Positions 1-64,000 of a stretch of DNA of 64,000 nt are shown here, piece by piece (within the stretch, counting starts at the first letter, position 1; each line of letters opens with the position of its first letter). The DNA lies in the NCBI GenBank assembly GCA_963575745.1, contig CAUYUJ010014340.1:167501-231500 (forward strand). Direction: 5' to 3'. The notes under the pieces were generated by a model. It ran no database searches. It saw only the letters and a list, made by a program, of their open reading frames with translations, and was not told the DNA's origin. Source of the DNA: Prorocentrum cordatum (taxonomy: Eukaryota > Sar > Dinophyceae > Prorocentrales > Prorocentraceae). The position numbers and the translations under genes are program-made.

Positions 1-1057
1 CTTGCGCTATCTTGAGCCATCTTGGAGCTCATCTTGGGTTCTCTGAGGCGCTCTTGGAGCCGTCTTGGGCCATCTTGGACGCTCTAACTACCCGCGGCCC
101 CCCCCGTCCAGGTCCAGGGGAGGGGGTAGGGGGAGGGGTAAACCCCTCCCCAAGGGGGAAGAGGGAGGGGTGGAAGAGGATCTGCTCTAGACCACCTACG
201 CCCAGAGGGCTGGTGGGATTTGATGGCCGCCCCCGACCAGCGGAGCAGGGCCGGAACGGCAGACAACGCGGGAACGGGGGTGCAGCGGCGCTGCAGCGGG
301 AGGCGGGGGAAAAACGGTCGCGGGGGGGCGGGGAGAGCGGCCCCGCTCCCGACGCCGACATGGAAGCGGACGCGCAGCAAGGCGCGCGCACGCTCGCGCG
401 GAGAAGCGAGGATGGGAGAGGTGTGAGTCCAACTTCGCTTCACCTTCGCGATTCCGGGTTCGCCCCTCCCCCCCCTAACTACCCCGCGTCTTTCATTGGC
501 CACGCATGGAGTCTCGAAGGCCGCCCCCAGCCCCAATGCCATCGGTGGGAACGGAGCGCGGGCTTCTTCCAGTGCCCTCAGACCCATGGCTGGGCGGGGC
601 CTGCTGACCGAAACCGTCGCATCCGAATGGTTCCCAATTTTGCCTCTCGCAGCGCGTCCCAGAGCATCAACGCCGTGCCGGAATGCGCCCCGCGCGGCCG
701 CCGGGCGCCCGAGCCGCCCGATATGATCTCGGCCCCGACATGGCGAGCGGACGCGCAGCAAGGCAGACGCCAGCTCGCGCGGAGCAGCGACGACGGGGAA
801 GGCGAAAGTCTAACTTCACTCCACCTTCGCGAGTCCGAATCCCACCAGCCCTCTGGGCGTAGGTGGTCTAGAGCAGATCCTCTTCCACCCCTCCCTCTTC
901 CCCCTTGGGGAGGGGTTTACCCCTCCCCCTACCCCCTCCCCTGGACCTGGACGGGGGGGGCCGCTGGTAGTTAGAGCGTCCCAGATGGCCCAAGACGGCT
1001 CCAAGAGCGCCTCAGAGAACCCAAGATGAGCTCCAAGATGGCTCAAGATAGCGCAAG
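1..1057. repeat. Inverted-repeat element with ~219-bp arms
   Basis: Bases 1-219 reappear as a near-exact reverse complement at 838-1057, including the poly-C/poly-G segment with CCTGGACCTGGACGG and the AGGTGGTCTAGAGCAG segment. The left arm starts at the window edge, so the element may extend further left. The ~620-bp interior holds a second, direct duplication: about 362-475 resembles 741-850, both with GCGGACGCGCAGCAAGGC and a CACCTTCGCGA motif. No transposase is visible. Parts of the arm recur at 15850-15955, 18165-18300 and 40200-40290 as the head of CCAAGA blocks, so the arm is a dispersed sequence. It could be a fold-back element or a local inverted duplication. Confidence 0.75.
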
Positions 1058-1700
1058 ATCGCTCGAGATGGCTCCTAAGATGGTTCCAAGAAGCCCAAAG
1101 ACGGCCCCAAGATAACTCCAAGTGGCCAAACAGCTCCCCAAGGAGGCCCCGAAGAGGCCAAAATCGTCCCAAAACCTAAGGAAAATCAATGATTTTTGCT
1201 TTCTCGCCTTTTCGCTTCCGATGGCCATCCGAGGCCTGGAGATGGTTCCAAGATGGCCCAAGAGGGCCCCAAGAGAGCCCCAAAAGAGCCCCAAGACGGC
1301 CCCAAGAGCGCCCAAGAGCACTCCAAGAGCGTTCCAAGAGGGGTCCAAGAGGCGATTTTAGGGGCTTCCGAGGGGGGGCGCTAATTAAACCCCCCCTCTT
1401 GTTTGATCGATCTCCTCCAAGATGGCCCCAAGAAGCGCCCAGGAAGCCCCAAGAGGTCCCAAGATGGCCCCAAAATGGCCCCAAGAGGCCCCCAAGAGGC
1501 CCCCCGGAGGCCCCCAAGAGACCCCCAAGAGGCCCCAAGAGCCCCCCCAGATGCACCCAAGATGCTCCAAGAGGCCTCGGCGAGAATGCCTAATCATTGA
1601 TTCTACACAGGTTTTAGCCACATGGAGGCCTCTTGGGGGGGGGCACGGATTAAGATGACTCCAAGAGCGTCTGGGAGAGCCCAAAATGACCTCCAAGATG
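975..1700. repeat. CCAAGA degenerate tandem block 1
   Basis: Degenerate short repeats built on CCAAGANGGCCC fill this stretch. They enclose a distinct AT-richer core near 1180-1235 (AATCAATGATTTTTGC, CTTCCGATGGCC). The same arrangement of head, CCAAGA repeats and core occurs at 2850-3340, 12830-13490, 15535-15860, 18165-18850, 40200-40850, 43130-43590, 45205-45665 and 47020-47275. Long ORFs on both strands here are repeat artefacts rich in Trp-Gly-Leu-Leu or Pro-Arg-Arg-Pro. Confidence 0.8.
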
Positions 1701-2850
1701 GCTCAAGATATCCCAAGATGTCTCATAATGGCTTCCTCTGTGTGCTGCCCACTTCTCTGATCGAGGCAATTCCTCTGGCCATCGTTTCTGGATGGGCTGG
1801 TGGGGATTCGCGAAGCGACAACAATTCACACCTTCTCGCGCCGAAGCACCCGGCGCCGAGTCGCAAGACCGAGCGGGGCGGAGCGCGAACTGGCAAGACC
1901 GGGCACGGCTGCGCTGGCAGCGTCCAAGGCCCGGAGCCGCCCGCAAACTTGAAACTGCCGCGAGCCACTTGGCGACTGAAGCGGGGGCAAGATCCAAATC
2001 CCCGCTGCCCCCCCCCCCTGTTTCACTCATCTACCGCACCGGCGTTTCCTGCTGCAGGCGGGGGCAGTGACGACGCCACGGGATGTTTTGCCCAGTGCAT
2101 TGTGTCGTCAACTTCCGATGCGCTCACGCATCGGCGCCCGTCGCGTCAAGTCGCGCAGTAACCGCGCGAGGCGGGGCGCGAACTGGCAAGGCTGGCAGCG
2201 GAAGCGCGGGCAGCGAGGAAGGAACAAAACCGTCTGCGCATCCCCAATATGGTCTTACTGGACAATTGCTCGCGCACGGCAATGATACTCGAGGTGCTTG
2301 CGAGAAAACTCCAATGTCTGCGTGGACTGCTGCGACATCATGAACTTAAACATACATGCTTGCATACGCATGTGAATGGAACGTGCAATGCGGGCGAAAC
2401 TCCATCGCCTTCCCATCATAATGTTTGAAAGGTCGCCTAGCTGCAGATACCCGCCAGAGGCTTCAAGGCGCCAGGCGACGATGGCTGCAGCGGATTCGCG
2501 CAAACTCTTCATGGAGGGCGGCGTGGAAGGCTTTCGCCGATTCAGACGAGCTGGCCTCCAGGTTCGAATGCCGGCTGCCGGTGCAACTAATAACCCACGC
2601 CGACGGTCACATTCTCTCTGATTCCCTTCTGGCAGGGGGTCTGTGTCCAGAAAGAGAAGCGACCCCTGGATCATCGGGCCCTATCTAGATAACTGATCGG
2701 GCCAGGCCCACAACCTCGCCCGCGTTCCCTTCCTGTTTTTCGATAACCTGGGGCCCTGCGAACACCCCCCACTAAACTAGGCCCCCCGGAATCCTTGACC
2801 CCGGGGGCGCTCTGGGCGCCCAGTGATTTGCGGGGCTCCTGACGCCCCTG
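1700..2850. other. Unassigned sequence between repeat blocks
   Basis: No recognisable domain is seen. Several overlapping ORFs of 60-180 codons exist on both strands with biased composition, for example 2255-2674 minus and 2425-2688 plus. None has a family signature or clear coding preference. It may be decayed mobile DNA. Confidence 0.3.
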
Positions 2851-3345
2851 CTGGGCCTAGGCATCGGGCCCACATAGGTCAGGAGGACGGCCGAACTGCC
2901 GAACGAGCCCACAGAGGCCCCAGACACCCACAGAACGCTCGCAGAGAAGACCCCCAAGAGGCATTGGAAGCGCTGAACCATTGATTTCCGATGGTTTCTG
3001 TCTGATTTGGGGAATACTTTGCCCTCTGGTCTTCTGACGTCCGAGACCGCCCAGGAGGCCAGATAATCGCCCCAGTGAAAGGCGGGCGAAACTTAGCCAA
3101 GAGGGCTTCCAGGCAATCCAAGAAGAACCCCAAAACGGCACAACAGCAACCAAAAATGGCCCCCTCGAAGGCCCAAGATGGCCCCAAGACGCACCCCGAA
3201 TCTCTCCAAATCGTGACCAATCGTTCAGGGAGACCGCGGTTGGAAGCAGGGCGGCCCGGGGAAACCCACCAGAGGCCCTCGGAATTTTCGCGAGGCCCCC
3301 AAGAGGCTCTCCCTGGGCTGTTTTGCAGACGGGGGCGACTCCGCA
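2850..3345. repeat. CCAAGA block 2
   Basis: Degenerate CCAAGANGGCCC-type repeats flank a core near 2975-3030 (CATTGATTTCCGATGG), matching the architecture of the other CCAAGA blocks. The copy is more diverged than block 1. Confidence 0.65.
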
Positions 3346-3555
3346 GGGTAGGGCGATACTGAGGAAGAGGAAAAGGAAGCATGAACGAAATATCACGAAA
3401 AACAATATTACAACAAAGCTTGTTGTTATATTATTTCACGCGGCAAAAAACATGATATGTACGTGTACATATAACGAGTGGTCGCAAAATGTCCCCGCCT
3501 GCAAGCCAAACGTCGAGGGCCAAGGAGCGCGAGGCGAAACTCCACTGCAGTATTG

Positions 3556-3720
3556 TGTGTATGTATGTATGTATGTATGTATGTATGTATGTATGTATGT
3601 ATGTATGTATGTATGTATGTATGTATGTGTGTGTGTATGTATGTATGTATGTATGTATGTATGTATGTATGTATGTATGTATGTATGTACGTACGTACGT
3701 ACGTATGTATGTGTATATAT
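3556..3720. repeat. (GTAT)n microsatellite
   Basis: About 160 bp of nearly pure GTAT repeats, with short GTGT and GTAC interruptions. All ORFs here, such as Tyr-Val-Cys-Met repeats, are artefacts. Confidence 0.95.
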
Positions 3721-3744
3721 GTCGGCTTATATAGTTGTGTATAT

Positions 3745-4260
3745 ATATACTCCCCATTCAAAGCTTGTCTCTGTATGGGGTCCTAACGAACTCATGTTGT
3801 TGAGGTGTGCCGCCGATTTCGGTGGCCGGCCCAGGTGCCCGGGTGCCGGGTGCCCGGGTGCCCGGGGGCGCCCGGGTGCCCGTGTGCCCTGGTGCCTGGG
3901 GGTGCCCGGAGGTGCCCGGGGGTGCCCTGAGGTGCCCAGGGGTGCCCGGGTTCCCGGGTGTCCGGGTGCTCTATATCGCCCCATAGCCCTATAGCCCTAT
4001 AGCCATATAGCCCTATTGCCCAAGAGCCCTATAGCCCTACAGCCCTATAGCTCTTTAGCCCTATAGCCCCATAGCGCCATAGCCCTATATCCCTACAGCC
4101 CTACAGCCCTATGGCTCTATAGCCCAGGAGCTCTGTAGCCCCGTAGCTCTAGAACACTATAGCCCAATAGCTGTATAGCGCAACGGCCCATATAGACCTA
4201 TAGCACTATAGCCCTATTGCTCTATAGCCCTATAGCTCAATAGCCCTATAGCCCTAAAAG
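3745..4260. repeat. Composite satellite, left copy (CCCGGGTG and CCCTATAG units)
   Basis: A short unique leader (CGCCGATTTCGGTGGCC near 3812) is followed by GTGCCCGGG-type repeats to about 3970, then 8-mer AGCCCTAT-type repeats to about 4258, then GGTTGGGTTTTTC. The same succession occurs at 10300-10680 on the other side of the copia element. CCCTATAG differs from the usual TTTAGGG-type telomere repeat, so this is treated as an interstitial satellite. Confidence 0.8.
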
Positions 4261-4284
4261 GATTATGGTTGGGTTTTTCCTCAC

Positions 4285-4420
4285 ATATCATATATATATG
4301 TATATGTATATATGTGTGTGTACATACATACATACATACATACATACATGCATGCATACATACATACATACATATATACATACACACATACATATATACA
4401 TACATACATACATAAACAAG
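4285..4420. repeat. (CATA)n/(TATG)n microsatellite
   Basis: TATATATG, GTGTGTAC and then CATACATACATG repeats lie immediately left of the 3' LTR. No coding potential beyond the repeat itself. Confidence 0.9.
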
Positions 4421-4456
4421 TTGCAAGCATGTGCACTATTAGTGAACTCTGTAACT

Positions 4457-4670
4457 TGTTATTGGATGTAGCGGAGCTGGGATCCACGGACTCCCCGAAA
4501 AGGGGCGATCTACTGTTTTCTTCCTCAGAGTGAGTTGAGCCATAACTGGTTCTCAACAGTACACAGCTCATGCATGAATCAAAACATGCTACATTACAAC
4601 CTCCATTGCACGCACGACCTCATGCACCTGTCCACTTATACGTCATGTTTCCTGGCCTCCTCATCGAGCC
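4457..4670 (-). repeat. 3' LTR of the decayed copia element
   Basis: On the plus strand it begins near TGTTATTGGATGTAGCGGAG and ends near CATGTTTCCTGG. It matches 10088-10290 over about 210 bp with scattered substitutions and small indels. The shared GGACTCCCCGAAAAGG segment is the clearest anchor. LTR divergence is visible by eye, consistent with an old insertion. Confidence 0.75.
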
Positions 4671-4995
4671 CGTCTGCAGCTGGATGAGATAAAGATGACC
4701 ATGGGAAACGCCAATACCTTCCTCGAATGGGTGTGGAACGGCATCATCATGCAATCCGTATATGAAACGTCACCTCATCCTTGAACTCTGCCATGGCAAC
4801 GTCCACGCACGCGTCACCAACCAAAGCCTCCGTGCTGAGCGCGCAGGGTCTGGAAACCCTCCGCTGGCGTAGGTAATCCCGCCCACTCTCGACGGTCACA
4901 GAAGTAAAAGCCTCGCGAAGCTGCCGAGAAACAACTGCTCCAGCAACTGGTAGTGAGCAAGCATCACGCAGGCTGTATTGAGTAGATGCATATGC

Positions 4996-6135
4996 TCACT
5001 GCGCTGTATCCAGTAGCTGTGTTCTCAAGGCCGCAGTGCGCGCAGGCTGCGTGATGCGATCCATCCATCCCCAAACTTTGTCGTAGACGACGAACGCGGC
5101 GATGAACGCAAGGGCCGCCGCCGCCGCGCATATCATGAAAAGGTTGATGCCAAAATGGCCGTCCATGTTCTTCTCGATGGTCGCGACTGCGTAGGTGTTC
5201 GTCTCTGGGGCGCTGACCTCGGCACCCTCGGCGCGCCCCGCTTGCAAGGCCGCGAGTCCCAGGAGACACCTCGCCGTAGCCTCCATCAGCCACTTCGCAG
5301 GTTTACCAACTGAACTTGGCTTCTCCCCCGAAGCTCCACCAACTTCTCCGTTCCCAATAAGCTGTGCTCCCATTGCGCGCAGATGCTTCATGAAATCCAT
5401 CATCGCGAGGTGCTTGGTGCCGATGTCTGCGGTGCTCTCGTCGGTGTGACCCTTCCCGGTGCTGAAATTGGTCTCTGCCTTTCTTGCCACAAGATCCTTG
5501 ATCCACAGATCCTTCGGCTCGATGCGCCTCATCCTGCCGACCCCCTTCTTCTCTGAATTTGTCAAAGCACTGGAGTTGTCGTTCTCCAGCCTCACAGGTA
5601 CTGGAATGTCCATGAACTCCTTCAGGTAGGTCTGGGCACCCTTAGCCGCGACCTCGACATGCACGCGCGCGTTGAACTCGGCTTCGGGCGACGAGAGTGC
5701 TGGGGCCCCCTGCGTCTTGACGACCTGCACGATCAACGCTCCATTGAGAAACAACTGCCCGCAGCTCGCATACCTCCTTGTCACAGGATCCTCTGCCCAG
5801 TTTGAACCAGCACGCCCAATAATGGTAAACTCGCCGTAGTCGGGGTGCATGCACGTGACCGGTGACGGATATCCTCTTAGAAACCTGACGATGCTGGTGA
5901 GCCTCTTCTGGTCCTGGACGGTGGATCGCGACATCCCCCCTGGGCACCCCCTGGCCGCGCACTGACACTCAGGCCTCTCCAAGCAAACGAACATGCTGAG
6001 GCCGTTCACGCTTCTGTATCTCGTTGCCGCCTTTGAATCCAGTTCCTCTTCGCTCCACCTTATTATCGTTCTTGATCCCTGGCATTGGGCTCGCTGCCAT
6101 GTCGCGGGGGTCTGAGTCGATGAGTCGCCTCGCAA
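4996..6135 (-). pseudogene. Copia RNase H with hydrophobic C-terminal extension
   Basis: A 379-codon frame covers the end of RT (ATRYRSVNGLS, VRFLRGYP) and a copia-type RNase H. Visible catalytic acids are Glu in SSPEAEFNA, Asp in ENDNSSAL and Asp in STADIGTKHL. The first Asp, expected before SNWAED, appears replaced in GRAGSNWAED, so activity is doubtful. After RNase H the frame continues with a hydrophobic stretch, LFMICAAAAALAFIAAFVVY, that looks like one transmembrane helix. A membrane tail is not usual in canonical Ty1/copia Pol. The segment belongs to the element bounded by the LTRs at 4457 and 10290. The RT part upstream lies in a different frame (5969-6388). Confidence 0.8.
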
Positions 6136-6388
6136 TGGCAGGCCACATCCGCACCTGCATGCCGCCGAAGGTGCGGAGCCAGCCTCGCCCGAGATGCTTG
6201 ATCTCAGGACCGCCTACCACCAGTTCGGAGATCTTCAGAATGAAGTGTGTCCCGAGCTCGCCTTGCACCTTCGTAGCGTTCCCCCGTGGCCCCGCGAGAG
6301 CACCGTCGTCCACGCGTTTTGACATGGCCGCCTGATTCCCCTTGTCGGCGAACGTGCAAAGGTCTGAAAGGAACCCGGTAAACTTCAT
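5969..6388 (-). pseudogene. Copia reverse transcriptase, palm fragment
   Basis: The frame carries RVDDGALAG, corresponding to the YVDD polymerase motif with Arg in place of Tyr, followed by ELGTHFILKIS and IKHLGRGWLR. These are typical of the segment after the copia palm motif. It overlaps the RNase H frame at 5969-6135 in another phase, showing a frameshift at the RT/RNase H junction. It represents only the C-terminal half of RT; the N-terminal half lies at 6457-7401. Confidence 0.75.
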
Positions 6389-6456
6389 ATCCGACTCTTC
6401 ACTGCGTTCTGTGGCGACGTTCTCGAAGTGGTCGTCAAAATCCGCGATCGCCTAAT

Positions 6457-6741
6457 TCAAACCACATGCCGTCTTGTTGAGCTTGAAAGCCCCATCTGAC
6501 TTGCCAGGAAGATGGCCATGCTCTTTCGGAACTTCTGCACCAATTCTCTGATAGGGGTGCACATGAAAGCCCGCAGTATATCAAAGAAACAGATTGCGGA
6601 ATCCTCCACGACAGCGTAGACCATCAGCAGCTTGAGCAGAAACGAAAGTGGCGTTGGACAGCACAGCTCGCTCTTGCCTTTGTTCACCTGCATGCCGACT
6701 GGTCTCGCGCAAAGCCTTGCCTTAAGCTCGCCACTCCTCAT
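6457..6741 (-). pseudogene. Copia reverse transcriptase, central fragment
   Basis: CFFDILRAFMCTPIRELV matches the copia RT block around the first catalytic Asp (usual form LDVKTAFLHGxL; here FDxxRAFMxTPIxE). It ends in frame-broken sequence before the palm fragment at 5969-6388. It is part of the same dead element. Confidence 0.65.
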
Positions 6742-6801
6742 CTCCGGAGCCCACGCTCACGCAATAGGCTTGGGCCCCTTCGGGTCTCTGAGAGTCAGCT
6801 C

Positions 6802-7401
6802 CTAGACATCGTAGTTGTCGAAGCGATCCAGCTCGCCCTGCCTCGCGTTCCACCCCTCGTCCTCGGCCCAGCCCATGGCGATGCTGAGCTCGCTGCTGTC
6901 CGTCGTCTCCTTGCCGATCTCCGCAATCAATGTCATCATCCCGTTCGCGCTGAAATTCGCCAAAATCTGTACCACCCCCCCGCCGCTGAGCTGCTCGATG
7001 GCCCCAGTCAGCCCAGATTTCCTGGTGGGCCCCCGGCCCTCATTCGCCCAGATCAGCTTCATCGGCTCCACGCAAACTGGGCGATAGTGGGGTAGGTACC
7101 ACCTGCTTGCCACGCATCCCCCTCTCGATCTTCTGCACCTGCTGTCGTACTTCACCGACGCGATCAGGAGCCTGAGAACCCGCCGGCGGGTCTCGTCGCG
7201 GTTGTCCGCCTGCCGCTGGCACTGGCGCCGACGCGACTGCTGGAGGCTCGTCGCCCATGGCGGCGGTCGCTTTCTCGCACTCGGCCCGACGCTGCCGGCA
7301 TGTCCTGGCGCGATGCGGAGGTCGTCCGCGTCCATGCTGACCTCTAGCCGCATACTCAAATCCAGGGCACCCCTCCGTCGGCTGCCTATTCTCGCCCTCA
7401 T
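6802..7401 (-). pseudogene. Copia Pol linker and RT N-terminus fragment
   Basis: The C-terminal part contains GWNARQGELDRFDNYDV, which resembles the N-terminal RT segment in which a Trp/Asn-Ala-Arg...Glu...Asp pattern precedes the palm. The preceding ~110 residues are unassigned and rich in Arg and Ser. A parallel frame (7040-7444) is an artefact or a shifted continuation. Region 7444-7770 between this and integrase shows no clean motif. Confidence 0.5.
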
Positions 7402-7771
7402 GGACTTTAGCCTTTACTGATGTCCTCCAGGGCGTCCAGCGCATAGCCTGCAGGATCTACGTGTCGTAGCTTTCCTCGTAGGTCAGCTGCTGGACAGTCC
7501 TTGCCTGCGCTACCCCAGCGGCCGCGCGCACGAAGTGGGCGTCGCCCTTGCTGCTGCGATCGAGCCGCATCCCTCTGCGCCAAGCCGTCCCCAATTTGTC
7601 GGTCAGCTTGGTCTGTCCCTCGCCGATCACGCCTCCCCGAACTCCAGCGCCGGCGAGGCGTGGGGCGCCAACCTCAACTCTTCAAAGGGCGTGCGTCCAC
7701 TGCTCCTCCGCTGGCACCTGTTGTAGCGATGCACCAGGTGCCGAGGCATCCAGGGAATGACTGGGGCGTCC

Positions 7772-8190
7772 TCAGTGAACTTCACCGCGTACTTCTTCTC
7801 CAGAAGTCAGCATGCCAGTCCTCGTCGGGCCTGCAACAGCTTTAACTCCACTCTCAACTCCACCACGTGATGCACGACTTCCTCCTGGCACGAACCACGG
7901 GCGCAGTTGTGCTTCAGCTACTTCCTCCCCGAGCTTCTTCACGCGATCAGCGAGAACTCCACTCATCAAGGATTCCAAGGCTGGCTCCCCATCCACTTGC
8001 ACCTCCAGGTCCATGCTCACGTAGCCAAGCTCGTCCAAGTACTCGCTGGCCGCTGCCCTGGCATAGCTCTGATCGCCCTTCGCCTCGATCACGACTCCCG
8101 CGAGGTAGCCCGCCCTGCGATCCTTGCCAACTGCAGCGGTGAGATCATGACCAGATCCATCTTCACCGAGTCCCAGAAACCGTAGTCGAA
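7772..8190 (-). pseudogene. Copia integrase core, frame-broken
   Basis: QFDYGF at about 8185 (first catalytic Asp) lies in a different frame from KGDQSYARAAASEYLDELGY. VDGEPALESL (second Asp) and GSRASRGGVES (catalytic Glu) follow. About 45 residues separate the second Asp from the Glu, longer than the usual 35. All three acidic positions can be found, but only by changing frame, so no active enzyme is made. Order and spacing fit a copia integrase upstream of RT. Confidence 0.7.
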
Positions 8191-8816
8191 CTGGATGACT
8201 GGCGTAGCCGATGCGCTGGGATCGCGCGCGCGGCGAGGGCCCCCCTGGCCTCTGCCATCATGCGCCCCTGTCCTGGCACCAGGGCTCGAAACGGATAATA
8301 TGACCCCTTCCGAAGATGTGCTCGAGAGGCTTCTCCCGAAACCTGCGCTGGCCGTTCAAGCCCAGGCTCGACGGGCGCCCCCGTCGAATCTCGAGCGCTC
8401 CCAGCGGCGCCGCGAGGGCCCTCTCGTGAGGTCGCCGCTCCACTGTCCTCCAGCTCCTCCTTCATCTCGGCGCCCAGCGCCCCTGGGGGGTCTGCGTTGC
8501 CGATGGCGCACTCGTCGCCCGTCGACCCCTTGAACCTCATGGGCAAAAGAAACGCGTTTACCTTTCCGCGAGGCTGAATGGCGACGGCGCCCTGCCTTGG
8601 TTTGTCTGGCTCGTTCTGCACATCTGCACTGCTCTCGAACATGCTGGCGCCGCCTGGATCGAAGTGCACCGAACGCCCTGCGTCGTTCATCTCCGCGAAC
8701 GACGGAGCTCCTCGTCTAACTTCCGCTGGTGCGACGCCGAGCTTAGCTGGGATGGCCGTCGAGCGGTCAAACACCGTGCCTGCGAGCGCCCGCTCGTCCC
8801 GCGCGCGAATGCCCAT
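8163..8816 (-). pseudogene. Protease-integrase spacer and degenerate zinc-binding region
   Basis: Most of the 217 codons are unassigned polar sequence. Near its C-terminal end RAHLRKGSYYPFRALVPGQGR resembles the HxxxxHYPFRxWCPxCVxGxGR zinc-binding lead-in found in related dinoflagellate copia integrases, with the cysteines lost or out of frame. It lies just before the integrase core on the minus strand, which supports the assignment. Confidence 0.5.
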
Positions 8817-9190
8817 GCCCGCGATCGGTCACGGAGGCTGCCCGCTCTCGCCTGCGAGCCTGAACCCGTCCGCCATGGCCTTCGGCACAACGCGTGCATG
8901 GGCGCCGCTGTCCACGAGCATCTCGTGCTCTTCGTTGTCGTCCTGCTCGCCCGTGAACGCGAACATTCAGCCCGCTTCTCCATCTTCTGGTAGAAAAGCC
9001 GCTCGAAGCCCCCTGCGCGCGCGATGTCGAGGAACCTGGGTGGGCCGCGCTTGCCGCGCCCGGCCCAAGCGACTGCGGGGCCGCAAACTGCGCCTCTAAA
9101 TGCTGAGCTCCCGCTACGGACATCGACCTCCTCCCGGCCGGCACGCGCCCCCTCCGCGCTTCCTGCGGCCCGCGAACTTACAGCCGCACT
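8687..9190 (-). pseudogene. Copia protease remnant (DSGA motif)
   Basis: In one minus-strand frame near 8860-8932 the translation reads MLVDSGAHARVVPKAMADGF, an aspartic-protease Asp-Ser-Gly-Ala site with the usual hydrophobic lead. The frame ends shortly after in TGA. Two longer overlapping ORFs here (8687-9520 and 8767-9144) are in the wrong phase for this motif and are probably not translated products. The position between Gag and integrase is as expected for copia. Confidence 0.6.
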
Positions 9191-9212
9191 TGCCGCGCCG
9201 TGGGTTCGAACG

Positions 9213-10020
9213 TCATCCGTCGAAGAACTTTGCCTCGCATATGCATGGTGCTTTGCCTCCTTTGCCGCCGCCGCGCTCGTCGCACTTGCCGCCGCCGCCC
9301 CCGCTCTTTGATTTGCCGCCCGCCTTGCCATCATACCCTTTGCCGTGCTGCTGACGCTGTCCTTGCCCAGGCTTGCCGCCGCCTGTCTTGCCGTCGTACC
9401 CTCTGCCGAAAGCGCCCACCTCCACCTCGTTCGGGTCGGACTTATTTCTGGTTGCCTATGCGCCCCTCTGCAACATCTGCTGAGCGAGCGCTTCGCAAGC
9501 CTCTCGCAACGCAGCTGCACTCGTAAACGTTTGCATCGCCACCTGGGCCCCGAGCGGCTCGGGCGCGATATTCTTCACCAAAGCCTGGGAAAGAGTGTCG
9601 GATATCATCTCGCTGAACTTCTCCTGGCGCCACCTGACGCCCAAAAGAGGTATGGTTAGCTCCTCGGCGTAGGTGCCCCATTTTCCACTGAACAGGCTGC
9701 GGCCGCGTCCTCTCGCAGTACCAACCGACGCCACTGCTCCAATCCGTTTCCATGTTCACAACTCATCACAAGTGCGAACGCGCTTACTGTCAGCAACTGC
9801 GAAATAATGTAACCCATCGTGTGCGCGAGCTACCTGTTGTCTTCTCCCATGTCGGCCAACGCGATCACATTGTTGCGGGATGTCGCCACGGTGACTGCTG
9901 CTGCCAACCTCGGATCCAATGCGCCGAGGTAGGTCCTCAGCTTGTACTTGAAGGTGGGGAATTCATCTCGATTTCCCGTGTACTTGTTCGGTCGGCCGAG
10001 TAGGCGTGTGCCCACGAGAC
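9213..10020 (-). pseudogene. Copia Gag remnant
   Basis: Three frame segments are visible. The first (9830-10020) contains GRPNKYTGNRDEFPTFKYKLRTYLGAL, a Gag N-terminal signature of this type of element. The second (9456-9734) contains WGTYAEELTIPLLG and an Ala/Gln-rich helix-like end. The third (9213-9425) is a Gly-Lys-rich basic tail with KCDERGGGKGGKAPCICEAKF, possibly a lost CCHC knuckle. All are minus strand and lie just inside the 5' LTR. Confidence 0.65.
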
Positions 10021-10087
10021 TTGCGCCAGCCATTAGAGGAGAACCCACCTCGCTACCAAGCACTTGCGCTATCAGTAAGCTCAATAA

Positions 10088-10290
10088 GTTGTTATTGGAT
10101 GTAGCGGAGCTGGGGTCCACGGACTCCCCGAAAAGGGCGATATACTCTTTTTCTCTCCTGAATGAGTTGATCCAGAACTGGCTCTCAACAGTACAAAGTG
10201 GACGCATGAATCAAAGCATGCTATATTACAACCTTCACAGCACGCGCGACCTCATTCACCTGTCCACTCATATATCATGTTTCCTGGGAT
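10088..10290 (-). repeat. 5' LTR of the decayed copia element
   Basis: Direct repeat partner of 4457-4670, in the same orientation and sharing TGTTATTGGATGTAGCGGAG and GGACTCCCCGAAAAGG. The Gag remnant begins immediately inside it. A TGGTAGCGAGG segment near 10055 on the minus strand could be a primer-binding site resembling initiator-tRNA type sites, but this is weak. Confidence 0.75.
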
Positions 10291-10299
10291 ACATACACT

Positions 10300-10690
10300 G
10301 TAAAGAGATTCCCCAATCAGAGCTTGCCCCTGTAGAGGTCCTAGCGGATTCATATGGTTAGGTGAGGTGCGTCGCCGATTTCGGTGGCCAGCCCGGGTAC
10401 CCGGGTGCCCGGGTGCCTGGGGGTGCGTGGAGGTGCCCAGATGTGCCCGGGGGTGTCCGGGGGGTGCCTGGGTGCCCGGGTGCGGTATCGCCCTACAGCC
10501 CTATAACCCTGTAGCCCTATAGCCCTATAACCATATAGACCTCCCAAAAGCCCTATAGCCCTATAGCCCTATAGCCCTCACGGCCTTCATAGCCGTGGCA
10601 GTCTTCAAAAACCTAAGGAGCAATTGCACAAGGATCTCATGCAATATCCAGAAAGACTCTGATTGGGTTTTTCTCCCGTATCATGTGTAT
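10300..10690. repeat. Composite satellite, right copy
   Basis: AGAGCTTGCCCCTGTAG and GTCGCCGATTTCGGTGGCC introduce GTGCCCGGG repeats (10385-10485), then AGCCCTATA repeats (10495-10585), then GATTGGGTTTTTC and a TATGTGTG stretch. The order is the same as 3745-4320. Only the repeat counts differ. Confidence 0.8.
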
Positions 10691-10739
10691 ACATACATCT
10701 ATGTGTGTAGAAGTTTGGATATCAAACACGGCGAGTACG

Positions 10740-11580
10740 CAGGCGGCGGAAACGCGCCTGCCATTGGCCAGTGGCCATCCCCAGGCGGCCCCACACGGAC
10801 AGCAGCCGCCAGGCGCTGGGCAACGGCCGCCTCGAGCGAAGCAGGCGCTGTACCCCGCTCAACGCGTCGTTCGCCTGACCTTCGTGGACCCGATGCTGCA
10901 CAGGTGCTCGAGATATGCTTGCAGGGTCTGATATCGCAGAGGAACTTGCAGAGCATTCTGGAAATTAACGGGCTGCTGGCATGCGCGACAGTGCCGCTGC
11001 AACATGCAGGAGCCGATCCGCGCGTCAGCCAGGCGTCCCAGCGCAGCCCTGGTGGCGCGCCACGAGGCGGGCGTCACGCGCCCGACCATCTTCCAGGGGA
11101 GACGGCACGTCCGCAGGAGTCTTGGCCGACGGAGTGAAGCCGAATGCCCCGCGCGCGCCCGTCGCCAGCGCCAGCGCCCCGTGGACGCGCACCACGTTAC
11201 TGAGCTGCTGGCAGCTGCGTCGGTGATTGCTGAGGGCACCGATGCTGACCATGATGTCGGGCATGTAAAAGGAATGCGCGCCCGAACCGCGGCACCGCGA
11301 GGGCACGCCAACGCAGCGCCATCAGCGCCGCCTCGCACTGCAAAACGTTGATGTGCGGCCTCGCGGAGTGCCACACCATATGCCGTTCTGCCCTGCAGCT
11401 CCACAGCTCCGCATCTGCCTCTTGCCGGGGAGAGACCTTTACCTCTGAATTCGTGCCCCCTCTCAGGCCAGCGCCCGAGTGGCGGCAGGCCATGTTCAGC
11501 GCCGCCACCACGCGCTGCTCTGACGCGAAGGGACCACCGCGCGACTGGCCCACGCTGGGCCAGCTCGGCCAGCCGCACGC
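10740..11580 (-). pseudogene. DIRS-like RNase H and tyrosine-recombinase remnant
   Basis: Reading across three minus-strand frames, INVLQCEAALMALRW (RNase H acidic block), SMVSIGALS-type sequence and KTPADVPS (usual form NPADxPSR) appear in RNase H order. They are followed by RYQTLQAYLEHLCSIG, which resembles the N-terminal DNA-binding domain of tyrosine recombinases. A further frame near 10860-10740 continues with a Trp/Arg-rich helix pattern typical of these proteins. RNase H followed by tyrosine recombinase is the DIRS arrangement. The catalytic recombinase domain is missing on the left, where the composite satellite begins. Frameshifts show it is dead. Confidence 0.55.
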
Positions 11581-11819
11581 TGGCGTGGCACCAGGCGTCC
11601 GCCTCGCAGTGTCAGACCCGCTGCGCCCCTCGCGCCGCCCTGGGGCTGCTGCCGAGGCCAGCCCGCGAACGAGGCCGCTGCTCCGCTGGCCGACCGCTAG
11701 GGACCCACGGGGAGCCAATGGCCCCGCGGCGGAGCCGGCGCTCCCCCGGCGCTGCGGAGCCACGCCCGACGCAGACCCGCTCGGCTCTCCGAGCACGTCT
11801 CGGGTGCCGCGCCTCCGAC

Positions 11820-12038
11820 GAGGGACGACGACGACGAGTGTCGAGCAACGGCGACGAGAAGTGGCGGACGGAAAAGAATGACGACATGACGACGACGACA
11901 CGACGACGACGACGACGACGGCAAGCGACGACGACGACGGCGACGGCGAATAACGAGGACGAGCGACGACGACGGCGACGAGTAACGACGACTCAGATGA
12001 AGACAATAAGTGGGGAAGACGACGACGACGACGACAAC

Positions 12039-12069
<31 letters not shown>

Positions 12070-12393
12070 AGCATCGGCGACGACGAGCGGCGACGAAGAG
12101 TAACGACGACGACGACAGGGGAGGACGACGACGACAAGCACGAACGACGATGTTGAGAGGAGTCATGACGATGAAGAAGGACAACGACGAGTGTCAAGCG
12201 ACGACGACGAGGAGTGACGGGCGAAAAAGAGCGACGGATCATAACGATAACGACCGACGAAGATGCCGACGAGTGACGACGACGCATACGACGACGATGA
12301 GAGACGACGGCGAAAGACGACGACGACGACGACAGCAACGGCGACGACCAGCGACGACGAGGATGACCACGTTCGACGACGAGACGAAGAGTC

Positions 12394-12440
<47 letters not shown>

Positions 12441-12475
12441 AGCGATCACGACAACAACGACGACGATGAATGACG
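11820..12475. repeat. (GAC)n-type degenerate trinucleotide tract
   Basis: About 650 bp of GAC/CGA-rich imperfect trinucleotide repeats. Ser-Ser-Ser, Val-Val-Val and Asp-Asp-Asp ORFs are artefacts. The same kind of sequence resumes at 13860-14060. Confidence 0.9.
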
Positions 12476-12489
12476 GCCACTAACGGCCA

Positions 12490-12765
12490 CTAAGTAAGGA
12501 ACCGAACTCTATACACCGACGCTTCTTCCGGCCCCGCACTGAAATTCGCACAGGAAAGCGGGTCCTGGTATAGACGGGATCCTGGTGTATACGTTTTTCG
12601 TTGTTCCCCCAGGAAAACGAAGAAACAAATTCGCCGGCCCAACGGCCCAGGGCGTGCTAAGATCTCCGGTAACTGGTTAACAGTATTAACAGTATTTCTA
12701 GTTCGCGCGCGCGGGGCGGCCCCTGGGGGTCCCCCGGCGAAAAGTACCCCGACCAACGCCCGGTC
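12490..12765. repeat. Dispersed repeat D (first copy)
   Basis: CGAACTCTATACACCGACGC at about 12502 recurs at about 24855. The right part (GCCGGCCCAACG..., GTGCTAAGATCTCC, AACTGGTTAA, TTTCTAGTTCGCGCG, GGCGGCCCCTGGGGG) recurs at 48117-48245. The unit is therefore a composite of two dispersed repeats. No ORF of note. Confidence 0.75.
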
Positions 12766-12829
12766 GCCGCCCGACCGCCCGACCGCCGCCCGACCAAGTC
12801 TACTCAGAGATGGTTTTCCTTCTGGGTGC

Positions 12830-13490
12830 GGCCTCTCAGGCTCCCCAGAGCGCGCTCAGAGTGCCCCAAGAGGCCCCCAAGACTGCCCAAGAGGCCCCCG
12901 AGACGCCCAAAGAGCGCTCGAAGACGCCGAAGATGACCCCAAGACGGCCCAAAAGGCCCCCAAGACAGCCCAAGAGGCCTCCAAGACGCCCCAAGAGCCT
13001 TCCAAGAGGCCTCCGAAGAGAGCCCCAAGAGGCCAAAATCGTTGATTTTCATTGGTTTTTTCGATGTTTTTTGTGTTCTGGCTTTTTCGGCTTCCGGACG
13101 CTCCAAGACGGCCCAAGAGGCCCCCAAGACCGCTCCAAGACGGCCCACGAAGCTCCCAAGACGGCGCCGAAACGACCCAAGAGAGCCCTCAAGACGGCCC
13201 AAGTGCCGCCCAAGACGGACCAAGAGGCCCCAAGACGGGCCCAAGAGGGACTCAGGAGGGATACCGAGAACTCAAAAATGGAGCCCTCCGTCCCAGAAGG
13301 CGCCCAGGAGGTCCCAAAGAGGCCCCAAGAGGCCTCCAAGAGGCCCCAAGATGTCGCCAAGAGGCCCCAGGAGACTCCCAGGAGGCCCAAAAGAAGCCCC
13401 AGAAGGCTTCAAACATGTCTCCCAGGCGCCCCCGAACGGCCTCTCAACAGACCCCAAGAGGCCCCCCAAAGAAGCATCTTGACGACGACT
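12830..13490. repeat. CCAAGA block 3
   Basis: Degenerate CCAAGANGGCCC repeats surround the core at 13030-13105 (AATCGTTGATTTTCATTGG, GGCTTTTTCGGCTTCCGG). This is one of the clearest cases of the shared core with the CTTCCG tail. Confidence 0.8.
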
Positions 13491-13655
13491 CTATTTCGCC
13501 CCATCGAGAGACGACCCCCAGGGAACTGCTTCACCATCAAAACTCCCCACGCAACGCGTCCGAACGACACCCGCCCCCAAGAGCGCAACATGGGCAACGA
13601 ACACACAGACAAAAACCAGCGATGCCATATCACGGGCCGGCGGAATGAGCGAAGC
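13490..13655. other. Short unassigned spacer
   Basis: Unique-looking sequence between a CCAAGA block and repeat E. No gene or structured element was recognised. Confidence 0.4.
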
Positions 13656-14060
13656 GATTCAATATACACTACCCCGTCCCGACGTCGTCCCCGACCCTCA
13701 AAAAGTCCTGGGATTGATCAACAGCCCGCCGTTGGTAATGTGTATGCTCCAGTTTCCGACTAGTGCCGGGCGACGAGGACGAGGAGTCACTACAGAAGTC
13801 CAGGGACGCCGACGATGTCGGCGGCAACGTCGACGAGTGAAGACCACGGATGACGACCACGATTGACGATGACAAGCGACGACGAGTGACAACGACGACG
13901 AGCGACGAGGTGACGCATATGACGAAGACGACGACGAGCGACGCCGTCGACGAGGAGCGACTGCGACGACAAGTGACGACGACCACGACGAGCCACGAGG
14001 GCGGCGAGTGACGACGACGACAACGACGAGGAGCCACGAGCTGGATCAACCTGTCACCTA
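13655..14060. repeat. Dispersed repeat E (first copy)
   Basis: TATACACTACCCCGTCCCGA, CGTCGTCCCCGA, AAAAAGTCCTGGGATTGA, AGCCCGCCGTTGGTAATG and the following GAC-rich segment match 25240-25545 almost base for base. A shorter third copy lies at 25572-25720. The unit seems to seed the GAC-rich tract on its right. Confidence 0.8.
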
Positions 14061-14395
14061 GGAATAAGATAACTACGACGACTACGACAGCGACAACTAC
14101 AACCACGACGAAACAAGGAATTGCGGCTACATGTAGCTAGCTACAGGCAGCAAGCAGCGCAAACGCGAAACGCTGGGGCGCGAGGCACAGAGAGTGGCGT
14201 CTCTGTCCCGATGGCCCAGACACGGGGACTGATCCTCCTCAGTGGGAGGAGCAGGAGGAGGAGGAGGAGGAAGACGAGGAAGAGGAGGAAGAAGAGGGGG
14301 AGGAGCATGTGGAGGATCGTGAGCTTATGATGAGCGCAGCCTATCTTAGACGCCATCGCCCAGAATCATTTCTGGCATCCTAAAGAAAGGTCCCC
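14060..14395. other. Unassigned, with (GGA)n patch
   Basis: Contains a short GGAGGAGGAGGAAGAGG purine tract near 14245-14310. No recognisable gene. Confidence 0.35.
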
Positions 14396-14900
14396 AAAGA
14401 ATGTTGGCCCCCCGGTGTCTGGTCTGGCACACCCGAGGTTTGGCCGAAGAGCGTGGCACGCTGCAGCATGGCACCTGGCGTTTTGCGGCCGAGTGCGCGG
14501 CGCCGCAGCGGCACATCCGAGGTGCTGAAGGGTGGAGGGCGCCGCGGCATGACACCTCATATTCCGAGACGAAGTGTGGGGCGCCAAGGCGGCACACCCA
14601 AAATGTTGCTGCCGAAGGGTGTACATAGGGCGCCAAGGCGGGACACTCTTTTGATACTTTTTGGACACTCTGTAGACACTATTTTGACACTCTGAAGGTG
14701 TCTGCTCTGGGAGGTCGACACCTAGCAGATTTGCGTCAAGTGTCTGCCCTGGGAGGCCGACACCCCGATGCCTTTTCTCAGATGTCTGCTCTGGGGGGCC
14801 GACACCTCGCTGATTGTTGAAAGGTGTCTGCTCTGAACTGCTGACACCCCTCACGGAGACTTAGAGTGTCTTGACCCCCTCGCTGACACCTCCATCCGAC
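14395..14900. repeat. Degenerate minisatellites
   Basis: The left half repeats GGCACACCC/GAAGGGTG-type units of about 60 bp. From 14698 a ~60-bp unit recurs three to four times, each with GTGTCTGCTCTGGGAGG and CCGACACC. CCGACACC and GGTGTCTG are partly self-complementary, so each unit can form a weak hairpin. Confidence 0.6.
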
Positions 14901-14905
14901 ACCCC

Positions 14906-15322
14906 CTAGACACCTCCATGTGAGTTCATACGTGATTCAACATAGACCATCCCAAGGTACATTCGCCCATCAGAACTGTAGGCAAGAAAACGAGGAGGGC
15001 GAAGACAAGGAGGAGGAGCAGGATCAGCGGCAGCAGGGGCAGAAAGAGGGGGCCAGAGAAGAGGACACCGAATCTCACCATCGCTGACTATCCCTGTGGT
15101 TTGGCCACCCCTGGTGTCCATCAGGAACTGGTGGCGGGTGACGATGCCGCCCCACTTCTCCCAGTTCATCTTGAACAGCGCGATCCTCTTGTTTTCCTTC
15201 TGGCGACGTGCTGCGGAGGCGGGGCCGCCTCCCTTTCCCCCCTGCTCCGTATCGTCACCATCCTGCCCCTCCTCCTCCGCCCCCCATCCTTCCTCCTTCC
15301 TCCTCCTGACCAGGTTCCACAA
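14906..15322 (-). CDS. Hypothetical ORF, possible exon
   Basis: A 138-codon frame with a highly charged N-terminal part (EEEGQDGDDTEQGGKGG) followed by more natural sequence (MNWEKWGGIVTRHQFLMDTR, RFLAYSSDGRMYLGMVY). It resembles no family I recognise. The opposite strand also has ORFs, one with a hydrophobic stretch (SQFILNSAILLFSFW). The lack of repeat character sets it apart from its surroundings. It may be an exon of a host gene or a mobile-element fragment. Confidence 0.25.
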   Translation of the reverse strand: MWNLVRRRKEEGWGAEEEGQDGDDTEQGGKGGGPASAARRQKENKRIALFKMNWEKWGGIVTRHQFLMDTRGGQTTGIVSDGEIRCPLLWPPLSAPAAADPAPPPCLRPPRFLAYSSDGRMYLGMVYVESRMNSHGGV

Positions 15323-15534
15323 CCCCTGTGGCTGATTAGCGAATCAGCTCCTCAAAATCCGGCACCGTGCCTCTGGCACGAAGTAGAGTGCCCCAAGGCT
15401 CATGCAACACTGAAAGGGCTGCGCTGCTGCTGCAACCAGAATTGTAAATCTGTAAAGGCCCAGACCAATCGTTTCCCGAGCTTTTCCGGGTCCGCTGGAA
15501 TCGCTCGCGTCGGCCGACCCAGCCCAGGAGGGCC

Positions 15535-15860
15535 CCAAAACGAACCCACATGGCTCCAAGAGGCCCCCAAAATGGTCAAAGAGGGCCCCAAGTCGCCCCA
15601 AGATCGCTCCAAGACGCGAACGATGGCCTCCAGACGGCCAAGCAAGCCCCCAAGACCACAAGGCGGCCCCGAGAGGCCACCAAGACGGCCTCCGAAGGGG
15701 CCAGACGGCGCAAGAGCGCCCCAAGACGGCCCAAGAGGCCACTAAGAGGCCCCAAAAGGCCCCAAAGGGGCCCGCAAGAAGCCTCCAAGATGCCCCAAAG
15801 AAGCCCCCGAACGGCCCAACGAAACCACCAAGAGGCCCGCGGACTCCCGCCAGCCATCTG
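15535..15860. repeat. CCAAGA block 4
   Basis: CCAAGANGGCCC-type degenerate repeats without a clear core. It is followed by the dispersed head sequence (GGCGCAGGTGGTCTAGG, TTCGGGGAAGGGTTTACC) related to the 838-960 arm. Confidence 0.7.
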
Positions 15861-15954
15861 GGCGCAGGTGGTCTAGGGAGGCTCCTCTTCGAACCCCCTT
15901 CTTCCCCTTCGGGGAAGGGTTTACCACTGTTCCCTATGAATTTACACCCCCTCC

Positions 15955-16110
15955 CACAGGCGACCGGCAGCCAACCAGGAACCATGCTCACACACCCCCA
16001 CCATCCCTGTCAAAAATCCGCCGACCCTGTCGGCGTGTGTGAGGGGCTTTTCCGTTCGAGCCGTCATCTCCGTCATTCTTTGTACTCGTCGTCTCTGTCC
16101 TTCCCTTTCC
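15955..16110. repeat. Left flank of the 150-bp array cassette (copy A)
   Basis: GCGACCGGCAGCCAACCAGG resembles 33782-33800. From 16017 the segment CCGCCGACCCTGTCGGCGTG to CTTTCCCTGGGAGACC is repeated nearly identically at 37975-38080, directly before the second array. CCGACCCTGTCGG is a small palindrome. Confidence 0.8.
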
Positions 16111-17365
16111 CTGGGAGACCTCTTCCCCTGGGCTCCAGCCAAGCCGACCTTGAGCAACCTCGTAATTGAGTCGAAGGGAAGCCCCTTCCCTTTGATCCCT
16201 CCCCCGCCGGGAGGGGGGGGGGGTAGCGACCCCCCCCCCGGGTCAGATACGACGCCCCCCCCTGGGACTCCTCTTCCCCTGGGCTCCAGCCAAGCCGACC
16301 TTGAGCAACCTCGTAATTGAGTCGAAGGGAAGCCCCTTCCCTTTGATCCCTCCCCCGCCGGGAGGGGGGGGGGGGTAGCGACCCCCCCCCCGGGTCAGAT
16401 ACGACGCCCCCCCCTGGGACTCCTCTTCCCCTGGGCTCCAGCCAAGCCGACCTTGAGCAACCTCGTAATTGAGTCGAAGGGAAGCCCCTTCCCTTTGATC
16501 CCTCCCCCGCCGGGAGGGGGGGGGGGTGTCGACCCCCCCCCCGGGTCAGACACGCCCCCCCCTGGGACTCCTCTTCCCCTGGGCTCCAGCCAAGCCGACC
16601 TTGAGCAACCTCGTAATTGTGTCGAAGGGAAGCCCCTTCCCTTGATCCCTCCCCCGCCGGAGGGGGGGGGGGGGTGTCGACCCCCCCCCCGGGTCAGATA
16701 CGACGCCCCCCCCTGGGACTCCTCTTCCCCTGGGCTCCAGCCAAGCCGACCTTGAGAACCTCGTAATTGAGTCGAAGGGAAGCCCCTTCCCTTTGATCCC
16801 TCCCCCGCCGGGAGGGGGGGGGGGTAGCGACCCCCCCCCCGGGTCAGATACGACGCCCCCCCCTGGGACTCCTCTTCCCCTGGGCTCCAGCCAAGCCGAC
16901 CTTGAGCAACCTCGTAATTGAGTCGAAGGGAAGCCCCTTCCCTTTGATCCCTCCCCCGCCGGGAGGGGGGGGGGGGTGTCGACCCCCCCCCCGGGTCAGA
17001 TACGACGCCCCCCCCTGGGACTCCTCTTCCCCTGGGCTCCAGCCAAGCCGACCTTGAGCAACCTCGTAATTGAGTCGAAGGGAAGCCCCTTCCCTTTGAT
17101 CCCTCCCCCGCCAAGGGGGGGGGGGTGTCGACCCCCCCCCGGGTCAGATACCTCCCCCCTGGGACTCCTCTTCCCCTGGGCTCCAGCCAGCCGACCTGAG
17201 CAACCTCGTAATTGAGTCGAAGGGAAGCCCCTTCCCTTTGATCCCTCCCCCGCCGGGAGGGGGGGGGGGGTGTCGACCCCCCCCCCGGGTCAGATACGAC
17301 GCCCCCCCCTGGGACTCCTCTTCCCCTGGGCTCCAGCCAAGCCGACCTTGAGCAACCTCGTAATC
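16110..17365. repeat. ~150-bp tandem array, copy A (about 8-9 units)
   Basis: Units start at CTCTTCCCCTGGGCTCCAGC and carry GACCTTGAGCAACCTCG, AATTGAGTCGAAGGG and two GC hairpins: CCCGCCGGGAGGGGG and GGGGTGTCGACCCC or GGGGTAGCGACCCC. Unit starts are spaced about 148-152 bp, with length changes confined to the C and G homopolymers. ORFs on either strand are repeat products. A second array at 38085-39520 has the same unit. Confidence 0.95.
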
Positions 17366-18145
17366 TCTTGCTGCGCATTGCGAACAGGGTCGGCGGCACC
17401 GGCCGTCAGGCCTTCGCAATCAATACGAAACGCACTCCGCCTCCACATTTGGAGCATGCGCGGCCAACCCGATGCGGCCCCCCCCCACACCATCCATGTC
17501 AAAAAACAATACTCAGTACACGTTGGGGCAAAGTCTTGAGTCATTCTCGTGAGGCCTGCGAGCACTTTGTATTGTTTTTGACAGGGACGGCGCGGGTGTC
17601 AGCATATTGTCTGTTGCGCGCAGGGCTACCATCCCTAACAAAAACCAATACACAATGCAACTCGCGGCTAAATCTGGATCGTGCGCGGACACCCCGCGAT
17701 CACTGTCAAGTGATTTTTGACAGGGACGGCGGGGGTGGTGGCGTATGGCCTGCTGTGAACAGGCCCACCGGACACAATGACGGGCATTGGCTTTCGAGAA
17801 GGATGCTGAGGGCCGACATGCTTCCCGATGTGTGCTGCCACGTGCGCAAGCGCACCTGACGCAACCTGCGCGTGCCCCCAACGTGGCGCACCTGGCGCGG
17901 CTGGAGAGTGCGGCACACCTGGCGCACTCGGGGCACGTGGCGCATCTGGAGCACCAGGCGTGCCTGGCACGCTCGGGCCCCAGGGGTGTCTGGCGCGCAT
18001 GGCGCCCCTGGCGTGTCGTACCTCGCCCAAGCGTTGCGCACCTGGGGTCGGCGTTGGTTCCCAGTAGCTGCCCATCCAAAGACGACCGCTGAACATGCTC
18101 AGGCTCGGGTGTTACTTAAGTGTTGGGAGGGCGCGTGGGAATGAG
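17365..18145. repeat. Right flank of the array cassette (copy A), with GGCGCACCTGG minisatellite
   Basis: CTTGCTGCGCATTGCGAACAGG at 17367 recurs at 39529. The following sequence has internal duplication: two segments with TTTTTGACAGGGACGGCG (17575, 17715). 17870-18060 is a degenerate ~15-bp repeat of the type GGCGCACCTGGCGCAC, mirrored at 39915-40080. Copy B is interrupted by an extra element at 39580-39672. Confidence 0.75.
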
Positions 18146-18164
18146 CCAGACGGCTTGCGGGCGG

Positions 18165-18850
18165 GTGGGTATCTTGACCCCTCCCCCCCTGGACCTGGAC
18201 GGGGCGCCCCGCGAGCGGTCAGAGCATCTAAGATGGCCCAAGACGGCTCCAAGAGGGCCTCAGAGAGCCCAAGGTGACCTCCAAGATGGCACAAGATAAC
18301 CCAAGGTGCCTCAAGATAGCTCCCACGATGCTCCAAGAGGCCCAGAAACCTTCCCCAAAGAAGGTTACAAGTGGCCATGGAGCGTCTCACGGAGACCGCC
18401 TAAGGAACATCCATGAATGTTGCCTTCTCGTCTTGTTGCTTTCAATGGCTTTTCCGGGCATAAGACAGCTCCAAGAGAACTCCAGAGAGCCCCAAGAGAG
18501 GCCTGAGAGAGCCCTAAGACGGCCCCCAAAGCGCCCAAGAGCCCCCCAAGCGTGCTCCAAGAGGGATCCAAGAGACGATTCTCGGCACTCTAGAGGGGCA
18601 AATCTACTCGAAGTTCCTCCCTTCTTAAACCGATGTCCTCCAAAATGGCTCCAAGAGCGTCCCCAAGCCTCCCAAGACCGCAGGGCCCAAATAGGCGCCA
18701 AGGAGACCGCAAGAGGCGCCCACGAGGCCTCCAGGAGGCTCCCGAGGAACCCCCAAGTGGCCTCAAGAGACTCCACGAGGTACGCAAGAGGCCTCCGCAT
18801 CCGCCAAGAGGCCCCCTAAGACGCCCCACGAAACCCAAGCTCGCCATTGT
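18165..18850. repeat. CCAAGA block 5
   Basis: The head CCTGGACCTGGACGGGG at 18188 matches the arm at about 940. Degenerate CCAAGA units and a core near 18405-18465 (CATCCATGAATGTTGCC, CTTGTTGCTTTCAATGGC) follow. The region is paralogous to 40200-40850. Confidence 0.8.
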
Positions 18851-18913
18851 CCTCCCCCCTCCTCCTCCTCCCTCCTCCCTCCTCCCTCCTCCCTCCTCCC
18901 TCCTCCTCCCTCC
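18850..18913. repeat. (CCTCCT)n tract at the gap edge
   Basis: A pyrimidine CCT repeat runs into the assembly gap and probably caused the break. Confidence 0.9.
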
Positions 18914-19013
18914 NNNNNNNNNNNNNNNNNNNNNNNNNNNNNNNNNNNNNNNNNNNNNNNNNNNNNNNNNNNNNNNNNNNNNNNNNNNNNNNNNNNNNNN
19001 NNNNNNNNNNNNN
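18914..19013. other. Assembly gap (100 N)
   Basis: Exactly 100 N, the conventional placeholder for a scaffold gap of unknown true length. Sequence joined across it may not be contiguous. It removes whatever followed the LINE endonuclease, including any reverse transcriptase. Confidence 0.99.
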
Positions 19014-20062
19014 AGCTCCAACTCTTTCTGCACGGCGAGGGCTCGTCGCTCGTCGTTACCTCGCTGCTTGGCGCGGCGGCCGCGGGGGGCCTCCGCACGC
19101 GGCCTCGCCACCTGAGGCAGGCCCTTCGCCATCGCCAGCTGCCGACCCAGGAGGGCGGCTTGGCTGGGGCGAAACTGCACCACGAGGCCGCAGCGCGTCT
19201 TCCAAGGGACTGCGGCGGTGGCCCAGATGCCTGCCAGCAGCGGGGCGCAGGCAGCGGAGCACAAGCCGTAGTCGATGTGCGAGCCGTGCTGGCCCGCGTC
19301 GCAGGTGGTCGTCACGTCCGCCTGCACCACCTGCGCGCCGATGCGGCGCAAGAAACCAGCCTGCTGCAAGGTCTGGTGCGGCAAGTTGAAGTCGCCGATG
19401 ACGAGCCAAGGCGCCTTGACGGCGCGGAGCAGGGCACCAAGCTTGCCGAAACGCCGCAGATTGCTGCCGCGCCAGCCGACCCCGCTCACGCCGTAGAAAG
19501 TGGCCACGACCACCTGCCTGTTGCCCTTGAAGTGGAGAACGCTGGCTTGGAAGCCGTCGGCGGACTCGGCACCAGGGGCAGCCAGCGCGCGGCCACCGCT
19601 GCCCTCCAGCGTGTGCAAGTGGTGTCCGCGCCTACACAGCAGCCGCTCTCCTCCCTCGGTGCCGCTGTCGACACCAGTGCCTTCCAGCAGACCACGCCTG
19701 GAAGGCCGCGCGTGATTGGCCATGATCTTCAGGTCAAACTTCTTGGCCTGCCGTCGCCACTTCTCGAAGTGGCCAGCATGCACGTGGGTCTCGACGAAGC
19801 TGAACGTGCCGAAGCGATTCAGCGACTCCCCCACGAATCCCCAAGCCTGCGGCCCCATCTCCGTGACATTCGCAAAGAATAATCGATGGCCACCGTCACC
19901 TCCACAAAACCCGAGGCTGGCAGCCCCAGCTGCAGCCTCATTCCCCTCAGCCTGCTGCACCTCCTCGTCACCAGGAACGGCGGACGCGGAGGAGGCGCCC
20001 AGGCCGGCGCGGGTCGGGCCCCCAGGGGCCCGCGTCAAGCAAGCCCGACCCGCAGCTGCCTG
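19014..20062 (-). CDS. LINE-type apurinic-like endonuclease (EEP domain), partial
   Basis: The frame runs in phase with ORF1 after its TGA stop and continues to the assembly gap. Motifs of the endonuclease/exonuclease/phosphatase fold are FFANVTEMG at the start of the domain, FVETHVHAGHFEKW, WLVIGDFNLP (metal-binding Asp and Asn) and GSHIDYGLCS (His-Ile-Asp). In LINE elements such domains nick target DNA to prime reverse transcription. Related RT sequence would be expected downstream but is not in the window. A start codon is not obvious; translation may follow readthrough of the TGA at 20063-20065 or restart. The last ~40 codons before the gap are Arg/Ala-rich. Confidence 0.8.
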
Positions 20063-21286
20063 TCAGGCCACGGCAGGGGGGGCAGGAGCCCCCGCGGCCG
20101 ACGGGGAGGCGGGGCCGCCTCCAGCAGGAGGGGCGTCTCCTGCCTCCTGGCTCGCTGCACTCGGCGGGAAGGCGGGAGGACCCGCCGAGGCGGCCGCGCC
20201 AGCTGCAGCTGCTGCGCGTGCCGCACGCGAGGCTGCGAACTTGGCGGCACTGAGCACCTTGGCCGCCGCCGCCGCCAGCTCGGTGCCGCCGCCGTCGCCG
20301 CCAGGCTGCGGGCTGCCGTCGCCGCCGACGTCTGCCATCTCCTCGTCCTCGGCGCCACCTCCCTCCTCGCGCAGAGCAGAGGGGGAGCCCGTGCGGCGCT
20401 TCCTGCCGCTGCCGCGCGAGGGGGCCAGCGCTGCCCTGGAAGCGGCGAGCTTGTCGCGGACCTGCTTGGCCTTGGCGGCCAGCTCCACCTTGGTCGCGAC
20501 GAGGGACTTCTCCAGGTTCTGCAGCTCGCCCTGCTCCGTGGGCGAGAGGCCCTCCATGTTGGTGAACACGTCGGGGTCCCAGGAGAGGTGGAAGAGATCG
20601 TCCGAGACGCCCGTCGCCCTCGCCACCTCCGCTGCCTGGCGGGCCATGGCTGCAGCAGCGACGGCCTTGGCACGATCGGCCTCTGCCAGGAGGAGCGCGA
20701 GCTCGCCCTCCTTGACGCGGGCTGCGCGCAGCTGTTCCTCAAGGCGCAGCACCGCGTCGACCGAGCCTTGGTGACGGCGGGCTGCTTCCTTGTGGAGGCC
20801 CGACGCCTTGCGGAAGACCTCGTCGGGGGGCTTCTCAGCCTCCGCAGGAGCCGCGGGAGGCTGCGGCTCCGCCAGCTGCTGGACCAGCAGGATGGCCGCC
20901 TTCGCCTCGTCCGCCTGCGGGGACGTGCTGGCTTTCTCGGCCAGCTGCGCCAGGAAGGTCGTGAAGTCCGAGCCGTTGGAGCTTGTCTCACTGCCGCCGC
21001 CACTATCCTGATGCCAGGGGCATTGGCCAACGCCCTCACGCGGCTGCCGCGACGGCCTGCGGGAAGGCTGGCGGCTAGCAGCACGGCGACGAAAGGGCTC
21101 GACCTGCGCGCCGCAGCTGCACTTCCAGTGCGCCTCGCCCCAGGTCTCGTTCCACATCCAGCGCCTGCAGGCAGAGCAGCGAGTCCAGTCGTCGATGAAG
21201 GCCACCGTCCGCTGGGAGCTGCCTCCACCACCAGCCCCAGCGCTGCGCGGGGCAGGCGAGCGCGCAGCAGGCTTGCTGCGCCCCAT
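20063..21286 (-). CDS. LINE-type ORF1 protein
   Basis: I chose the ATG at 21286 (MGRSKPAARS) because it is the first one downstream of the spliced leader in this frame. The open frame upstream simply reads through the SL and a purine repeat. The ~407-codon product has an early Cys cluster (CSACRRW, then CSCG; about residues 40-60), which could bind nucleic acid. A long Ala/Glu/Lys/Arg-rich segment with coiled-coil character follows (EEQLRAARVKEGELALLLAE and later), with a SGRKRRTGS basic patch and an Ala/Pro-rich tail. It has no recognised enzymatic domain. The stop is TGA followed by C, in phase with the endonuclease frame. Confidence 0.6.
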   Translation of the reverse strand: MGRSKPAARSPAPRSAGAGGGGSSQRTVAFIDDWTRCSACRRWMWNETWGEAHWKCSCGAQVEPFRRRAASRQPSRRPSRQPREGVGQCPWHQDSGGGSETSSNGSDFTTFLAQLAEKASTSPQADEAKAAILLVQQLAEPQPPAAPAEAEKPPDEVFRKASGLHKEAARRHQGSVDAVLRLEEQLRAARVKEGELALLLAEADRAKAVAAAAMARQAAEVARATGVSDDLFHLSWDPDVFTNMEGLSPTEQGELQNLEKSLVATKVELAAKAKQVRDKLAASRAALAPSRGSGRKRRTGSPSALREEGGGAEDEEMADVGGDGSPQPGGDGGGTELAAAAAKVLSAAKFAASRAARAAAAAGAAASAGPPAFPPSAASQEAGDAPPAGGGPASPSAAGAPAPPAVA

Positions 21287-21419
21287 GGTTCGCACCGTAT
21301 TAGTCGGGGAGAGACTCGGCGGGCTGCCGCGGCGACTCTCCCGTCGCCAAGAACGCGTCGCGAACGCTCGGTGCTGGCACGAAGGCGGGAGGGACACCCG
21401 CGTCCGAGCCGAAACGGTT

Positions 21420-21441
21420 CTTGAGCCAAAATGGCTACGGT
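21420..21441 (-). other. Dinoflagellate spliced-leader relic (perfect 22 nt)
   Basis: On the minus strand the 22 nt match the known DinoSL in full: A at the variable first base, then CCGTAGCC, ATTTTGG, CTCAAG. The bases after CTCAAG are AACCG, not the GT donor of an SL-RNA gene. It is therefore the 5' end of a processed, trans-spliced transcript copied back into DNA. It lies about 130 nt upstream of the chosen ORF1 start. Confidence 0.93.
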
Positions 21442-21555
21442 CGGAGGAAGAGGAGGAGGAGGAGAGGGAGGAGGAGGAGGAGGAGGAGGAGGAGGAGGAG
21501 GAGGAGGAGGAGGAGGAGGAGGAGGAGGAGGGGGAGGAAGAGGAGGAAGTACTGG
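21442..21555. repeat. (GGA)n microsatellite
   Basis: Nearly pure GGA/GAG repeat on the plus strand, immediately 5' (minus sense) of the SL relic. Poly-Glu, poly-Gly and poly-Ser frames are artefacts. Confidence 0.95.
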
Positions 21556-22138
21556 AGAGATGTGGGGAGATGCAGCCCGGCACACTGGGCAGGCGCGCAC
21601 TCGTCGCGGAGGCGAGCGCGCAAGACGCCCGCGACGGGCCGTGCAGGAAGACGGACCGACGCGCGGGGCACCGCACGGCACACGCAGGACCAAGTCCAGC
21701 GAGGGCTCCTGGTCAGCCAGTGAGTCGGACGAAGCAGCCATGCCCGAGCTCAAAGCCCTCACCGCGTGACAAGAGTTTGCTGGGCGGCCGCGACAAGAAA
21801 GGGCCTCCTCCTCCTCCTCCTCCTCCTCCTCCTCCTCGTCTCTATCACCTCAAGAATCCCTTCCTCTAATCTCTCTTCCTCCCCACTTTGTGCCCCTAAA
21901 GGCTTCCGCAACGGATGGGGGAACACATGTCTTGGCCAGACGTTGGCCAAACGTTTGGCCACACAGGTACATCCGGAAGGCAGAGGGCGGCGGTGGGTCG
22001 CCGCAAGAGTCTCTGATATAACGGGATTCGAAAACGGAAACACACAACTGCAGACCTCGGAGCAGGAACGATGAAACAACGGCAGGGCATTCCTGGAAGG
22101 GACAAGGGCGATCAAGCCCTGAGAGCCGAAGACGTACC
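21555..22138. other. Unassigned, probably 5' part of the decayed plus-strand LINE
   Basis: Contains a short (CCT)n tract at 21805-21835. From about 21900 there are broken plus-strand frames that could be the diverged end of an RT domain preceding 22139. No clear catalytic motif was found. Confidence 0.35.
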
Positions 22139-23480
22139 ATGCACACATTGAGCATGGATAGAAAGCGGCGCGAATGGGTAATATGGCATTTGGAAAACGC
22201 AAAACGGCCTTTACTGCAGGTCCAGGGCCCCGTAGGGCCAAGGCTTCGGGCATGGGCAGGGAGCTGCGGGGCGTCCGCGCTACACGCATGCGACACGTGG
22301 CACGTCACGCGCACGATTTTGCAGAACATGCAGACGTGGGAATACAAGTACATGAGGTTCATGCTCAAAATGCGCCCCCAGCCGGAGGAGGGAAGAGCGC
22401 ATTTCAACATGCGGGCGACAGAGAAACTACGACGCTGGTGCTAGGTGATGGGCGTGCAATTCTGCGCGCACAGGTTCTTACAGGAAGTTTACAATGCAGC
22501 ATGGCGGGAACAATCCGGACGACTTGATTACGAAAAGTCGCCCTTGAGATGGGCTCGGGAGCACAGATCCCAAGGGCAATGGATGGCCGTCGTAAGCGTT
22601 GCCAGCAAGCGAGCGCGACGCAATCACGCTTGGACCCACAGTGCCTGGGGACACAAACCAGCTTGGGAGGATGTATTTTGCAAGGTTTTGGGGGCTCATC
22701 GTAGGTATCGGCTCAATCACTGCCAATCGTATTCAGTCTGGATGGAAGGATGCAGGCATTTTGTCAAATCCGCGTGTTAGTTTTACCACATCCGACCCTC
22801 TATGGAAGAGAATGCCTCTGGATCGCGATGCGCACCAGTACTGGTCAGGCTCCCGTCAGCTATGCTAACATCCCACGCCTTCCCGCGCACCCTGCGGATG
22901 CCGAGTGGGATGGTTTATCTCGACGTCTCTGGATACAAGTGGATTGCAAGGGCGTGGCAGACTTGTGCATCGGCACCTCGGTTCTGGAGGCGCCGCACTT
23001 GGATGCAATATTCAGACGGATTGTCCAGCAGTTGCTTAATATCTCTGCGTCTGGGTGGCGTCCAAAACACGATATTGACCAACTTCTTATATGGCGGATC
23101 ATCCTGTGAATGCGGCGATGGACACGGGGACAGAAATGGCGATGTACGATTGTGTGTTGGAGGCTCACGTGAGAAAAAGCATGGTGATCATCAAGGAGGT
23201 TTGGGATATGCTGTTTTTTTGCGTTTGTCGAGCGGGTCCTACGAACCCTTCTTCTTGGCTGGGATGGTGTTGCGCGGAGTCACACCTGCATTTCACGCGG
23301 CAGCTTCGGCATCAGAGTGGGCCCTCACGCAGTGTCCAATCTTTAGTTGAATCATTTGAGCACCCAATAGCAGCAGCGGTATCCGGCTATCGGGGTCAGC
23401 ACGAAAAGCCGTGCACGACAGCGCCACGCGTAGAGAACATCATGGTGTGCCATTACCGAAAGACAACAAGAAAACGCAAA
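22139..23480 (+). pseudogene. Decayed LINE 3' end with RNase H-type region
   Basis: Two frames give a Trp/Arg-rich post-RT connector: TWEYKYMRFMLKMRPQPEEG and then, across a stop, HRFLQEVYNAAWREQSGRL. In dinoflagellate LINEs such segments follow the reverse transcriptase. Downstream, in changing frames, RLWIQVDCKGVADL, GWRPKHDIDQLLIW, NAAMDTGTEMAMYD and GGLGYAVFLRL look like pieces of an RNase H domain. At least four frame breaks show decay. The polarity is opposite to the SL-tagged LINE on its left, so it is a separate insertion. Confidence 0.5.
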
Positions 23481-23504
23481 ACGGAGTAATACAACCTAAC
23501 GTAG

Positions 23505-24260
23505 TTATTGGCTGCTTGCGGTTTTGTCATGAAGCGGTTTGAGCTCAATGGATCCGAAACCATCAAATGAGACGTGAAGGCAACAACAAAGCCCTGAGCA
23601 TTTCGAGACACATCTAAATATCTCAAGATCCACGACCTTCACCTTCCACTGGGGCGCGGCGGCGGGGCAGTGGTCGCGGAGCAGCTCCGCGGCGGCTTTG
23701 GCGGTGGCGGTGGCCGCCGTGGACAGCCCGGAGTCGACCTGGAACCTCTTAACGCTCTGGCCGCCCGCCAGCCGCATCTCGCTGAAGGTGCCAGGCGCGT
23801 CCTTGGGCTCGACGATGTGGCTGCTGACGTTGCCTGGGGTCTCTGGGCCAAGCTTGTCGTGGCCCTTGTGGGGCACGTCGAGGACGATGAGGACGTCGGC
23901 GAAGCAGAAGCGCAGGGCGCGGAGGGAGGCCAGCACATTGCGGTGCATCTCCTGGAAGGACGGCTGGCCCCGCTTGTGGCCGCTGCTGCGGCAGCCCGCC
24001 ACGGGGTCGCAGTGCGTACCGTAGCTGAAGGTGACGTCGGTGCCTGGGACGCTGAGCCAGGCGTCGGCGATCTCGGCGGCCTCGGTCTCGTTGAGGGGCT
24101 CCGCAAACCCCTCCATTGCGGATGAGGCGTCAACCTCCATCTCCGCCCTGTGCAGGTTGCTCGTCATCGTCTCCCTGATCCCCTCCAGCGCCGACGCCTT
24201 GAGCTCCTTCGTCTTGGCGAGCTGGTCCTCGGTGGCCTTCTCCTCCAGGTCATCGAAGGA
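23505..24260 (-). CDS. Unidentified protein, possible terminal exon
   Basis: The frame is open for 400 codons from 24707, but the part above about 24260 is translated repeat (Pro run from a GGA tract and a fold-back element). The believable part starts near ELSFDDLEEKATEDQLAKTKELKASALEG, an acidic helical segment. It continues with non-repetitive sequence such as VPGTDVTFSYGTHCDPVAGC, FADVLIVLDVPHKGHDKLGPETPGNVSSHIVEP and KVKVVDLEIFRC. I recognise no family. The GGA tract could be an intron end before a 3' exon. G+C-rich third positions and lack of repeats argue that it is or was coding. Confidence 0.4.
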   Translation of the reverse strand, partial: SFDDLEEKATEDQLAKTKELKASALEGIRETMTSNLHRAEMEVDASSAMEGFAEPLNETEAAEIADAWLSVPGTDVTFSYGTHCDPVAGCRSSGHKRGQPSFQEMHRNVLASLRALRFCFADVLIVLDVPHKGHDKLGPETPGNVSSHIVEPKDAPGTFSEMRLAGGQSVKRFQVDSGLSTAATATAKAAAELLRDHCPAAAPQWKVKVVDLEIFRCVSKCSGLCCCLHVSFDGFGSIELKPLHDKTASSQ

Positions 24261-24267
24261 GAGCTCC

Positions 24268-24325
24268 TCGGGAGGAGGAGGAGGAGGAGGAGGAGGAGGA
24301 GGAGGAGGAGGAGGAGGAGGACTCC
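24268..24325. repeat. (GGA)n microsatellite
   Basis: Pure GGA repeats giving artefactual poly-Pro on the minus strand and poly-Gly on the plus strand. Confidence 0.95.
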
Positions 24326-24515
24326 CGCCGACTTCCAACGCCGACCCTGGCCAGGCCCCTTCCGGGGCCCAGGCTCGGCGTGGGCCGGGTCGGCATCCTG
24401 GGCCGCCCAACTTCGCGCGCCGCGCCCCGCGCTGCGCGACGCACGACGACGTTCTTCCCGCCGCGCGGGCATCTTCGCGCCCTCGCGCCGCCCCTCCTGG
24501 AGAACAGAAGGTGAC

Positions 24516-24680
24516 TACCCACCAGACCACCCCAACCCAACCCGAAGACCCGAATCTCGGGCTGGGGGGGGTATGGGCTCCATGTGTGCTTTTTCGATGT
24601 TCCCGGACCCCCCCCCCCACTGGAAATGGAGGGCAAATTGAAGCCTTCGGGTTGGGTTGGGGTGGTTTGGTGGGTGGTGA
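24516..24680. repeat. Fold-back element (~33-bp inverted arms)
   Basis: ACCCACCAGACCACCCCAAC with CCAACCCGAAG at 24516-24551 is the inverse of CTTCGGGTTGGGTTGGGG with TGGTTTGGTGGGTGG at 24644-24680. The spacer is ~90 bp with G and C runs. No coding capacity; MITE- or hairpin-like. Confidence 0.75.
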
Positions 24681-24849
24681 GAAGGAGCACACACTCCATA
24701 AGCACACACTTCTGGCGCTCCGAGCGGACTTCTTGGATCCGAGCCGGGGCCCCCCTGGCGGCGCCTCCGCGCCGCCCCTGGCGCCCTCCGCGCGTGCCTC
24801 CCGCGCTACGCGCTAGAGCGCCCAAAGTTTAGATTCGTGCCGTTTGGAA

Positions 24850-24917
24850 GGAGCCGAACTCTATACACCGACGCCTGTGTCTGGCCTCACACTGCACCTC
24901 GCACGGGAAAACTAGAG
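24850..24917. repeat. Dispersed repeat D, left part (second copy)
   Basis: CGAACTCTATACACCGACGC and the following ~50 bp match 12502-12560. The continuation of the repeat resumes only after 25165 (GCGGATCCGGGTGTATGC), implying that the MITE-like element inserted between. Confidence 0.65.
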
Positions 24918-25162
24918 GCCTCCTAGATGGGGTCGGAGTAGATGGGGTCGGAGGATCGCGCCGCATCGCTGATACATCGGCGATGCATCGGCGATGTATC
25001 GGCGATGCATCGGCGATGCACCAGCGATCCATCGGCGACGTGGGCGGTGAATCGGCGACTTCGACGTGAAGCAAACCGGGCTCCGCATCGAGCCGCACCG
25101 GCGATGCATCGGCGATGCAACGTGATCCTCCGACCCCATATACTCCGACCCCATCTAAGAGG
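24918..25162. mobile_element. MITE-like element with ~40-bp terminal inverted repeats
   Basis: The left end CTAGATGGGGTCGGAG...TGGGGTCGGAGGATC is inverted at the right end as GATCCTCCGACCCCA...CTCCGACCCCATCTA. Arms of about 40 bp carry one or two mismatches. The ~160-bp interior is a 12-bp tandem repeat (GCGATGCATCGG type). AGAGGC lies beside both ends and could be a target duplication, though the left end has four extra bases. It is non-autonomous, and no transposase is present in the window. Confidence 0.7.
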
Positions 25163-25164
25163 CT

Positions 25165-25649
25165 TATGAAAAGCGGATCCGGGTGTATGCGGGGTCCTGG
25201 TGTCTGCAGTCTTCGCTGCTTCCCCGGGAAAACGGGGGAAAAGTATACACCACACCACCCCGACGTCGTCCCCGAACCTCAAAAAGTCCGGGGATTGAAA
25301 AACAGCCCGCCGTTGGTAATGTGTATGCTCCAGTTTCCGACGAGTGCCGGGCGACGAGGACGAGGAGTCACTGAAAAAGTCGAGGGACGGCGACGATGTC
25401 GACGGCGACGTCGACGAGTGAAGACCACGGGAGACGGCGACGATTGACGATGACAAGCGACGACGAGTGACAACCACGTCGAGCGACGAGTTGACGCATA
25501 TGACGAAGACGACAACGAAACCATCAAGTGCAGACGCTCCCGTTTCCGAGCTTGGTGGAAAGCGGGGAAAGAGTATACACCACACTACCCCGACGTCGTC
25601 CCCGATCTTCCAAAAAGTCCTGGGACTGAAAAAAAGGAAGAAGAAGAGG

Positions 25650-25682
<33 letters not shown>

Positions 25683-25725
25683 CACTGGTAATGCACACGC
25701 TCCCGTTTCCGAGCTTGGTCTCCCC
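25165..25725. repeat. Dispersed repeats D (right part) and E (second and third copies)
   Basis: 25240-25545 matches 13655-13960 (AGCCCGCCGTTGGTAATG, CCGGGCGACGAGGACGAGG). 25572-25720 is a shorter copy interrupted by an A-rich run at 25630-25680 (about 30 consecutive A). The copies are in direct orientation. Confidence 0.8.
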
Positions 25726-25900
25726 CGAGAGGTGGGCGGCCGCTCCGGCCCAGACGCGCCGAGGCCGCGGCGCGCGGCGCAGCGCGGCCACCTCTGCGTG
25801 CCCCCGCGTGGGCGCGCGTGGGGGGGGTCGCCGGGGGCCGGAACCGAGGGGCTGAGGCGCGAGGTCTCTCCGAGAGGGGGCCACATCCTTGTTCCTTATT
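25725..25900. other. GC-rich unassigned
   Basis: Very GC-rich sequence (GGCGCGCG types) between repeat E and the 135-bp satellite. No gene recognised. Confidence 0.35.
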
Positions 25901-25904
25901 ATCA

Positions 25905-26659
25905 TATACCCCCACCTACCTCGTATTCCGGCCGATAGCGACCCAATCCGGGACCTCCCATCCGGACTGTAAACAATCAATACAAAGTGGCCGTTTTTCA
26001 TTTCAACATCGTCTTTCTTGTCGTCGGCGATGCGAAAAGCGTGGCAGGAATGGGACGCGGCGCACATCGCGCGCGGCAGTCGAGCTGGGCCCGCCCATCC
26101 TTACTGTAAAAATTCAATACAAAGTCTTGGTGTTTTCCTCTCAGCATGGCCTGCCTTGTCGCCGACGGTGCGAAAAATGTGGCAGCAATGGGACGCGGCG
26201 CACATATGGGACGCGGCGCACATCGCGCGCAGCCGTCAATCCGGGCCCGCCCATCCTGACTGTAAAAAATCAATACAAAGTCTCCGTTTTTTCCTCTCAG
26301 CATGGCCTGCCTTGTCGCCGACGGTGCGAAATATTCGGCAGGAGTGGGACGCGGCGCACATCGCGCGCGGACGTCCATGCGGGCTGCGGGCCCTCCCATC
26401 CTGATTGTAAAAATCAAAACAGAGTTGCCGTTTTTCCTTTCATCATGGCCTGTCTTGTCGTCGACGATGCGAAATGCGTGGCAGGAATGGGGCGCGGCGC
26501 ACATCGCGCGCGGACTTCTGGGGCAACCCCAAGGCGGGAGGGGCCACCTTACTTGTCAGAAACAATGCCATGCTGATTTTCCCTGCCCACATAGCAGTTC
26601 TTGTCGTCCACCCCGCAAAAGTGCATGGCAAGAATTGGGCGCGGCACGCCCCCCTCCCC

Positions 26660-26660
<1 letters not shown>
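25905..26660. repeat. ~135-bp satellite, cluster 1 (about 5 units)
   Basis: Each unit carries TTTTCCTCTCAGCATGGCC-type sequence, CTTGTCGNCGACGNTGCGAAA, GGCAGGAATGGGACGCGGCG, CACATCGCGCGCGG and CCCATCCTGACTGTAAAAA with ATCAATACAAAGT. Units are direct and degenerate, with spacing about 125-150 bp. The lead-in ATTCCGGCCGATAG is shared with about 27360. Confidence 0.85.
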
Positions 26661-27350
<690 letters not shown>

Positions 27351-27354
27351 TCCC

Positions 27355-28460
27355 CCCTCAGGCCGGCCGATAGGGGCCGATAGGGGCCGCATCCGGGTGG
27401 TCCCATCCTAACCTGTAAAAAAACAATACAAAATCAACATTTGTCTTATTTTTTCCTCTCGACATGGACGTCCTGTCGTCCACGGCGATAATCCATTGCA
27501 AAAAATACCACAAAGAGCACACGCGCGCGTTCATGTCAGAATCCTACCGAACACCGTGTGTTTGCAAGCATTTCAACATAAAAACATCAAAAACCAAATG
27601 CTTTTTTCACAAAAATTCTACAATTTTCCTGCCCGGCTCTCTTGCTGAAATCATAGGAAAACCATAGGAATCTTAAGAATTCGTCAAATCCAGCGATTTC
27701 GCGTCATCCCGCGGTGCACTCGCGATGCTCTGTCATGCACCCAGGCCGCGAATCCTGTGCAAAAAATACCACGCGGGCGACATGCGCGCGCGTCGCCGCG
27801 AGCGCATGCTCAAATCCTTCTAGAGTCGTCGCCGTCATTGGCACCGTCGCATGGACGTCCTGTCGTCCACGTCGCAAAATGCATGGCAGGAATGGGACGC
27901 GGCGCACACCCCGCGCCCGCCCATCCAATCCGTCCCATTCTAATCTGCAAAAGACAATACACAGTTTTTGTTTTTCTTGTCAACATGGTCGTGCTGTCGT
28001 CACGTCGCAAAATGCGTGGCAGGAATGGGACGCGGTGCACACCCCGCGCGAAGGGGTGACATGTCGCTCTCGCCTCGGCGCCGCGCACCAACGTTTTTCC
28101 TCTCAGCATGGACGTCCTGTCGTCCACGTCGCAAAATGCTTGGCAGGAATGGGATGCGGCGCACACCCCGCGCCCGCCCATCCAAACCCCCCCTTTATAA
28201 AAAACAGTACAAGTTGGGGCCTTCAGGCTTCCTGCGGTGTACCGGGCCATTCTCGACTCGTCTGGCAATGCGTGCGCGGCATTCAACACGCGCTCGCCAG
28301 TTCCCGTCGGCAACCGCCATAGCGGCCGCATCAGCTGTACCAAACCGGCTGGCCGGTGTGACTTCGGCCCCAGTTGTGCCAGTTTTGCTTCTTATGTTGT
28401 GGGAGGGCGGGTGGGACTGGGCATGCCATGCCTGACTCGCTCGAGCTGGCTAGCTTGACT
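27355..28460. repeat. ~135-bp satellite, cluster 2
   Basis: GGCCGATAG lead-in at 27360, then units with ATGGACGTCCTGTCGTCCAC, GTCGCAAAATGC, GGCAGGAATGGGACGCGGCG and CACCCCGCGCCCGCCCATCC at 27840, 27985 and 28105. 27500-27835 has unrelated AT-rich and CGCGCG sequence. The end at 28392-28460 (TTATGTTGTGGGAGGGCGGG to CGAGCTGGCTAGCTTGA) recurs at 29218-29285. Confidence 0.8.
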
Positions 28461-28469
28461 CCCAAACTC

Positions 28470-28997
<528 letters not shown>

Positions 28998-29019
28998 GCC
29001 AGCACCCAGTTGCGCTAGC

Positions 29020-29286
29020 ATTGTTTCTTATGTTGTGGGAGGGCGGAACGTGTCCGTTGTTCCTTTCAACATGGCCAGTCTTGTCGTTGACGATGCGAAA
29101 TGCGCGTCGGGAATGGGTCGCGGCGCGCATCCCGCGCGGACGTCAATGCGGTGTCCTGGGGTATCCTCCACTCGCACTGAAATGCCCGCGCAGCCCCCAG
29201 TTGTGCCATCACTGTTTCTTATGTTGTGGGAGGGCGGGTGGGAACGGGCATGCCATGCTTGACTCGCTCGAACTGGCTAGCTTGAT
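29020..29286. repeat. ~135-bp satellite, cluster 3 with boundary repeats
   Basis: One satellite unit (GTCTTGTCGTTGACGATGCG, GAATGGGTCGCGGCGCG) lies between two copies of TTATGTTGTGGGAGGGCGG (29028 and 29218). The right boundary CGAACTGGCTAGCTTGA matches 28445-28460. Confidence 0.8.
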
Positions 29287-29411
29287 ACGAACCCTACCCC
29301 TACCCCCCACGCTTTCTGAGGGGGGGGGGGTCACTTCGCTCGGGAGCTCCCGAGCGAAGTGAACCCCACCCCCCCCCTCAGAAACCTTGGGGGGCAGGGG
29401 TAGGGTTCGCA
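29287..29411. repeat. ~125-bp near-perfect palindrome
   Basis: Arms of about 60 bp: CGAACCCTACCCCTACCCCC...CACTTCGCTCGGGAG on the left, CTCCCGAGCGAAGTG...GGGGCAGGGGTAGGGTTCG on the right. The centre is GGGAGCTCCC with no spacer. A few mismatches lie in the C/G runs. It could extrude as a cruciform. Confidence 0.85.
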
Positions 29412-29499
29412 TGCGGCCCCCCTATCCGACCCCCGGGAGGGGCGGCGGGGTCGAGGGCCGGGGCGTCGGGGCGTCGGTGCGTCCGTGGCCCCCCCCCCA

Positions 29500-29634
29500 C
29501 CCCCGCGCGGGCTCCTGGCCCCACGGGCGGACGTCCTGCGGGGTCAGCCACGCGGGGGCCTCGTCGCCGCTCGGCTGGACGTGGAGGCCCGCCGCGCTCC
29601 CGAACAGGAGCGCCGCCAGCACGGGGCGGCACAT
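29500..29634 (-). CDS. Possible first exon with signal peptide
   Basis: From the ATG at 29634 the frame reads [20 protein letters not shown] and then [19 protein letters not shown]. This is a short basic start, a hydrophobic Ala/Leu core and an AxG-like cleavage region, as in a secretory signal peptide or the first part of a plastid presequence. The following 20 codons become Gly/Trp-rich, which suggests the exon ends near 29510. No downstream exon was identified; the palindrome at 29287-29411 lies in its path. The frame is open further upstream, but that part includes a (CATC)n repeat, so I take the internal ATG. Confidence 0.35.
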
Positions 29635-29835
29635 CGCGGCGGGGCGGTGCGCGGCGGGGGGGAGGGGGGGCAAAGTACGAGGGGAGCGGCGCACGAGCGG
29701 CTCGGGCCACGGGTGGGCGAGGGAGACTTGGGGGGAAGGAGGGCGACGGCGGGCGGGGGGGGCTAGGATGGAGGAGAGAGAAACACCTCCCCGTTCCGTT
29801 CCCCTTTCCATGACCCTCCTCCGGCAACTCCCCAA
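29635..29835. other. GC-rich unassigned flank
   Basis: G-rich on the plus strand. It would be the 5' leader of the 29634 ORF if that is real. No motif is recognised. Confidence 0.3.
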
Positions 29836-29915
29836 CCGTCCATCCATCCATCCGTCCATCCACCCATCCATCCGTCCGTCCGTCCGTCCATCCATCCATC
29901 CATCAATCCATGCAT
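29836..29915. repeat. (CATC/CGTC)n microsatellite
   Basis: Tetranucleotide repeats of CATC and CGTC. Met-Asp-Gly-Trp frames on the minus strand are artefacts. Confidence 0.9.
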
Positions 29916-31165
29916 CCGCCCCTCCTGTTTTCCATCCCCCTTGCCCTGCTCGTATCCATTCCACCTTCCCGTTCCCCTTCCCCTCTCCATGCCCCATCTC
30001 CCGCTTCCCTGCCCTTCCCAATCTTCCCACATGCCACCTCCCCTCCTCCTATTCACTCCACCTCCTTTTCTCCCTCTTCATGCCCCTCTTCCCCCTTCTC
30101 CGGCAGTGGCTATCTGGGCTCTCAACGGTTCCCAGGTCTCGGTTCAAACTCGTCATCCTCCTGGCCTCGTCCTCCGAGGTACGCCGTAGATGAGGGCGTT
30201 CAGGAGGGTCGGGGATCCCCGGGAACGAGCGAGGCGGACGCGGCAGGCGCACCCGCTGCTGAGGCCGACGGCAAAATTACTTAAGGTAAAGCACCGAAGC
30301 GAAACCCGCAGCCATCGTCGACGAAGCCTCGGCCGACCGCGCGGTCGCGGTCCCGCCAGCACTGCGCGGCTTCGGCGGGTTGCAGCAACCCCCGCGTCAT
30401 CTGACGGCGCGGACGCGACAATCGAGCCAGGCGCTGTTGCAGCAGTCTGCCCTTCGGGAAACCAAAAGGTACCAATACCGCTACCCCCCCCATCTCTTCC
30501 AGGGTGCGTTCTGACCAGAGTTTCGAGGCGAATCCAGCGGTGGCGACGAGAGCCTCCCAGGAGGCCCAAAAAGGGAAGGGTAGAGGTATGGGTAGCTTCT
30601 CCTCCTTTGAGCCCTGTCCCACCGCGCGCCGCAGCGGTTCCGCTGCAGCCCCCGCCAGGCCTCGAGGGGCCACCACCACCCCGCCACGGCCGCGAGGGAG
30701 ACCGACCCGGGCGCCGCGGCCTCAGCGGAGGCGGCGCCACCGACAGGCGACCCCACACTGCCCGCACCCCCAGCTACCGCACGCGTTCTCGGGGCGCGCC
30801 CCTCCGCACGGCGCGGCCCTGCCTGCATGGGGCGGGATCCGATCTCGGCGGCGTCTCGTCCATGCCTGCCATTGCTCCCTTGGCCTCCGTGGGGCCACGT
30901 TCCCTCCAGGATATTCCCAGCCGCGTTCGGCCCGACCCCGTCGCCTGCTCCTCAGATTTAAGTGGAGTATCGTCCTGGCTGGGCGGCCCATCCCTCACCG
31001 CCTCCTGACTTACATCGTCTGCGAAGCTCCTCGTCGGAGTCGAACCCTTGTCAGGCGCCGAACACGGATCCTGCCGGGCGCCGATCACGGAGCCCATCTA
31101 AGATCGCCCACCCTCGTGGCTCGCTGCACGGGCCGACGACGTCCCTGACCTCCTAGCTGGCAGGC
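29916..31165. other. Unique GC-rich sequence without a confident gene
   Basis: Long ORFs occur on both strands (30190-31008 plus, 30153-30767 minus), rich in Arg, Pro and Ala as expected from high GC alone. No domain, signal peptide or catalytic motif was recognised. The region is not part of any repeat family seen in the window, so a low-complexity host exon or diverged LINE ORF1 is possible. Confidence 0.3.
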
Positions 31166-31170
31166 GAATC

Positions 31171-31959
31171 CTAACCATGCCGATTGCGACGGCACTTAGT
31201 CAAAATCACATCCTCGCTCACTGGATGCTCCTCGTATTTCTGCGAAGCCGTGACGTTTAAGTCGTCGCTCTGAACGAAACGCGAGGTCCACCACATCGTC
31301 TCGACACCTACGGCGTTGCGGCTCGGTGGCCAGGCAACGGAGCATAGCGAACATTCTAGGGCATTCCGACGACTCCTGACAACGTTGCCGGAAGAGCTGG
31401 TGGCGGCAATAAGCCCCACCATTATGCTGCAAGCGCTGCCGTTCATGGAGGGGTCGCGGTCATGGCTCACGTGGCAGTTGTCCACGCCGCCGACGGTGAC
31501 TCCGATGCGGCAACCCTCCTCGCTGAGCATGGGTGGACTAAAGCTTTCGTCGCCATCCTCCATTCCAGCGGCCCTTCGACTACGTCGGATCGATCTACGC
31601 CAAGGCTGGTCACGACAACGCTCAGATATGATGTCAAGCCTGGGGAGCGGTCGCCCGCATCGACACCGCTCCGTGCATCGTTGTGATGGGCGCCAACGTC
31701 GACTAGGCAACGCCGAGTTCCTCCGCAGAGTGCAACACAGTGGAAGGCACAACGCGAAGGAGGGCTTCGACGACGAGCACGCGCCCACCGACGGGCAGGA
31801 CGCCGATTGGGATAGTCGCGCCGCTGACAGCGGCACCAGTTGCATCGGCTGCGTGTTGTGTAACGCCATTGCGCGTGCTCTCGTCATGTTTGTTCGCCTT
31901 CTTCGTGGCCACCGTTTCCGATCAGCATCTGGGTATGCAAGTCTCCCTCGCCTTAACAT
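31171..31959 (-). CDS. Hypothetical ORF (strand uncertain)
   Basis: A 262-codon minus-strand frame competes with a 228-codon plus-strand frame (31316-32002). The minus product has moderately natural composition in its C-terminal half (GMEDGDESFSPPMLSEEGC, TVGGVDNCHVSHD, NALECSLCSVAWPPS). I recognise no family, and neither strand has a decisive signature. The sequence is unique in the window. Confidence 0.2.
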   Translation of the reverse strand: MLRRGRLAYPDADRKRWPRRRRTNMTRARAMALHNTQPMQLVPLSAARLSQSASCPSVGACSSSKPSFALCLPLCCTLRRNSALPSRRWRPSQRCTERCRCGRPLPRLDIISERCRDQPWRRSIRRSRRAAGMEDGDESFSPPMLSEEGCRIGVTVGGVDNCHVSHDRDPSMNGSACSIMVGLIAATSSSGNVVRSRRNALECSLCSVAWPPSRNAVGVETMWWTSRFVQSDDLNVTASQKYEEHPVSEDVILTKCRRNRHG

Positions 31960-32009
31960 GACTCATTGTGCCCCCTTTCGCAGAACAGAGCAATCTGTCT
32001 AATATGATA

Positions 32010-32330
32010 ACGACGCTGTCAGGGCTGCGGGAAAAGAACCTGGGCAGCTTCAGAGCCCAGGAGGCACGAAAGCTTTCACAGAGAACATACCAGGTGTGGC
32101 ATTTTGGGCGAGCCAATGGAAGTGGTGAGCAGGGCACCATTATGAGGGGAAGGCACTGGGCTGCGAGAAACTTTAGTAGAATCGATTGCAGGAGCAAGCG
32201 CGCACAGGAGGCAACACATTACGAACCTGGGCCACTTCGGAGTCCAAGAAACGTGAAAGTTTTCACAGAGGTGCCAGTCGGTACATCCTGGATCGCAAGG
32301 AAGTGCCCCCTCTTGGCTCGACGGCTGTCT
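32010..32330. repeat. Tandem duplication of ~195 bp
   Basis: ACCTGGGCAGCTTCAGAGCC with AAAGCTTTCACAGAG at about 32038 recurs as ACCTGGGCCACTTCGGAGTC with AAAGTTTTCACAGAG at about 32226. The unit is about 190 bp, with GCGCACAGGAGG between. No gene assigned. Confidence 0.5.
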
Positions 32331-32945
32331 CGGAGAGCGGGGGCTTTCAGTCAGAATGCAAGCGAAGAGCTTATTCAACTTTGGAGGGCAAGGCTGGGCG
32401 ATAGCCGTCCACCTCTGGCCGCCCGCCGCCCCCCCGCCCTGTTCGCTGGAAGCGAGGCTAGTTTGCGCGGGAGCATATGATATGCCGCGCTGGCCACGGC
32501 ATATCACGGCTGCGAGCTTTTCCAAATCCTGGGCACACGCGCTATCAAACAGAAAGCGGGTCCTCTTACGTGAGGGCCCCGAGGAGAGTGCGCAGCCAGA
32601 CGTTATCCAACCCCCGGAGTCGCGCGATCACGCACATCCCACCGCACCCACGGACATCGCGCGCGGCGCTGCCGGCGTCCTCACGGCGCACTCAGGCGCA
32701 CTGAAGCATCCATGACGAAACGCTCTAAGGAAACATCAATCGAGCAACAATTCAGAGGCCCAACGCAGCATCCGCAGCCAGGCCGACGAGGCTCGAACGA
32801 AAAAGATGACGGAGCGGGGAGAGAGGCACGAGGTGAAGGGAAAAGACCTCAACTGGCAGGGAAGCGCTGGGGAAGGAGGGACGGGAGAAGAAGGGCCCAC
32901 GCAGCGTGCCCTGTGCCGGGGGGCGAAGCAGAAGGAGATCCTCTC
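32330..32945. other. Unassigned
   Basis: Only short frames with no family resemblance, bordering the (TCC)n tract. Nothing can be supported. Confidence 0.3.
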
Positions 32946-33367
32946 CTGGCCTCCTCCTCCTCCTCTCCCATCTCCTCCTCCTCCTCCTCCTCCTCCTCCT
33001 CCTCCTCCTCCTCCTCCTCCTCCTCCTCCTCCCTCCCTCCGCCTCACACCTCTCCTACTCCTCCCTCCTCCTCCCTCCTCCTCTCCACCTCAACCTCCTC
33101 CTCCTCTCCCCCCACCTCCTCCTCCTCCTCCTCTAACTACCTTCCTCCTTCCTCCTCCTCCTCCTCCGCCTCCTCCTCTCTCCTCCTCCCTCCTCCTCCA
33201 CCTCCTCCACCACCTCCTCCTCTACCACCTCCTCCTCCTCCTCCTCCTCCTCCTCCACCTCCTACCCTCCTCTCGACCTCACTCCTCCTCCTCCACGGTC
33301 TCCTCCTCCACCTCCTCCTCCTCCTCCTCCTCCGCCTCCTCCTCCTCCTCCCACCCTCCCCTTCCTC

Positions 33368-33398
<31 letters not shown>

Positions 33399-33640
33399 GC
33401 CTCCTCCTCCTCCTCCTCCTCCTCCTCCTCCTCCTCCTCCTCCTCCACCCCCTCCTCCTCCTCCTCCTCTCCCTCCGCTCCCCTCCCCTACCTCCTCATC
33501 CTCCTCCTCTTCCACCTCCTCCCCCCTTCCTCCCCTCCTCCTCGCTCCTCGCTCGCCTCCGCTCCTCCTCCTCCTCCTCCTCCTCCTCCTCCTCCACCTC
33601 CTCCTCCTCCTCCTCCTCCTCCTCCTCCTCCTCCTCTACT
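32946..33640. repeat. (TCC)n degenerate microsatellite
   Basis: About 690 bp of TCC/CTC repeats with interruptions. Pro/Ser/Leu frames on plus and Glu/Gly frames on minus, up to 349 codons, are artefacts. Confidence 0.95.
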
Positions 33641-33769
33641 CGAAGCGTTCGTTGTGAAGGGGCTTCAGCAGAATTCACATTTCCGACGCTCCGACACTGA
33701 CTCCAGGAAGCCGCGCAGAGCCCGCCTGGGGCCCGAGCTAGACGGCCTAGCCTGGCCATGATAGTAAAC

Positions 33770-33985
33770 ACGCCCTCCCCAAGGCGACTGGCAGCCAACC
33801 AGGACCAGGGACTCCCCCTACCATCCCTGTCAAAAAACAATGTAAAGTCCACTCTGGGGCAAAATCTTGGGTCATGATTGGGTGTGCCGCGAGCACTTTG
33901 TACTGTTGTTTGGCAGGGACGGCGAGGATGCCCGCATACTGCCTGCTGCGCGCAGGGCCAGCATCCCTATAAAAAACAAAATTAT
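33770..33985. repeat. Displaced flank of the array cassette (copy B, left part)
   Basis: GGCGACTGGCAGCCAACCAGG corresponds to 15957-15980. ATCCCTGTCAAAAAACAATG, TGGGGCAAAATCTTGGGTCA and CGAGCACTTTGTACTGTT correspond to 17495-17580, and CTGCTGCGCGCAGGGCCAGC to 17608. Sequence that lies right of the array in copy A is thus found left of the 77-bp array here. Confidence 0.7.
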
Positions 33986-35165
33986 GCTAACGGAGTTCCC
34001 CACATAAAGAGATTAACGATTTCGTGGGACCCATTGTCTTGATGCCCTCCTCGCTTTGGCGGGGCCCCGCTGGAAGGGAGGAGGGGCACGACACCATGTA
34101 AATAGTATGGTTTTCGGATACCCTCCGCGCTCATGTAAATAGTATGTAAAGAACCCCACTCAGGCTGTGCGGATTCTGGGGAACCCCACATCCTGAGTGG
34201 GGTTCTTGTTTTCCCAGAACACCCTCTCCTTCCCACCCACCTCCCGCTCCATCTTCCATACAGCACAATATGATTCCTACCACACACACTATACCATACC
34301 ATAGTTCCTACCACACATACCATACCATGCCATACCAGGGAGGCCCCGCCTGAGCGAGGAGGGTATCCGCAAACCATACTATTTACATGGTTTCGTGCCC
34401 CTCCCACACCTTCAGGGAGGCCCCGCCTGAGCGAGGAGGGTATCCGCACACCATATTATTTACATGGTTTCGTGCCCCTCCCACCTCTCCAGGGAGGCCC
34501 CGCCTGAGCGAGGAGTGTATCCGAAAACCATACTATTTACATGGTTTCGGCACCTCCCACCTCCCAGGGAGCCCCCCTGAGCGAGGAGGGTATCCGCAAA
34601 CCATTTAAAAAGACTATTTACCTGGTTTCGTGCCCCTCCCACACCTCCAGGGAGGCCCCGCCTGAGCGATGAGGGAATCCGCAAACCATACTATTTTCAT
34701 GCTTTCGTGCCCCTCCCACCCCCTCCAGGAAGGCCCGCCTTAGCGAGAGGGTATCCGCAAACCATGACCTATATACATGGTTTCGTCCCCTCCCACCTCT
34801 CCAGGGAGGCCCCGCCTGACGAGGAAGGTATCCGAAAAACCATACTAATCTGAAAACTAATTTACAAAATGGTATCGTGCGTGCCCCTACCCACACCTCC
34901 AGTTAGGCTTCCGCCTGAGCGAGGAGGGTATCGGAATACCATACTATTTACATGGTTTCGTGCCCCTCCCACACCTCCAGAGAGGCCCGGCCTGAGCGAG
35001 GAGGGTATCGGAATACCATACTATTTACATGGTTTCGTGCCCCTCCCACACCTCCAGGGAGGCCCCGCCTGAGCGAGGAGGGTATCGGCAAACCATACTA
35101 TTTATATGGTTTCGTGCCCCTCCCACACCTCCAGGGAGGCCCCGCCTGAGCGAGGAGGGCATCAA
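33985..35165. repeat. ~77-bp array, left half (reverse orientation)
   Basis: Starts with GGAGTTCCCCACATAAAGAG (33997), also found at 36617. From about 34335 units read GGAGGCCCCGCCTGAGCGAG, GAGGGTATCCGCAAACC, ATACTATTTACATGG and TTTCGTGCCCCTCCCAC. This is the inverse of the right half. Degeneration is greatest at 34550-34900. Confidence 0.9.
34170..34330. repeat. Spacer element S, inverted copy, plus (TACCA)n
   Basis: AACCCCACATCCTGAGTGGG, TTCTTGTTTTCCCAGAAC, ACCCTCTCCTTCCCACCC and ATCTTCCATACAGCACAATA are the reverse complement of 36523-36605 and 39583-39668. CATACCATACCA repeats follow. Confidence 0.85.
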
Positions 35166-37745
35166 GAAAATAGGTCCCACGAAACCGTTCATCTCTTTAT
35201 GTGGGGAATACCCTCCTCGCTCAGGCGGGGCCTTCCCTGAGAAGGTGGAGGGGCGCACGAAACAAGTAAATAGTATGGTATTTCGGAAGAGATCCTCGCT
35301 CAGGCGGGGCCTCCCTGGAGGTGTGGGAGGGGCACGAAACCATGTAAATAGTATTGTTTTCCGATACCCTCCTCGCTCAGGCGGGGCCTCCCTGGAGGGG
35401 TGGGAGGGGCACGAAACCATGTAAATAGTATGGTTTTCCGATACCCTCCTCGCTCAGGCGGGCCCACCCTGGAGGGGTGGGAGGGGCACGAAACCATACC
35501 CTCCTCGCTCAGGCGGGGCCTCCCTGGAGATGTGGGAGGGGCACGAAACCATGTAAATAGTATGGTTTTCGGATACCCTCCTCGCTCAGGCGGGGCCTCC
35601 CTGGAGGTGTGGGAGGGGCACGAAACCATGTAAATAGTATGGTTTTCGGATACCCTCCTCGCTCAGGCGGGGCCTCCCTGGAGAGGTGGGAGGGGCACGA
35701 AACCATGTAAATAGTATGGTTTTCGGATACCCTCCTCGCTCAGGCGGGGCCTCCCTGGAGGTGTGGGAGGGGCACGAAACCATGTAAATAATAGGGTTTT
35801 CCGATACGGATACTCCTCCTCGCTGGCGGGCTGGATCCCTGGAGGTGGGAGGGGCGCGAAACCATGTAATTAGTATGGTGTTCCGATACCCTCCTCGCTC
35901 AGGCGGGGCCTCCCTGGAGGGGTGGGAGGGGCACGAAACCATGTAAATAGTATGGTATTCCGATACCCTCCTCGCTCAGGCGGGGCCTCCCTGGAGGGGT
36001 GGGAGGGGCACGAAACTATGTAAATAGTATGGTATTCCGATACCCTCCTCGCTCAGGCGGGGCCTCCCTGGAGGGGTGGGAGGGGCACGAAACCATGTAA
36101 ATAGTATGGTTTGCGGATACCCTCCTCGCTCAGGCGGGGCCTCCCTGGAGGGGTGGGAGGGGCACGAAACCATGTAAATAGTATGGTTTCGGATACCCTC
36201 CTCGCTCAGGCGGGGCCTCCCTGGAGGGGTGGGAGGGGCACGAAACCATGTAAATAGTATGGTTTGCGGATACCCTCCTCGCTCAGGCGGGGCCTCCCTG
36301 GAGGGGTGGGAGGGGCACGAAACCATGTAAATAGTATGGTTTCGGATACCCTCCTCGCTCAGGCGGGGCCTCCCTGGAGGGTGTGGGAGGGGCACGAAAC
36401 CATGTAAATAGTATGGTTTCGGATACCCTCCTCGCTCAGGCGGGGCCTCCCTGGTATGGTATGGTATGGTATGTGTGGTAGGAACTATGGTATGGTATGG
36501 TGTGTGTGGTAGGAATAATATTGTGCTGTATGGAAGATGGAGCGGGAGGTGGGTGGGAAGGAGAGGGTGTTCTGGGAAAACAAGAACCCCACTCAGGATG
36601 TGGGGAAATTATGATAACGGAGTTCCCCACATAAAGAGATTAACGGTTTCGTGGGACCCATGTTCTTGATGCCCTCCTCGCTTTGGCGGGGCCCCGCTTG
36701 GGAGGGGCACGAAACCATGTAAATAGTACGGTTTGCAGATACCCTCCTCGCTCAGGCTGGGCCTCCCTGGAGGGGTGGGAGGGGCACGAAACCATGTAAA
36801 TAGTATGGTTTTCGGATACCCTCCTCGCTCAGGCGGGGCCTCCCTGGAGAGGTGGGAGGGGCACGAAACCATGTAAATAGTATGGTTTTCGATACCCTCC
36901 TCGCTCAGGCGGGGCCTCCCTGGGGGTGGGAGGGGCACGAAACCATGTAAATAGTATGGTATTCGGATACCCTCCTCGCTCAGGCGGGGCCTCCCTGGAG
37001 GGGTGGGAGGGGCACGAAACCATGTAAATAGTATGGTATTCCGATACCCTCCTCGCTCAGGCGGGGCCTCCCTGGAGGGGTGGGAGGGGCACGAAACCAT
37101 GTAAATAGTATGGTATTCCGATACCCTCCTCGCTCAGGCGGGGCCTCCCTGGAGGGGTGGGAGGGGCACGAAACCATGTAAATAGTATGGTTTTCGGATA
37201 CCCTCCTCGCTCAGGCTGGGCCTCCCTGGAGGGGTGGGAGGGGCACGAAACCATGTAAATAGTATGGTATTCCGATACCCTCCTCGCCAGACGGGGCCTC
37301 CTGGAGGGGGTGGGAGGGGCACGAAACCATGTAAATAGTATGGTTTTCGGATACCCGCTCATCCTCCGGGCGCCTCCCTGGAGGGGTGGGAGGGGCACGA
37401 AACCATGTAAATAGTATGGTATTCGGATACCCTCCTCGCTCAGGCGGGGCCTCCCTGGAGGGGTGGGAGGGGCACGAAACCATGTAAATAGTATGGTATT
37501 CCGATACCCTCCTCGCTCAGGCGGGGCCTCCCTGGAGGGGTGGGAGGGGCACGAAACCATGTAAATAGTATGGTATTCCGATACCCTCCTCGCTCAGGCG
37601 GGGCCTCCCTGGAGGGGTGGGAGGGGCACGAAACCATGTAAATAGTATGGTTTTCGGATACCCTCCTCGCTCAGGCGGGGCCTCCCTGGAAGGGTGGGAG
37701 GGGCACGAAACCATGTAAATAGTATGGTTTCCGATACCCTCCTCG
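35166..37745. repeat. ~77-bp array, right half (forward orientation, about 30 units)
   Basis: After the turn-around at about 35165-35215 (AATAGGTCCCACGAAACCG, TCTCTTTATGTGGGGAA) units read CCTCCTCGCTCAGGCGGGGC, CTCCCTGGAGGGGTGGGAGG, GGCACGAAACCATGTAAATA and GTATGGTTTTCGGATAC. Unit spacing is about 77 bp. The GGTTTTCG/GGTATTCC variants alternate in blocks. It is interrupted at 36450-36690 by element S and a repeat of the left-edge sequence. Confidence 0.92.
36450..36610. repeat. Spacer element S, forward copy, plus (GGTAT)n
   Basis: TATGGTATGG repeats and GTGTGTGGTAGGAA lead into TTGTGCTGTATGGAAGATGG and GGGTGTTCTGGGAAAACAAG. It is forward relative to 34170-34330 (inverted) and 39583-39668 (direct). 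Confidence 0.85.
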
Positions 37746-37974
37746 TAGGTATGGTATGGTACGGTATGGTATGATATGGTATGGTATGGTACTGGAGGTA
37801 TGGTATGGTATGGTACGGTGTGGCATTGGTGTGATATGGTATGGTATGCTATGGTACGCCATGGTATGGTATGGTACGGTATGGTACGTATGGTGTGGTA
37901 TGGTATGGTATGGTATGGTATGGTATGTGTGGTAGGAACTATGGTATGGTATGGTGTGTGTGGTAGGAATAATC
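37745..37974. repeat. (GGTAT)n tract
   Basis: Imperfect pentanucleotide repeats of GGTAT with GGTAC variants, ending in GTGTGTGGTAGGAATAAT, directly against the array-cassette flank. Confidence 0.9.
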
Positions 37975-38084
37975 CGCCGACCCTGTCGGCGTGTGTGAGG
38001 GGCTTTTCCGTTCGAGCCGTCATCTCCGTCATTCTTTGTACTCGTCGTCTCTGTCCTTCCCTTTCCCTGGGAGACCTCTTCCCC
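37975..38084. repeat. Left flank of the 150-bp array cassette (copy B)
   Basis: CCGCCGACCCTGTCGGCGTG through CTTTCCCTGGGAGACC is essentially the same sequence as 16017-16125, positioned identically relative to the array. Confidence 0.85.
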
Positions 38085-39520
38085 TGGGCTCCAGCCAAGC
38101 CGACCTTGAGCAACCTCGTAATTGAGTCGAAGGGAAGCCCCTTCCCTTTGATCCCTCCCCCGCCGGGAGGGGGGGGGGGGGTAGCGACCCCCCCCCCGGG
38201 TCAGATACGACGCCCCCCCCTGGGACTCCTCTTCCCCTGGGCTCCAGCCAAGCCGACCTTGAGCAACCTCGTAATTGAGTCGAAGGGAAGCCCCTTCCCT
38301 TTGATCCCTCCCCCGCCGGGAGGGGGGGGGGGGTGTCGACCCCCCCCCCGGGTCAGATACGACGCCCCCCCCTGGGACTCCTCTTCCCCTGGGCTCCAGC
38401 CAAGCCGACCTTGAGCAACCTCGTAATTGAGTCGAAGGGAAGCCCCTTCCCTTTGATCCCTCCCCCGCCGGGAGGGGGGGGGGGGTGTCGACCCCCCCCC
38501 CGGGTCAGATACGACGCCCCCCCCTGGGACTCCTCTTCCCCTGGGCTCCAGCCAAGCCGACCTTGAGCAACCTCGTAATTGAGTCGAAGGGAAGCCCCTT
38601 CCCTTTGATCCCTCCCCCGCCGGGAGGGGGGGGGGGTGTCGACCCCCCCCCGGGTCAGATACGACGCCCCCCCCTGGGACTCCTCTTCCCCTGGGCTCCA
38701 GCCAAGCCGACCTTGAGCAACCCCTGGGCTCCAGCCAAGCCGACCTTGAGCAACCTCGTAATTGAGTCGAAGGGAAGCCCCTTCCCTTTGATCCCTCCCC
38801 CGCCGGGAGGGGGGGGGGGGTACGACCCCCCCGAGGTCAGATACGACGCCCCCCCTGGGACTCCTCTTCCCCTGGGCTCCAGCCAAGCCGACCTTGAGCA
38901 ACCTCGTAATTGAGTCGAAGGGAAGCCCCTTCCCTTTGATCCCTCCCCCGCCGGGAGGGGGGGGGGTAGTCCCCCGACCCGCCCCCCCCCCGGGTCAGAT
39001 ACGACGCCCCCCCTGGGACTCCTCTTCCCCTGGGCTCCAGCCAAGCCGACCTTGAGCAACCTCGTAATTGAGTCGAAGGGAAGCCCCTTCCCTTTGATCC
39101 CTCCCCCGCCGGGAGGGGGGGGGGGGGTAGCGACCCCCCCCCCGGGTCAGATACGACGCCCCCCCCTGGGACTCCTCTTCCCCTGGGCTCCAGCCAAGCC
39201 GACCTTGAGCAACCTCGTAATTGAGTCGAAGGGAAGCCCCTTCCCTTTGATCCCTCCCCCGCCGGGAGGGGGGGGGGGTGTCGACCCCCCCCCCGGGTCA
39301 GATACGACGCCCCCCCCTGGGACTCCTCTTCCCCTGGGCTCCAGCCAAGCCGACCTTGAGCAACCTCGTAATTGAGTCGAAGGGAAGCCCCTTCCCTTTG
39401 ATCCCTCCCCCGCCGGGAGGGGGGGGGGGGTAGCGACCCCCCCCCCGGGTCAGATACGACGCCCCCCCCTGGGACTCCTCTTCCCCTGGGCTCCAGCCAA
39501 GCCGACCTTGAGCAACCTCG
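38085..39520. repeat. ~150-bp tandem array, copy B (about 9-10 units)
   Basis: The unit is the same as 16110-17365, with the same two internal GC hairpins and homopolymer length variation. One unit at about 38700-38760 has a short duplicated segment (CCTGGGCTCCAGCCAAGCCG twice). Confidence 0.95.
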
Positions 39521-40140
39521 TAATCTCTTGCTGCGCATTGCGAACAGGGTCGGCGGCACCGGCCGTCAGGCCTTCGCAATATTGTGCTGTATGGAAGATG
39601 GAGCGGGAGGTGGGTGGGAAGAAGAGGGTGTTCTGGGAAAACAAGAACCCCACTCAGGATGTGGGGAACAACATGCAATTCGAGACAAAATCTGGATCAT
39701 GCGCGAGCACCCCACGATGACTGTGCATTGGTTTTTAACTGGGACGGCGGAGGTGCTGGCATATTGCCTTCTATGTGCAGGCCCACCAGACGCTGATGGC
39801 TGCCCCACCGCGATTGCGCACCGGTGTTCGACAAGGGTGGTGGGGGCCGACGCGCTTCCCGATGTGTACTGCCACGTGCGCAGGCGCACCTGGAACACTC
39901 TACGCGCGCGCTGACCGTGGCGCACCTGGAGCATGCGGCACACATGGCGCACGTGGATCACGTGGCGTACCTGGCGCACCAGGCATGCCCGGCACGCTTG
40001 GGCCACAGGGTTGCCTGGCGCACCTGACGCGCGTGGCGCGCCTGGCACGACTGGCGCAACTCGCCCAGGCGTTGCTCACATGGGGTTTGTTTGGGTTCCC
40101 AATTAGCTGTCCATCCAAAGACTACCGCTGAACACGCAGC
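39521..40140. repeat. Right flank of the array cassette (copy B) with element S inserted
   Basis: 39525-39580 equals 17363-17420. Element S (39583-39668) follows, then sequence related to 17660-18110 including CCGATGTGTACTGCCACGTG and the GGCGCACCTGG minisatellite. In copy A the segment between is uninterrupted by S. Confidence 0.8.
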
Positions 40141-40199
40141 GGCTCGGGTGCTACTTATGTGTTGGGAGGGCGGGTGGGAGTGAGCGAGATGGCTTGCTG

Positions 40200-40850
40200 G
40201 CAAGGATGGTGTCTTGACCCCTACCCCATACCCCCTCACCCTGGGTCTGGACGTGAGAGGCGGCGACCGATTGGAGAGTCCAAGATGGTCCAGGATGAAT
40301 CGAAGAGGGCCCCAGGTAGCCCATGATAGCATCCAAAATGGCACCACAAGGTAGCGCGAAGTCGCTCTAGATGGCTTCCAACATACTCGAAGAGGTGCCA
40401 AGACCGATCCAAGACGGGTCCAAGTGGTCCTAGGGGCTCCCGAAGAGGCTCACAATAAGGACAACTATGGAGGATCAATTGTGTTTGCCGTCTCGCCTTG
40501 TCGCTTCCGATGTTTTTCCGAGGCGTCAAGATGGCTCCAAGAGGGCCCAAGAGGGCCCCAAGAGGGGCCCAAGAGGGGCCCAAGAAGGCTCCACTCCAAG
40601 GCGGACCCAAAAGCGCCCAAGAGCTCCCCAAGAGCGCCCCAACAGGTGAGTCGAGGAGCTCGGGAGGGGTAACGCTAGCTAAAGAACCCCATTTCTTTGA
40701 TCGATGTCCTCCGAGATAGTCCCAAGAAGGCCTCCAAGGGCTCCCAAGAGGCACCCAGGAGGACCCCCAAACGCTCCCGAGACGCCCTACGAGGCCAAGG
40801 AGACGTCCGAGCGACTCCGAGCAGCATCCAAGAGGCCTCTGGTCCACTGA
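40200..40850. repeat. CCAAGA block 6
   Basis: Paralogue of 18165-18850, in the same position relative to the array cassette. The core lies at 40465-40530 (GATCAATTGTGTTTGCCG, TTGTCGCTTCCGATG), followed by CCAAGAGGGCCC repeats. Confidence 0.8.
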
Positions 40851-41550
40851 GACTTACCGAGGTATCCAAACGATGCCACGCTCCCCCGATAAGGGCAGCT
40901 CCACCAGGAATCGGGATACGCGAAGAGTTCAGAATTTGATATGCACCCCTGCTGCTCTGCAAGTAGTTTCGATGCCCGAAGCTGAGTACCGCCCTACGGT
41001 TACTCCCCACACCTACCTTTCCACCTCCTCCATGCACAACACGCGGATAACATGAATATGTGCTCTCGAGGCGTACTTCTCGACACACTATCGCAAGTAA
41101 TACGGGCCTCTCATGCAAAACAGCCCCCGCGACAAGAGAAGATGTTGCGTGCAATATGTCGCGGTTCAAACCAGGGCGGTGCATCGTGCGAAATCTATTA
41201 TGCGCTGCTTGGTTGAACGCGCCCCAATCACAAACCGCACACAACATTCTACGAATCGGCTAATGACCCTGAAGGCGACTGCGACAACGACGGCGATGAA
41301 GACTGCACCACTTTTTGCGCCCCACCAACGACACCAATTCATACTGCCTGGCTCGTCCAGCCCTGTGAGCGCTGGCGTGCCCACTTGACAGCTGGAGCAA
41401 GGAACTGATTGCAGTCGGTTGCCCGACCGCAAAGGTGGGGGGGGTAAATCGGAATATGTTTTGAGGCCAACAGAACATAACAAAAAAAACATCACAAGGC
41501 GAGGGGCCCAACCTTTTAACAGCTTCAGATGACGTTGGTGCTAAACTTCT
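40851..41550. other. Unassigned unique sequence
   Basis: No repeat family or protein domain was recognised. Frames up to about 190 codons on the minus strand extend into CCAAGA repeats and are not convincing. Confidence 0.35.
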
Positions 41551-41554
41551 CCAT

Positions 41555-42930
41555 GCACGGCCACGTGAGACATGTGCCGAAGTGGGTGGGAAAACGCATG
41601 CACACTGACCAAACTGGGGCCGTACGAGATACTTTCTAAAGAACGCGAAACGTGTGAGGGTACGCCGAAATACGCCGGGAACGTACGCACACCTTCCCAG
41701 TGGGGCCATAGGTTGGGCTCCTATGAAGCATGTGCCGAAACGGCTGGAAGTACTTCCCTCGTGAAGGGTGCACCGACATGGGCGGCGCCGCCAAACGGAT
41801 TCTCCCACTGGGCCACTGGGGCCGTAAGTGGAGCTACCTATGGGGTCACGACCCTCGTGAGGGGTGTGCCGACATGGACGGCGCAGCCATGCGTACCCTC
41901 CCGACGAAGCCGTATGGAGATCTCCCATATGAGGCCACGGTCCTAGTGAAGGGTGCGCCGAAATGCGCGGTGCAGCCGCACGGACCCTGTCACTGGGGCC
42001 ATAGGTGGAGCTCCCTATCAGGCCACCGTCCCTGAGAGAGGTGCGCCGAAATGGACGGTGCCGCCAGTCCAGCGCCCGCATGTGGGCCGTAGTCGGAGCT
42101 GCTTCTGGGGCCCCGACACTCGTGAGGGGTGTGCTGAAATAAGGCGGCACCACCATACTGACGACCTCGCTGAGGCCGTCGGTAGAGCTGCCTTTGGGGC
42201 CACGAAACGTGTGCTTAGTGTGCCGACATAAAGCGGCTGCGCCACACGCGCGCTCTCGATGAAGACTTCGGTGGAACTTCTACGGGGCCACGAAGCGCAT
42301 AAGAAATGCGCCGAAATGAGTGGGAAAACGCTATGCGGGCGGGCTCACTGGGGGCCTTCGGTGGAACTCCGCATGGGGCCACGAAGCGTGTGACGGGGGT
42401 GCCGAAACTGTCGGGGGACCGCATGCAGCGATCCCACTGCGGCCCTCGTTGGAACTCCCCATGGGGCGACGAATGTATGAGGGGTGTATGATCGTGGAAG
42501 CGCATGCGGCCGATCCCACCGTGGCCTTCGGTGGAGCTCCCCATGGAGCCACGAAACGTATGAGGGGCGTGCCCAAATTGTGTGGGGGGGACCGCATGTG
42601 GTCGGTCCCAGTGAGGCCTTCGGTGGAGCTTTCCTGGGGCCACGAAACGTGTGAGGCTTGTGCCGACATGGTCTGGAGACCGTATACGGTCGGTCCCACC
42701 GAGGCCTCCGGTGGAGCTCCTTACGGGGCAACGCAACGTGTGACGAGTGTGCCCAAGGGTTGGGTGGACCGCACGCGGTCGGTCCCACTGAGGCTTTCGC
42801 CACGAAACGTGTGCGTGTGTGCTCGAATGGTCGGGGGGACCGCATGCGGTCGGCCCCACTGGGGCCTTCGGAGGAGCTTCCTGTGGGGCCTCGAAGCGTG
42901 TGAGGGGTGTGCCGACATAAACATTCGGAG
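41555..42930. repeat. ~90-bp degenerate tandem array (about 15 units)
   Basis: Each unit contains GGGGCCACGAAACGTGTGAG, GGGTGTGCCGAAA, GGACCGCATGCGGTCGGTCC and CACTGGGGCCTTCGGTGGAGCTCC variants. Unit starts near 42379, 42467, 42549, 42639, 42728, 42800 and 42889 give spacing of 70-92 bp. ACCGCATGCGGT is a perfect palindrome in the better units. Long frames on both strands are repeat products. Confidence 0.85.
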
Positions 42931-43130
42931 GGCGGGCAGAGGCAGGAGGAGAGAGCGGGAGTGAGTGAGTGGCACGAGGCGCGGCTGATCCAAAACGATG
43001 ACCAACACCACAGAATGGTCGGGGAAGAACAACCACCCAACCAAGCCCAACCGCGATGTTATATACATATATATATACATATACAGAGAGGAGATATCCG
43101 CCCTGGGGCCCCAAGCCGGCCCCCCCTTGT
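42931..43130. other. Short unassigned segment with AT repeat
   Basis: Includes a TATACATATATATATACATA patch at 43060-43083. Otherwise nothing is recognised. Confidence 0.4.
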
Positions 43131-43592
43131 ACACTCTTATCCCGCCCCCCCGAGGGCGGTTCTCCTGGAGGCCCCCGAGGCTCCCGGACCGCCAGAGAGC
43201 GCTCCAAGAGCGCCCAGGATAGCCTCAAGACCGCCCAAGAGGCCTGCAGGACGCCGCGACAAAACCCAAGAGCGCTCCGAAACACCCCAAGATGACCTCG
43301 AGAAGACCCAAGAGGCCTCCCCCCAGGAGGCCCATATCGCCCCATTCTCTTCGGAAAGCCTGCATTTGTATCATACTCGCTTATTCCGATCTGAAACAAA
43401 CCCAAGACTGCCCAACAGGTGCCGGAGGGGGCCCCAAGACGGCTCCAGAGGGCCCCAAGAAGGCCCAAGAGGGCCCCAAGACGGCACAAGAGGGCCCCAA
43501 GACGATCCAAGGAACGCCCAATACAGCCCAAGAGAGCCCCAAGAGGGCCCCAAGAGAACTCCAAAAAGGCCTCAAGAGAGGGTCGTGGGGCA
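43131..43592. repeat. CCAAGA block 7
   Basis: The core lies at about 43345-43395 (CGGAAAGCCTGCATTTG); CCAAGAGGGCCCCAAGA repeats follow to the edge of the fold-back element. Confidence 0.75.
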
Positions 43593-43598
43593 CAATCT

Positions 43599-43796
43599 GT
43601 TGGCGGCGAGCGAGGGGGGGGAGTGAGAAGGAGAAGGCCTTCTCAAAAGCTCGGAAGTCCCCTGGCCTTCTGAAAAGTTTCCTGAGCCTTCCCCGAAGAC
43701 AGAAAAAACTTCTCAGAAGGCACGAGGGCTTCGGAGAAGTCCCGCCGCCTTCTGAGAAGGCCTTCTCCTTTCATTTCCCCCCCTCGCTCGCCGCCG
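43599..43796. mobile_element. Fold-back MITE-like element, ~45-bp arms
   Basis: TGGCGGCGAGCGAGGGGGGG followed by AGGAGAAGGCCTTCTC at the left is inverted at the right as GAGAAGGCCTTCTCCT and CCCCCTCGCTCGCCGCCGA. GAGAAGGCCTTCTC is itself palindromic, and AGAAGG/CCTTCT pairs recur in the ~100-bp interior. No coding capacity. Confidence 0.75.
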
Positions 43797-44098
43797 ATCT
43801 CATGACCCTTCTGGAGACCTCCAGGACCCGTCGGTTGGCGGCCGCTGAGGAACTAATTACACCACAGAAAATCCACAATCAGCGGATGGGTTGATCTATG
43901 GTTATACACGTCGGTCGTTGAAAATCTGTATTTCTTGGAACCCCCAAATCTCAATCTACGTCAAGCGCCTTCCTACTTCAAGAACCGATATGCTTTTGCT
44001 GTGTTTTGTTACTATCTGGGAGGGCCTGCACCCATTCTACTTTATCCGCATTCCTACTTCGTGGTTTTACCTACTTATTCCGACCGATGTTCTATACT
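43797..44098. other. Unassigned AT-richer segment
   Basis: About 300 bp of lower GC. A 90-codon plus-strand frame from 43891 (MIYGYTRRSLKICISWNPQI) runs into the microsatellite. No family is recognised. Confidence 0.3.
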
Positions 44099-44802
44099 CG
44101 TATATGTATGTATGTATGTATGTATGTATGCATGCATGTATGTATGTATGTATGTATGAATGAATGAATGAATGAAAAAATGAATGAATGAATGAATGAA
44201 TGAATATATGTGTGTAAATGTATGTAATTATGTGTATATGGATGAATGTATGCATGCATGCATGAATGAATGCATGCATGTATGTATATATGAATGCACG
44301 AATATGTGTATGTGTTGTTGCATGTATGTATATATGCACGCATGCATGCATGCATGCATGCATGCATGTATGTATGTATGTATGTATGTGTGTATGTATG
44401 TATGGAAGTATGTATGTATGTATGTATGTATGTATGTATGTATGTATGTATGTATGTACGGATGCATGCATGTGTGTATGTATGTATGTATGTATGTATG
44501 CATGCATGCATGTATGTATGTATGTGTGTATCCGTGTGTATGTGTGTATGAACATGGATGTGTATGTATGTGTATGCATGTGTATGTATGTATTCATGTA
44601 TGCATGTATGCATGTATGCATGTATGCATGTACGCATGTACGCATGTATGCATGTATGTGTATGTGTGTATGTGCATATGTATGTATGTATGCATGCATG
44701 CATGCATGTATGGACGTATGTATGTATGTATGTATGGATGGATGGATGGATGGATGTATGTATGTATGTATGTATGCATGTATGCATGTATGTATGTATG
44801 TG

Positions 44803-44845
<43 letters not shown>

Positions 44846-44945
44846 ATGTATGTGTGTATGTATGCATGTGTGTTTGTATGCACATGTGTGCAACTTTATA
44901 TATATATATATACACATCTATACAAATATATATATATATGTACGT
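44099..44945. repeat. (GTAT/GCAT/CTGT)n microsatellite
   Basis: About 850 bp of tetranucleotide repeats: GTAT dominant, GCAT and GAAT patches, a CTGT block at 44805-44850 and an AT run at 44895-44940. Very long frames (up to 372 codons) are artefacts. Confidence 0.95.
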
Positions 44946-45029
44946 GTATGAGTGCTGTACGCACGTATTCAGACACACATGTATACCTAAACATGTCCAC
45001 TCCGTATCCATCCCTCTCCCTCTCGTTGG

Positions 45030-45670
45030 TATGTAGGTGTATATATCGGAGTAGGCCGGGGGCGGGCCCGGAACCACGGCCCCAGCGTGGCATGGGGGGG
45101 GTCCGGGGGCCCCACGAGCGCCCTCGCGGCCTCCATAGTGGCCCCGTGGGCGCACAAATAACCGAAAATTGGTACGATAGTCCATCGAACCGGTCCATCA
45201 CTCCCCGAGAGCGCCGAAGATGCCTTGTGAACGACCCTCGAAGGCTTCAGGCTGCGCCAAGACGGCCTCGGGAAGGCTTCAGGGCGCCCGAGGCCCCGGA
45301 CGAGTGCCCTGGGAGCCAAAAGTCGTTGATTTCCTTTGGGTTTTCAATGTTTTTGGGGTCCTCCACTTGTCAAGTTTCAGACAATCGCAGACGGCCCACG
45401 AGGCCTACAAGACCGCCCCAGTACGGGCCAAGAGGCCCCCACGAGAGCCCCAGGACGGCCCCAAGAAGGGCTCAAGGGGGAGAATATGAACCGAAAATTC
45501 GAATCTTGGCCCCAAGAGGCCCCCTGGAGGCCCCACAAGGGCTGCGAGAGGCCCCCACGAGGCCCCAAGAGGCCCCCATAAGGCCCCCACGAGGCCCAAC
45601 AACGGCCCCAAGAAGACCCCCGCGATGCCTCAAGAAGAGCCCAGAGCCCCCCTAGACCCCCCAAGAGAAC
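45030..45670. repeat. CCAAGA block 8
   Basis: The head is GC-rich (45050-45140). The core at 45318-45385 (AAGTCGTTGATTTCCTTTGG, GTTTTTGGGGTCC) closely parallels the 13030 core. CCAAGAGGCCCC repeats follow to about 45665. Confidence 0.8.
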
Positions 45671-45673
45671 TCC

Positions 45674-45698
45674 GTAGACAGCCATTTTGGTTCTAGCG
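45674..45698 (+). other. Possible degenerate spliced-leader relic
   Basis: CCGTAG, then ACA, then GCCATTTTGG, TTCTAG. This resembles DinoSL with a 3-4-nt insertion and two substitutions near the end. A small ORF starts about 100 nt downstream in the same sense. It could be chance, because CCATNTTGG-like words are common in neighbouring CCAAGA repeats. Confidence 0.3.
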
Positions 45699-45794
45699 CT
45701 TCGGTCCAAGCCGTGGAACTTGCCATACGTCTGATTATTTACCTTTACGTTCGCGCCAAGCACGTCAGCCGACACAAATATTTCAGCACTCACG

Positions 45795-45902
45795 ATGGTG
45801 TTCGCGAGTGCGATAGCATGCCTATTTAGCGGCAGTAGCGTGGCCTCCGCCTTTCATTCTATTGCGAAAGCAGAATACGGCATTGGCATTTATGAGTTTT
45901 AG
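45795..45902 (+). CDS. Small ORF with signal-peptide-like start (35 aa)
   Basis: MVFASAIACLFSGSSVASAF and then HSIAKAEYGIGIYEF, ending at TAG. The hydrophobic start and Ala-x-Ala-like region resemble a secretory leader. It may be a first exon. It lies 100 nt downstream of the degenerate SL-like sequence. No further exon was identified; 45903-46180 has no clear frame. Confidence 0.25.
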   Translation: MVFASAIACLFSGSSVASAFHSIAKAEYGIGIYEF

Positions 45903-46184
45903 AATCCCCAAGATAAGATGGAACCATGTCCTGACTGCAATGACATCGAAAGGGGGGGCCCGACTGGGGCGATGAAAGCTTGAATGACGAAGACTGGGGA
46001 CGTATTGTTTCTGAGTGTCGTCAAATGCGAGAGACTGGGTCATTGAGCTTGTGCAGTTTGTGCATGTTGGTAAGTGCGCAGGCAGATCAATTGGTGCATG
46101 GCCATCTACAAGCAAACCCCTTGATCATGATATTCACATCGGCAGGTCGACAAGTACTGCCCAAACAAGCAAAGCAAATGGATT

Positions 46185-46655
46185 GTGTCTGCTGAACACC
46201 AGCCTGCCCGTGTGGCATCTGCCTTCAATCGAAGAAACCCTCTAATCGGAGATTCGCCACACGGGCAGGCATCGTTCCAGCAAGATATCCAAGAGCAGGA
46301 GTTCGATCAGTGCTTCCGAGAAGATAACGAGTTTGCCGAGTCGTTGCAGGACTGGAGCGAGTACGGTAGCATTGCCCACCGAGCGCTTGAGAAGCCAATC
46401 TTGTCTGAGCACGTCGGTAAAGGCTTTCACTATTATTTTGAAAACTATCTCGAGTGCGTACTCCCACATGAGGTGTATTTGATTCGCTCCGAGACGATCA
46501 CTCAAGGTTTCAATTATGTGTTTGGGCGTGTGAGGTGTGCGGCGCCTGCCGAATTGCCGCATGACAAGGGTCATGACCCCTTCCAACACAAGACATACAT
46601 ACCTCAATGCAAAGGAGAAGTAGCTTCTGCAACACGCGCTGCAGAAAGACTATGA
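46185..46655 (+). CDS. Hypothetical ORF (strand uncertain)
   Basis: A 156-codon frame with natural-looking composition: QDIQEQEFDQCFREDNEFAE, WSEYGSIAHRALEKPILSEH, VGKGFHYYFENYLECVLPHE. An antisense frame at 46242-46607 is hydrophobic and also plausible (LALE-type helices), so strand is open. The region 45690-46800 is non-repetitive, unlike its surroundings. I do not recognise a family. Confidence 0.3.
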   Translation: MSAEHQPARVASAFNRRNPLIGDSPHGQASFQQDIQEQEFDQCFREDNEFAESLQDWSEYGSIAHRALEKPILSEHVGKGFHYYFENYLECVLPHEVYLIRSETITQGFNYVFGRVRCAAPAELPHDKGHDPFQHKTYIPQCKGEVASATRAAERL

Positions 46656-47015
46656 GGTCGTGCGGGCTTTCGAGCAGGCTGCTAAACATGGCAGGTCTTA
46701 GGTCCGCTCGTGTTGAGCAACGTGTTGAGCTACAGGAGCAGCCCTGCCACGCTTTAACCCACGTTTTGTGCCACACGAGCATCCCTGCCAGGGTTACATG
46801 TTTCCCTCCTTCCCCTTTGCATTGCATTCGACCCTCCCCCGTTCTTCCTCCTTCCCCTTTCCCTCCTGGGTGTGACACAAGCTGCCCGTGCGACGTTTGG
46901 CCGTCGGAGATGCGCTCGTGCGCCTTACCGTTTTCGCCCCCGCACCGCCTACCTAGGTGTGTGTATGATGTGCCGTCCGCCCCCCCCACTTCCCCCCCCC
47001 AACAAAACCCAAAGA
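46656..47015. other. Unassigned
   Basis: Pyrimidine-rich (CCTTCCCCTTTCCCTCC near 46805-46865). No gene recognised. Confidence 0.35.
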
Positions 47016-47019
47016 GAAC

Positions 47020-47275
47020 TCCATGAGGCCCCACCAGAAGGCCACACGAAGCCAAATCACCCCTTTCCCGAAGGAAACACACACACACACACACGCTCAG
47101 CATGTACGACGCTCGGGCTTCCACAACGTCCTCGACGGCCAAACGGCCCCCCCAAACCGCCCCAAGACGGCAAACAAGGCCCACGAGAGAGTCACAAGAC
47201 GGCCCCAAAAAGACACAAGACGGGCCAAGACGCGCCCAAAACGGCCACAAGAGTGCGCCCAGAGGGCTTCAAGAC
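47020..47275. repeat. CCAAGA-like block 9 (short)
   Basis: Degenerate GCCCCAAGACGGC and CACAAGACGGCC units without a clear core. An ACACAC run lies at 47078-47094. Confidence 0.6.
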
Positions 47276-47276
47276 T

Positions 47277-47277
47277 G

Positions 47278-47309
<32 letters not shown>

Positions 47310-47772
47310 GCATCATCATCATCAGCAGCAGCAGCATCATCATCAGCAGCATCAGCATCAGCATCAGCATCATCATCATCATCATCATCACCATCATCAC
47401 CATCATCAGCATCATCAGCATCATCAGCATCAGCATCAGCATCATCAGCATCAGCATCATCGTCATCAACAACAGCATCATCATTATCAGCAACAGCAAC
47501 AGCAGCCGTCTACTGCGGCCTCCTCCCAGTCACCCTCTGCGTTCCCGTTATATGTCTTCCCGTCATCATCCCCACCTACTCCTGCATCATAGTCGTCATC
47601 ATCATCATCAGCATCATGATCATCATTATCATCATAAGCATAACCATAATCATAATCGTAAACATCAGCAACAGCATCATCATCACCAACATTATCATCA
47701 TTAGCAGCATCATCAGCATCCTCATCATCATCCTCATCCTCATCCTCATCATCCTTGTCATCATCATCCTTG

Positions 47773-47829
<57 letters not shown>

Positions 47830-47887
47830 CGATCATCATCACCATCATCATCAGTATCGTCATCGGAATCTTCATCGTCATCGTCAG

Positions 47888-47919
<32 letters not shown>

Positions 47920-47932
47920 CCATCATGAGGCC
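47277..47932. repeat. (TCA)n microsatellite
   Basis: About 650 bp of TCA/CATCAG repeats with one GC-rich break near 47505-47590. Ser, Ile, His, Asp and Met homopolymer frames are artefacts. Confidence 0.95.
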
Positions 47933-48116
47933 CCATGGCCTCAAGAGAACCACCATAACGCCTTCTAGAAGCAAGCACCTATAATTGTTCTATTGCTTTT
48001 TGAACGGCTATCTCGCTCTCGGGTTCTCAAACTCTGGACGGAGTGCTGAGGACGGCAAGGAAAGGGGAGTTGAGGATGAGCAGGATAAGAGGGGAGGAAA
48101 CGAAAGAAAGGTGGAG

Positions 48117-48245
48117 GAATTCGCCGGCCCAACGAGCCAGAGGGGTGCTAAGATCTCCAGTAACTGGTTAAAGATATTTCTAGTTCGTGCGCGCGGAGCG
48201 GCCCCTGGGGGCCCCCGGACGAAAAGTGCCCCGGCAAGGTCCCGG
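48117..48245. repeat. Dispersed repeat D, right part (third copy)
   Basis: GCCGGCCCAACGAGCCAG, GTGCTAAGATCTCCAGTAAC, TTTCTAGTTCGTGCGCGCGG and GGCCCCTGGGGGCCCCCGG match 12630-12750. This copy lacks the AACAGTATT duplication present there. Confidence 0.8.
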
Positions 48246-48249
48246 GAAA

Positions 48250-48657
48250 AGCCCCCAGAGCACTCCAGGGGAGGGCCATTTAGTCGAAAACAAGCTGGTA
48301 AGCTTAGGTATGTAGTCCGCCTTAGGCGCTCCCATATCCCAGGCTTTGGCTCATATCGCATGAGCAAGAGAGCGAGACGAAGCATGGGATCTGGAGTAAA
48401 GAGTAGGATGGGCATCGTCAATGGAAAAGGGATTTTCCGATCTCTGATGCAAGTAGTGCGCCTCGGTGAGGCACAGTCACATATTAGGCCGGGCCCGGCT
48501 TGAGCCAGGCACGGCAGCGGTACATGCTCGATTTATACCTCGCCTTTAACCTTCTCCGTTTAAAGTCGGAGGGGGAGGAGACGAGCAGGTACCGCACTTC
48601 TACATTATGCGGAAAAACAGTGCTAAGCAGCAGCGGCTGCCTACAAGGAAAGGGCGC
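48250..48657 (-). other. 3' non-coding end of the large retroelement, possible LTR
   Basis: Unique sequence downstream (minus sense) of RNase H. It contains AGGTATAAAT (48540-48531, minus) that could be a TATA-like box in an LTR. The 5' LTR lies outside the window, so LTR identity cannot be tested here. No polypurine tract stands out. Confidence 0.35.
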
Positions 48658-48670
48658 GCGAGTAGCCTCG

Positions 48671-50070
48671 CTACCGGCGAGTTTCCTCGCTACTAAAGCG
48701 CACCTGCCCGCGGGTTTCCCCGCTGGCTCGGGAGGCAGGGCCGTCCTGAGACGACCTGCCCGCCCTATACGGCGTATGTTTCTTCAGCTCGTGCTTGAAG
48801 GATTGCTGGCCGGCCATTACTTGTAGGAGCAACGCGCGGTCAATACTACCTTTGGTATGGCCATCGGCAGTCATATCCCGCGTGTCACACCATTGGACGC
48901 TTTCCACGATTCCGCGTTCCATCATCTGGCGGATCCAGCTGATGTGCCCAAGCAGAGTACACTCTGTGGGCTTCTTCAGATCCTTGCTAGACAAAGATTT
49001 GAAGACAGACTCGGCATCAATAGTCAGAGTGACTTTGATACATAGACCACCCATTTCCAATATGTTCTTCAACTGTGTGGGGGTCAATGGTCCCGAGTGT
49101 AGCTCGTGGAGCGTTACAATGGTCGGGTAGCAGTCTTCCAAGTTGTGGGCTGCTGCCAGTGTTTCCGCAGAGTAGCTCGAACGCACTTGCAGTCGATGAG
49201 ACTTGCAGTATGCGTCCACCAGGTGCACGACGGGTTTCCCCGCTTGCGTGTGGCCACGCCTCAGCAGGTTAGCCCCGCGGATACCATAGCCTTTGACTTC
49301 GTCGTCTTCATCTCCGTTGAGACGACGATAGCCAGAATCGCTATGCAGGTCGACTTCTCCTGTTGGAGTCATAGCTTGATACACGATCTTCTTCGGACCT
49401 GCCTGCAATTTTCTGGTAACCGCGTTTAGTCGTCGTACCTGGATGTTTGTCGGTTCTTGGATACGTTGTAGTGAGACAACATAGACCATTAGCCATACCT
49501 GCGTGATCAACGCATAGGCTAGAGCGCCACGAAGACTGACGAACATATCAGAAATCGTCTTCGTCGCCTTGCTCTCAGGATCAGCTCCTGTGAGTTCTGG
49601 ATGTGTGATAGGACGAAGCTGTTTGATGTATTCGTCCTGATCGAGAGTGACGCTCCCATCATCGGTCTTGTTGTACCGAACAGCACAGTTTGTGTATGTG
49701 TGTTTGTTCAGTTTGCACTTTCCAAACGTATCCTCAACACACTTGACATACTTGTCAATAGCCTCTTCCTTCCCAGTCATATTGATGTCATCAACGTGCT
49801 TGGCTGTCAAGAGGTTTGGGCTCATCTCGAATTCTTCGTCGTATGAAGTAGGCTGTAGCCCAAAGCTCCTAGTGATGGACCTGAGCTTCAGCGAGAATGC
49901 CCTGGGAGCATCCTTCGTGCCCGTCCCCGGTTTCAGACACCGGAGACAATGCTTTGATTCGTCATATGACTCAAAGCCTGGCAGTGTGCGAAGGACAGCT
50001 GCTGACCCAGGTGGTAGTGTGAAACACACCACGCGTTCTTTCTCGCCCGTTGCCGCGGCGAGCTCGCATA
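48671..50070 (-). CDS. Large element: RT palm to RNase H
   Basis: The frame picks up RT after the first catalytic block (ELAAATGEKERVVCFTLPPG). It carries AKHVDDINMTG (polymerase Asp-Asp, with His in place of the usual Tyr) and RT thumb/connection sequence. RNase H follows with four acids: Asp in DLHSDSGYRR, Glu in SSYSAETLAAAH, Asp in LTIDAESVF, Asp in WCDTRDMTADGHTK. It ends at TAG (48673-48671) with a Ser/Arg-rich tail encoded partly by hairpin copies. RT-RNase H copies element RNA to DNA in virus-like particles. The RT start lies in another frame (50070-50468), so one indel interrupts the enzyme. Confidence 0.88.
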
Positions 50071-50468
50071 GGTCAGTCCCTTCAGGAAAGCCATGTTGAT
50101 GTCCAGGGAAGCGATGATCCAAGCTTTGTTGCATGCAGCAGAACTTGCGAGCAGTCTCTGGCTTGACCTCCTTGCCGTGCCAGAGAAGGTTTCGACATCA
50201 AAGGCTTCAAGGTCCATGAAGCCACGGAGTACCAAGCGTAACCTGATCGTCCTTTCCATTTCGCCCTTTTCGTTCTTGACAAACTTCCATTTGTATACGT
50301 AGCGTGACGTCATGATGTTAGACGCTTTGCTCAAGTCAGTCATCTGGAAGCATTTGTTGTCAAGCCAAGTCTTCAATTCTGTGTAAAGGGCTTTGGAAAC
50401 TTTGACCGGATTTGCTTGGATGTCGGCCTTCGTGAGTAGATCGTCTTCCTTGACGACCACGGCACGTT
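50070..50468 (-). CDS. Large element: RT N-terminal segment
   Basis: VVKEDDLLTKADIQANPVKV, TSRYVYKWKFVKNEKGEMER, RLRLVLRGFMDLEAFDVET and ASLDINMAFLKGLT match copia RT blocks in order: fingers, Arg-Leu-Val-xx-Gly-Phe, and the first catalytic Asp in SLDINMAFLKG. The true joins, judged by family pattern, are at about 50468 (upstream) and 50068 (downstream), each a one-base-type frame change. Confidence 0.85.
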
Positions 50469-52056
50469 TGGAAGCAGCACTACGTATACTCGCATAGTTG
50501 TGACGCTGCTGTCATCCAACAATCGGTGTTGCTGCTCGGACAGGACGACTTTGGACATGTCTGCAGTGAAGCAGAGCTCGATGTACTTCCCGTGCTCATC
50601 GGAGTCCAGATCATATTTGCTATCCGGATCCGTGGAGCATAAAGGAACGTAGTAAGAAGTGTCCATGTCGTATCCTGGCGGGTGACCCCGCTCCGGCAAG
50701 TGGCCTTGCACATCTTCACAGGTCGTAGAGACTAACACACACTGTGTGTCTGTCATGTATGTAGGAACTGTATGCATGACTTCCTCTGTGTCAGCTTCAA
50801 GGAGTGTTCTGTCATCCATCAGTTCAGCATACCACGACTTCAAGACAAAAGCATCCAGATCTTCTTCTGTCTCCTCTATGATGGTCGGGAGCCGACCATC
50901 GTTGTCCGTAGGAGGCTCCTCAGGAGCAGCTGCTGGAGGTGATTCGCTTGGTGGTGGACCATCAGCGAGTTCCTCAAACTTAGTGAGGTCTTGGTCAAAC
51001 CCAGCAGACGGCTTCCTGGATTTAAGACACTGGATGATGCGTGAGTGTGTAGATCCTGTGATGTCGTAGATGTTCAAGGCAGTGCCATCAGCTTCATAGT
51101 AATGAAAGCCAGGGGTCACATCATTATCATAGTGCACTAAAGTACAGCTGTCTGCATAGGGTGCAGCAGGCAACTTCGTCAGGCTCTTAGCAAGTCGTAC
51201 AGCAACAACGTTTTCAATACGAAAGTAGTTGCGTATGAGGTACTGGAGAGCCAAGTGCACTTTAGGCGAAAGTCGGCTCGCAGCAGTCATCTGCAGCCGA
51301 CCCTGTTTCGCTGGTAGATATCCGAAAGTCATGGCGGGTTTCCCCGCTGGCAGACCGGCAATAAAGGCCAATACTGTCCGAAGGGCCGTATTGTCCGATC
51401 CTATCTCGCGGACCATAAGTGCTTCGATGTACAGTGTGTGTCGTGTGTCAGGATACTGTACTCGCACTTCGCGATTGCCGACCTTCACGATGACCTGGCC
51501 TCGGTCAGGTTCGTTGCGGATGACCGGGTATGGACCACTCCATCCACCCCAGTCGTCTTTCGTGGTGGTCGGGCGATGATAGTCCACGAGATCTCCCTCT
51601 TTATAGTGAAATTCACCCGTAGCAGTAGTCTTTGTACGGAGAGCCCTGTTCGTCTTGGCAACCGCAGTGGCCTGCGTGATTGCCTCCAGACTAACCCTCC
51701 TGATTGTTTCCTCCCTTGAGTGATCTGATGATTCAGTGGGCTGATCATGATCCAAGACAGGGAAATCGGGAAGCATAGCTGGTTGTCTGCCATACAGCGC
51801 ATTGTACGGAGACACTTCATTGTAGAAGGTAAATGCGTTGCTGGCAAACAAGGCTTCATGTAAGAGACGAGTGAAATTGAGAGGGATATTTAATCTATTC
51901 AATTCTTCTCCCATCACGTGTAGGAGGTGTCGCAGGATGCCGTTCCTAGCTTCGATAGTTGTAGCGTGTTGGCCACGCGCTCGAATACGAAGCTCTGTTC
52001 CCTTAGCCTTAAGGATGGCCTTTGCTGTATCATTATTCAGTGCTCCTTCCCCATCG
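50373..52056 (-). CDS. Large element: integrase C-terminal half and linker
   Basis: In this frame SDGEGAL (second catalytic Asp, codon at 52055-52053) and TTIEARNGILRH (catalytic Glu at 51953-51951) are separated by 33 residues. The integrase C-terminal region follows (FYNEVSPYNALYGRQP; DWGGWSGPYPVIRN as an SH3-like segment). A ~300-residue acidic, Pro-rich linker then leads to RT. The linker contains LPERGHPPGYD, where a hairpin copy is read in a different frame from elsewhere. The first Asp lies in the preceding frame. Confidence 0.85.
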
Positions 52057-53640
52057 GAGTATAGATTTTAGCAGGGCCATGCTGCATCCAAGTCGTATGA
52101 TAGGCATCGAGAACAGTATGCATAGCTTTATCAGGAATCTCTGTGCCAGCTGCCCAGCGAATACAACGGTCGATGATGTGAAAAACAATATGTTCCTGTT
52201 TATAAAAGAAAAGATCACATTCGACTTCCTCGTTGAAACGTCCTGGCAGTGACACAGAAGGCATCACCGTGTTGCCTGGTTTGTCCCAGGCTCGACATTC
52301 TCTACACGAGTCACAAATGCCTTTGATCAGACTCAAACGGGTTTCACCCAGACCAACCTTGGTTAGAATCATCCGCATTTTTGGCTCCTTGGCATGAAAC
52401 CATCTCAGGTGGAGTTTGCGGAGTTCTCGCTGCACTACAGCTGGGTCGAAGCTGCGCAGGTTTTGGAGGCTGAGCTGAACGTCGAAGCGAGTCCAATCAG
52501 GGAGCCTTGGCCTTGGCCTCGGCTCTGCTTGAGGCTGCGGCGGTGGTGGAGGATCTCCTCCCTCCATGCGTCCGCGCCTTGCTGCAACTTGTGGCAGTCT
52601 ACGGTGATCGTCAGAGCTGCCAGCACCACTGTTGCCACCATTAGCCCCGTCAGCTCTGGTGATGTCATGGCTGCTGGCGCCTGCGGTTGGATCGCCCTCA
52701 CCAGGCCGTGGCGGCCGAGGCGCGCGTATGCGCGCTCTTGCGGCCGGCGCCGCTTTTGCGGCTGGCGCCGCTTCTGCGGCTGGAGCCGCTTCCGCGGCTG
52801 GCGCCGCAGGAGCGGCTTGCCCCGCCGGGCGCGGCTGGCCAAAGTTATCTGGCAGCTTCCATTTTTCGGCGAATCTGCATTGGCCAGATATCTTGGTGTG
52901 GTGAGGATTGCTCTTCTGATATTCCTTCTTACAGCTTGGACAGTCCCAGTAATACGGTTCAACATCATACCACCGACACATCTTCGGATCCCTACTGTGC
53001 TTTGGTGATTGCTTGTAGTTGTTGTCCACACAGCCAGGGCACCCAAGACCGCCAGGTGGTGGTCGCCAGATTTCTCCGTTTGGGTGTCTCCGGATTGTTG
53101 GGTCGTCCAAGTCGTAGCCAGCACTGTTTGTTACGAACGCATAGCTGCGTTCACGATTCGCGAATGGATCGCGACCGTAAGCAAACAGGTCTTTGGCGAT
53201 TTGCACCGCATCAACGATCAGTGACTGCATTCTGTAGGTATACTGTGCCGCCCTTGCTAGCTCTTTGTTACAAGCATTGGCGTGCACATGATTTCCTGGA
53301 CAACGCTTGCCTCTGAAAGGTGCCAACAACTCTTCTTTATTTGCCATTATCTGTGTTGGCTTGCGGATGTATTGTCCAAATGAATCTTTGAGACCAGTCG
53401 TGCACTGATCAATGATTGTTTGGCAAGTGACCTTGCGTTGTGCCAGTTCCTTCCATGGCTGGATCTCATCCACCCACGTGCCCATTGGTTGTTCCCTGAG
53501 AAAGAAACGTCTTAGGTCGTCTTGTAATAGAGCGACTGTTCCACAGAACGTGATATGAGGCAGGTCCTCTTTGTGGTGTTTAAGCCACGTATCATGATTG
53601 ACCTGTGCATTGAAATAGGAAGGGAAGTCCAGTAGTTCTG
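52037..53640 (-). CDS. Large element: end of methyltransferase-like region, spacer, integrase start
   Basis: It opens with SYFNAQVNHDTWLKHHKEDLP and RFFLREQPMGTWVDEIQPW, the continuation of the methyltransferase-like region. A Cys/His cluster follows (KPTQIMANKEELLAPFRGKR, then CPGNHVHANAC; later CPGCVDN and WDCPSCKKEY), then an Ala/Pro linker made of four consecutive hairpin copies (52740-52807). Next are the integrase zinc-binding His/Cys (LHLRWFHAKEPKMRM, CDSCRECRAW) and the first catalytic Asp (EVECDLFFY, codon 52216-52214). The frame stops at TGA after IYTPMGKEH, next to the second Asp in another frame. An indel of one base near 52056 explains the break. Confidence 0.82.
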
Positions 53641-55268
53641 CAGCTTGGCTGCAGAATCGTGATCTTGACAAAGCAAGTCTTGAGGTAGTGGAGGACTGCT
53701 CTTTGTACTTCCGAGTTTCCAAGGTCAACCATAGATATCTTGTCAAGGTTCCCGCCTGACGAGAGTCCCCTCTTGAAGGCTAATATGGATATACCACCCT
53801 TGCCCCCACATAATTCAAGCATGTCCACTTGATTGTTTCTGCCGTAGCATAACGACTGGACTATCGAGAAGACATCAGCATGTGAGTCAGCGGGTTGCCC
53901 CGCCGGTAACATCATGAAGATGTCCTCTGATTCGCTGTCCGAGTCCGAGTCGTCAAGAGGAACGTCGTTGAAATATGTGGAGCAGTCAAGCCCTTTGAGG
54001 TCCTCTCCACAGTCGTCGTTACCGTCTTCCACTTTCTTCGGGACTTTCTTCGGTTTGATGCCGGCTTCTTTGTCAGCTTTCTGCTTTTCTTTCTGTTTTA
54101 TCCTGGCATCAGTGGGCAACGCAGTTTCCGCGGAGAGATCCGCTGCGGAGGAATCCGCTGTAAAATCAGGAAATGGCGGAATTTCAGGAAGGTTGTTGGT
54201 GGGTCGCGTTTGGCAACGCTCAATCGAAGGGGGAGGAGATCGATCGTCGTCGACGATCGTCACACGCTTTGGGCGTGGCCTTCGCGACTCACCATTGCCA
54301 TGAAGAACTGGAGCCGGAGGCTCCCAGTATAGCCGAGTACTGATGTTTGTAACCCCATCAGGTAATGGAGCTACATAGTTGTACCCAGTTGGCTGATCCT
54401 GGATTCTAATGTCTTGAACGATCTTGTTCGTGTCCAGGTCGGTCGTGACCCTACGAACCACATGGTCCCATTGAGGGCCCTTTTGTGGACATTGAACGTA
54501 GTGTCTGACCTTTTTGTCAACGCGTGTACACACACTGAGGTGTACCGCACTCCGCTCATTCCTGATCATGTTGGCTTTATCGAGTTGATCAAGGAAGCGT
54601 GCAATAATAATAGCCAAAGTTTTATACCGAAACTCGGCACGTTGCTGATCTTGGCCATACCAATCCAAATCATGCTCCTTGTGTGATCCACAAGTACATT
54701 TCCATAAGTTTATCGGTATATGAGGACAAGATGTAGCAACTTGTATATAAGAACCACTGGGATATTTACTGGATCGGTCAAACTTAATACCGAAATGACA
54801 GAGTCTGATTCGTATAACGCTTAGCTTCAAATCTTCGATAACATCTTTGATCGGACCCTGTTTCCAGAAATACCCGGGTGGCCCCAGGATAACTATCTGC
54901 ATTCTCAGAGCACGCGCTTTGATCAGGAGATTTTGTATACGTTGATAATGTGGTCCCGCCCTCTTTCCTGGAGTACGCACGTACCAATCAGAGGGTGTGG
55001 CCACCCACAACATATTGTAGTCTCCTGCCAACAAATTTCCCAAATACTGTGTTCCAGTTGAAGTCATTACCTCATTATGGGTAATCCGGTCGCATATATA
55101 TCCACGGGTTCGGAGTTCAGCGCAAGCTGTGCGAATATCTTCGATGACGAGGCATTTTGAATGATATTTTTCTTCTCGGGCCTCAGCGCGGCCAACGTAT
55201 GTCGCGAGGAGGCCGGTATTCGGCTTCTCTTCGCAAGCGAGCGCCGCCGGCGCGCCCGCCTGCCCCCG
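53592..55268 (-). CDS. Large element: methyltransferase-like region, N-terminal part
   Basis: The frame is continuous with the protease ORF except for one TGA (55271-55269). The first ATG (55067) reads MTSTGTQYLGNLLAGDYNML. Two blocks stand out: LWVATPSDWYVRTPGKRAGP with VILGPPGYFWK, and DMLELCGGKGGIS with MVDLGNSEVQRAVLHYL and TILQPSCRTTGL. The second looks like a Rossmann methyltransferase: Gly-rich motif I, acidic end of strand 2, and a Pro-Ser-Cys where cytosine-C5 enzymes have Pro-Cys. Related regions sit before integrase in other dinoflagellate copia elements as far as I recall. No enzymatic function is proven. The frame changes at about 53630. Confidence 0.6.
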   Translation of the reverse strand, partial: RGQAGAPAALACEEKPNTGLLATYVGRAEAREEKYHSKCLVIEDIRTACAELRTRGYICDRITHNEVMTSTGTQYLGNLLAGDYNMLWVATPSDWYVRTPGKRAGPHYQRIQNLLIKARALRMQIVILGPPGYFWKQGPIKDVIEDLKLSVIRIRLCHFGIKFDRSSKYPSGSYIQVATSCPHIPINLWKCTCGSHKEHDLDWYGQDQQRAEFRYKTLAIIIARFLDQLDKANMIRNERSAVHLSVCTRVDKKVRHYVQCPQKGPQWDHVVRRVTTDLDTNKIVQDIRIQDQPTGYNYVAPLPDGVTNISTRLYWEPPAPVLHGNGESRRPRPKRVTIVDDDRSPPPSIERCQTRPTNNLPEIPPFPDFTADSSAADLSAETALPTDARIKQKEKQKADKEAGIKPKKVPKKVEDGNDDCGEDLKGLDCSTYFNDVPLDDSDSDSESEDIFMMLPAGQPADSHADVFSIVQSLCYGRNNQVDMLELCGGKGGISILAFKRGLSSGGNLDKISMVDLGNSEVQRAVLHYLKTCFVKITILQPSCRTTGLPFLFQCTGQS

Positions 55269-55271
55269 TCA
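55269..55271 (-). promoter_or_regulatory. In-frame UGA-C stop, candidate readthrough site
   Basis: CTC TGA CGG lies between the protease ORF and the downstream ORF in the same frame. UGA followed by CGG is one of the known leaky stop contexts in plant-virus readthrough. Very GC-rich, self-complementary sequence (GGCGGGCGCGCCGGCGGCGC) follows within 20 nt, and a hairpin copy (55301-55288) lies just upstream. It could instead be a nonsense mutation. Confidence 0.45.
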
Positions 55272-57868
55272 GAGGGGCATGCTGTTAGCGGATGGCTCCG
55301 CAGGAGTCACTGGTGCGGCTACGCTCACAGTCTCCACGCGGGTTGGCCCCGCAGAGTCCGACGAACCTCCGCCCGTGCAGCTTGGTGGTGGTGGCGGTGT
55401 CGCGGGTGACCCCGCTTGGTTCTCAGGCGTCCACTTATTCACCGCCTCCTGGACTGCCCAGAATATCTTAGACTTCAGGGCATCCTTCATGTGTGGCCAG
55501 GTCCCTTCAGGACACTGTTGGCCTTCCCACCAGCTGTTCAGCGTCCTGTCCACGATCGCACGGGTCGTGTCTTCCAGGAGCTGCTTGTCGAGATACGGCT
55601 CGACAATGTACGCATCAGTCGTAACGGTCAGGGACTGTCCCATTGCGGGTTGCCCCGCTGTGGTCTCGGCGGGTGGCCCCGCACTAACCCCGGCGGGTGA
55701 CCCCGCATTGACGGAGTCCTCGTCGTTCTCCGTCTCGGTGTAGCCATCACGACTACTGCGGATTGTAAAGGTGTTCGTGACCGTCTGGCTTTTAGCCCCG
55801 TCATACAACCCGCATGGAATGGCTAGATGTCCTGAGGGGGTTTTCTTCGCCCTCAGGACCTTGGCGCCCTTCCCCAGCTTAAGAGTATAATCTCCGCTGG
55901 GGAAGATAACCTTCTGGAAGCCTGGCTTCAGCACGATGATTGTGTCACGTGCTTCCATGGCGCCCAGGCCCCAGATGGCTGGGAGGTTTGCACCTGAGCC
56001 CTCTGCGATGTTGGAAGCATACTCCTCGATGCGGGGGCTTGCCTCATTGGCGTATTGCACCCCGATCTTGAAGTTGCCCATTTTCCGACAGATCGCAGCA
56101 CCCTCACCGACACCGTTGATGTAGAGGGTTTTGCTCAGTGTGCATATGGCCGGTCTGTGATTGTACCTGGCCATAACCTCCTGGAAGGTTCGTGCTGTAT
56201 TAGCTCCGATGATGTTCACGTTGGAGCCAATGTCTAGCATGAACGATATGCAGGGCATTCCGTCTTCGTCGGGGAAGAATGTCCCTGTCCGCGCCGCCAG
56301 AGCCATCGTACCATGGTCATCAGTATGGTACGTAATCTGTGAACCGAGCGTGCCTTTCAGTAGGCGTTGTTCCAGCACCCACTGGCTCATTGTTAGCTCG
56401 GTGCACCATATTTGCTCATATTGGCGGCGCTCCTCCACGGTAATTGGTTCCTGTTCAAGAACCCAATAATTCGCAGAGAGTGTGGAGGTCCACTCACCTC
56501 CTGGCGGAAGCGTATCCGTGACGTCACGTGTGTAGGTCAGCCCTTCCGTGTTGATCATGAAGGTATTGTGGAATTGGGCTGCCTCCGCGCTTTCAGCACT
56601 GGCCCGGCTTCTAGCGCTTACCGGGCTCTCTACACGTGAGGTTCTGGATCCGCCTCCGCTCCTGCCACTCCGCCTAATATTGGCCTCCATTGCCCTCAGA
56701 AATCCCGGATTCGGAGGTCCATTTGCGGGTGACCCCGCTTTGGCGGCAGGAGCCGCTTCGGCGGGTGGCCCCGCTTTGGCGGCGGGAGTCGCTTCGGCGG
56801 GTGGCCCCGCTGCTGGGGGCCCCTGTGCTCGAAGCGTAGACAGGATCGGCATCTGGATGCCTTGCTCTGGCGCTGGCCAGGGGTGTGTCTGTGCAGCTGG
56901 GGCACGTGCGGATGGCTCCGCCGAGGCGGCTCGAGCCTCTAGTGCCTCCACTGCTTCCCGCAGCCGACGCAGTTCCCGAGCATCCACCACGTATCTTTCC
57001 TGCTGGCGCGCCTGTTCCGACTCAGCGTCGCGCTGTCCAGCATACGGGAAATGTGCTGTGATTATGCCCGGCCCACGACATACAGCGCAGGGTGCCTCGT
57101 TTGGCGCACCTGGCCGCTGATTGCGGACGTGCTGCTGTGCAACACGATCCCAGCATATATCGTGGAAGAAGTGCCCGCACGCCAGTCTCCACACCGTGGT
57201 GCCCATCTCGTAGGGGTCCATACAGATTGGGCACTGTGTGAAGTTGTAGTCTGAAATGACTGGAGTAGGCACGTCGGGGCGAGTCCGAGCCTGACGCTCG
57301 AAAGTAGTTTCGCCCTCCCGATATGGCGTCGGTGGCGGCAGTCTATCTGTCCGTTCAGCGGGTGGCCCCGCGTCTGCGGGTGTCCCCGCTTGGTTTTCAC
57401 GCTCGATCCTTCTCTGGATCGCGCGCTGTTGGCGCAGCCTAGCGTTGTCCCGAGCCTGCTGCCTAGATGCCAGTATCGCTTGCTGCGTGTTGTGCACGTC
57501 GCGGATGTAGTCTGGCATGCTGCCCAGAGCGGCTGGCACCGCGAGACCAGCTGGCTGAACTACGGTCTCGGGGTCCGTCGGCGTGGGCATGTAGGCGTAG
57601 TGCGGCATAGACTGCGCATCGACTGCTCGTGTAAACTGCAAACGAAACATCTCATTGGCCAGATTCCGAGTGTATTCGTTCGCAGGTGGCCCCGCAATCA
57701 TAGGAGTGTTATTCATCTGCGCGTAGTACTCCGGGTACATCGGCGCGTCCATGGCCTGTGCCTCTGCTGGTCCATGATTGTCCCATCCATATATTGGGTG
57801 TGATGCTATTCCTGGAATAAACACCTGTCGATATGGATTCGTGGGATCAGCATTTGGAGCATCTCAGA
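55272..57868 (-). CDS. Large element: RING-H2 finger and retropepsin-like ORF
   Basis: From the GTG at 57824 the frame gives 851 residues; it is open back to about 57868. Residues 198-249 form a RING-H2 finger: CPIC, then C-x-H-xx-H-xx-C, 21 residues, then CAVC. Residues about 525-545 read FMLDIGSNVNIIG, a retropepsin-type active site with Asp-Ile-Gly in place of the usual Asp-Thr/Ser-Gly. A second strand (ATICGLGAMEA-like context and VIFPSGDYTLKLG) follows. Many AGPPA/AGSPA segments are hairpin copies. RING fingers commonly act as E3 ubiquitin ligases; this is unusual in a retrotransposon. The ORF overlaps the Gag frame by 62 nt in the -1 phase. Confidence 0.8.
57078..57233 (-). other. RING-H2 zinc finger domain
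   Basis: Cys198-x2-Cys201, 14 residues, Cys-x-His-x2-His-x2-Cys, 21 residues, Cys-x2-Cys249 (numbered from GTG 57824). All eight ligands are present, with LACGHFFHDICW at the centre. This cross-brace order is the RING-H2 class. Confidence 0.88.
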
Positions 57869-60800
57869 AGTCCAGCTCCAGAGAGGCCGAAAGTCGCCAT
57901 GATTCGTAACATCTATGTTGCGGTTCCGCAACAGGCTGGGCACTCTATCAGCTTGTTGCTGCAAAAAGGTAGCCTGTGCTCTCAAGTTGGCTGCCCGACG
58001 TTCGTAGTCTGAACCTTGTTGTCCGTCAGCGGGTGGCCCCGCATGTGCGGATGACTCCGCAGGCGTTCGCTCGGCGGGTGACCCCGCAGCCACTCCTCCT
58101 TCACTGCCCCTCGGAGTGCCAAAGGGAGTGGTTGCCTGGAGTGCCGCTGCGAGCGCCGGATTCCCGCGAATCGCCTGGAGTCTTTGCCACAAGCTGTTTT
58201 CGCTCGTTTCAGACGGCGGAGTCCGAAACGGCGAGCCACCATCTGAGCCGCCCATAGGAGCAAACCTCGCAACTCCAGCTTGCTGTGGAGGGCGTTGTGG
58301 TTGTGGTCCTAGGACGCCTGGTGGCCCCGCAGGAGGGCGCAGGTTCCTCTGCTGCGCGTCTTGGATACCTGCATGCACCGCCCACGGGTCAGCACGGTAT
58401 AGCTGATCGGTCAGTCCAGAAACGTCGGCTGATGTCAAATGGCTGTTGAGAGCGTGGACCCAGGACTGCTGGTCCGGCCTCCAAGGAGATGCTACCGTCG
58501 CCACCGGTGTGACTACTTGCTGCCATGAACCGTCCGAGGTGCCTACCGCGGGTGTCCCCGCTCCTGCGGGTGGCCCCGCCTCAGGCATGACCTCGTCCTC
58601 CTGGGCATTCATCATGAGGACTGTCTGTGTGTCGTACGGTCGTGGAGCAACATCTTGCTCGGTCATGACCAAATTGAATGGACGACCGTCCGTCTTAGCC
58701 CAGCCCTTGAGGTACATGGCGTGGTCTTCCATTACCGCCACAGTTCTGTCACACATTTTAAGTGGCAGATAGTCATCAGTGCGAATCCTGTCCGCGGGTT
58801 GGCCCCGCCTCCGCGACTTGTCATAGAACAGCGGATTGCTCCAGGCTTCGCCGACCCGATATTTCGCAATGCTCACTATCTGGAGGATATGATCGGGCGG
58901 TATACGTCCGTCGTGGCCCCGTGTCATGACTATGTCATTTGCTGATCTCCATAGAGAGAAGCCACTGGACAGCATCTTGTTGATGCTGCAGAATATGAGC
59001 ACCTCCGAGTCAGGACGGATGCCCGATTGAATCCTCGGGTCGCCCGGGAGGTAGGGGCAGCCATGCACAAATTGGCGCCCCCCCTTCCTCTTCGGGTTGT
59101 CCTGTGCGAGGCATGAAAGGCCATTAGCAAGAATGTCCTTGACATACTCCCACTGTGTCCCGTGGATGAAATATACTGGGTCGTCTGGTTCTTTCATCCA
59201 TGTTGTGATCGGCTTGTACAGCGACTCGGGACAGTGGATGCCTGGACTGCTGTGGCCGTTCGTGGCTCTGATGAAGTACTGTGGCCTGCGTGCCGTTGGT
59301 CGAAACCTGGGAGGCAGCAGCATGCTGTCATCAACGCACTTCATCTGGAGCCTGCCCTTCTGCATGCCGTGATGGTCAATCATCTCACAGCAGTTTAGCA
59401 GCACCCAATACACGAATGACGCGTGGGGCCTGCCTTTGATCAGCACCTCGTGCATTTCACGATAGTACTTATACTGATCATTTTCAGTCCAGTTTGTCAG
59501 CAGATCGTCAACGACAACCCAGCCATCGTATGGATCAAAAGTGCTGACCTTTTCGAAGTATCGGTTATGTTTGTCCTTATAATATGGACTGTGGCGTAGA
59601 GCCGTTGAAAACCACATCGACACCTTGGTCATCTGCTCTTTACTCGGCAAGGTTGGATCCATGCCGTTCTGTGTCATGACCTTCAGGAGTGCTTCTTTAT
59701 GCTGCGCAGCGCGTAGTGGCGGCCTGTCTCGCAGCATGTTTCCCACGGTCTGTTGTTCACGTTCCCAGTCGTTGTGGCACTTGAAATTACGACGAACCGG
59801 ACAATTAATGACTTCGTATCGGTCCGTATCGTCTGGAGTGACTCGTGGGTTTATGGTGCGCTTCGGGCCCTTGCCGACAATGCCTTGCCAGTATTCGATG
59901 GCTCCCAAAGGGATGTTCCTGAGAACAGACATTATTGGCTGCCCTTGTGCGGGTGGCCCCGCTAGTGCAGCCGGCGGCGCTTTAGCGGGTGGCCCCGCTA
60001 ATGCAGCTGGCGCCGCTTTAACGGGTGGCCCTCCAGAACCTGCGGCTGACGAGGCAGCTCCTGCGGATGACTCCGCGCCAGGGTTAGGGTGACCTTTGTC
60101 AGCAGCTGCATCATCGGTTAGTTTCTGTTGGTCGCCAAACTCTTTGAGGACTCTGAAGCGTTCTTCTCTTGAGAGAGTGCCTTCTGCGGGTGTCCCCGCT
60201 GCTACGGCTGGCGCCGCTTTAGCGGGTGGCCCCGCAGAGCCCTTGTCCTCCTTAGCCTTGGCGGCCGCTTCTGCCCGCACCGACCTCATCCCAGCTTCGG
60301 GCTTTGGTTGCGCTTTCATTCGTGCCGAACCTGGTCGTGGTGCAAGGCGCGGCTGATGCAGAGTTGGAGTCCAATCACCTCGGAAAGCTGCCTTAGGCTT
60401 GTCGCGAGCTTCGTCCTTGACATCGCCTTGGGCCACCGGCGGCATCGGGGTCGATGGTCCAGCAAAAGCCTTCTTCCTCTCTGTCACGGACAGACCAGGA
60501 GGATCTGCCGGCTCAGGGTCGTCCGTCTTGGCGATCCCTCTGACCTTCGCCCGCCCCTGTGTGCCTTCGGGGCTCTTGGACGGGTGCCTTTTCGCAGGAG
60601 TCGGTGAAGACGAGGAGTCGGCTTTAGGTCTTGGCGGTGGTCTGCTGCTCTTGCCTGGTCGTGGACCAGGAGGGTCTCTAGGAGGGCCTTCTGGCTGGCC
60701 ATGATCATGGATGACCTGCCTCATCTGGTCGATGTCGGCAGTACCCTTTATGGCCAGCTTGTACTTGCCATTCTCATGGCGGTAGAGTACCCTCGTGCAG

Positions 60801-63800
60801 AACCACTTCTGCGCCGAAGAGCTGTAGTACCAGCAGGCGCTTCCGTCAGGGAATGGATTCTCTGAACCGTCTTCCGCCGCCCACTCTTCATTTAGCTCGG
60901 TGCGGTCAGTGCCGGCGGCGGACCCGGCAGCAGAGGCAACGTCTATCCACTCGTCCGCAGATCCAGCGGCTGGTGCTGCTTCTGCGGGTGACCCCGCTTC
61001 CTTGCTGGGTGACCCCGCTTCCTTACTGGATTCTGCGGGTGACCCCGCTTCCTTACTGGATTCTGCGGGTGACCCCGCTTCCTTATGGAATCGGCGGTTC
61101 CATTCCTTGAGGCGGTGGTCATTGGGAAGCTTTGCCCAATTTTCCCTGACGGTGTTGGCCACCTCTTCGGTCATAGGGACGCGATCGGCCTCTGTGATGC
61201 GCTTTCCTCCTCCAGGAACCTCTTTGTTCGGATCATGGACGTTACCCGCGTCGTCTCCATGAGACCAATTCCACGGGGTCTCTCCATGGTGAGGGCTCCT
61301 GGAGGGGCGGTCCATCGGACACCTGCGCATGTGGCCTTTGAAGGGCTCACACTGACATACTTGTTTTCTGTATGTTTTGCGGTCAGTGATGATCTCCTGC
61401 TTCTTCGCCCTTTTGTCCCAGGCCTCTGGCGTCTTGGTCTTGCCACCCTTGGTACGGATTATCGCGCCAGTTTCGTCCCTTTTGGTGCAGTATTCCTTAG
61501 AATACCAATGCCGAAGAGTATCCATAGAGTAACCGGGGTACCATCTGACGTACCAATCCGGCACCTGCTGAGCAGATACTCCAACGGAGTGCTCAGTACT
61601 GTATGGATAGCCCGCTTCATCATGCGTAGGGCGTCTAGGAGCTGAGCGGCTCCTTCCGCGGGCTGGCCCCGCTGACGCACTACCACGTGTCATTGGCCTT
61701 TGATCGTCATGCTCTGAGTCTCGGGGAGGCGACGGTCGCCTGTCCCTCTTGGCGTAACGCATGTCCTCCGAGTCCTCTGAGCTGTCCTGGACCATGAACA
61801 CGTTTTGATAAGGGCTTCTGAAGTATCCGATGTCATTTAACTGCTCCATCGAGAGGTCGTTAATGTTCATTTGATCACAACCTTGCATGAATACGTCCAT
61901 AGACCAAGCGGGTGGCCCCGCTGTTGTGTCTGGCATCTCTTCAGCGGGTGACCCCGCTAGAGCTTGGAGTGCTGTAAGCATCTGTGATGCTGACATGTTC
62001 GAATCCAAGTATGGACGTAGACGGGCAACTCCTGGGTGTGACAGCAGTTCGTTCATCGTCATCTGCTGCTGTGCTGGCGCACTCAAGAGTCGAATTGCTT
62101 CTGAAACCTGTCCTTGGAGCATGTCGTTATAATCTTCTTCGGATTCTTCGGAATCGGAATACGCGGGATGGCCCCGCATTTCGTCATCGGCGTCTCCCAT
62201 CTCCGAACCAGCCCACGACGGATTTGGCAGCAACGGCATGCCAATCACTTGTGGGGCCAGCACGGCTGTGAGTTCTTCCTCTGTTGCCGGGACGGTCTCG
62301 GCTTCGGAGACCTCGTCACCGGCGGGTGGCCCCGCTGGAAGACCGAACCAAGCATTGTACGCGATCTCATCGACCTCGTCCCAGCCGTGGAACTCGTCGA
62401 AGAGGGTCACTGCGTAGTCTTCCAGGGCCACAGTTGCTTCAGCATAGCGGGCCATCACGTAATACGTGGAGGAGCCCGCAGCGGGAGCCGCTTCTGGATT
62501 GACGTAAAACTCGTAGTCAATGTAATCTATGTCATCCATAAAAGAATTTTGAGCCAAGTGTACGGATCCCTTTCCTTTCCCCTTCGGGCATTGATCGCGC
62601 AAATGCTCTGTGCTACCGCATGTATGACACTTCATAGTATTACCAGAAGCGTCCCTAGGGTTGCCCCTCCGCCCCTTTCCCTTACCGGAGGTCCGCCTGT
62701 GACCCCGACCTTTGCCTCCGATAAGAACTTCTTCAAAAGCCATATCAGTTAAGGACGTGAGGAAAGCAGTAATACCCCTACCATGCATACGGCGTCTGCG
62801 ACCCCCTTTACCACGACCCTTTCCAAATTGTTTGAAATGTCGGCGTACTGCACGTCTCACCTTTCTGACTGGTTTCTTCATAAAGCGCCTCCAACGGCGT
62901 TTTGATTTGCGATAAGCCATAAAGGCGGCTTCCGCCCTTTGCTGTTCAGAAAGGTGAGTGTCATCCGCTGGATAGTCATTACCAGCAGAGACTATTCCAT
63001 TGTGCTCATCGTCAGATGAGGTATCTGTGTCAGTGCCAGATTCAAACGGTGAGGGTGGCTGAGACCATTGAGCGGATGACTCCGCTTGGCCCCAGAGGGT
63101 TGTGCCCGAGGGCGGGCTTGCAGTGTAGGCGGCGCCTGGCGAGTAGTTCGACCAGGCGTTCGCCTCAGCTGCCTCTGCCGATGCCTGGCCGGTCTGCCCT
63201 AGAAGGGCAGTGGCCTCGTTGGGCATATCGGCTGGGTCAGCCCAGGGATTTGGCTCGCCAGGACCAGCGGGTGACCCCGCAGTCGTGGCGTAGACACCTG
63301 CATGTGAGTGGTGCCCTGTGAAGATACCCGCTATGTTACCAGGAGAGCGCTCGGCAACATGTCCGTAGTTCCTCATCCTGGTCAACAGCCTGTCATAGTC
63401 TGCTTGTGTTCGGGGCATCTGATGATTGAAGGGCTCAAGCAGGTGTTGGGCTCGTGACGCGCCAACGCCTAACGCTCTGAAGAGAATCAGCGTTAGGATC
63501 TGAAAGTTGGGGATGACAAAGCCAACAGAGTTAGCCTCGTCACGGGCCATCTCGAATCGAGCTAATACTGAGTCGATTCGCTCGCCCCTTTCGACGCGGA
63601 AGTCGATAAGGGCCGTGCCAGAGTTGAGCTGGCGCTCATCTTCCAGATTTTCAAATTTGGTGCTCAGTAAGTACAGTATGTAGGTTACTGCATCCGTTGG
63701 CTGTCCATTGACAGTTACACCATAATTGATGATCTGGGAGGGGACCTGCATGGCGATACGACGAGCCAGACCTTGAAGGCCTCGTTGTAGTGCTGCAGCT

Positions 63801-64000
63801 TGTTGTGGTGGTGTCATATTGCCGCTCGTTACGTTTAACCATGCATGTACTTCGCGAACGTATTCGCGGAAAGGCGTAGTACCGGCAGGGTCCCATGAAG
63901 GGCCAGTAGTACGCGTGTCGTCCATCCCCTGCCGCATGTATCCCACAGCACATCCCATTATCACCCATAGAATGCCGAAGATAGTTATCTTGATCCAATG
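57806..64000 (-). CDS. Large element: Gag-type polyprotein with Tpt1-like domain
   Basis: The frame is open to the window edge. Counting from the GTG at 63964 it has 2052 codons, though MDDTRTTG (about residue 14) or an upstream codon may be the start. Residues ~20-230 resemble copia Gag (FREYVREVHAWLNV, FRVERGERIDSVLARFEMA, LLTRMRNYGH). A basic Gly/Arg region holds a CCHC knuckle at 446-459. Then come acidic and Cys-containing segments, a long Ala/Pro/Glu linker full of hairpin-encoded AGSPA, and a Tpt1/KptA-like domain at ~1445-1705. A Gln/Pro-rich tail ends at TAG. No stop or frameshift interrupts 6.1 kb, implying recent activity or constraint. Confidence 0.85.
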   Translation of the reverse strand, partial: HWIKITIFGILWVIMGCAVGYMRQGMDDTRTTGPSWDPAGTTPFREYVREVHAWLNVTSGNMTPPQQAAALQRGLQGLARRIAMQVPSQIINYGVTVNGQPTDAVTYILYLLSTKFENLEDERQLNSGTALIDFRVERGERIDSVLARFEMARDEANSVGFVIPNFQILTLILFRALGVGASRAQHLLEPFNHQMPRTQADYDRLLTRMRNYGHVAERSPGNIAGIFTGHHSHAGVYATTAGSPAGPGEPNPWADPADMPNEATALLGQTGQASAEAAEANAWSNYSPGAAYTASPPSGTTLWGQAESSAQWSQPPSPFESGTDTDTSSDDEHNGIVSAGNDYPADDTHLSEQQRAEAAFMAYRKSKRRWRRFMKKPVRKVRRAVRRHFKQFGKGRGKGGRRRRMHGRGITAFLTSLTDMAFEEVLIGGKGRGHRRTSGKGKGRRGNPRDASGNTMKCHTCGSTEHLRDQCPKGKGKGSVHLAQNSFMDDIDYIDYEFYVNPEAAPAAGSSTYYVMARYAEATVALEDYAVTLFDEFHGWDEVDEIAYNAWFGLPAGPPAGDEVSEAETVPATEEELTAVLAPQVIGMPLLPNPSWAGSEMGDADDEMRGHPAYSDSEESEEDYNDMLQGQVSEAIRLLSAPAQQQMTMNELLSHPGVARLRPYLDSNMSASQMLTALQALAGSPAEEMPDTTAGPPAWSMDVFMQGCDQMNINDLSMEQLNDIGYFRSPYQNVFMVQDSSEDSEDMRYAKRDRRPSPPRDSEHDDQRPMTRGSASAGPARGRSRSAPRRPTHDEAGYPYSTEHSVGVSAQQVPDWYVRWYPGYSMDTLRHWYSKEYCTKRDETGAIIRTKGGKTKTPEAWDKRAKKQEIITDRKTYRKQVCQCEPFKGHMRRCPMDRPSRSPHHGETPWNWSHGDDAGNVHDPNKEVPGGGKRITEADRVPMTEEVANTVRENWAKLPNDHRLKEWNRRFHKEAGSPAESSKEAGSPAESSKEAGSPSKEAGSPAEAAPAAGSADEWIDVASAAGSAAGTDRTELNEEWAAEDGSENPFPDGSACWYYSSSAQKWFCTRVLYRHENGKYKLAIKGTADIDQMRQVIHDHGQPEGPPRDPPGPRPGKSSRPPPRPKADSSSSPTPAKRHPSKSPEGTQGRAKVRGIAKTDDPEPADPPGLSVTERKKAFAGPSTPMPPVAQGDVKDEARDKPKAAFRGDWTPTLHQPRLAPRPGSARMKAQPKPEAGMRSVRAEAAAKAKEDKGSAGPPAKAAPAVAAGTPAEGTLSREERFRVLKEFGDQQKLTDDAAADKGHPNPGAESSAGAASSAAGSGGPPVKAAPAALAGPPAKAPPAALAGPPAQGQPIMSVLRNIPLGAIEYWQGIVGKGPKRTINPRVTPDDTDRYEVINCPVRRNFKCHNDWEREQQTVGNMLRDRPPLRAAQHKEALLKVMTQNGMDPTLPSKEQMTKVSMWFSTALRHSPYYKDKHNRYFEKVSTFDPYDGWVVVDDLLTNWTENDQYKYYREMHEVLIKGRPHASFVYWVLLNCCEMIDHHGMQKGRLQMKCVDDSMLLPPRFRPTARRPQYFIRATNGHSSPGIHCPESLYKPITTWMKEPDDPVYFIHGTQWEYVKDILANGLSCLAQDNPKRKGGRQFVHGCPYLPGDPRIQSGIRPDSEVLIFCSINKMLSSGFSLWRSANDIVMTRGHDGRIPPDHILQIVSIAKYRVGEAWSNPLFYDKSRRRGQPADRIRTDDYLPLKMCDRTVAVMEDHAMYLKGWAKTDGRPFNLVMTEQDVAPRPYDTQTVLMMNAQEDEVMPEAGPPAGAGTPAVGTSDGSWQQVVTPVATVASPWRPDQQSWVHALNSHLTSADVSGLTDQLYRADPWAVHAGIQDAQQRNLRPPAGPPGVLGPQPQRPPQQAGVARFAPMGGSDGGSPFRTPPSETSENSLWQRLQAIRGNPALAAALQATTPFGTPRGSEGGVAAGSPAERTPAESSAHAGPPADGQQGSDYERRAANLRAQATFLQQQADRVPSLLRNRNIDVTNHGDFRPLWSWTSEMLQMLIPRIHIDRCLFQE
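58850..59635 (-). other. Tpt1/KptA-like RNA 2'-phosphotransferase domain
   Basis: TALRHSPY (Arg1457, His1458), then DPYDGWVVVDDLL, KGRLQMK, QYFIRATNGHS (Arg1566), VYFIHGTQWEYVKDILANGL, VHGCPY, SEVLIFCSINKML, SLWRSANDIVMT (Arg1673) and IPPDHI. These follow Tpt1 family motifs in order, including the Arg-His-Arg-Arg tetrad essential in yeast Tpt1. Spacings between tetrad positions (108 and 107) are longer than in stand-alone enzymes, so the domain has insertions. Tpt1 removes an internal 2'-phosphate from RNA using NAD+; some homologues ADP-ribosylate RNA or DNA ends. Confidence 0.85.
62588..62629 (-). other. Gag CCHC zinc knuckle
   Basis: CHTCGSTEHLRDQC: Cys-x2-Cys-x4-His-x4-Cys at residues 446-459, in a Lys/Gly/Arg-rich context (GKGRRGNPRD before, PKGKGKGS after). 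Such knuckles bind element RNA during packaging. Confidence 0.95.

Follow-up and report, generated by a model that had tools for sequence, protein, structure and literature searches.

What does an RNA 2'-phosphotransferase do inside the polyprotein of a retrotransposon? The question is raised by a stretch of 64,000 nucleotides from Prorocentrum cordatum (the window), in which a sequence-only reading had placed a Tpt1/KptA domain within a retrotransposon Gag and had seen in it a capture by a mobile element with an intact active site. Here we consider in turn whether the domain is a real Tpt1, which element carries it and how widely, whether it appears to be kept working, and which roles it could play.

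The domain and its active site

The Tpt1/KptA domain is encoded on the minus strand, at window positions 58886-59653, just where it had been placed; plus-strand frame 1 over the same coordinates has stops inside. The translated domain matches the PTS_2-RNA family of Pfam (PF01885) over residues 1459-1695, which correspond to window 58916-59626 on the minus strand (E 5.8e-16, 59.5 bits against a cut-off of 26), and aligns with positions 5-177 of the 177 positions of the profile. A sequence search of the PDB leads to human TRPT1 (7yw3, 2.4e-13). When an AlphaFold2 model of the domain is compared with the PDB by Foldseek, all 21 matches at E <= 1e-3 are Tpt1/KptA proteins, and for a second, trimmed model the same is true of the top 18 rows ranked by Z (8.4-12.4), where the mean pLDDT of the two models (66.6 and 63.7) indicates moderate confidence. 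An NCBIfam search with the domain gives weak partial matches only, far below cut-off. The Pfam match and the predicted fold, on which the identification had been staked beforehand, both agree with Tpt1, and the block is almost certainly a true Tpt1/KptA domain.

Its architecture is that of a winged-helix RNA lobe joined to an ART-type NAD+ lobe, and its nearest neighbours among solved structures are the TRPT1 of human and of mouse. With cellular Tpt1/TRPT1 (PF01885) it shares the two-lobe fold, the R-H-R-R tetrad and the HGT and SGxR motifs; it differs in being embedded in a Gag-side polyprotein and, in detail, in two motifs, TNGHS and SANDIV, which in human TRPT1 read NQGHS and SANGVI.

The catalytic tetrad of the Clostridium thermocellum enzyme is described as R18, H19, R68 and R121 (PMC6333775). 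Since R68 falls in KxR[FY] and R121 in GRxxVH in our alignment, the tetrad of the window domain is R1469, H1470, R1550 (in QKGRLQ) and R1642 (in GGRQFVH), with all four residues present; the HGT motif, which contacts NAD+, is intact as well. The earlier claim that all four catalytic positions are kept thus survives with altered residues. Its numbers run 12 below those of the open frame used here (1457, 1458, 1566 and 1673 are our 1469, 1470, 1578 and 1685), so that Arg1457 and His1458 are the first two members of the tetrad, whereas Arg1566 (in IRAT) and Arg1673 (in WRSAN) lie off it.

The element, its copies and its relatives

The domain lies in an LTR retrotransposon of 16,378 bp with a copia-type reverse transcriptase, which runs from 48282 to 64659 in coordinates extended past the window edge. 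The two LTRs, 286 bp each, show 0 differences (blastn 100% over 286) and both are directly flanked by AAAT, a 4-bp target-site duplication for which the chance is 1/256 for any four bases; the duplication usual for Ty1/copia is 5 bp. The LTRs start with GACTTT and end with CGACT, with no TG...CA, and a pyrimidine-rich tract (coding strand) precedes the 3' LTR, with a purine-rich tract absent. Because of these atypical ends and this tract we speak of an LTR retrotransposon with a copia-type reverse transcriptase and not of a typical copia member. Directly adjoining the 5' LTR is TGGTAGCGGAGC, which we take to resemble the complement of the 3' end of tRNA-iMet and so to be a candidate primer-binding site.

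In reading order the element encodes Gag with its CCHC knuckle, Tpt1, a RING finger, a protease motif and RVT_2 (features are collected in the table). ORF1 is an open frame of 2064 codons in the window (57806-64000, minus strand). No Pfam model matched the protease region, where we take LDIGSNVN to be an aspartic-protease motif. The remainder of the reverse transcriptase match is in a different frame (48671-50197) at 14 bits, under the cut-off, and Pfam matched neither integrase nor RNase H in the element frames; motifs that we assume to be theirs look right by eye. The window copy is broken, by a frame shift between ORF1 and ORF2 and by further interruptions in the downstream frames. As to the placement in Gag, the domain does sit inside the Gag-side polyprotein, but the order of domains indicates that it forms a module of its own, some 1000 residues past the zinc knuckle of Gag and ahead of the RING and protease, and that it is outside Gag proper.

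Features of the element in window coordinates, except where extended coordinates are given
Feature	Position	Strand	Remarks
3' LTR, 286 bp	48282..48567	-	identical to the 5' LTR at 64374-64659 (extended coordinates, just past the window edge)
Copia-type reverse transcriptase, start (RVT_2)	50077..50358	-	33.3 bits, cut-off 31.6, E 4.9e-8
ORF2, 864 codons: RING and aspartic-protease motif	55269..57863	-	continues the Gag-Tpt1 polyprotein past the frame break
Protease motif LDIGSNVN	56214..56237	-	region 66/161 identical to P0002
RING finger	57072..57233	-	PF13923 2e-7, PF13639 2.9e-7; present in P0002 too
ORF1 from first Met: Gag, zinc knuckle, linkers, Tpt1	57806..63958	-	open to the window edge and past
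Tpt1 C-terminal (NAD+) lobe, residues 1576-1705	58886..59275	-	HGT 1613-1615, R1642, H1646
Tpt1 N-terminal (RNA) lobe, residues 1450-1575	59276..59653	-	R1469-H1470 at 59591-59596, R1550 at 59351-59353
CCHC zinc knuckle of Gag	62582..62632	-	17.1 bits, under cut-off 20.8

To see how widely the domain occurs we searched the P. cordatum assembly (4,128,499,153 bases). With the window domain as query, the best 141 of 4568 candidates cover at least residues 1-271 of 273 at 92-100% identity, 4 of them with a stop; this family A therefore numbers at least 141 copies. A search with PF01885 gave 2877 candidates, of which the best 150 were scored, all above cut-off. Seven of these (L001-L007) look like cellular Tpt1. 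Of the other 143, 6 have a stop within the match, and all of the 40 that we fetched (L008 and L010-L048) carry the Tpt1 of a second family, B. One family B copy, L018, has Tpt1, RING and protease in that order, and its NAD lobe is identical to that of the window at 44/128 positions (about 34%, for the single copy compared).

Both searches select on Tpt1, and to avoid this we also queried with protease DNA and took the best 40 of 707 candidates, window included. In this sample 39 copies, the window among them, are identical over the 501-base protease stretch, which marks family A as recent and makes the sample one of very young copies only. In 37 of the 40 the same strand encodes a full-length Tpt1 some 2.5-2.6 kb upstream (2 with a stop), and the remaining three have Tpt1 with a one-base gap each. 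Tpt1 is thus present in 40/40, and free of stops and frameshifts in 35.

Longer frames than that of the window exist elsewhere in the genome: 37 of the best 141 family A matches lie in frames of 3043-3148 codons (2 with an internal stop), and nine matches in the PF01885 list lie in frames of 2940-2943 codons (1 with an internal stop). From their length, and by comparison with the relative P0002, these frames of 2940-3148 codons would run from Gag to protease. P0002, a protein of 1627 aa, comes from an ENA contig 5678 bases long; a single frame encodes its Tpt1, its RING and its protease motif, and the protein is collinear with ORF1 1301-2043 and ORF2 5-744. Its identity to the window is 75/130 in the NAD lobe, 48/118 in the RNA lobe and 33/64 in the RING, and, with the protease figure of the table, the NAD lobe ranks first in conservation among these four parts.

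The protein search with the family A domain returned 20 relatives, made up of 12 Pyramimonas fragments from EukProt (where 'Pyramimonas' is a filing label that may reflect the true host or contamination), 6 ENA/JGI contigs and 2 P. cordatum gene models; P. cordatum proteins match the window domain at up to 99% over part of it. P0007, P0022 and P0024 share the downstream text of the element (SDGSW..., AGxPA) by eye and, on this inspection, appear to sit in an element too. In the P. cordatum gene models P0004, P0010 and P0016 the sequence jumps from the Tpt1 N-lobe to the protease, and at the matching points the window reads, by eye, GT...AG or GC...AG, so that the jumps are likelier to be predicted introns than deletions. 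P0010 was left out of the motif counts, and P0003-P0005 and P0016 out of alignment A3. A scan of IMG/VR with the domain alignment gave 58 pattern stretches and no relative, and a protein search from P0002 returned P0002 alone. A tree of 18 rows places the element domains of both families in one group (96/94) that excludes the five cellular-type Tpt1 rows used from the same genome, with a program warning of long branches that come together. One old capture of Tpt1 for both families would be the simplest reading of this tree.

Are these domains still functional? Each of the tetrad residues R, H, R and R is found in 20/20 family A sequences (window included), as are H and G of HGT, with T in 19/20, and in family B the tetrad and HGT are kept in 40/40 copies. 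In alignment A3, with 20 rows counted and gaps scored as misses, R1469 is present in 5/6, R1550 in 11/14, R1642 in 14/17 and H1613 in 12/15, and the rows without motif residues are chiefly Pyramimonas transcript fragments. The Arg that follows SG probably corresponds, by motif-based mapping, to the NAD-phosphate-binding R139 of C. thermocellum; it is kept in 20/20 family A sequences and replaced by Asp in L018, the one family B copy read through. We rejected the idea that family B has lost its fourth catalytic Arg, because the structure paper and the alignment place the tetrad elsewhere: the position concerned, the Arg of WRSAN, is Trp in 38, Cys in 1 and Leu in 1 of the 40 family B copies, and Cys in mouse TRPT1.

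We quantify constraint as dN/dS (Nei-Gojobori, pooled pairs). For family A (20 sequences including the window, 190 pairs; L064 left out) the ratio is 0.11 in the NAD lobe, 0.31 in the RNA lobe and 0.27 over the whole domain. Using the window as reference for family B loses most domains, because that family is too distant. Within family B, where a copy was kept for a domain if one frame covers at least 85% of it, the ratio is 0.22 in the RNA lobe and 0.14 in the NAD lobe (40 of 40 copies kept for each), 0.10 in linker A (36), 0.04 in the RING (38), 0.22 in linker B (36) and 0.10 in the protease (34). The linkers are as low as the lobes, and low dN/dS is therefore not special to Tpt1. Selection bias also lowers these ratios, since family B was picked by Pfam score and family A by similarity to the window, but it is unlikely to be their whole cause given a pN of 0.036 and a pS of 0.220 in the family B NAD lobe. 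The P0002 comparison and the protease sample are free of choice by domain score, although P0002 was found via its Tpt1 region. Together, the sequences show purifying selection on the Tpt1 domain and suggest that the enzyme is kept working.

What the captured enzyme may do

The capture by a mobile element with an intact active site is borne out by the PF01885 match, the fold, the LTR pair and the tetrad. Judging from the copies and relatives, the captured Tpt1 has settled permanently inside the Gag-side polyprotein in a recently active family of large LTR retrotransposons in P. cordatum. A host gene fragment picked up by chance in a single copy, or a chimeric assembly, would be in keeping with the frame breaks of the window copy, but that reading is already contradicted by the 141 or more copies, by the protease-selected sample with Tpt1 throughout, by the second family, by the collinear P0002 and by dN/dS well below 1, and we give it practically no credence.

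Enzyme capture by retrotransposons is already known, and the closest precedents differ in the enzyme. Retrotransposons of Symbiodinium and Klebsormidium have captured an enzyme in frame under purifying selection (Ka/Ks < 0.2), there a DNA methyltransferase in elements of the LINE, DIRS and Gypsy classes (LINE and DIRS in the dinoflagellates), and the same study describes abundant Copia elements without a DNMT domain (PMC5890265). An orchid Ty3/Gypsy element is likewise an LTR element with an extra RNA-acting enzyme, an m6A RNA demethylase (PMC9289625), and bdelloid LTR elements carry an ORF3 that encodes a DEDDy exonuclease or a GDSL esterase (PMC5408684); the word 'phosphotransferase' has 0 occurrences in the main texts of the last two articles. 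KptA is reported to be rare in eukaryotic viruses or missing from them; among RNA viruses, Botrylloides leachii nidovirus and Beihai picorna-like virus have it, likewise as a polyprotein domain of a selfish element, and some large DNA viruses carry it also, all of them viruses and not retroelements (PMC9503650). In the main text of that article 'retrotransposon' and 'retroelement' have 0 occurrences. Our own BFVD matches include Botrylloides leachii nidovirus, Hyperionvirus, Sylvanvirus, sawfly nucleopolyhedrovirus and Bodo saltans virus. In the open-licence PMC literature we found no earlier report of Tpt1, or of an RNA 2'-phosphotransferase, in any retroelement.

Tpt1 takes internal 2'-phosphates off RNA with NAD+ (PMC6333775), and the role that we tentatively favour, at somewhat less than even confidence, is a clean-up of this kind inside the particle. 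The polyprotein would carry Tpt1 into the virus-like particle, or the protease would free the domain, and there it would use NAD+ to strip 2'-phosphates from the element RNA or from the tRNA primer; reverse transcriptase could then still read the template and extend the primer. We favour this because a 2'-phosphate on the packaged RNA should be an obstacle to reverse transcription, and the location of the domain upstream of the protease would fit packaging with Gag. RtcB ligation leaves no 2'-phosphate, and the 8 RtcB matches in the genome (best 343.7 bits) count against a clean-up; a search for the T4/Trl1-type RNA ligase (PF09511) gave 0 matches, as did its control. The reaction itself cannot be fixed from the sequence, since cellular Tpt1 enzymes also ADP-ribosylate 5'-phosphate ends (PMC6582358). 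The domain might accordingly cap the element, placing ADP-ribose on 5'-phosphate ends of its RNA or cDNA and shielding them from exonucleases or sensors. Human TRPT1 and bacterial KptA do modify 5'-phosphorylated RNA, and TRPT1 also modifies DNA, with the same tetrad needed (PMC6582358) that is intact in the element, but this activity is one of cellular homologues in vitro and no feature of the element suggests action on 5' ends, and we regard capping as unlikely.

Two further readings seem to us still less probable than capping. Tpt1 could serve counter-defence by undoing a mark or lesion that the host sets on foreign RNA, such as a 2'-phosphate or ribonuclease-cleaved ends. The KptA of phages and of a few RNA-virus polyproteins has been suggested to repair RNA that the host has attacked (PMC9503650). 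That the element polyprotein also includes a RING is a hint of other host-directed functions, but Pfam finds neither an RNA ligase nor a 2H phosphoesterase in the element frames, and we know of no such RNA-marking system in dinoflagellates. Alternatively, and with a similarly low likelihood, the domain may be kept as a non-catalytic module of Gag that binds RNA or NAD: its RNA lobe evolves faster than its NAD lobe in family A, the linkers are about equally constrained, and L018 is without the SGxR Arg. Against this, the tetrad and HGT show little or no variation in either family, and it is not obvious why a mere binder should require the full set. If, to return to the favoured clean-up or to capping, the domain is indeed active, 2'-phosphates or 5'-phosphate RNA ends would limit retrotransposition in some hosts, and the element would offer a natural system for the role of Tpt1 in taxa without a fungal-type ligase, a role that has been called not obvious (PMC6333775).

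Hairpins on the element RNA

The sense strand of the element carries a dense array of hairpins with GNNA loops and covarying stems. We counted the pattern GCnnn-GNNA-nnnGC, whose definition already sets the two outer pairs, and scored its three inner pairs. On the coding strand of the element it occurs 61 times, 45 times with all inner pairs Watson-Crick and 6 more times with wobble, as against 11 occurrences with 2 paired on the antisense strand. The left flank of 48.3 kb has 20 occurrences with 0 paired on one strand and 25 with 1 paired on the other, the right flank of 7.3 kb has 3 and 2 with 0 paired on either, and the seven cellular Tpt1 loci have 16 with 1 paired and 5 with 1 paired. Across the 40 family B copies, which are related and thus do not count as independent events, 565 of the 686 coding-strand occurrences are paired and 0 of the 65 on the other strand, and the stems vary yet stay paired (AGG/CCT, GGG/CCC, TGG/CCA, GAG/CTC, CGG/CCG and more).

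A bolder reading would join these hairpins to the enzyme. NAD+-dependent RNA processing by the Tpt1 of the element would then be a required step of replication, with the GNNA hairpins as its substrate or as a packaging code; the genome RNA would be cut and resealed at the hairpins, and the resulting 2'-phosphates would be removed before reverse transcription. We hold this to be very improbable.

Hairpins of the exact GCGGG...CCCGC type are absent from 58579-59949, the stretch that spans the Tpt1 domain. Synonymous shuffling of five family B pieces leaves means of 1.1-1.3 hairpins (maximum 4) where 14-15 are observed, and in ORF1 it leaves 0.07 exact and 0.85 GNNA hairpins where 15 and 20 are observed. 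The array looks like a signal at the level of RNA, perhaps one for packaging.

Frames between Tpt1 and Pol

The element encodes a RING finger that is also present in P0002, a relative from an ENA contig, and whose dN/dS in family B (the second family carrying Tpt1) is 0.04, the lowest of six parts compared there; it is possible that this RING finger is a ubiquitin ligase encoded by the element. After the protease, ORF2 is closed by a TGA stop. Among the matches listed, a few copies have open frames of 4201-4482 codons, and therefore some copies may continue reading past the end of ORF2 towards Pol. Beyond the stop in the window's copy, ELCGGKGGISILAF resembles by eye the beginning of a DNA methyltransferase, where SAM is bound; a Pfam search of this post-protease frame gave no match above the cut-off.

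The LTRs of the window's copy are identical, yet its coding region carries several frame breaks, unlike the upstream ORF1, which is open for more than 2000 codons. These breaks could be lesions that predate the insertion, with mobilisation in trans and assembly errors as the other possibilities.

Features of the element and its surroundings (window coordinates unless a locus is named)
Feature	Location	Strand	Remark
RING finger	57072-57233	-	between Tpt1 and protease
TGA stop	55269	-	closes ORF2, after protease
Post-protease frame	53592-55268	-	contains ELCGGKGGISILAF
Region with frame breaks	48671-57863	-
Hairpin array	48282-64000	-	sense direction
Tandem-repeat array	47278-47926
Tandem-repeat array	L009 (genomic locus), 1006-1497		orientation opposite to the array in the window

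Sense-strand hairpins and flanking repeats

Short hairpins of the form GC-nnn-GNNA-n'n'n'-GC are densely arrayed in the sense direction of the window's element and of the 40 family B copies (L008, L010-L048), and in both sets the stems vary in sequence while pairing is retained. On the sense strand, 45 of 61 occurrences of the pattern are fully paired in the window's element and 565 of 686 in family B; on the antisense strand the counts are 2 of 11 and 0 of 65. Within the window's ORFs, 26 of the 29 AGxPA motifs use identical codons.

Outside the element's two ends, at a distance of roughly 1 kb or less, lie two similar tandem-repeat arrays.

Copies, relatives and cellular genes

An identical 501-base protease stretch is common to at least 39 copies in the P. 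cordatum assembly, the window's copy included, which gene conversion or a very recent burst could explain. EukProt lists twelve related fragments (P0006, P0011, P0012, P0014, P0015, P0017-P0021, P0023, P0024) under Pyramimonas, a green alga; they may come from elements of the alga itself or from a dinoflagellate in the culture. The annotation of the public P. cordatum gene models P0003, P0004 and P0005 is unsafe, because these models fuse pieces of the element with sequence foreign to it and bear names that have nothing to do with it (1,3-beta-glucan synthase, protein-tyrosine-phosphatase).

The genome also holds several cellular-type Tpt1 genes of differing kinds (loci L001-L007), and the same 316-residue frame occurs in L005 and L006, on two contigs and opposite strands.
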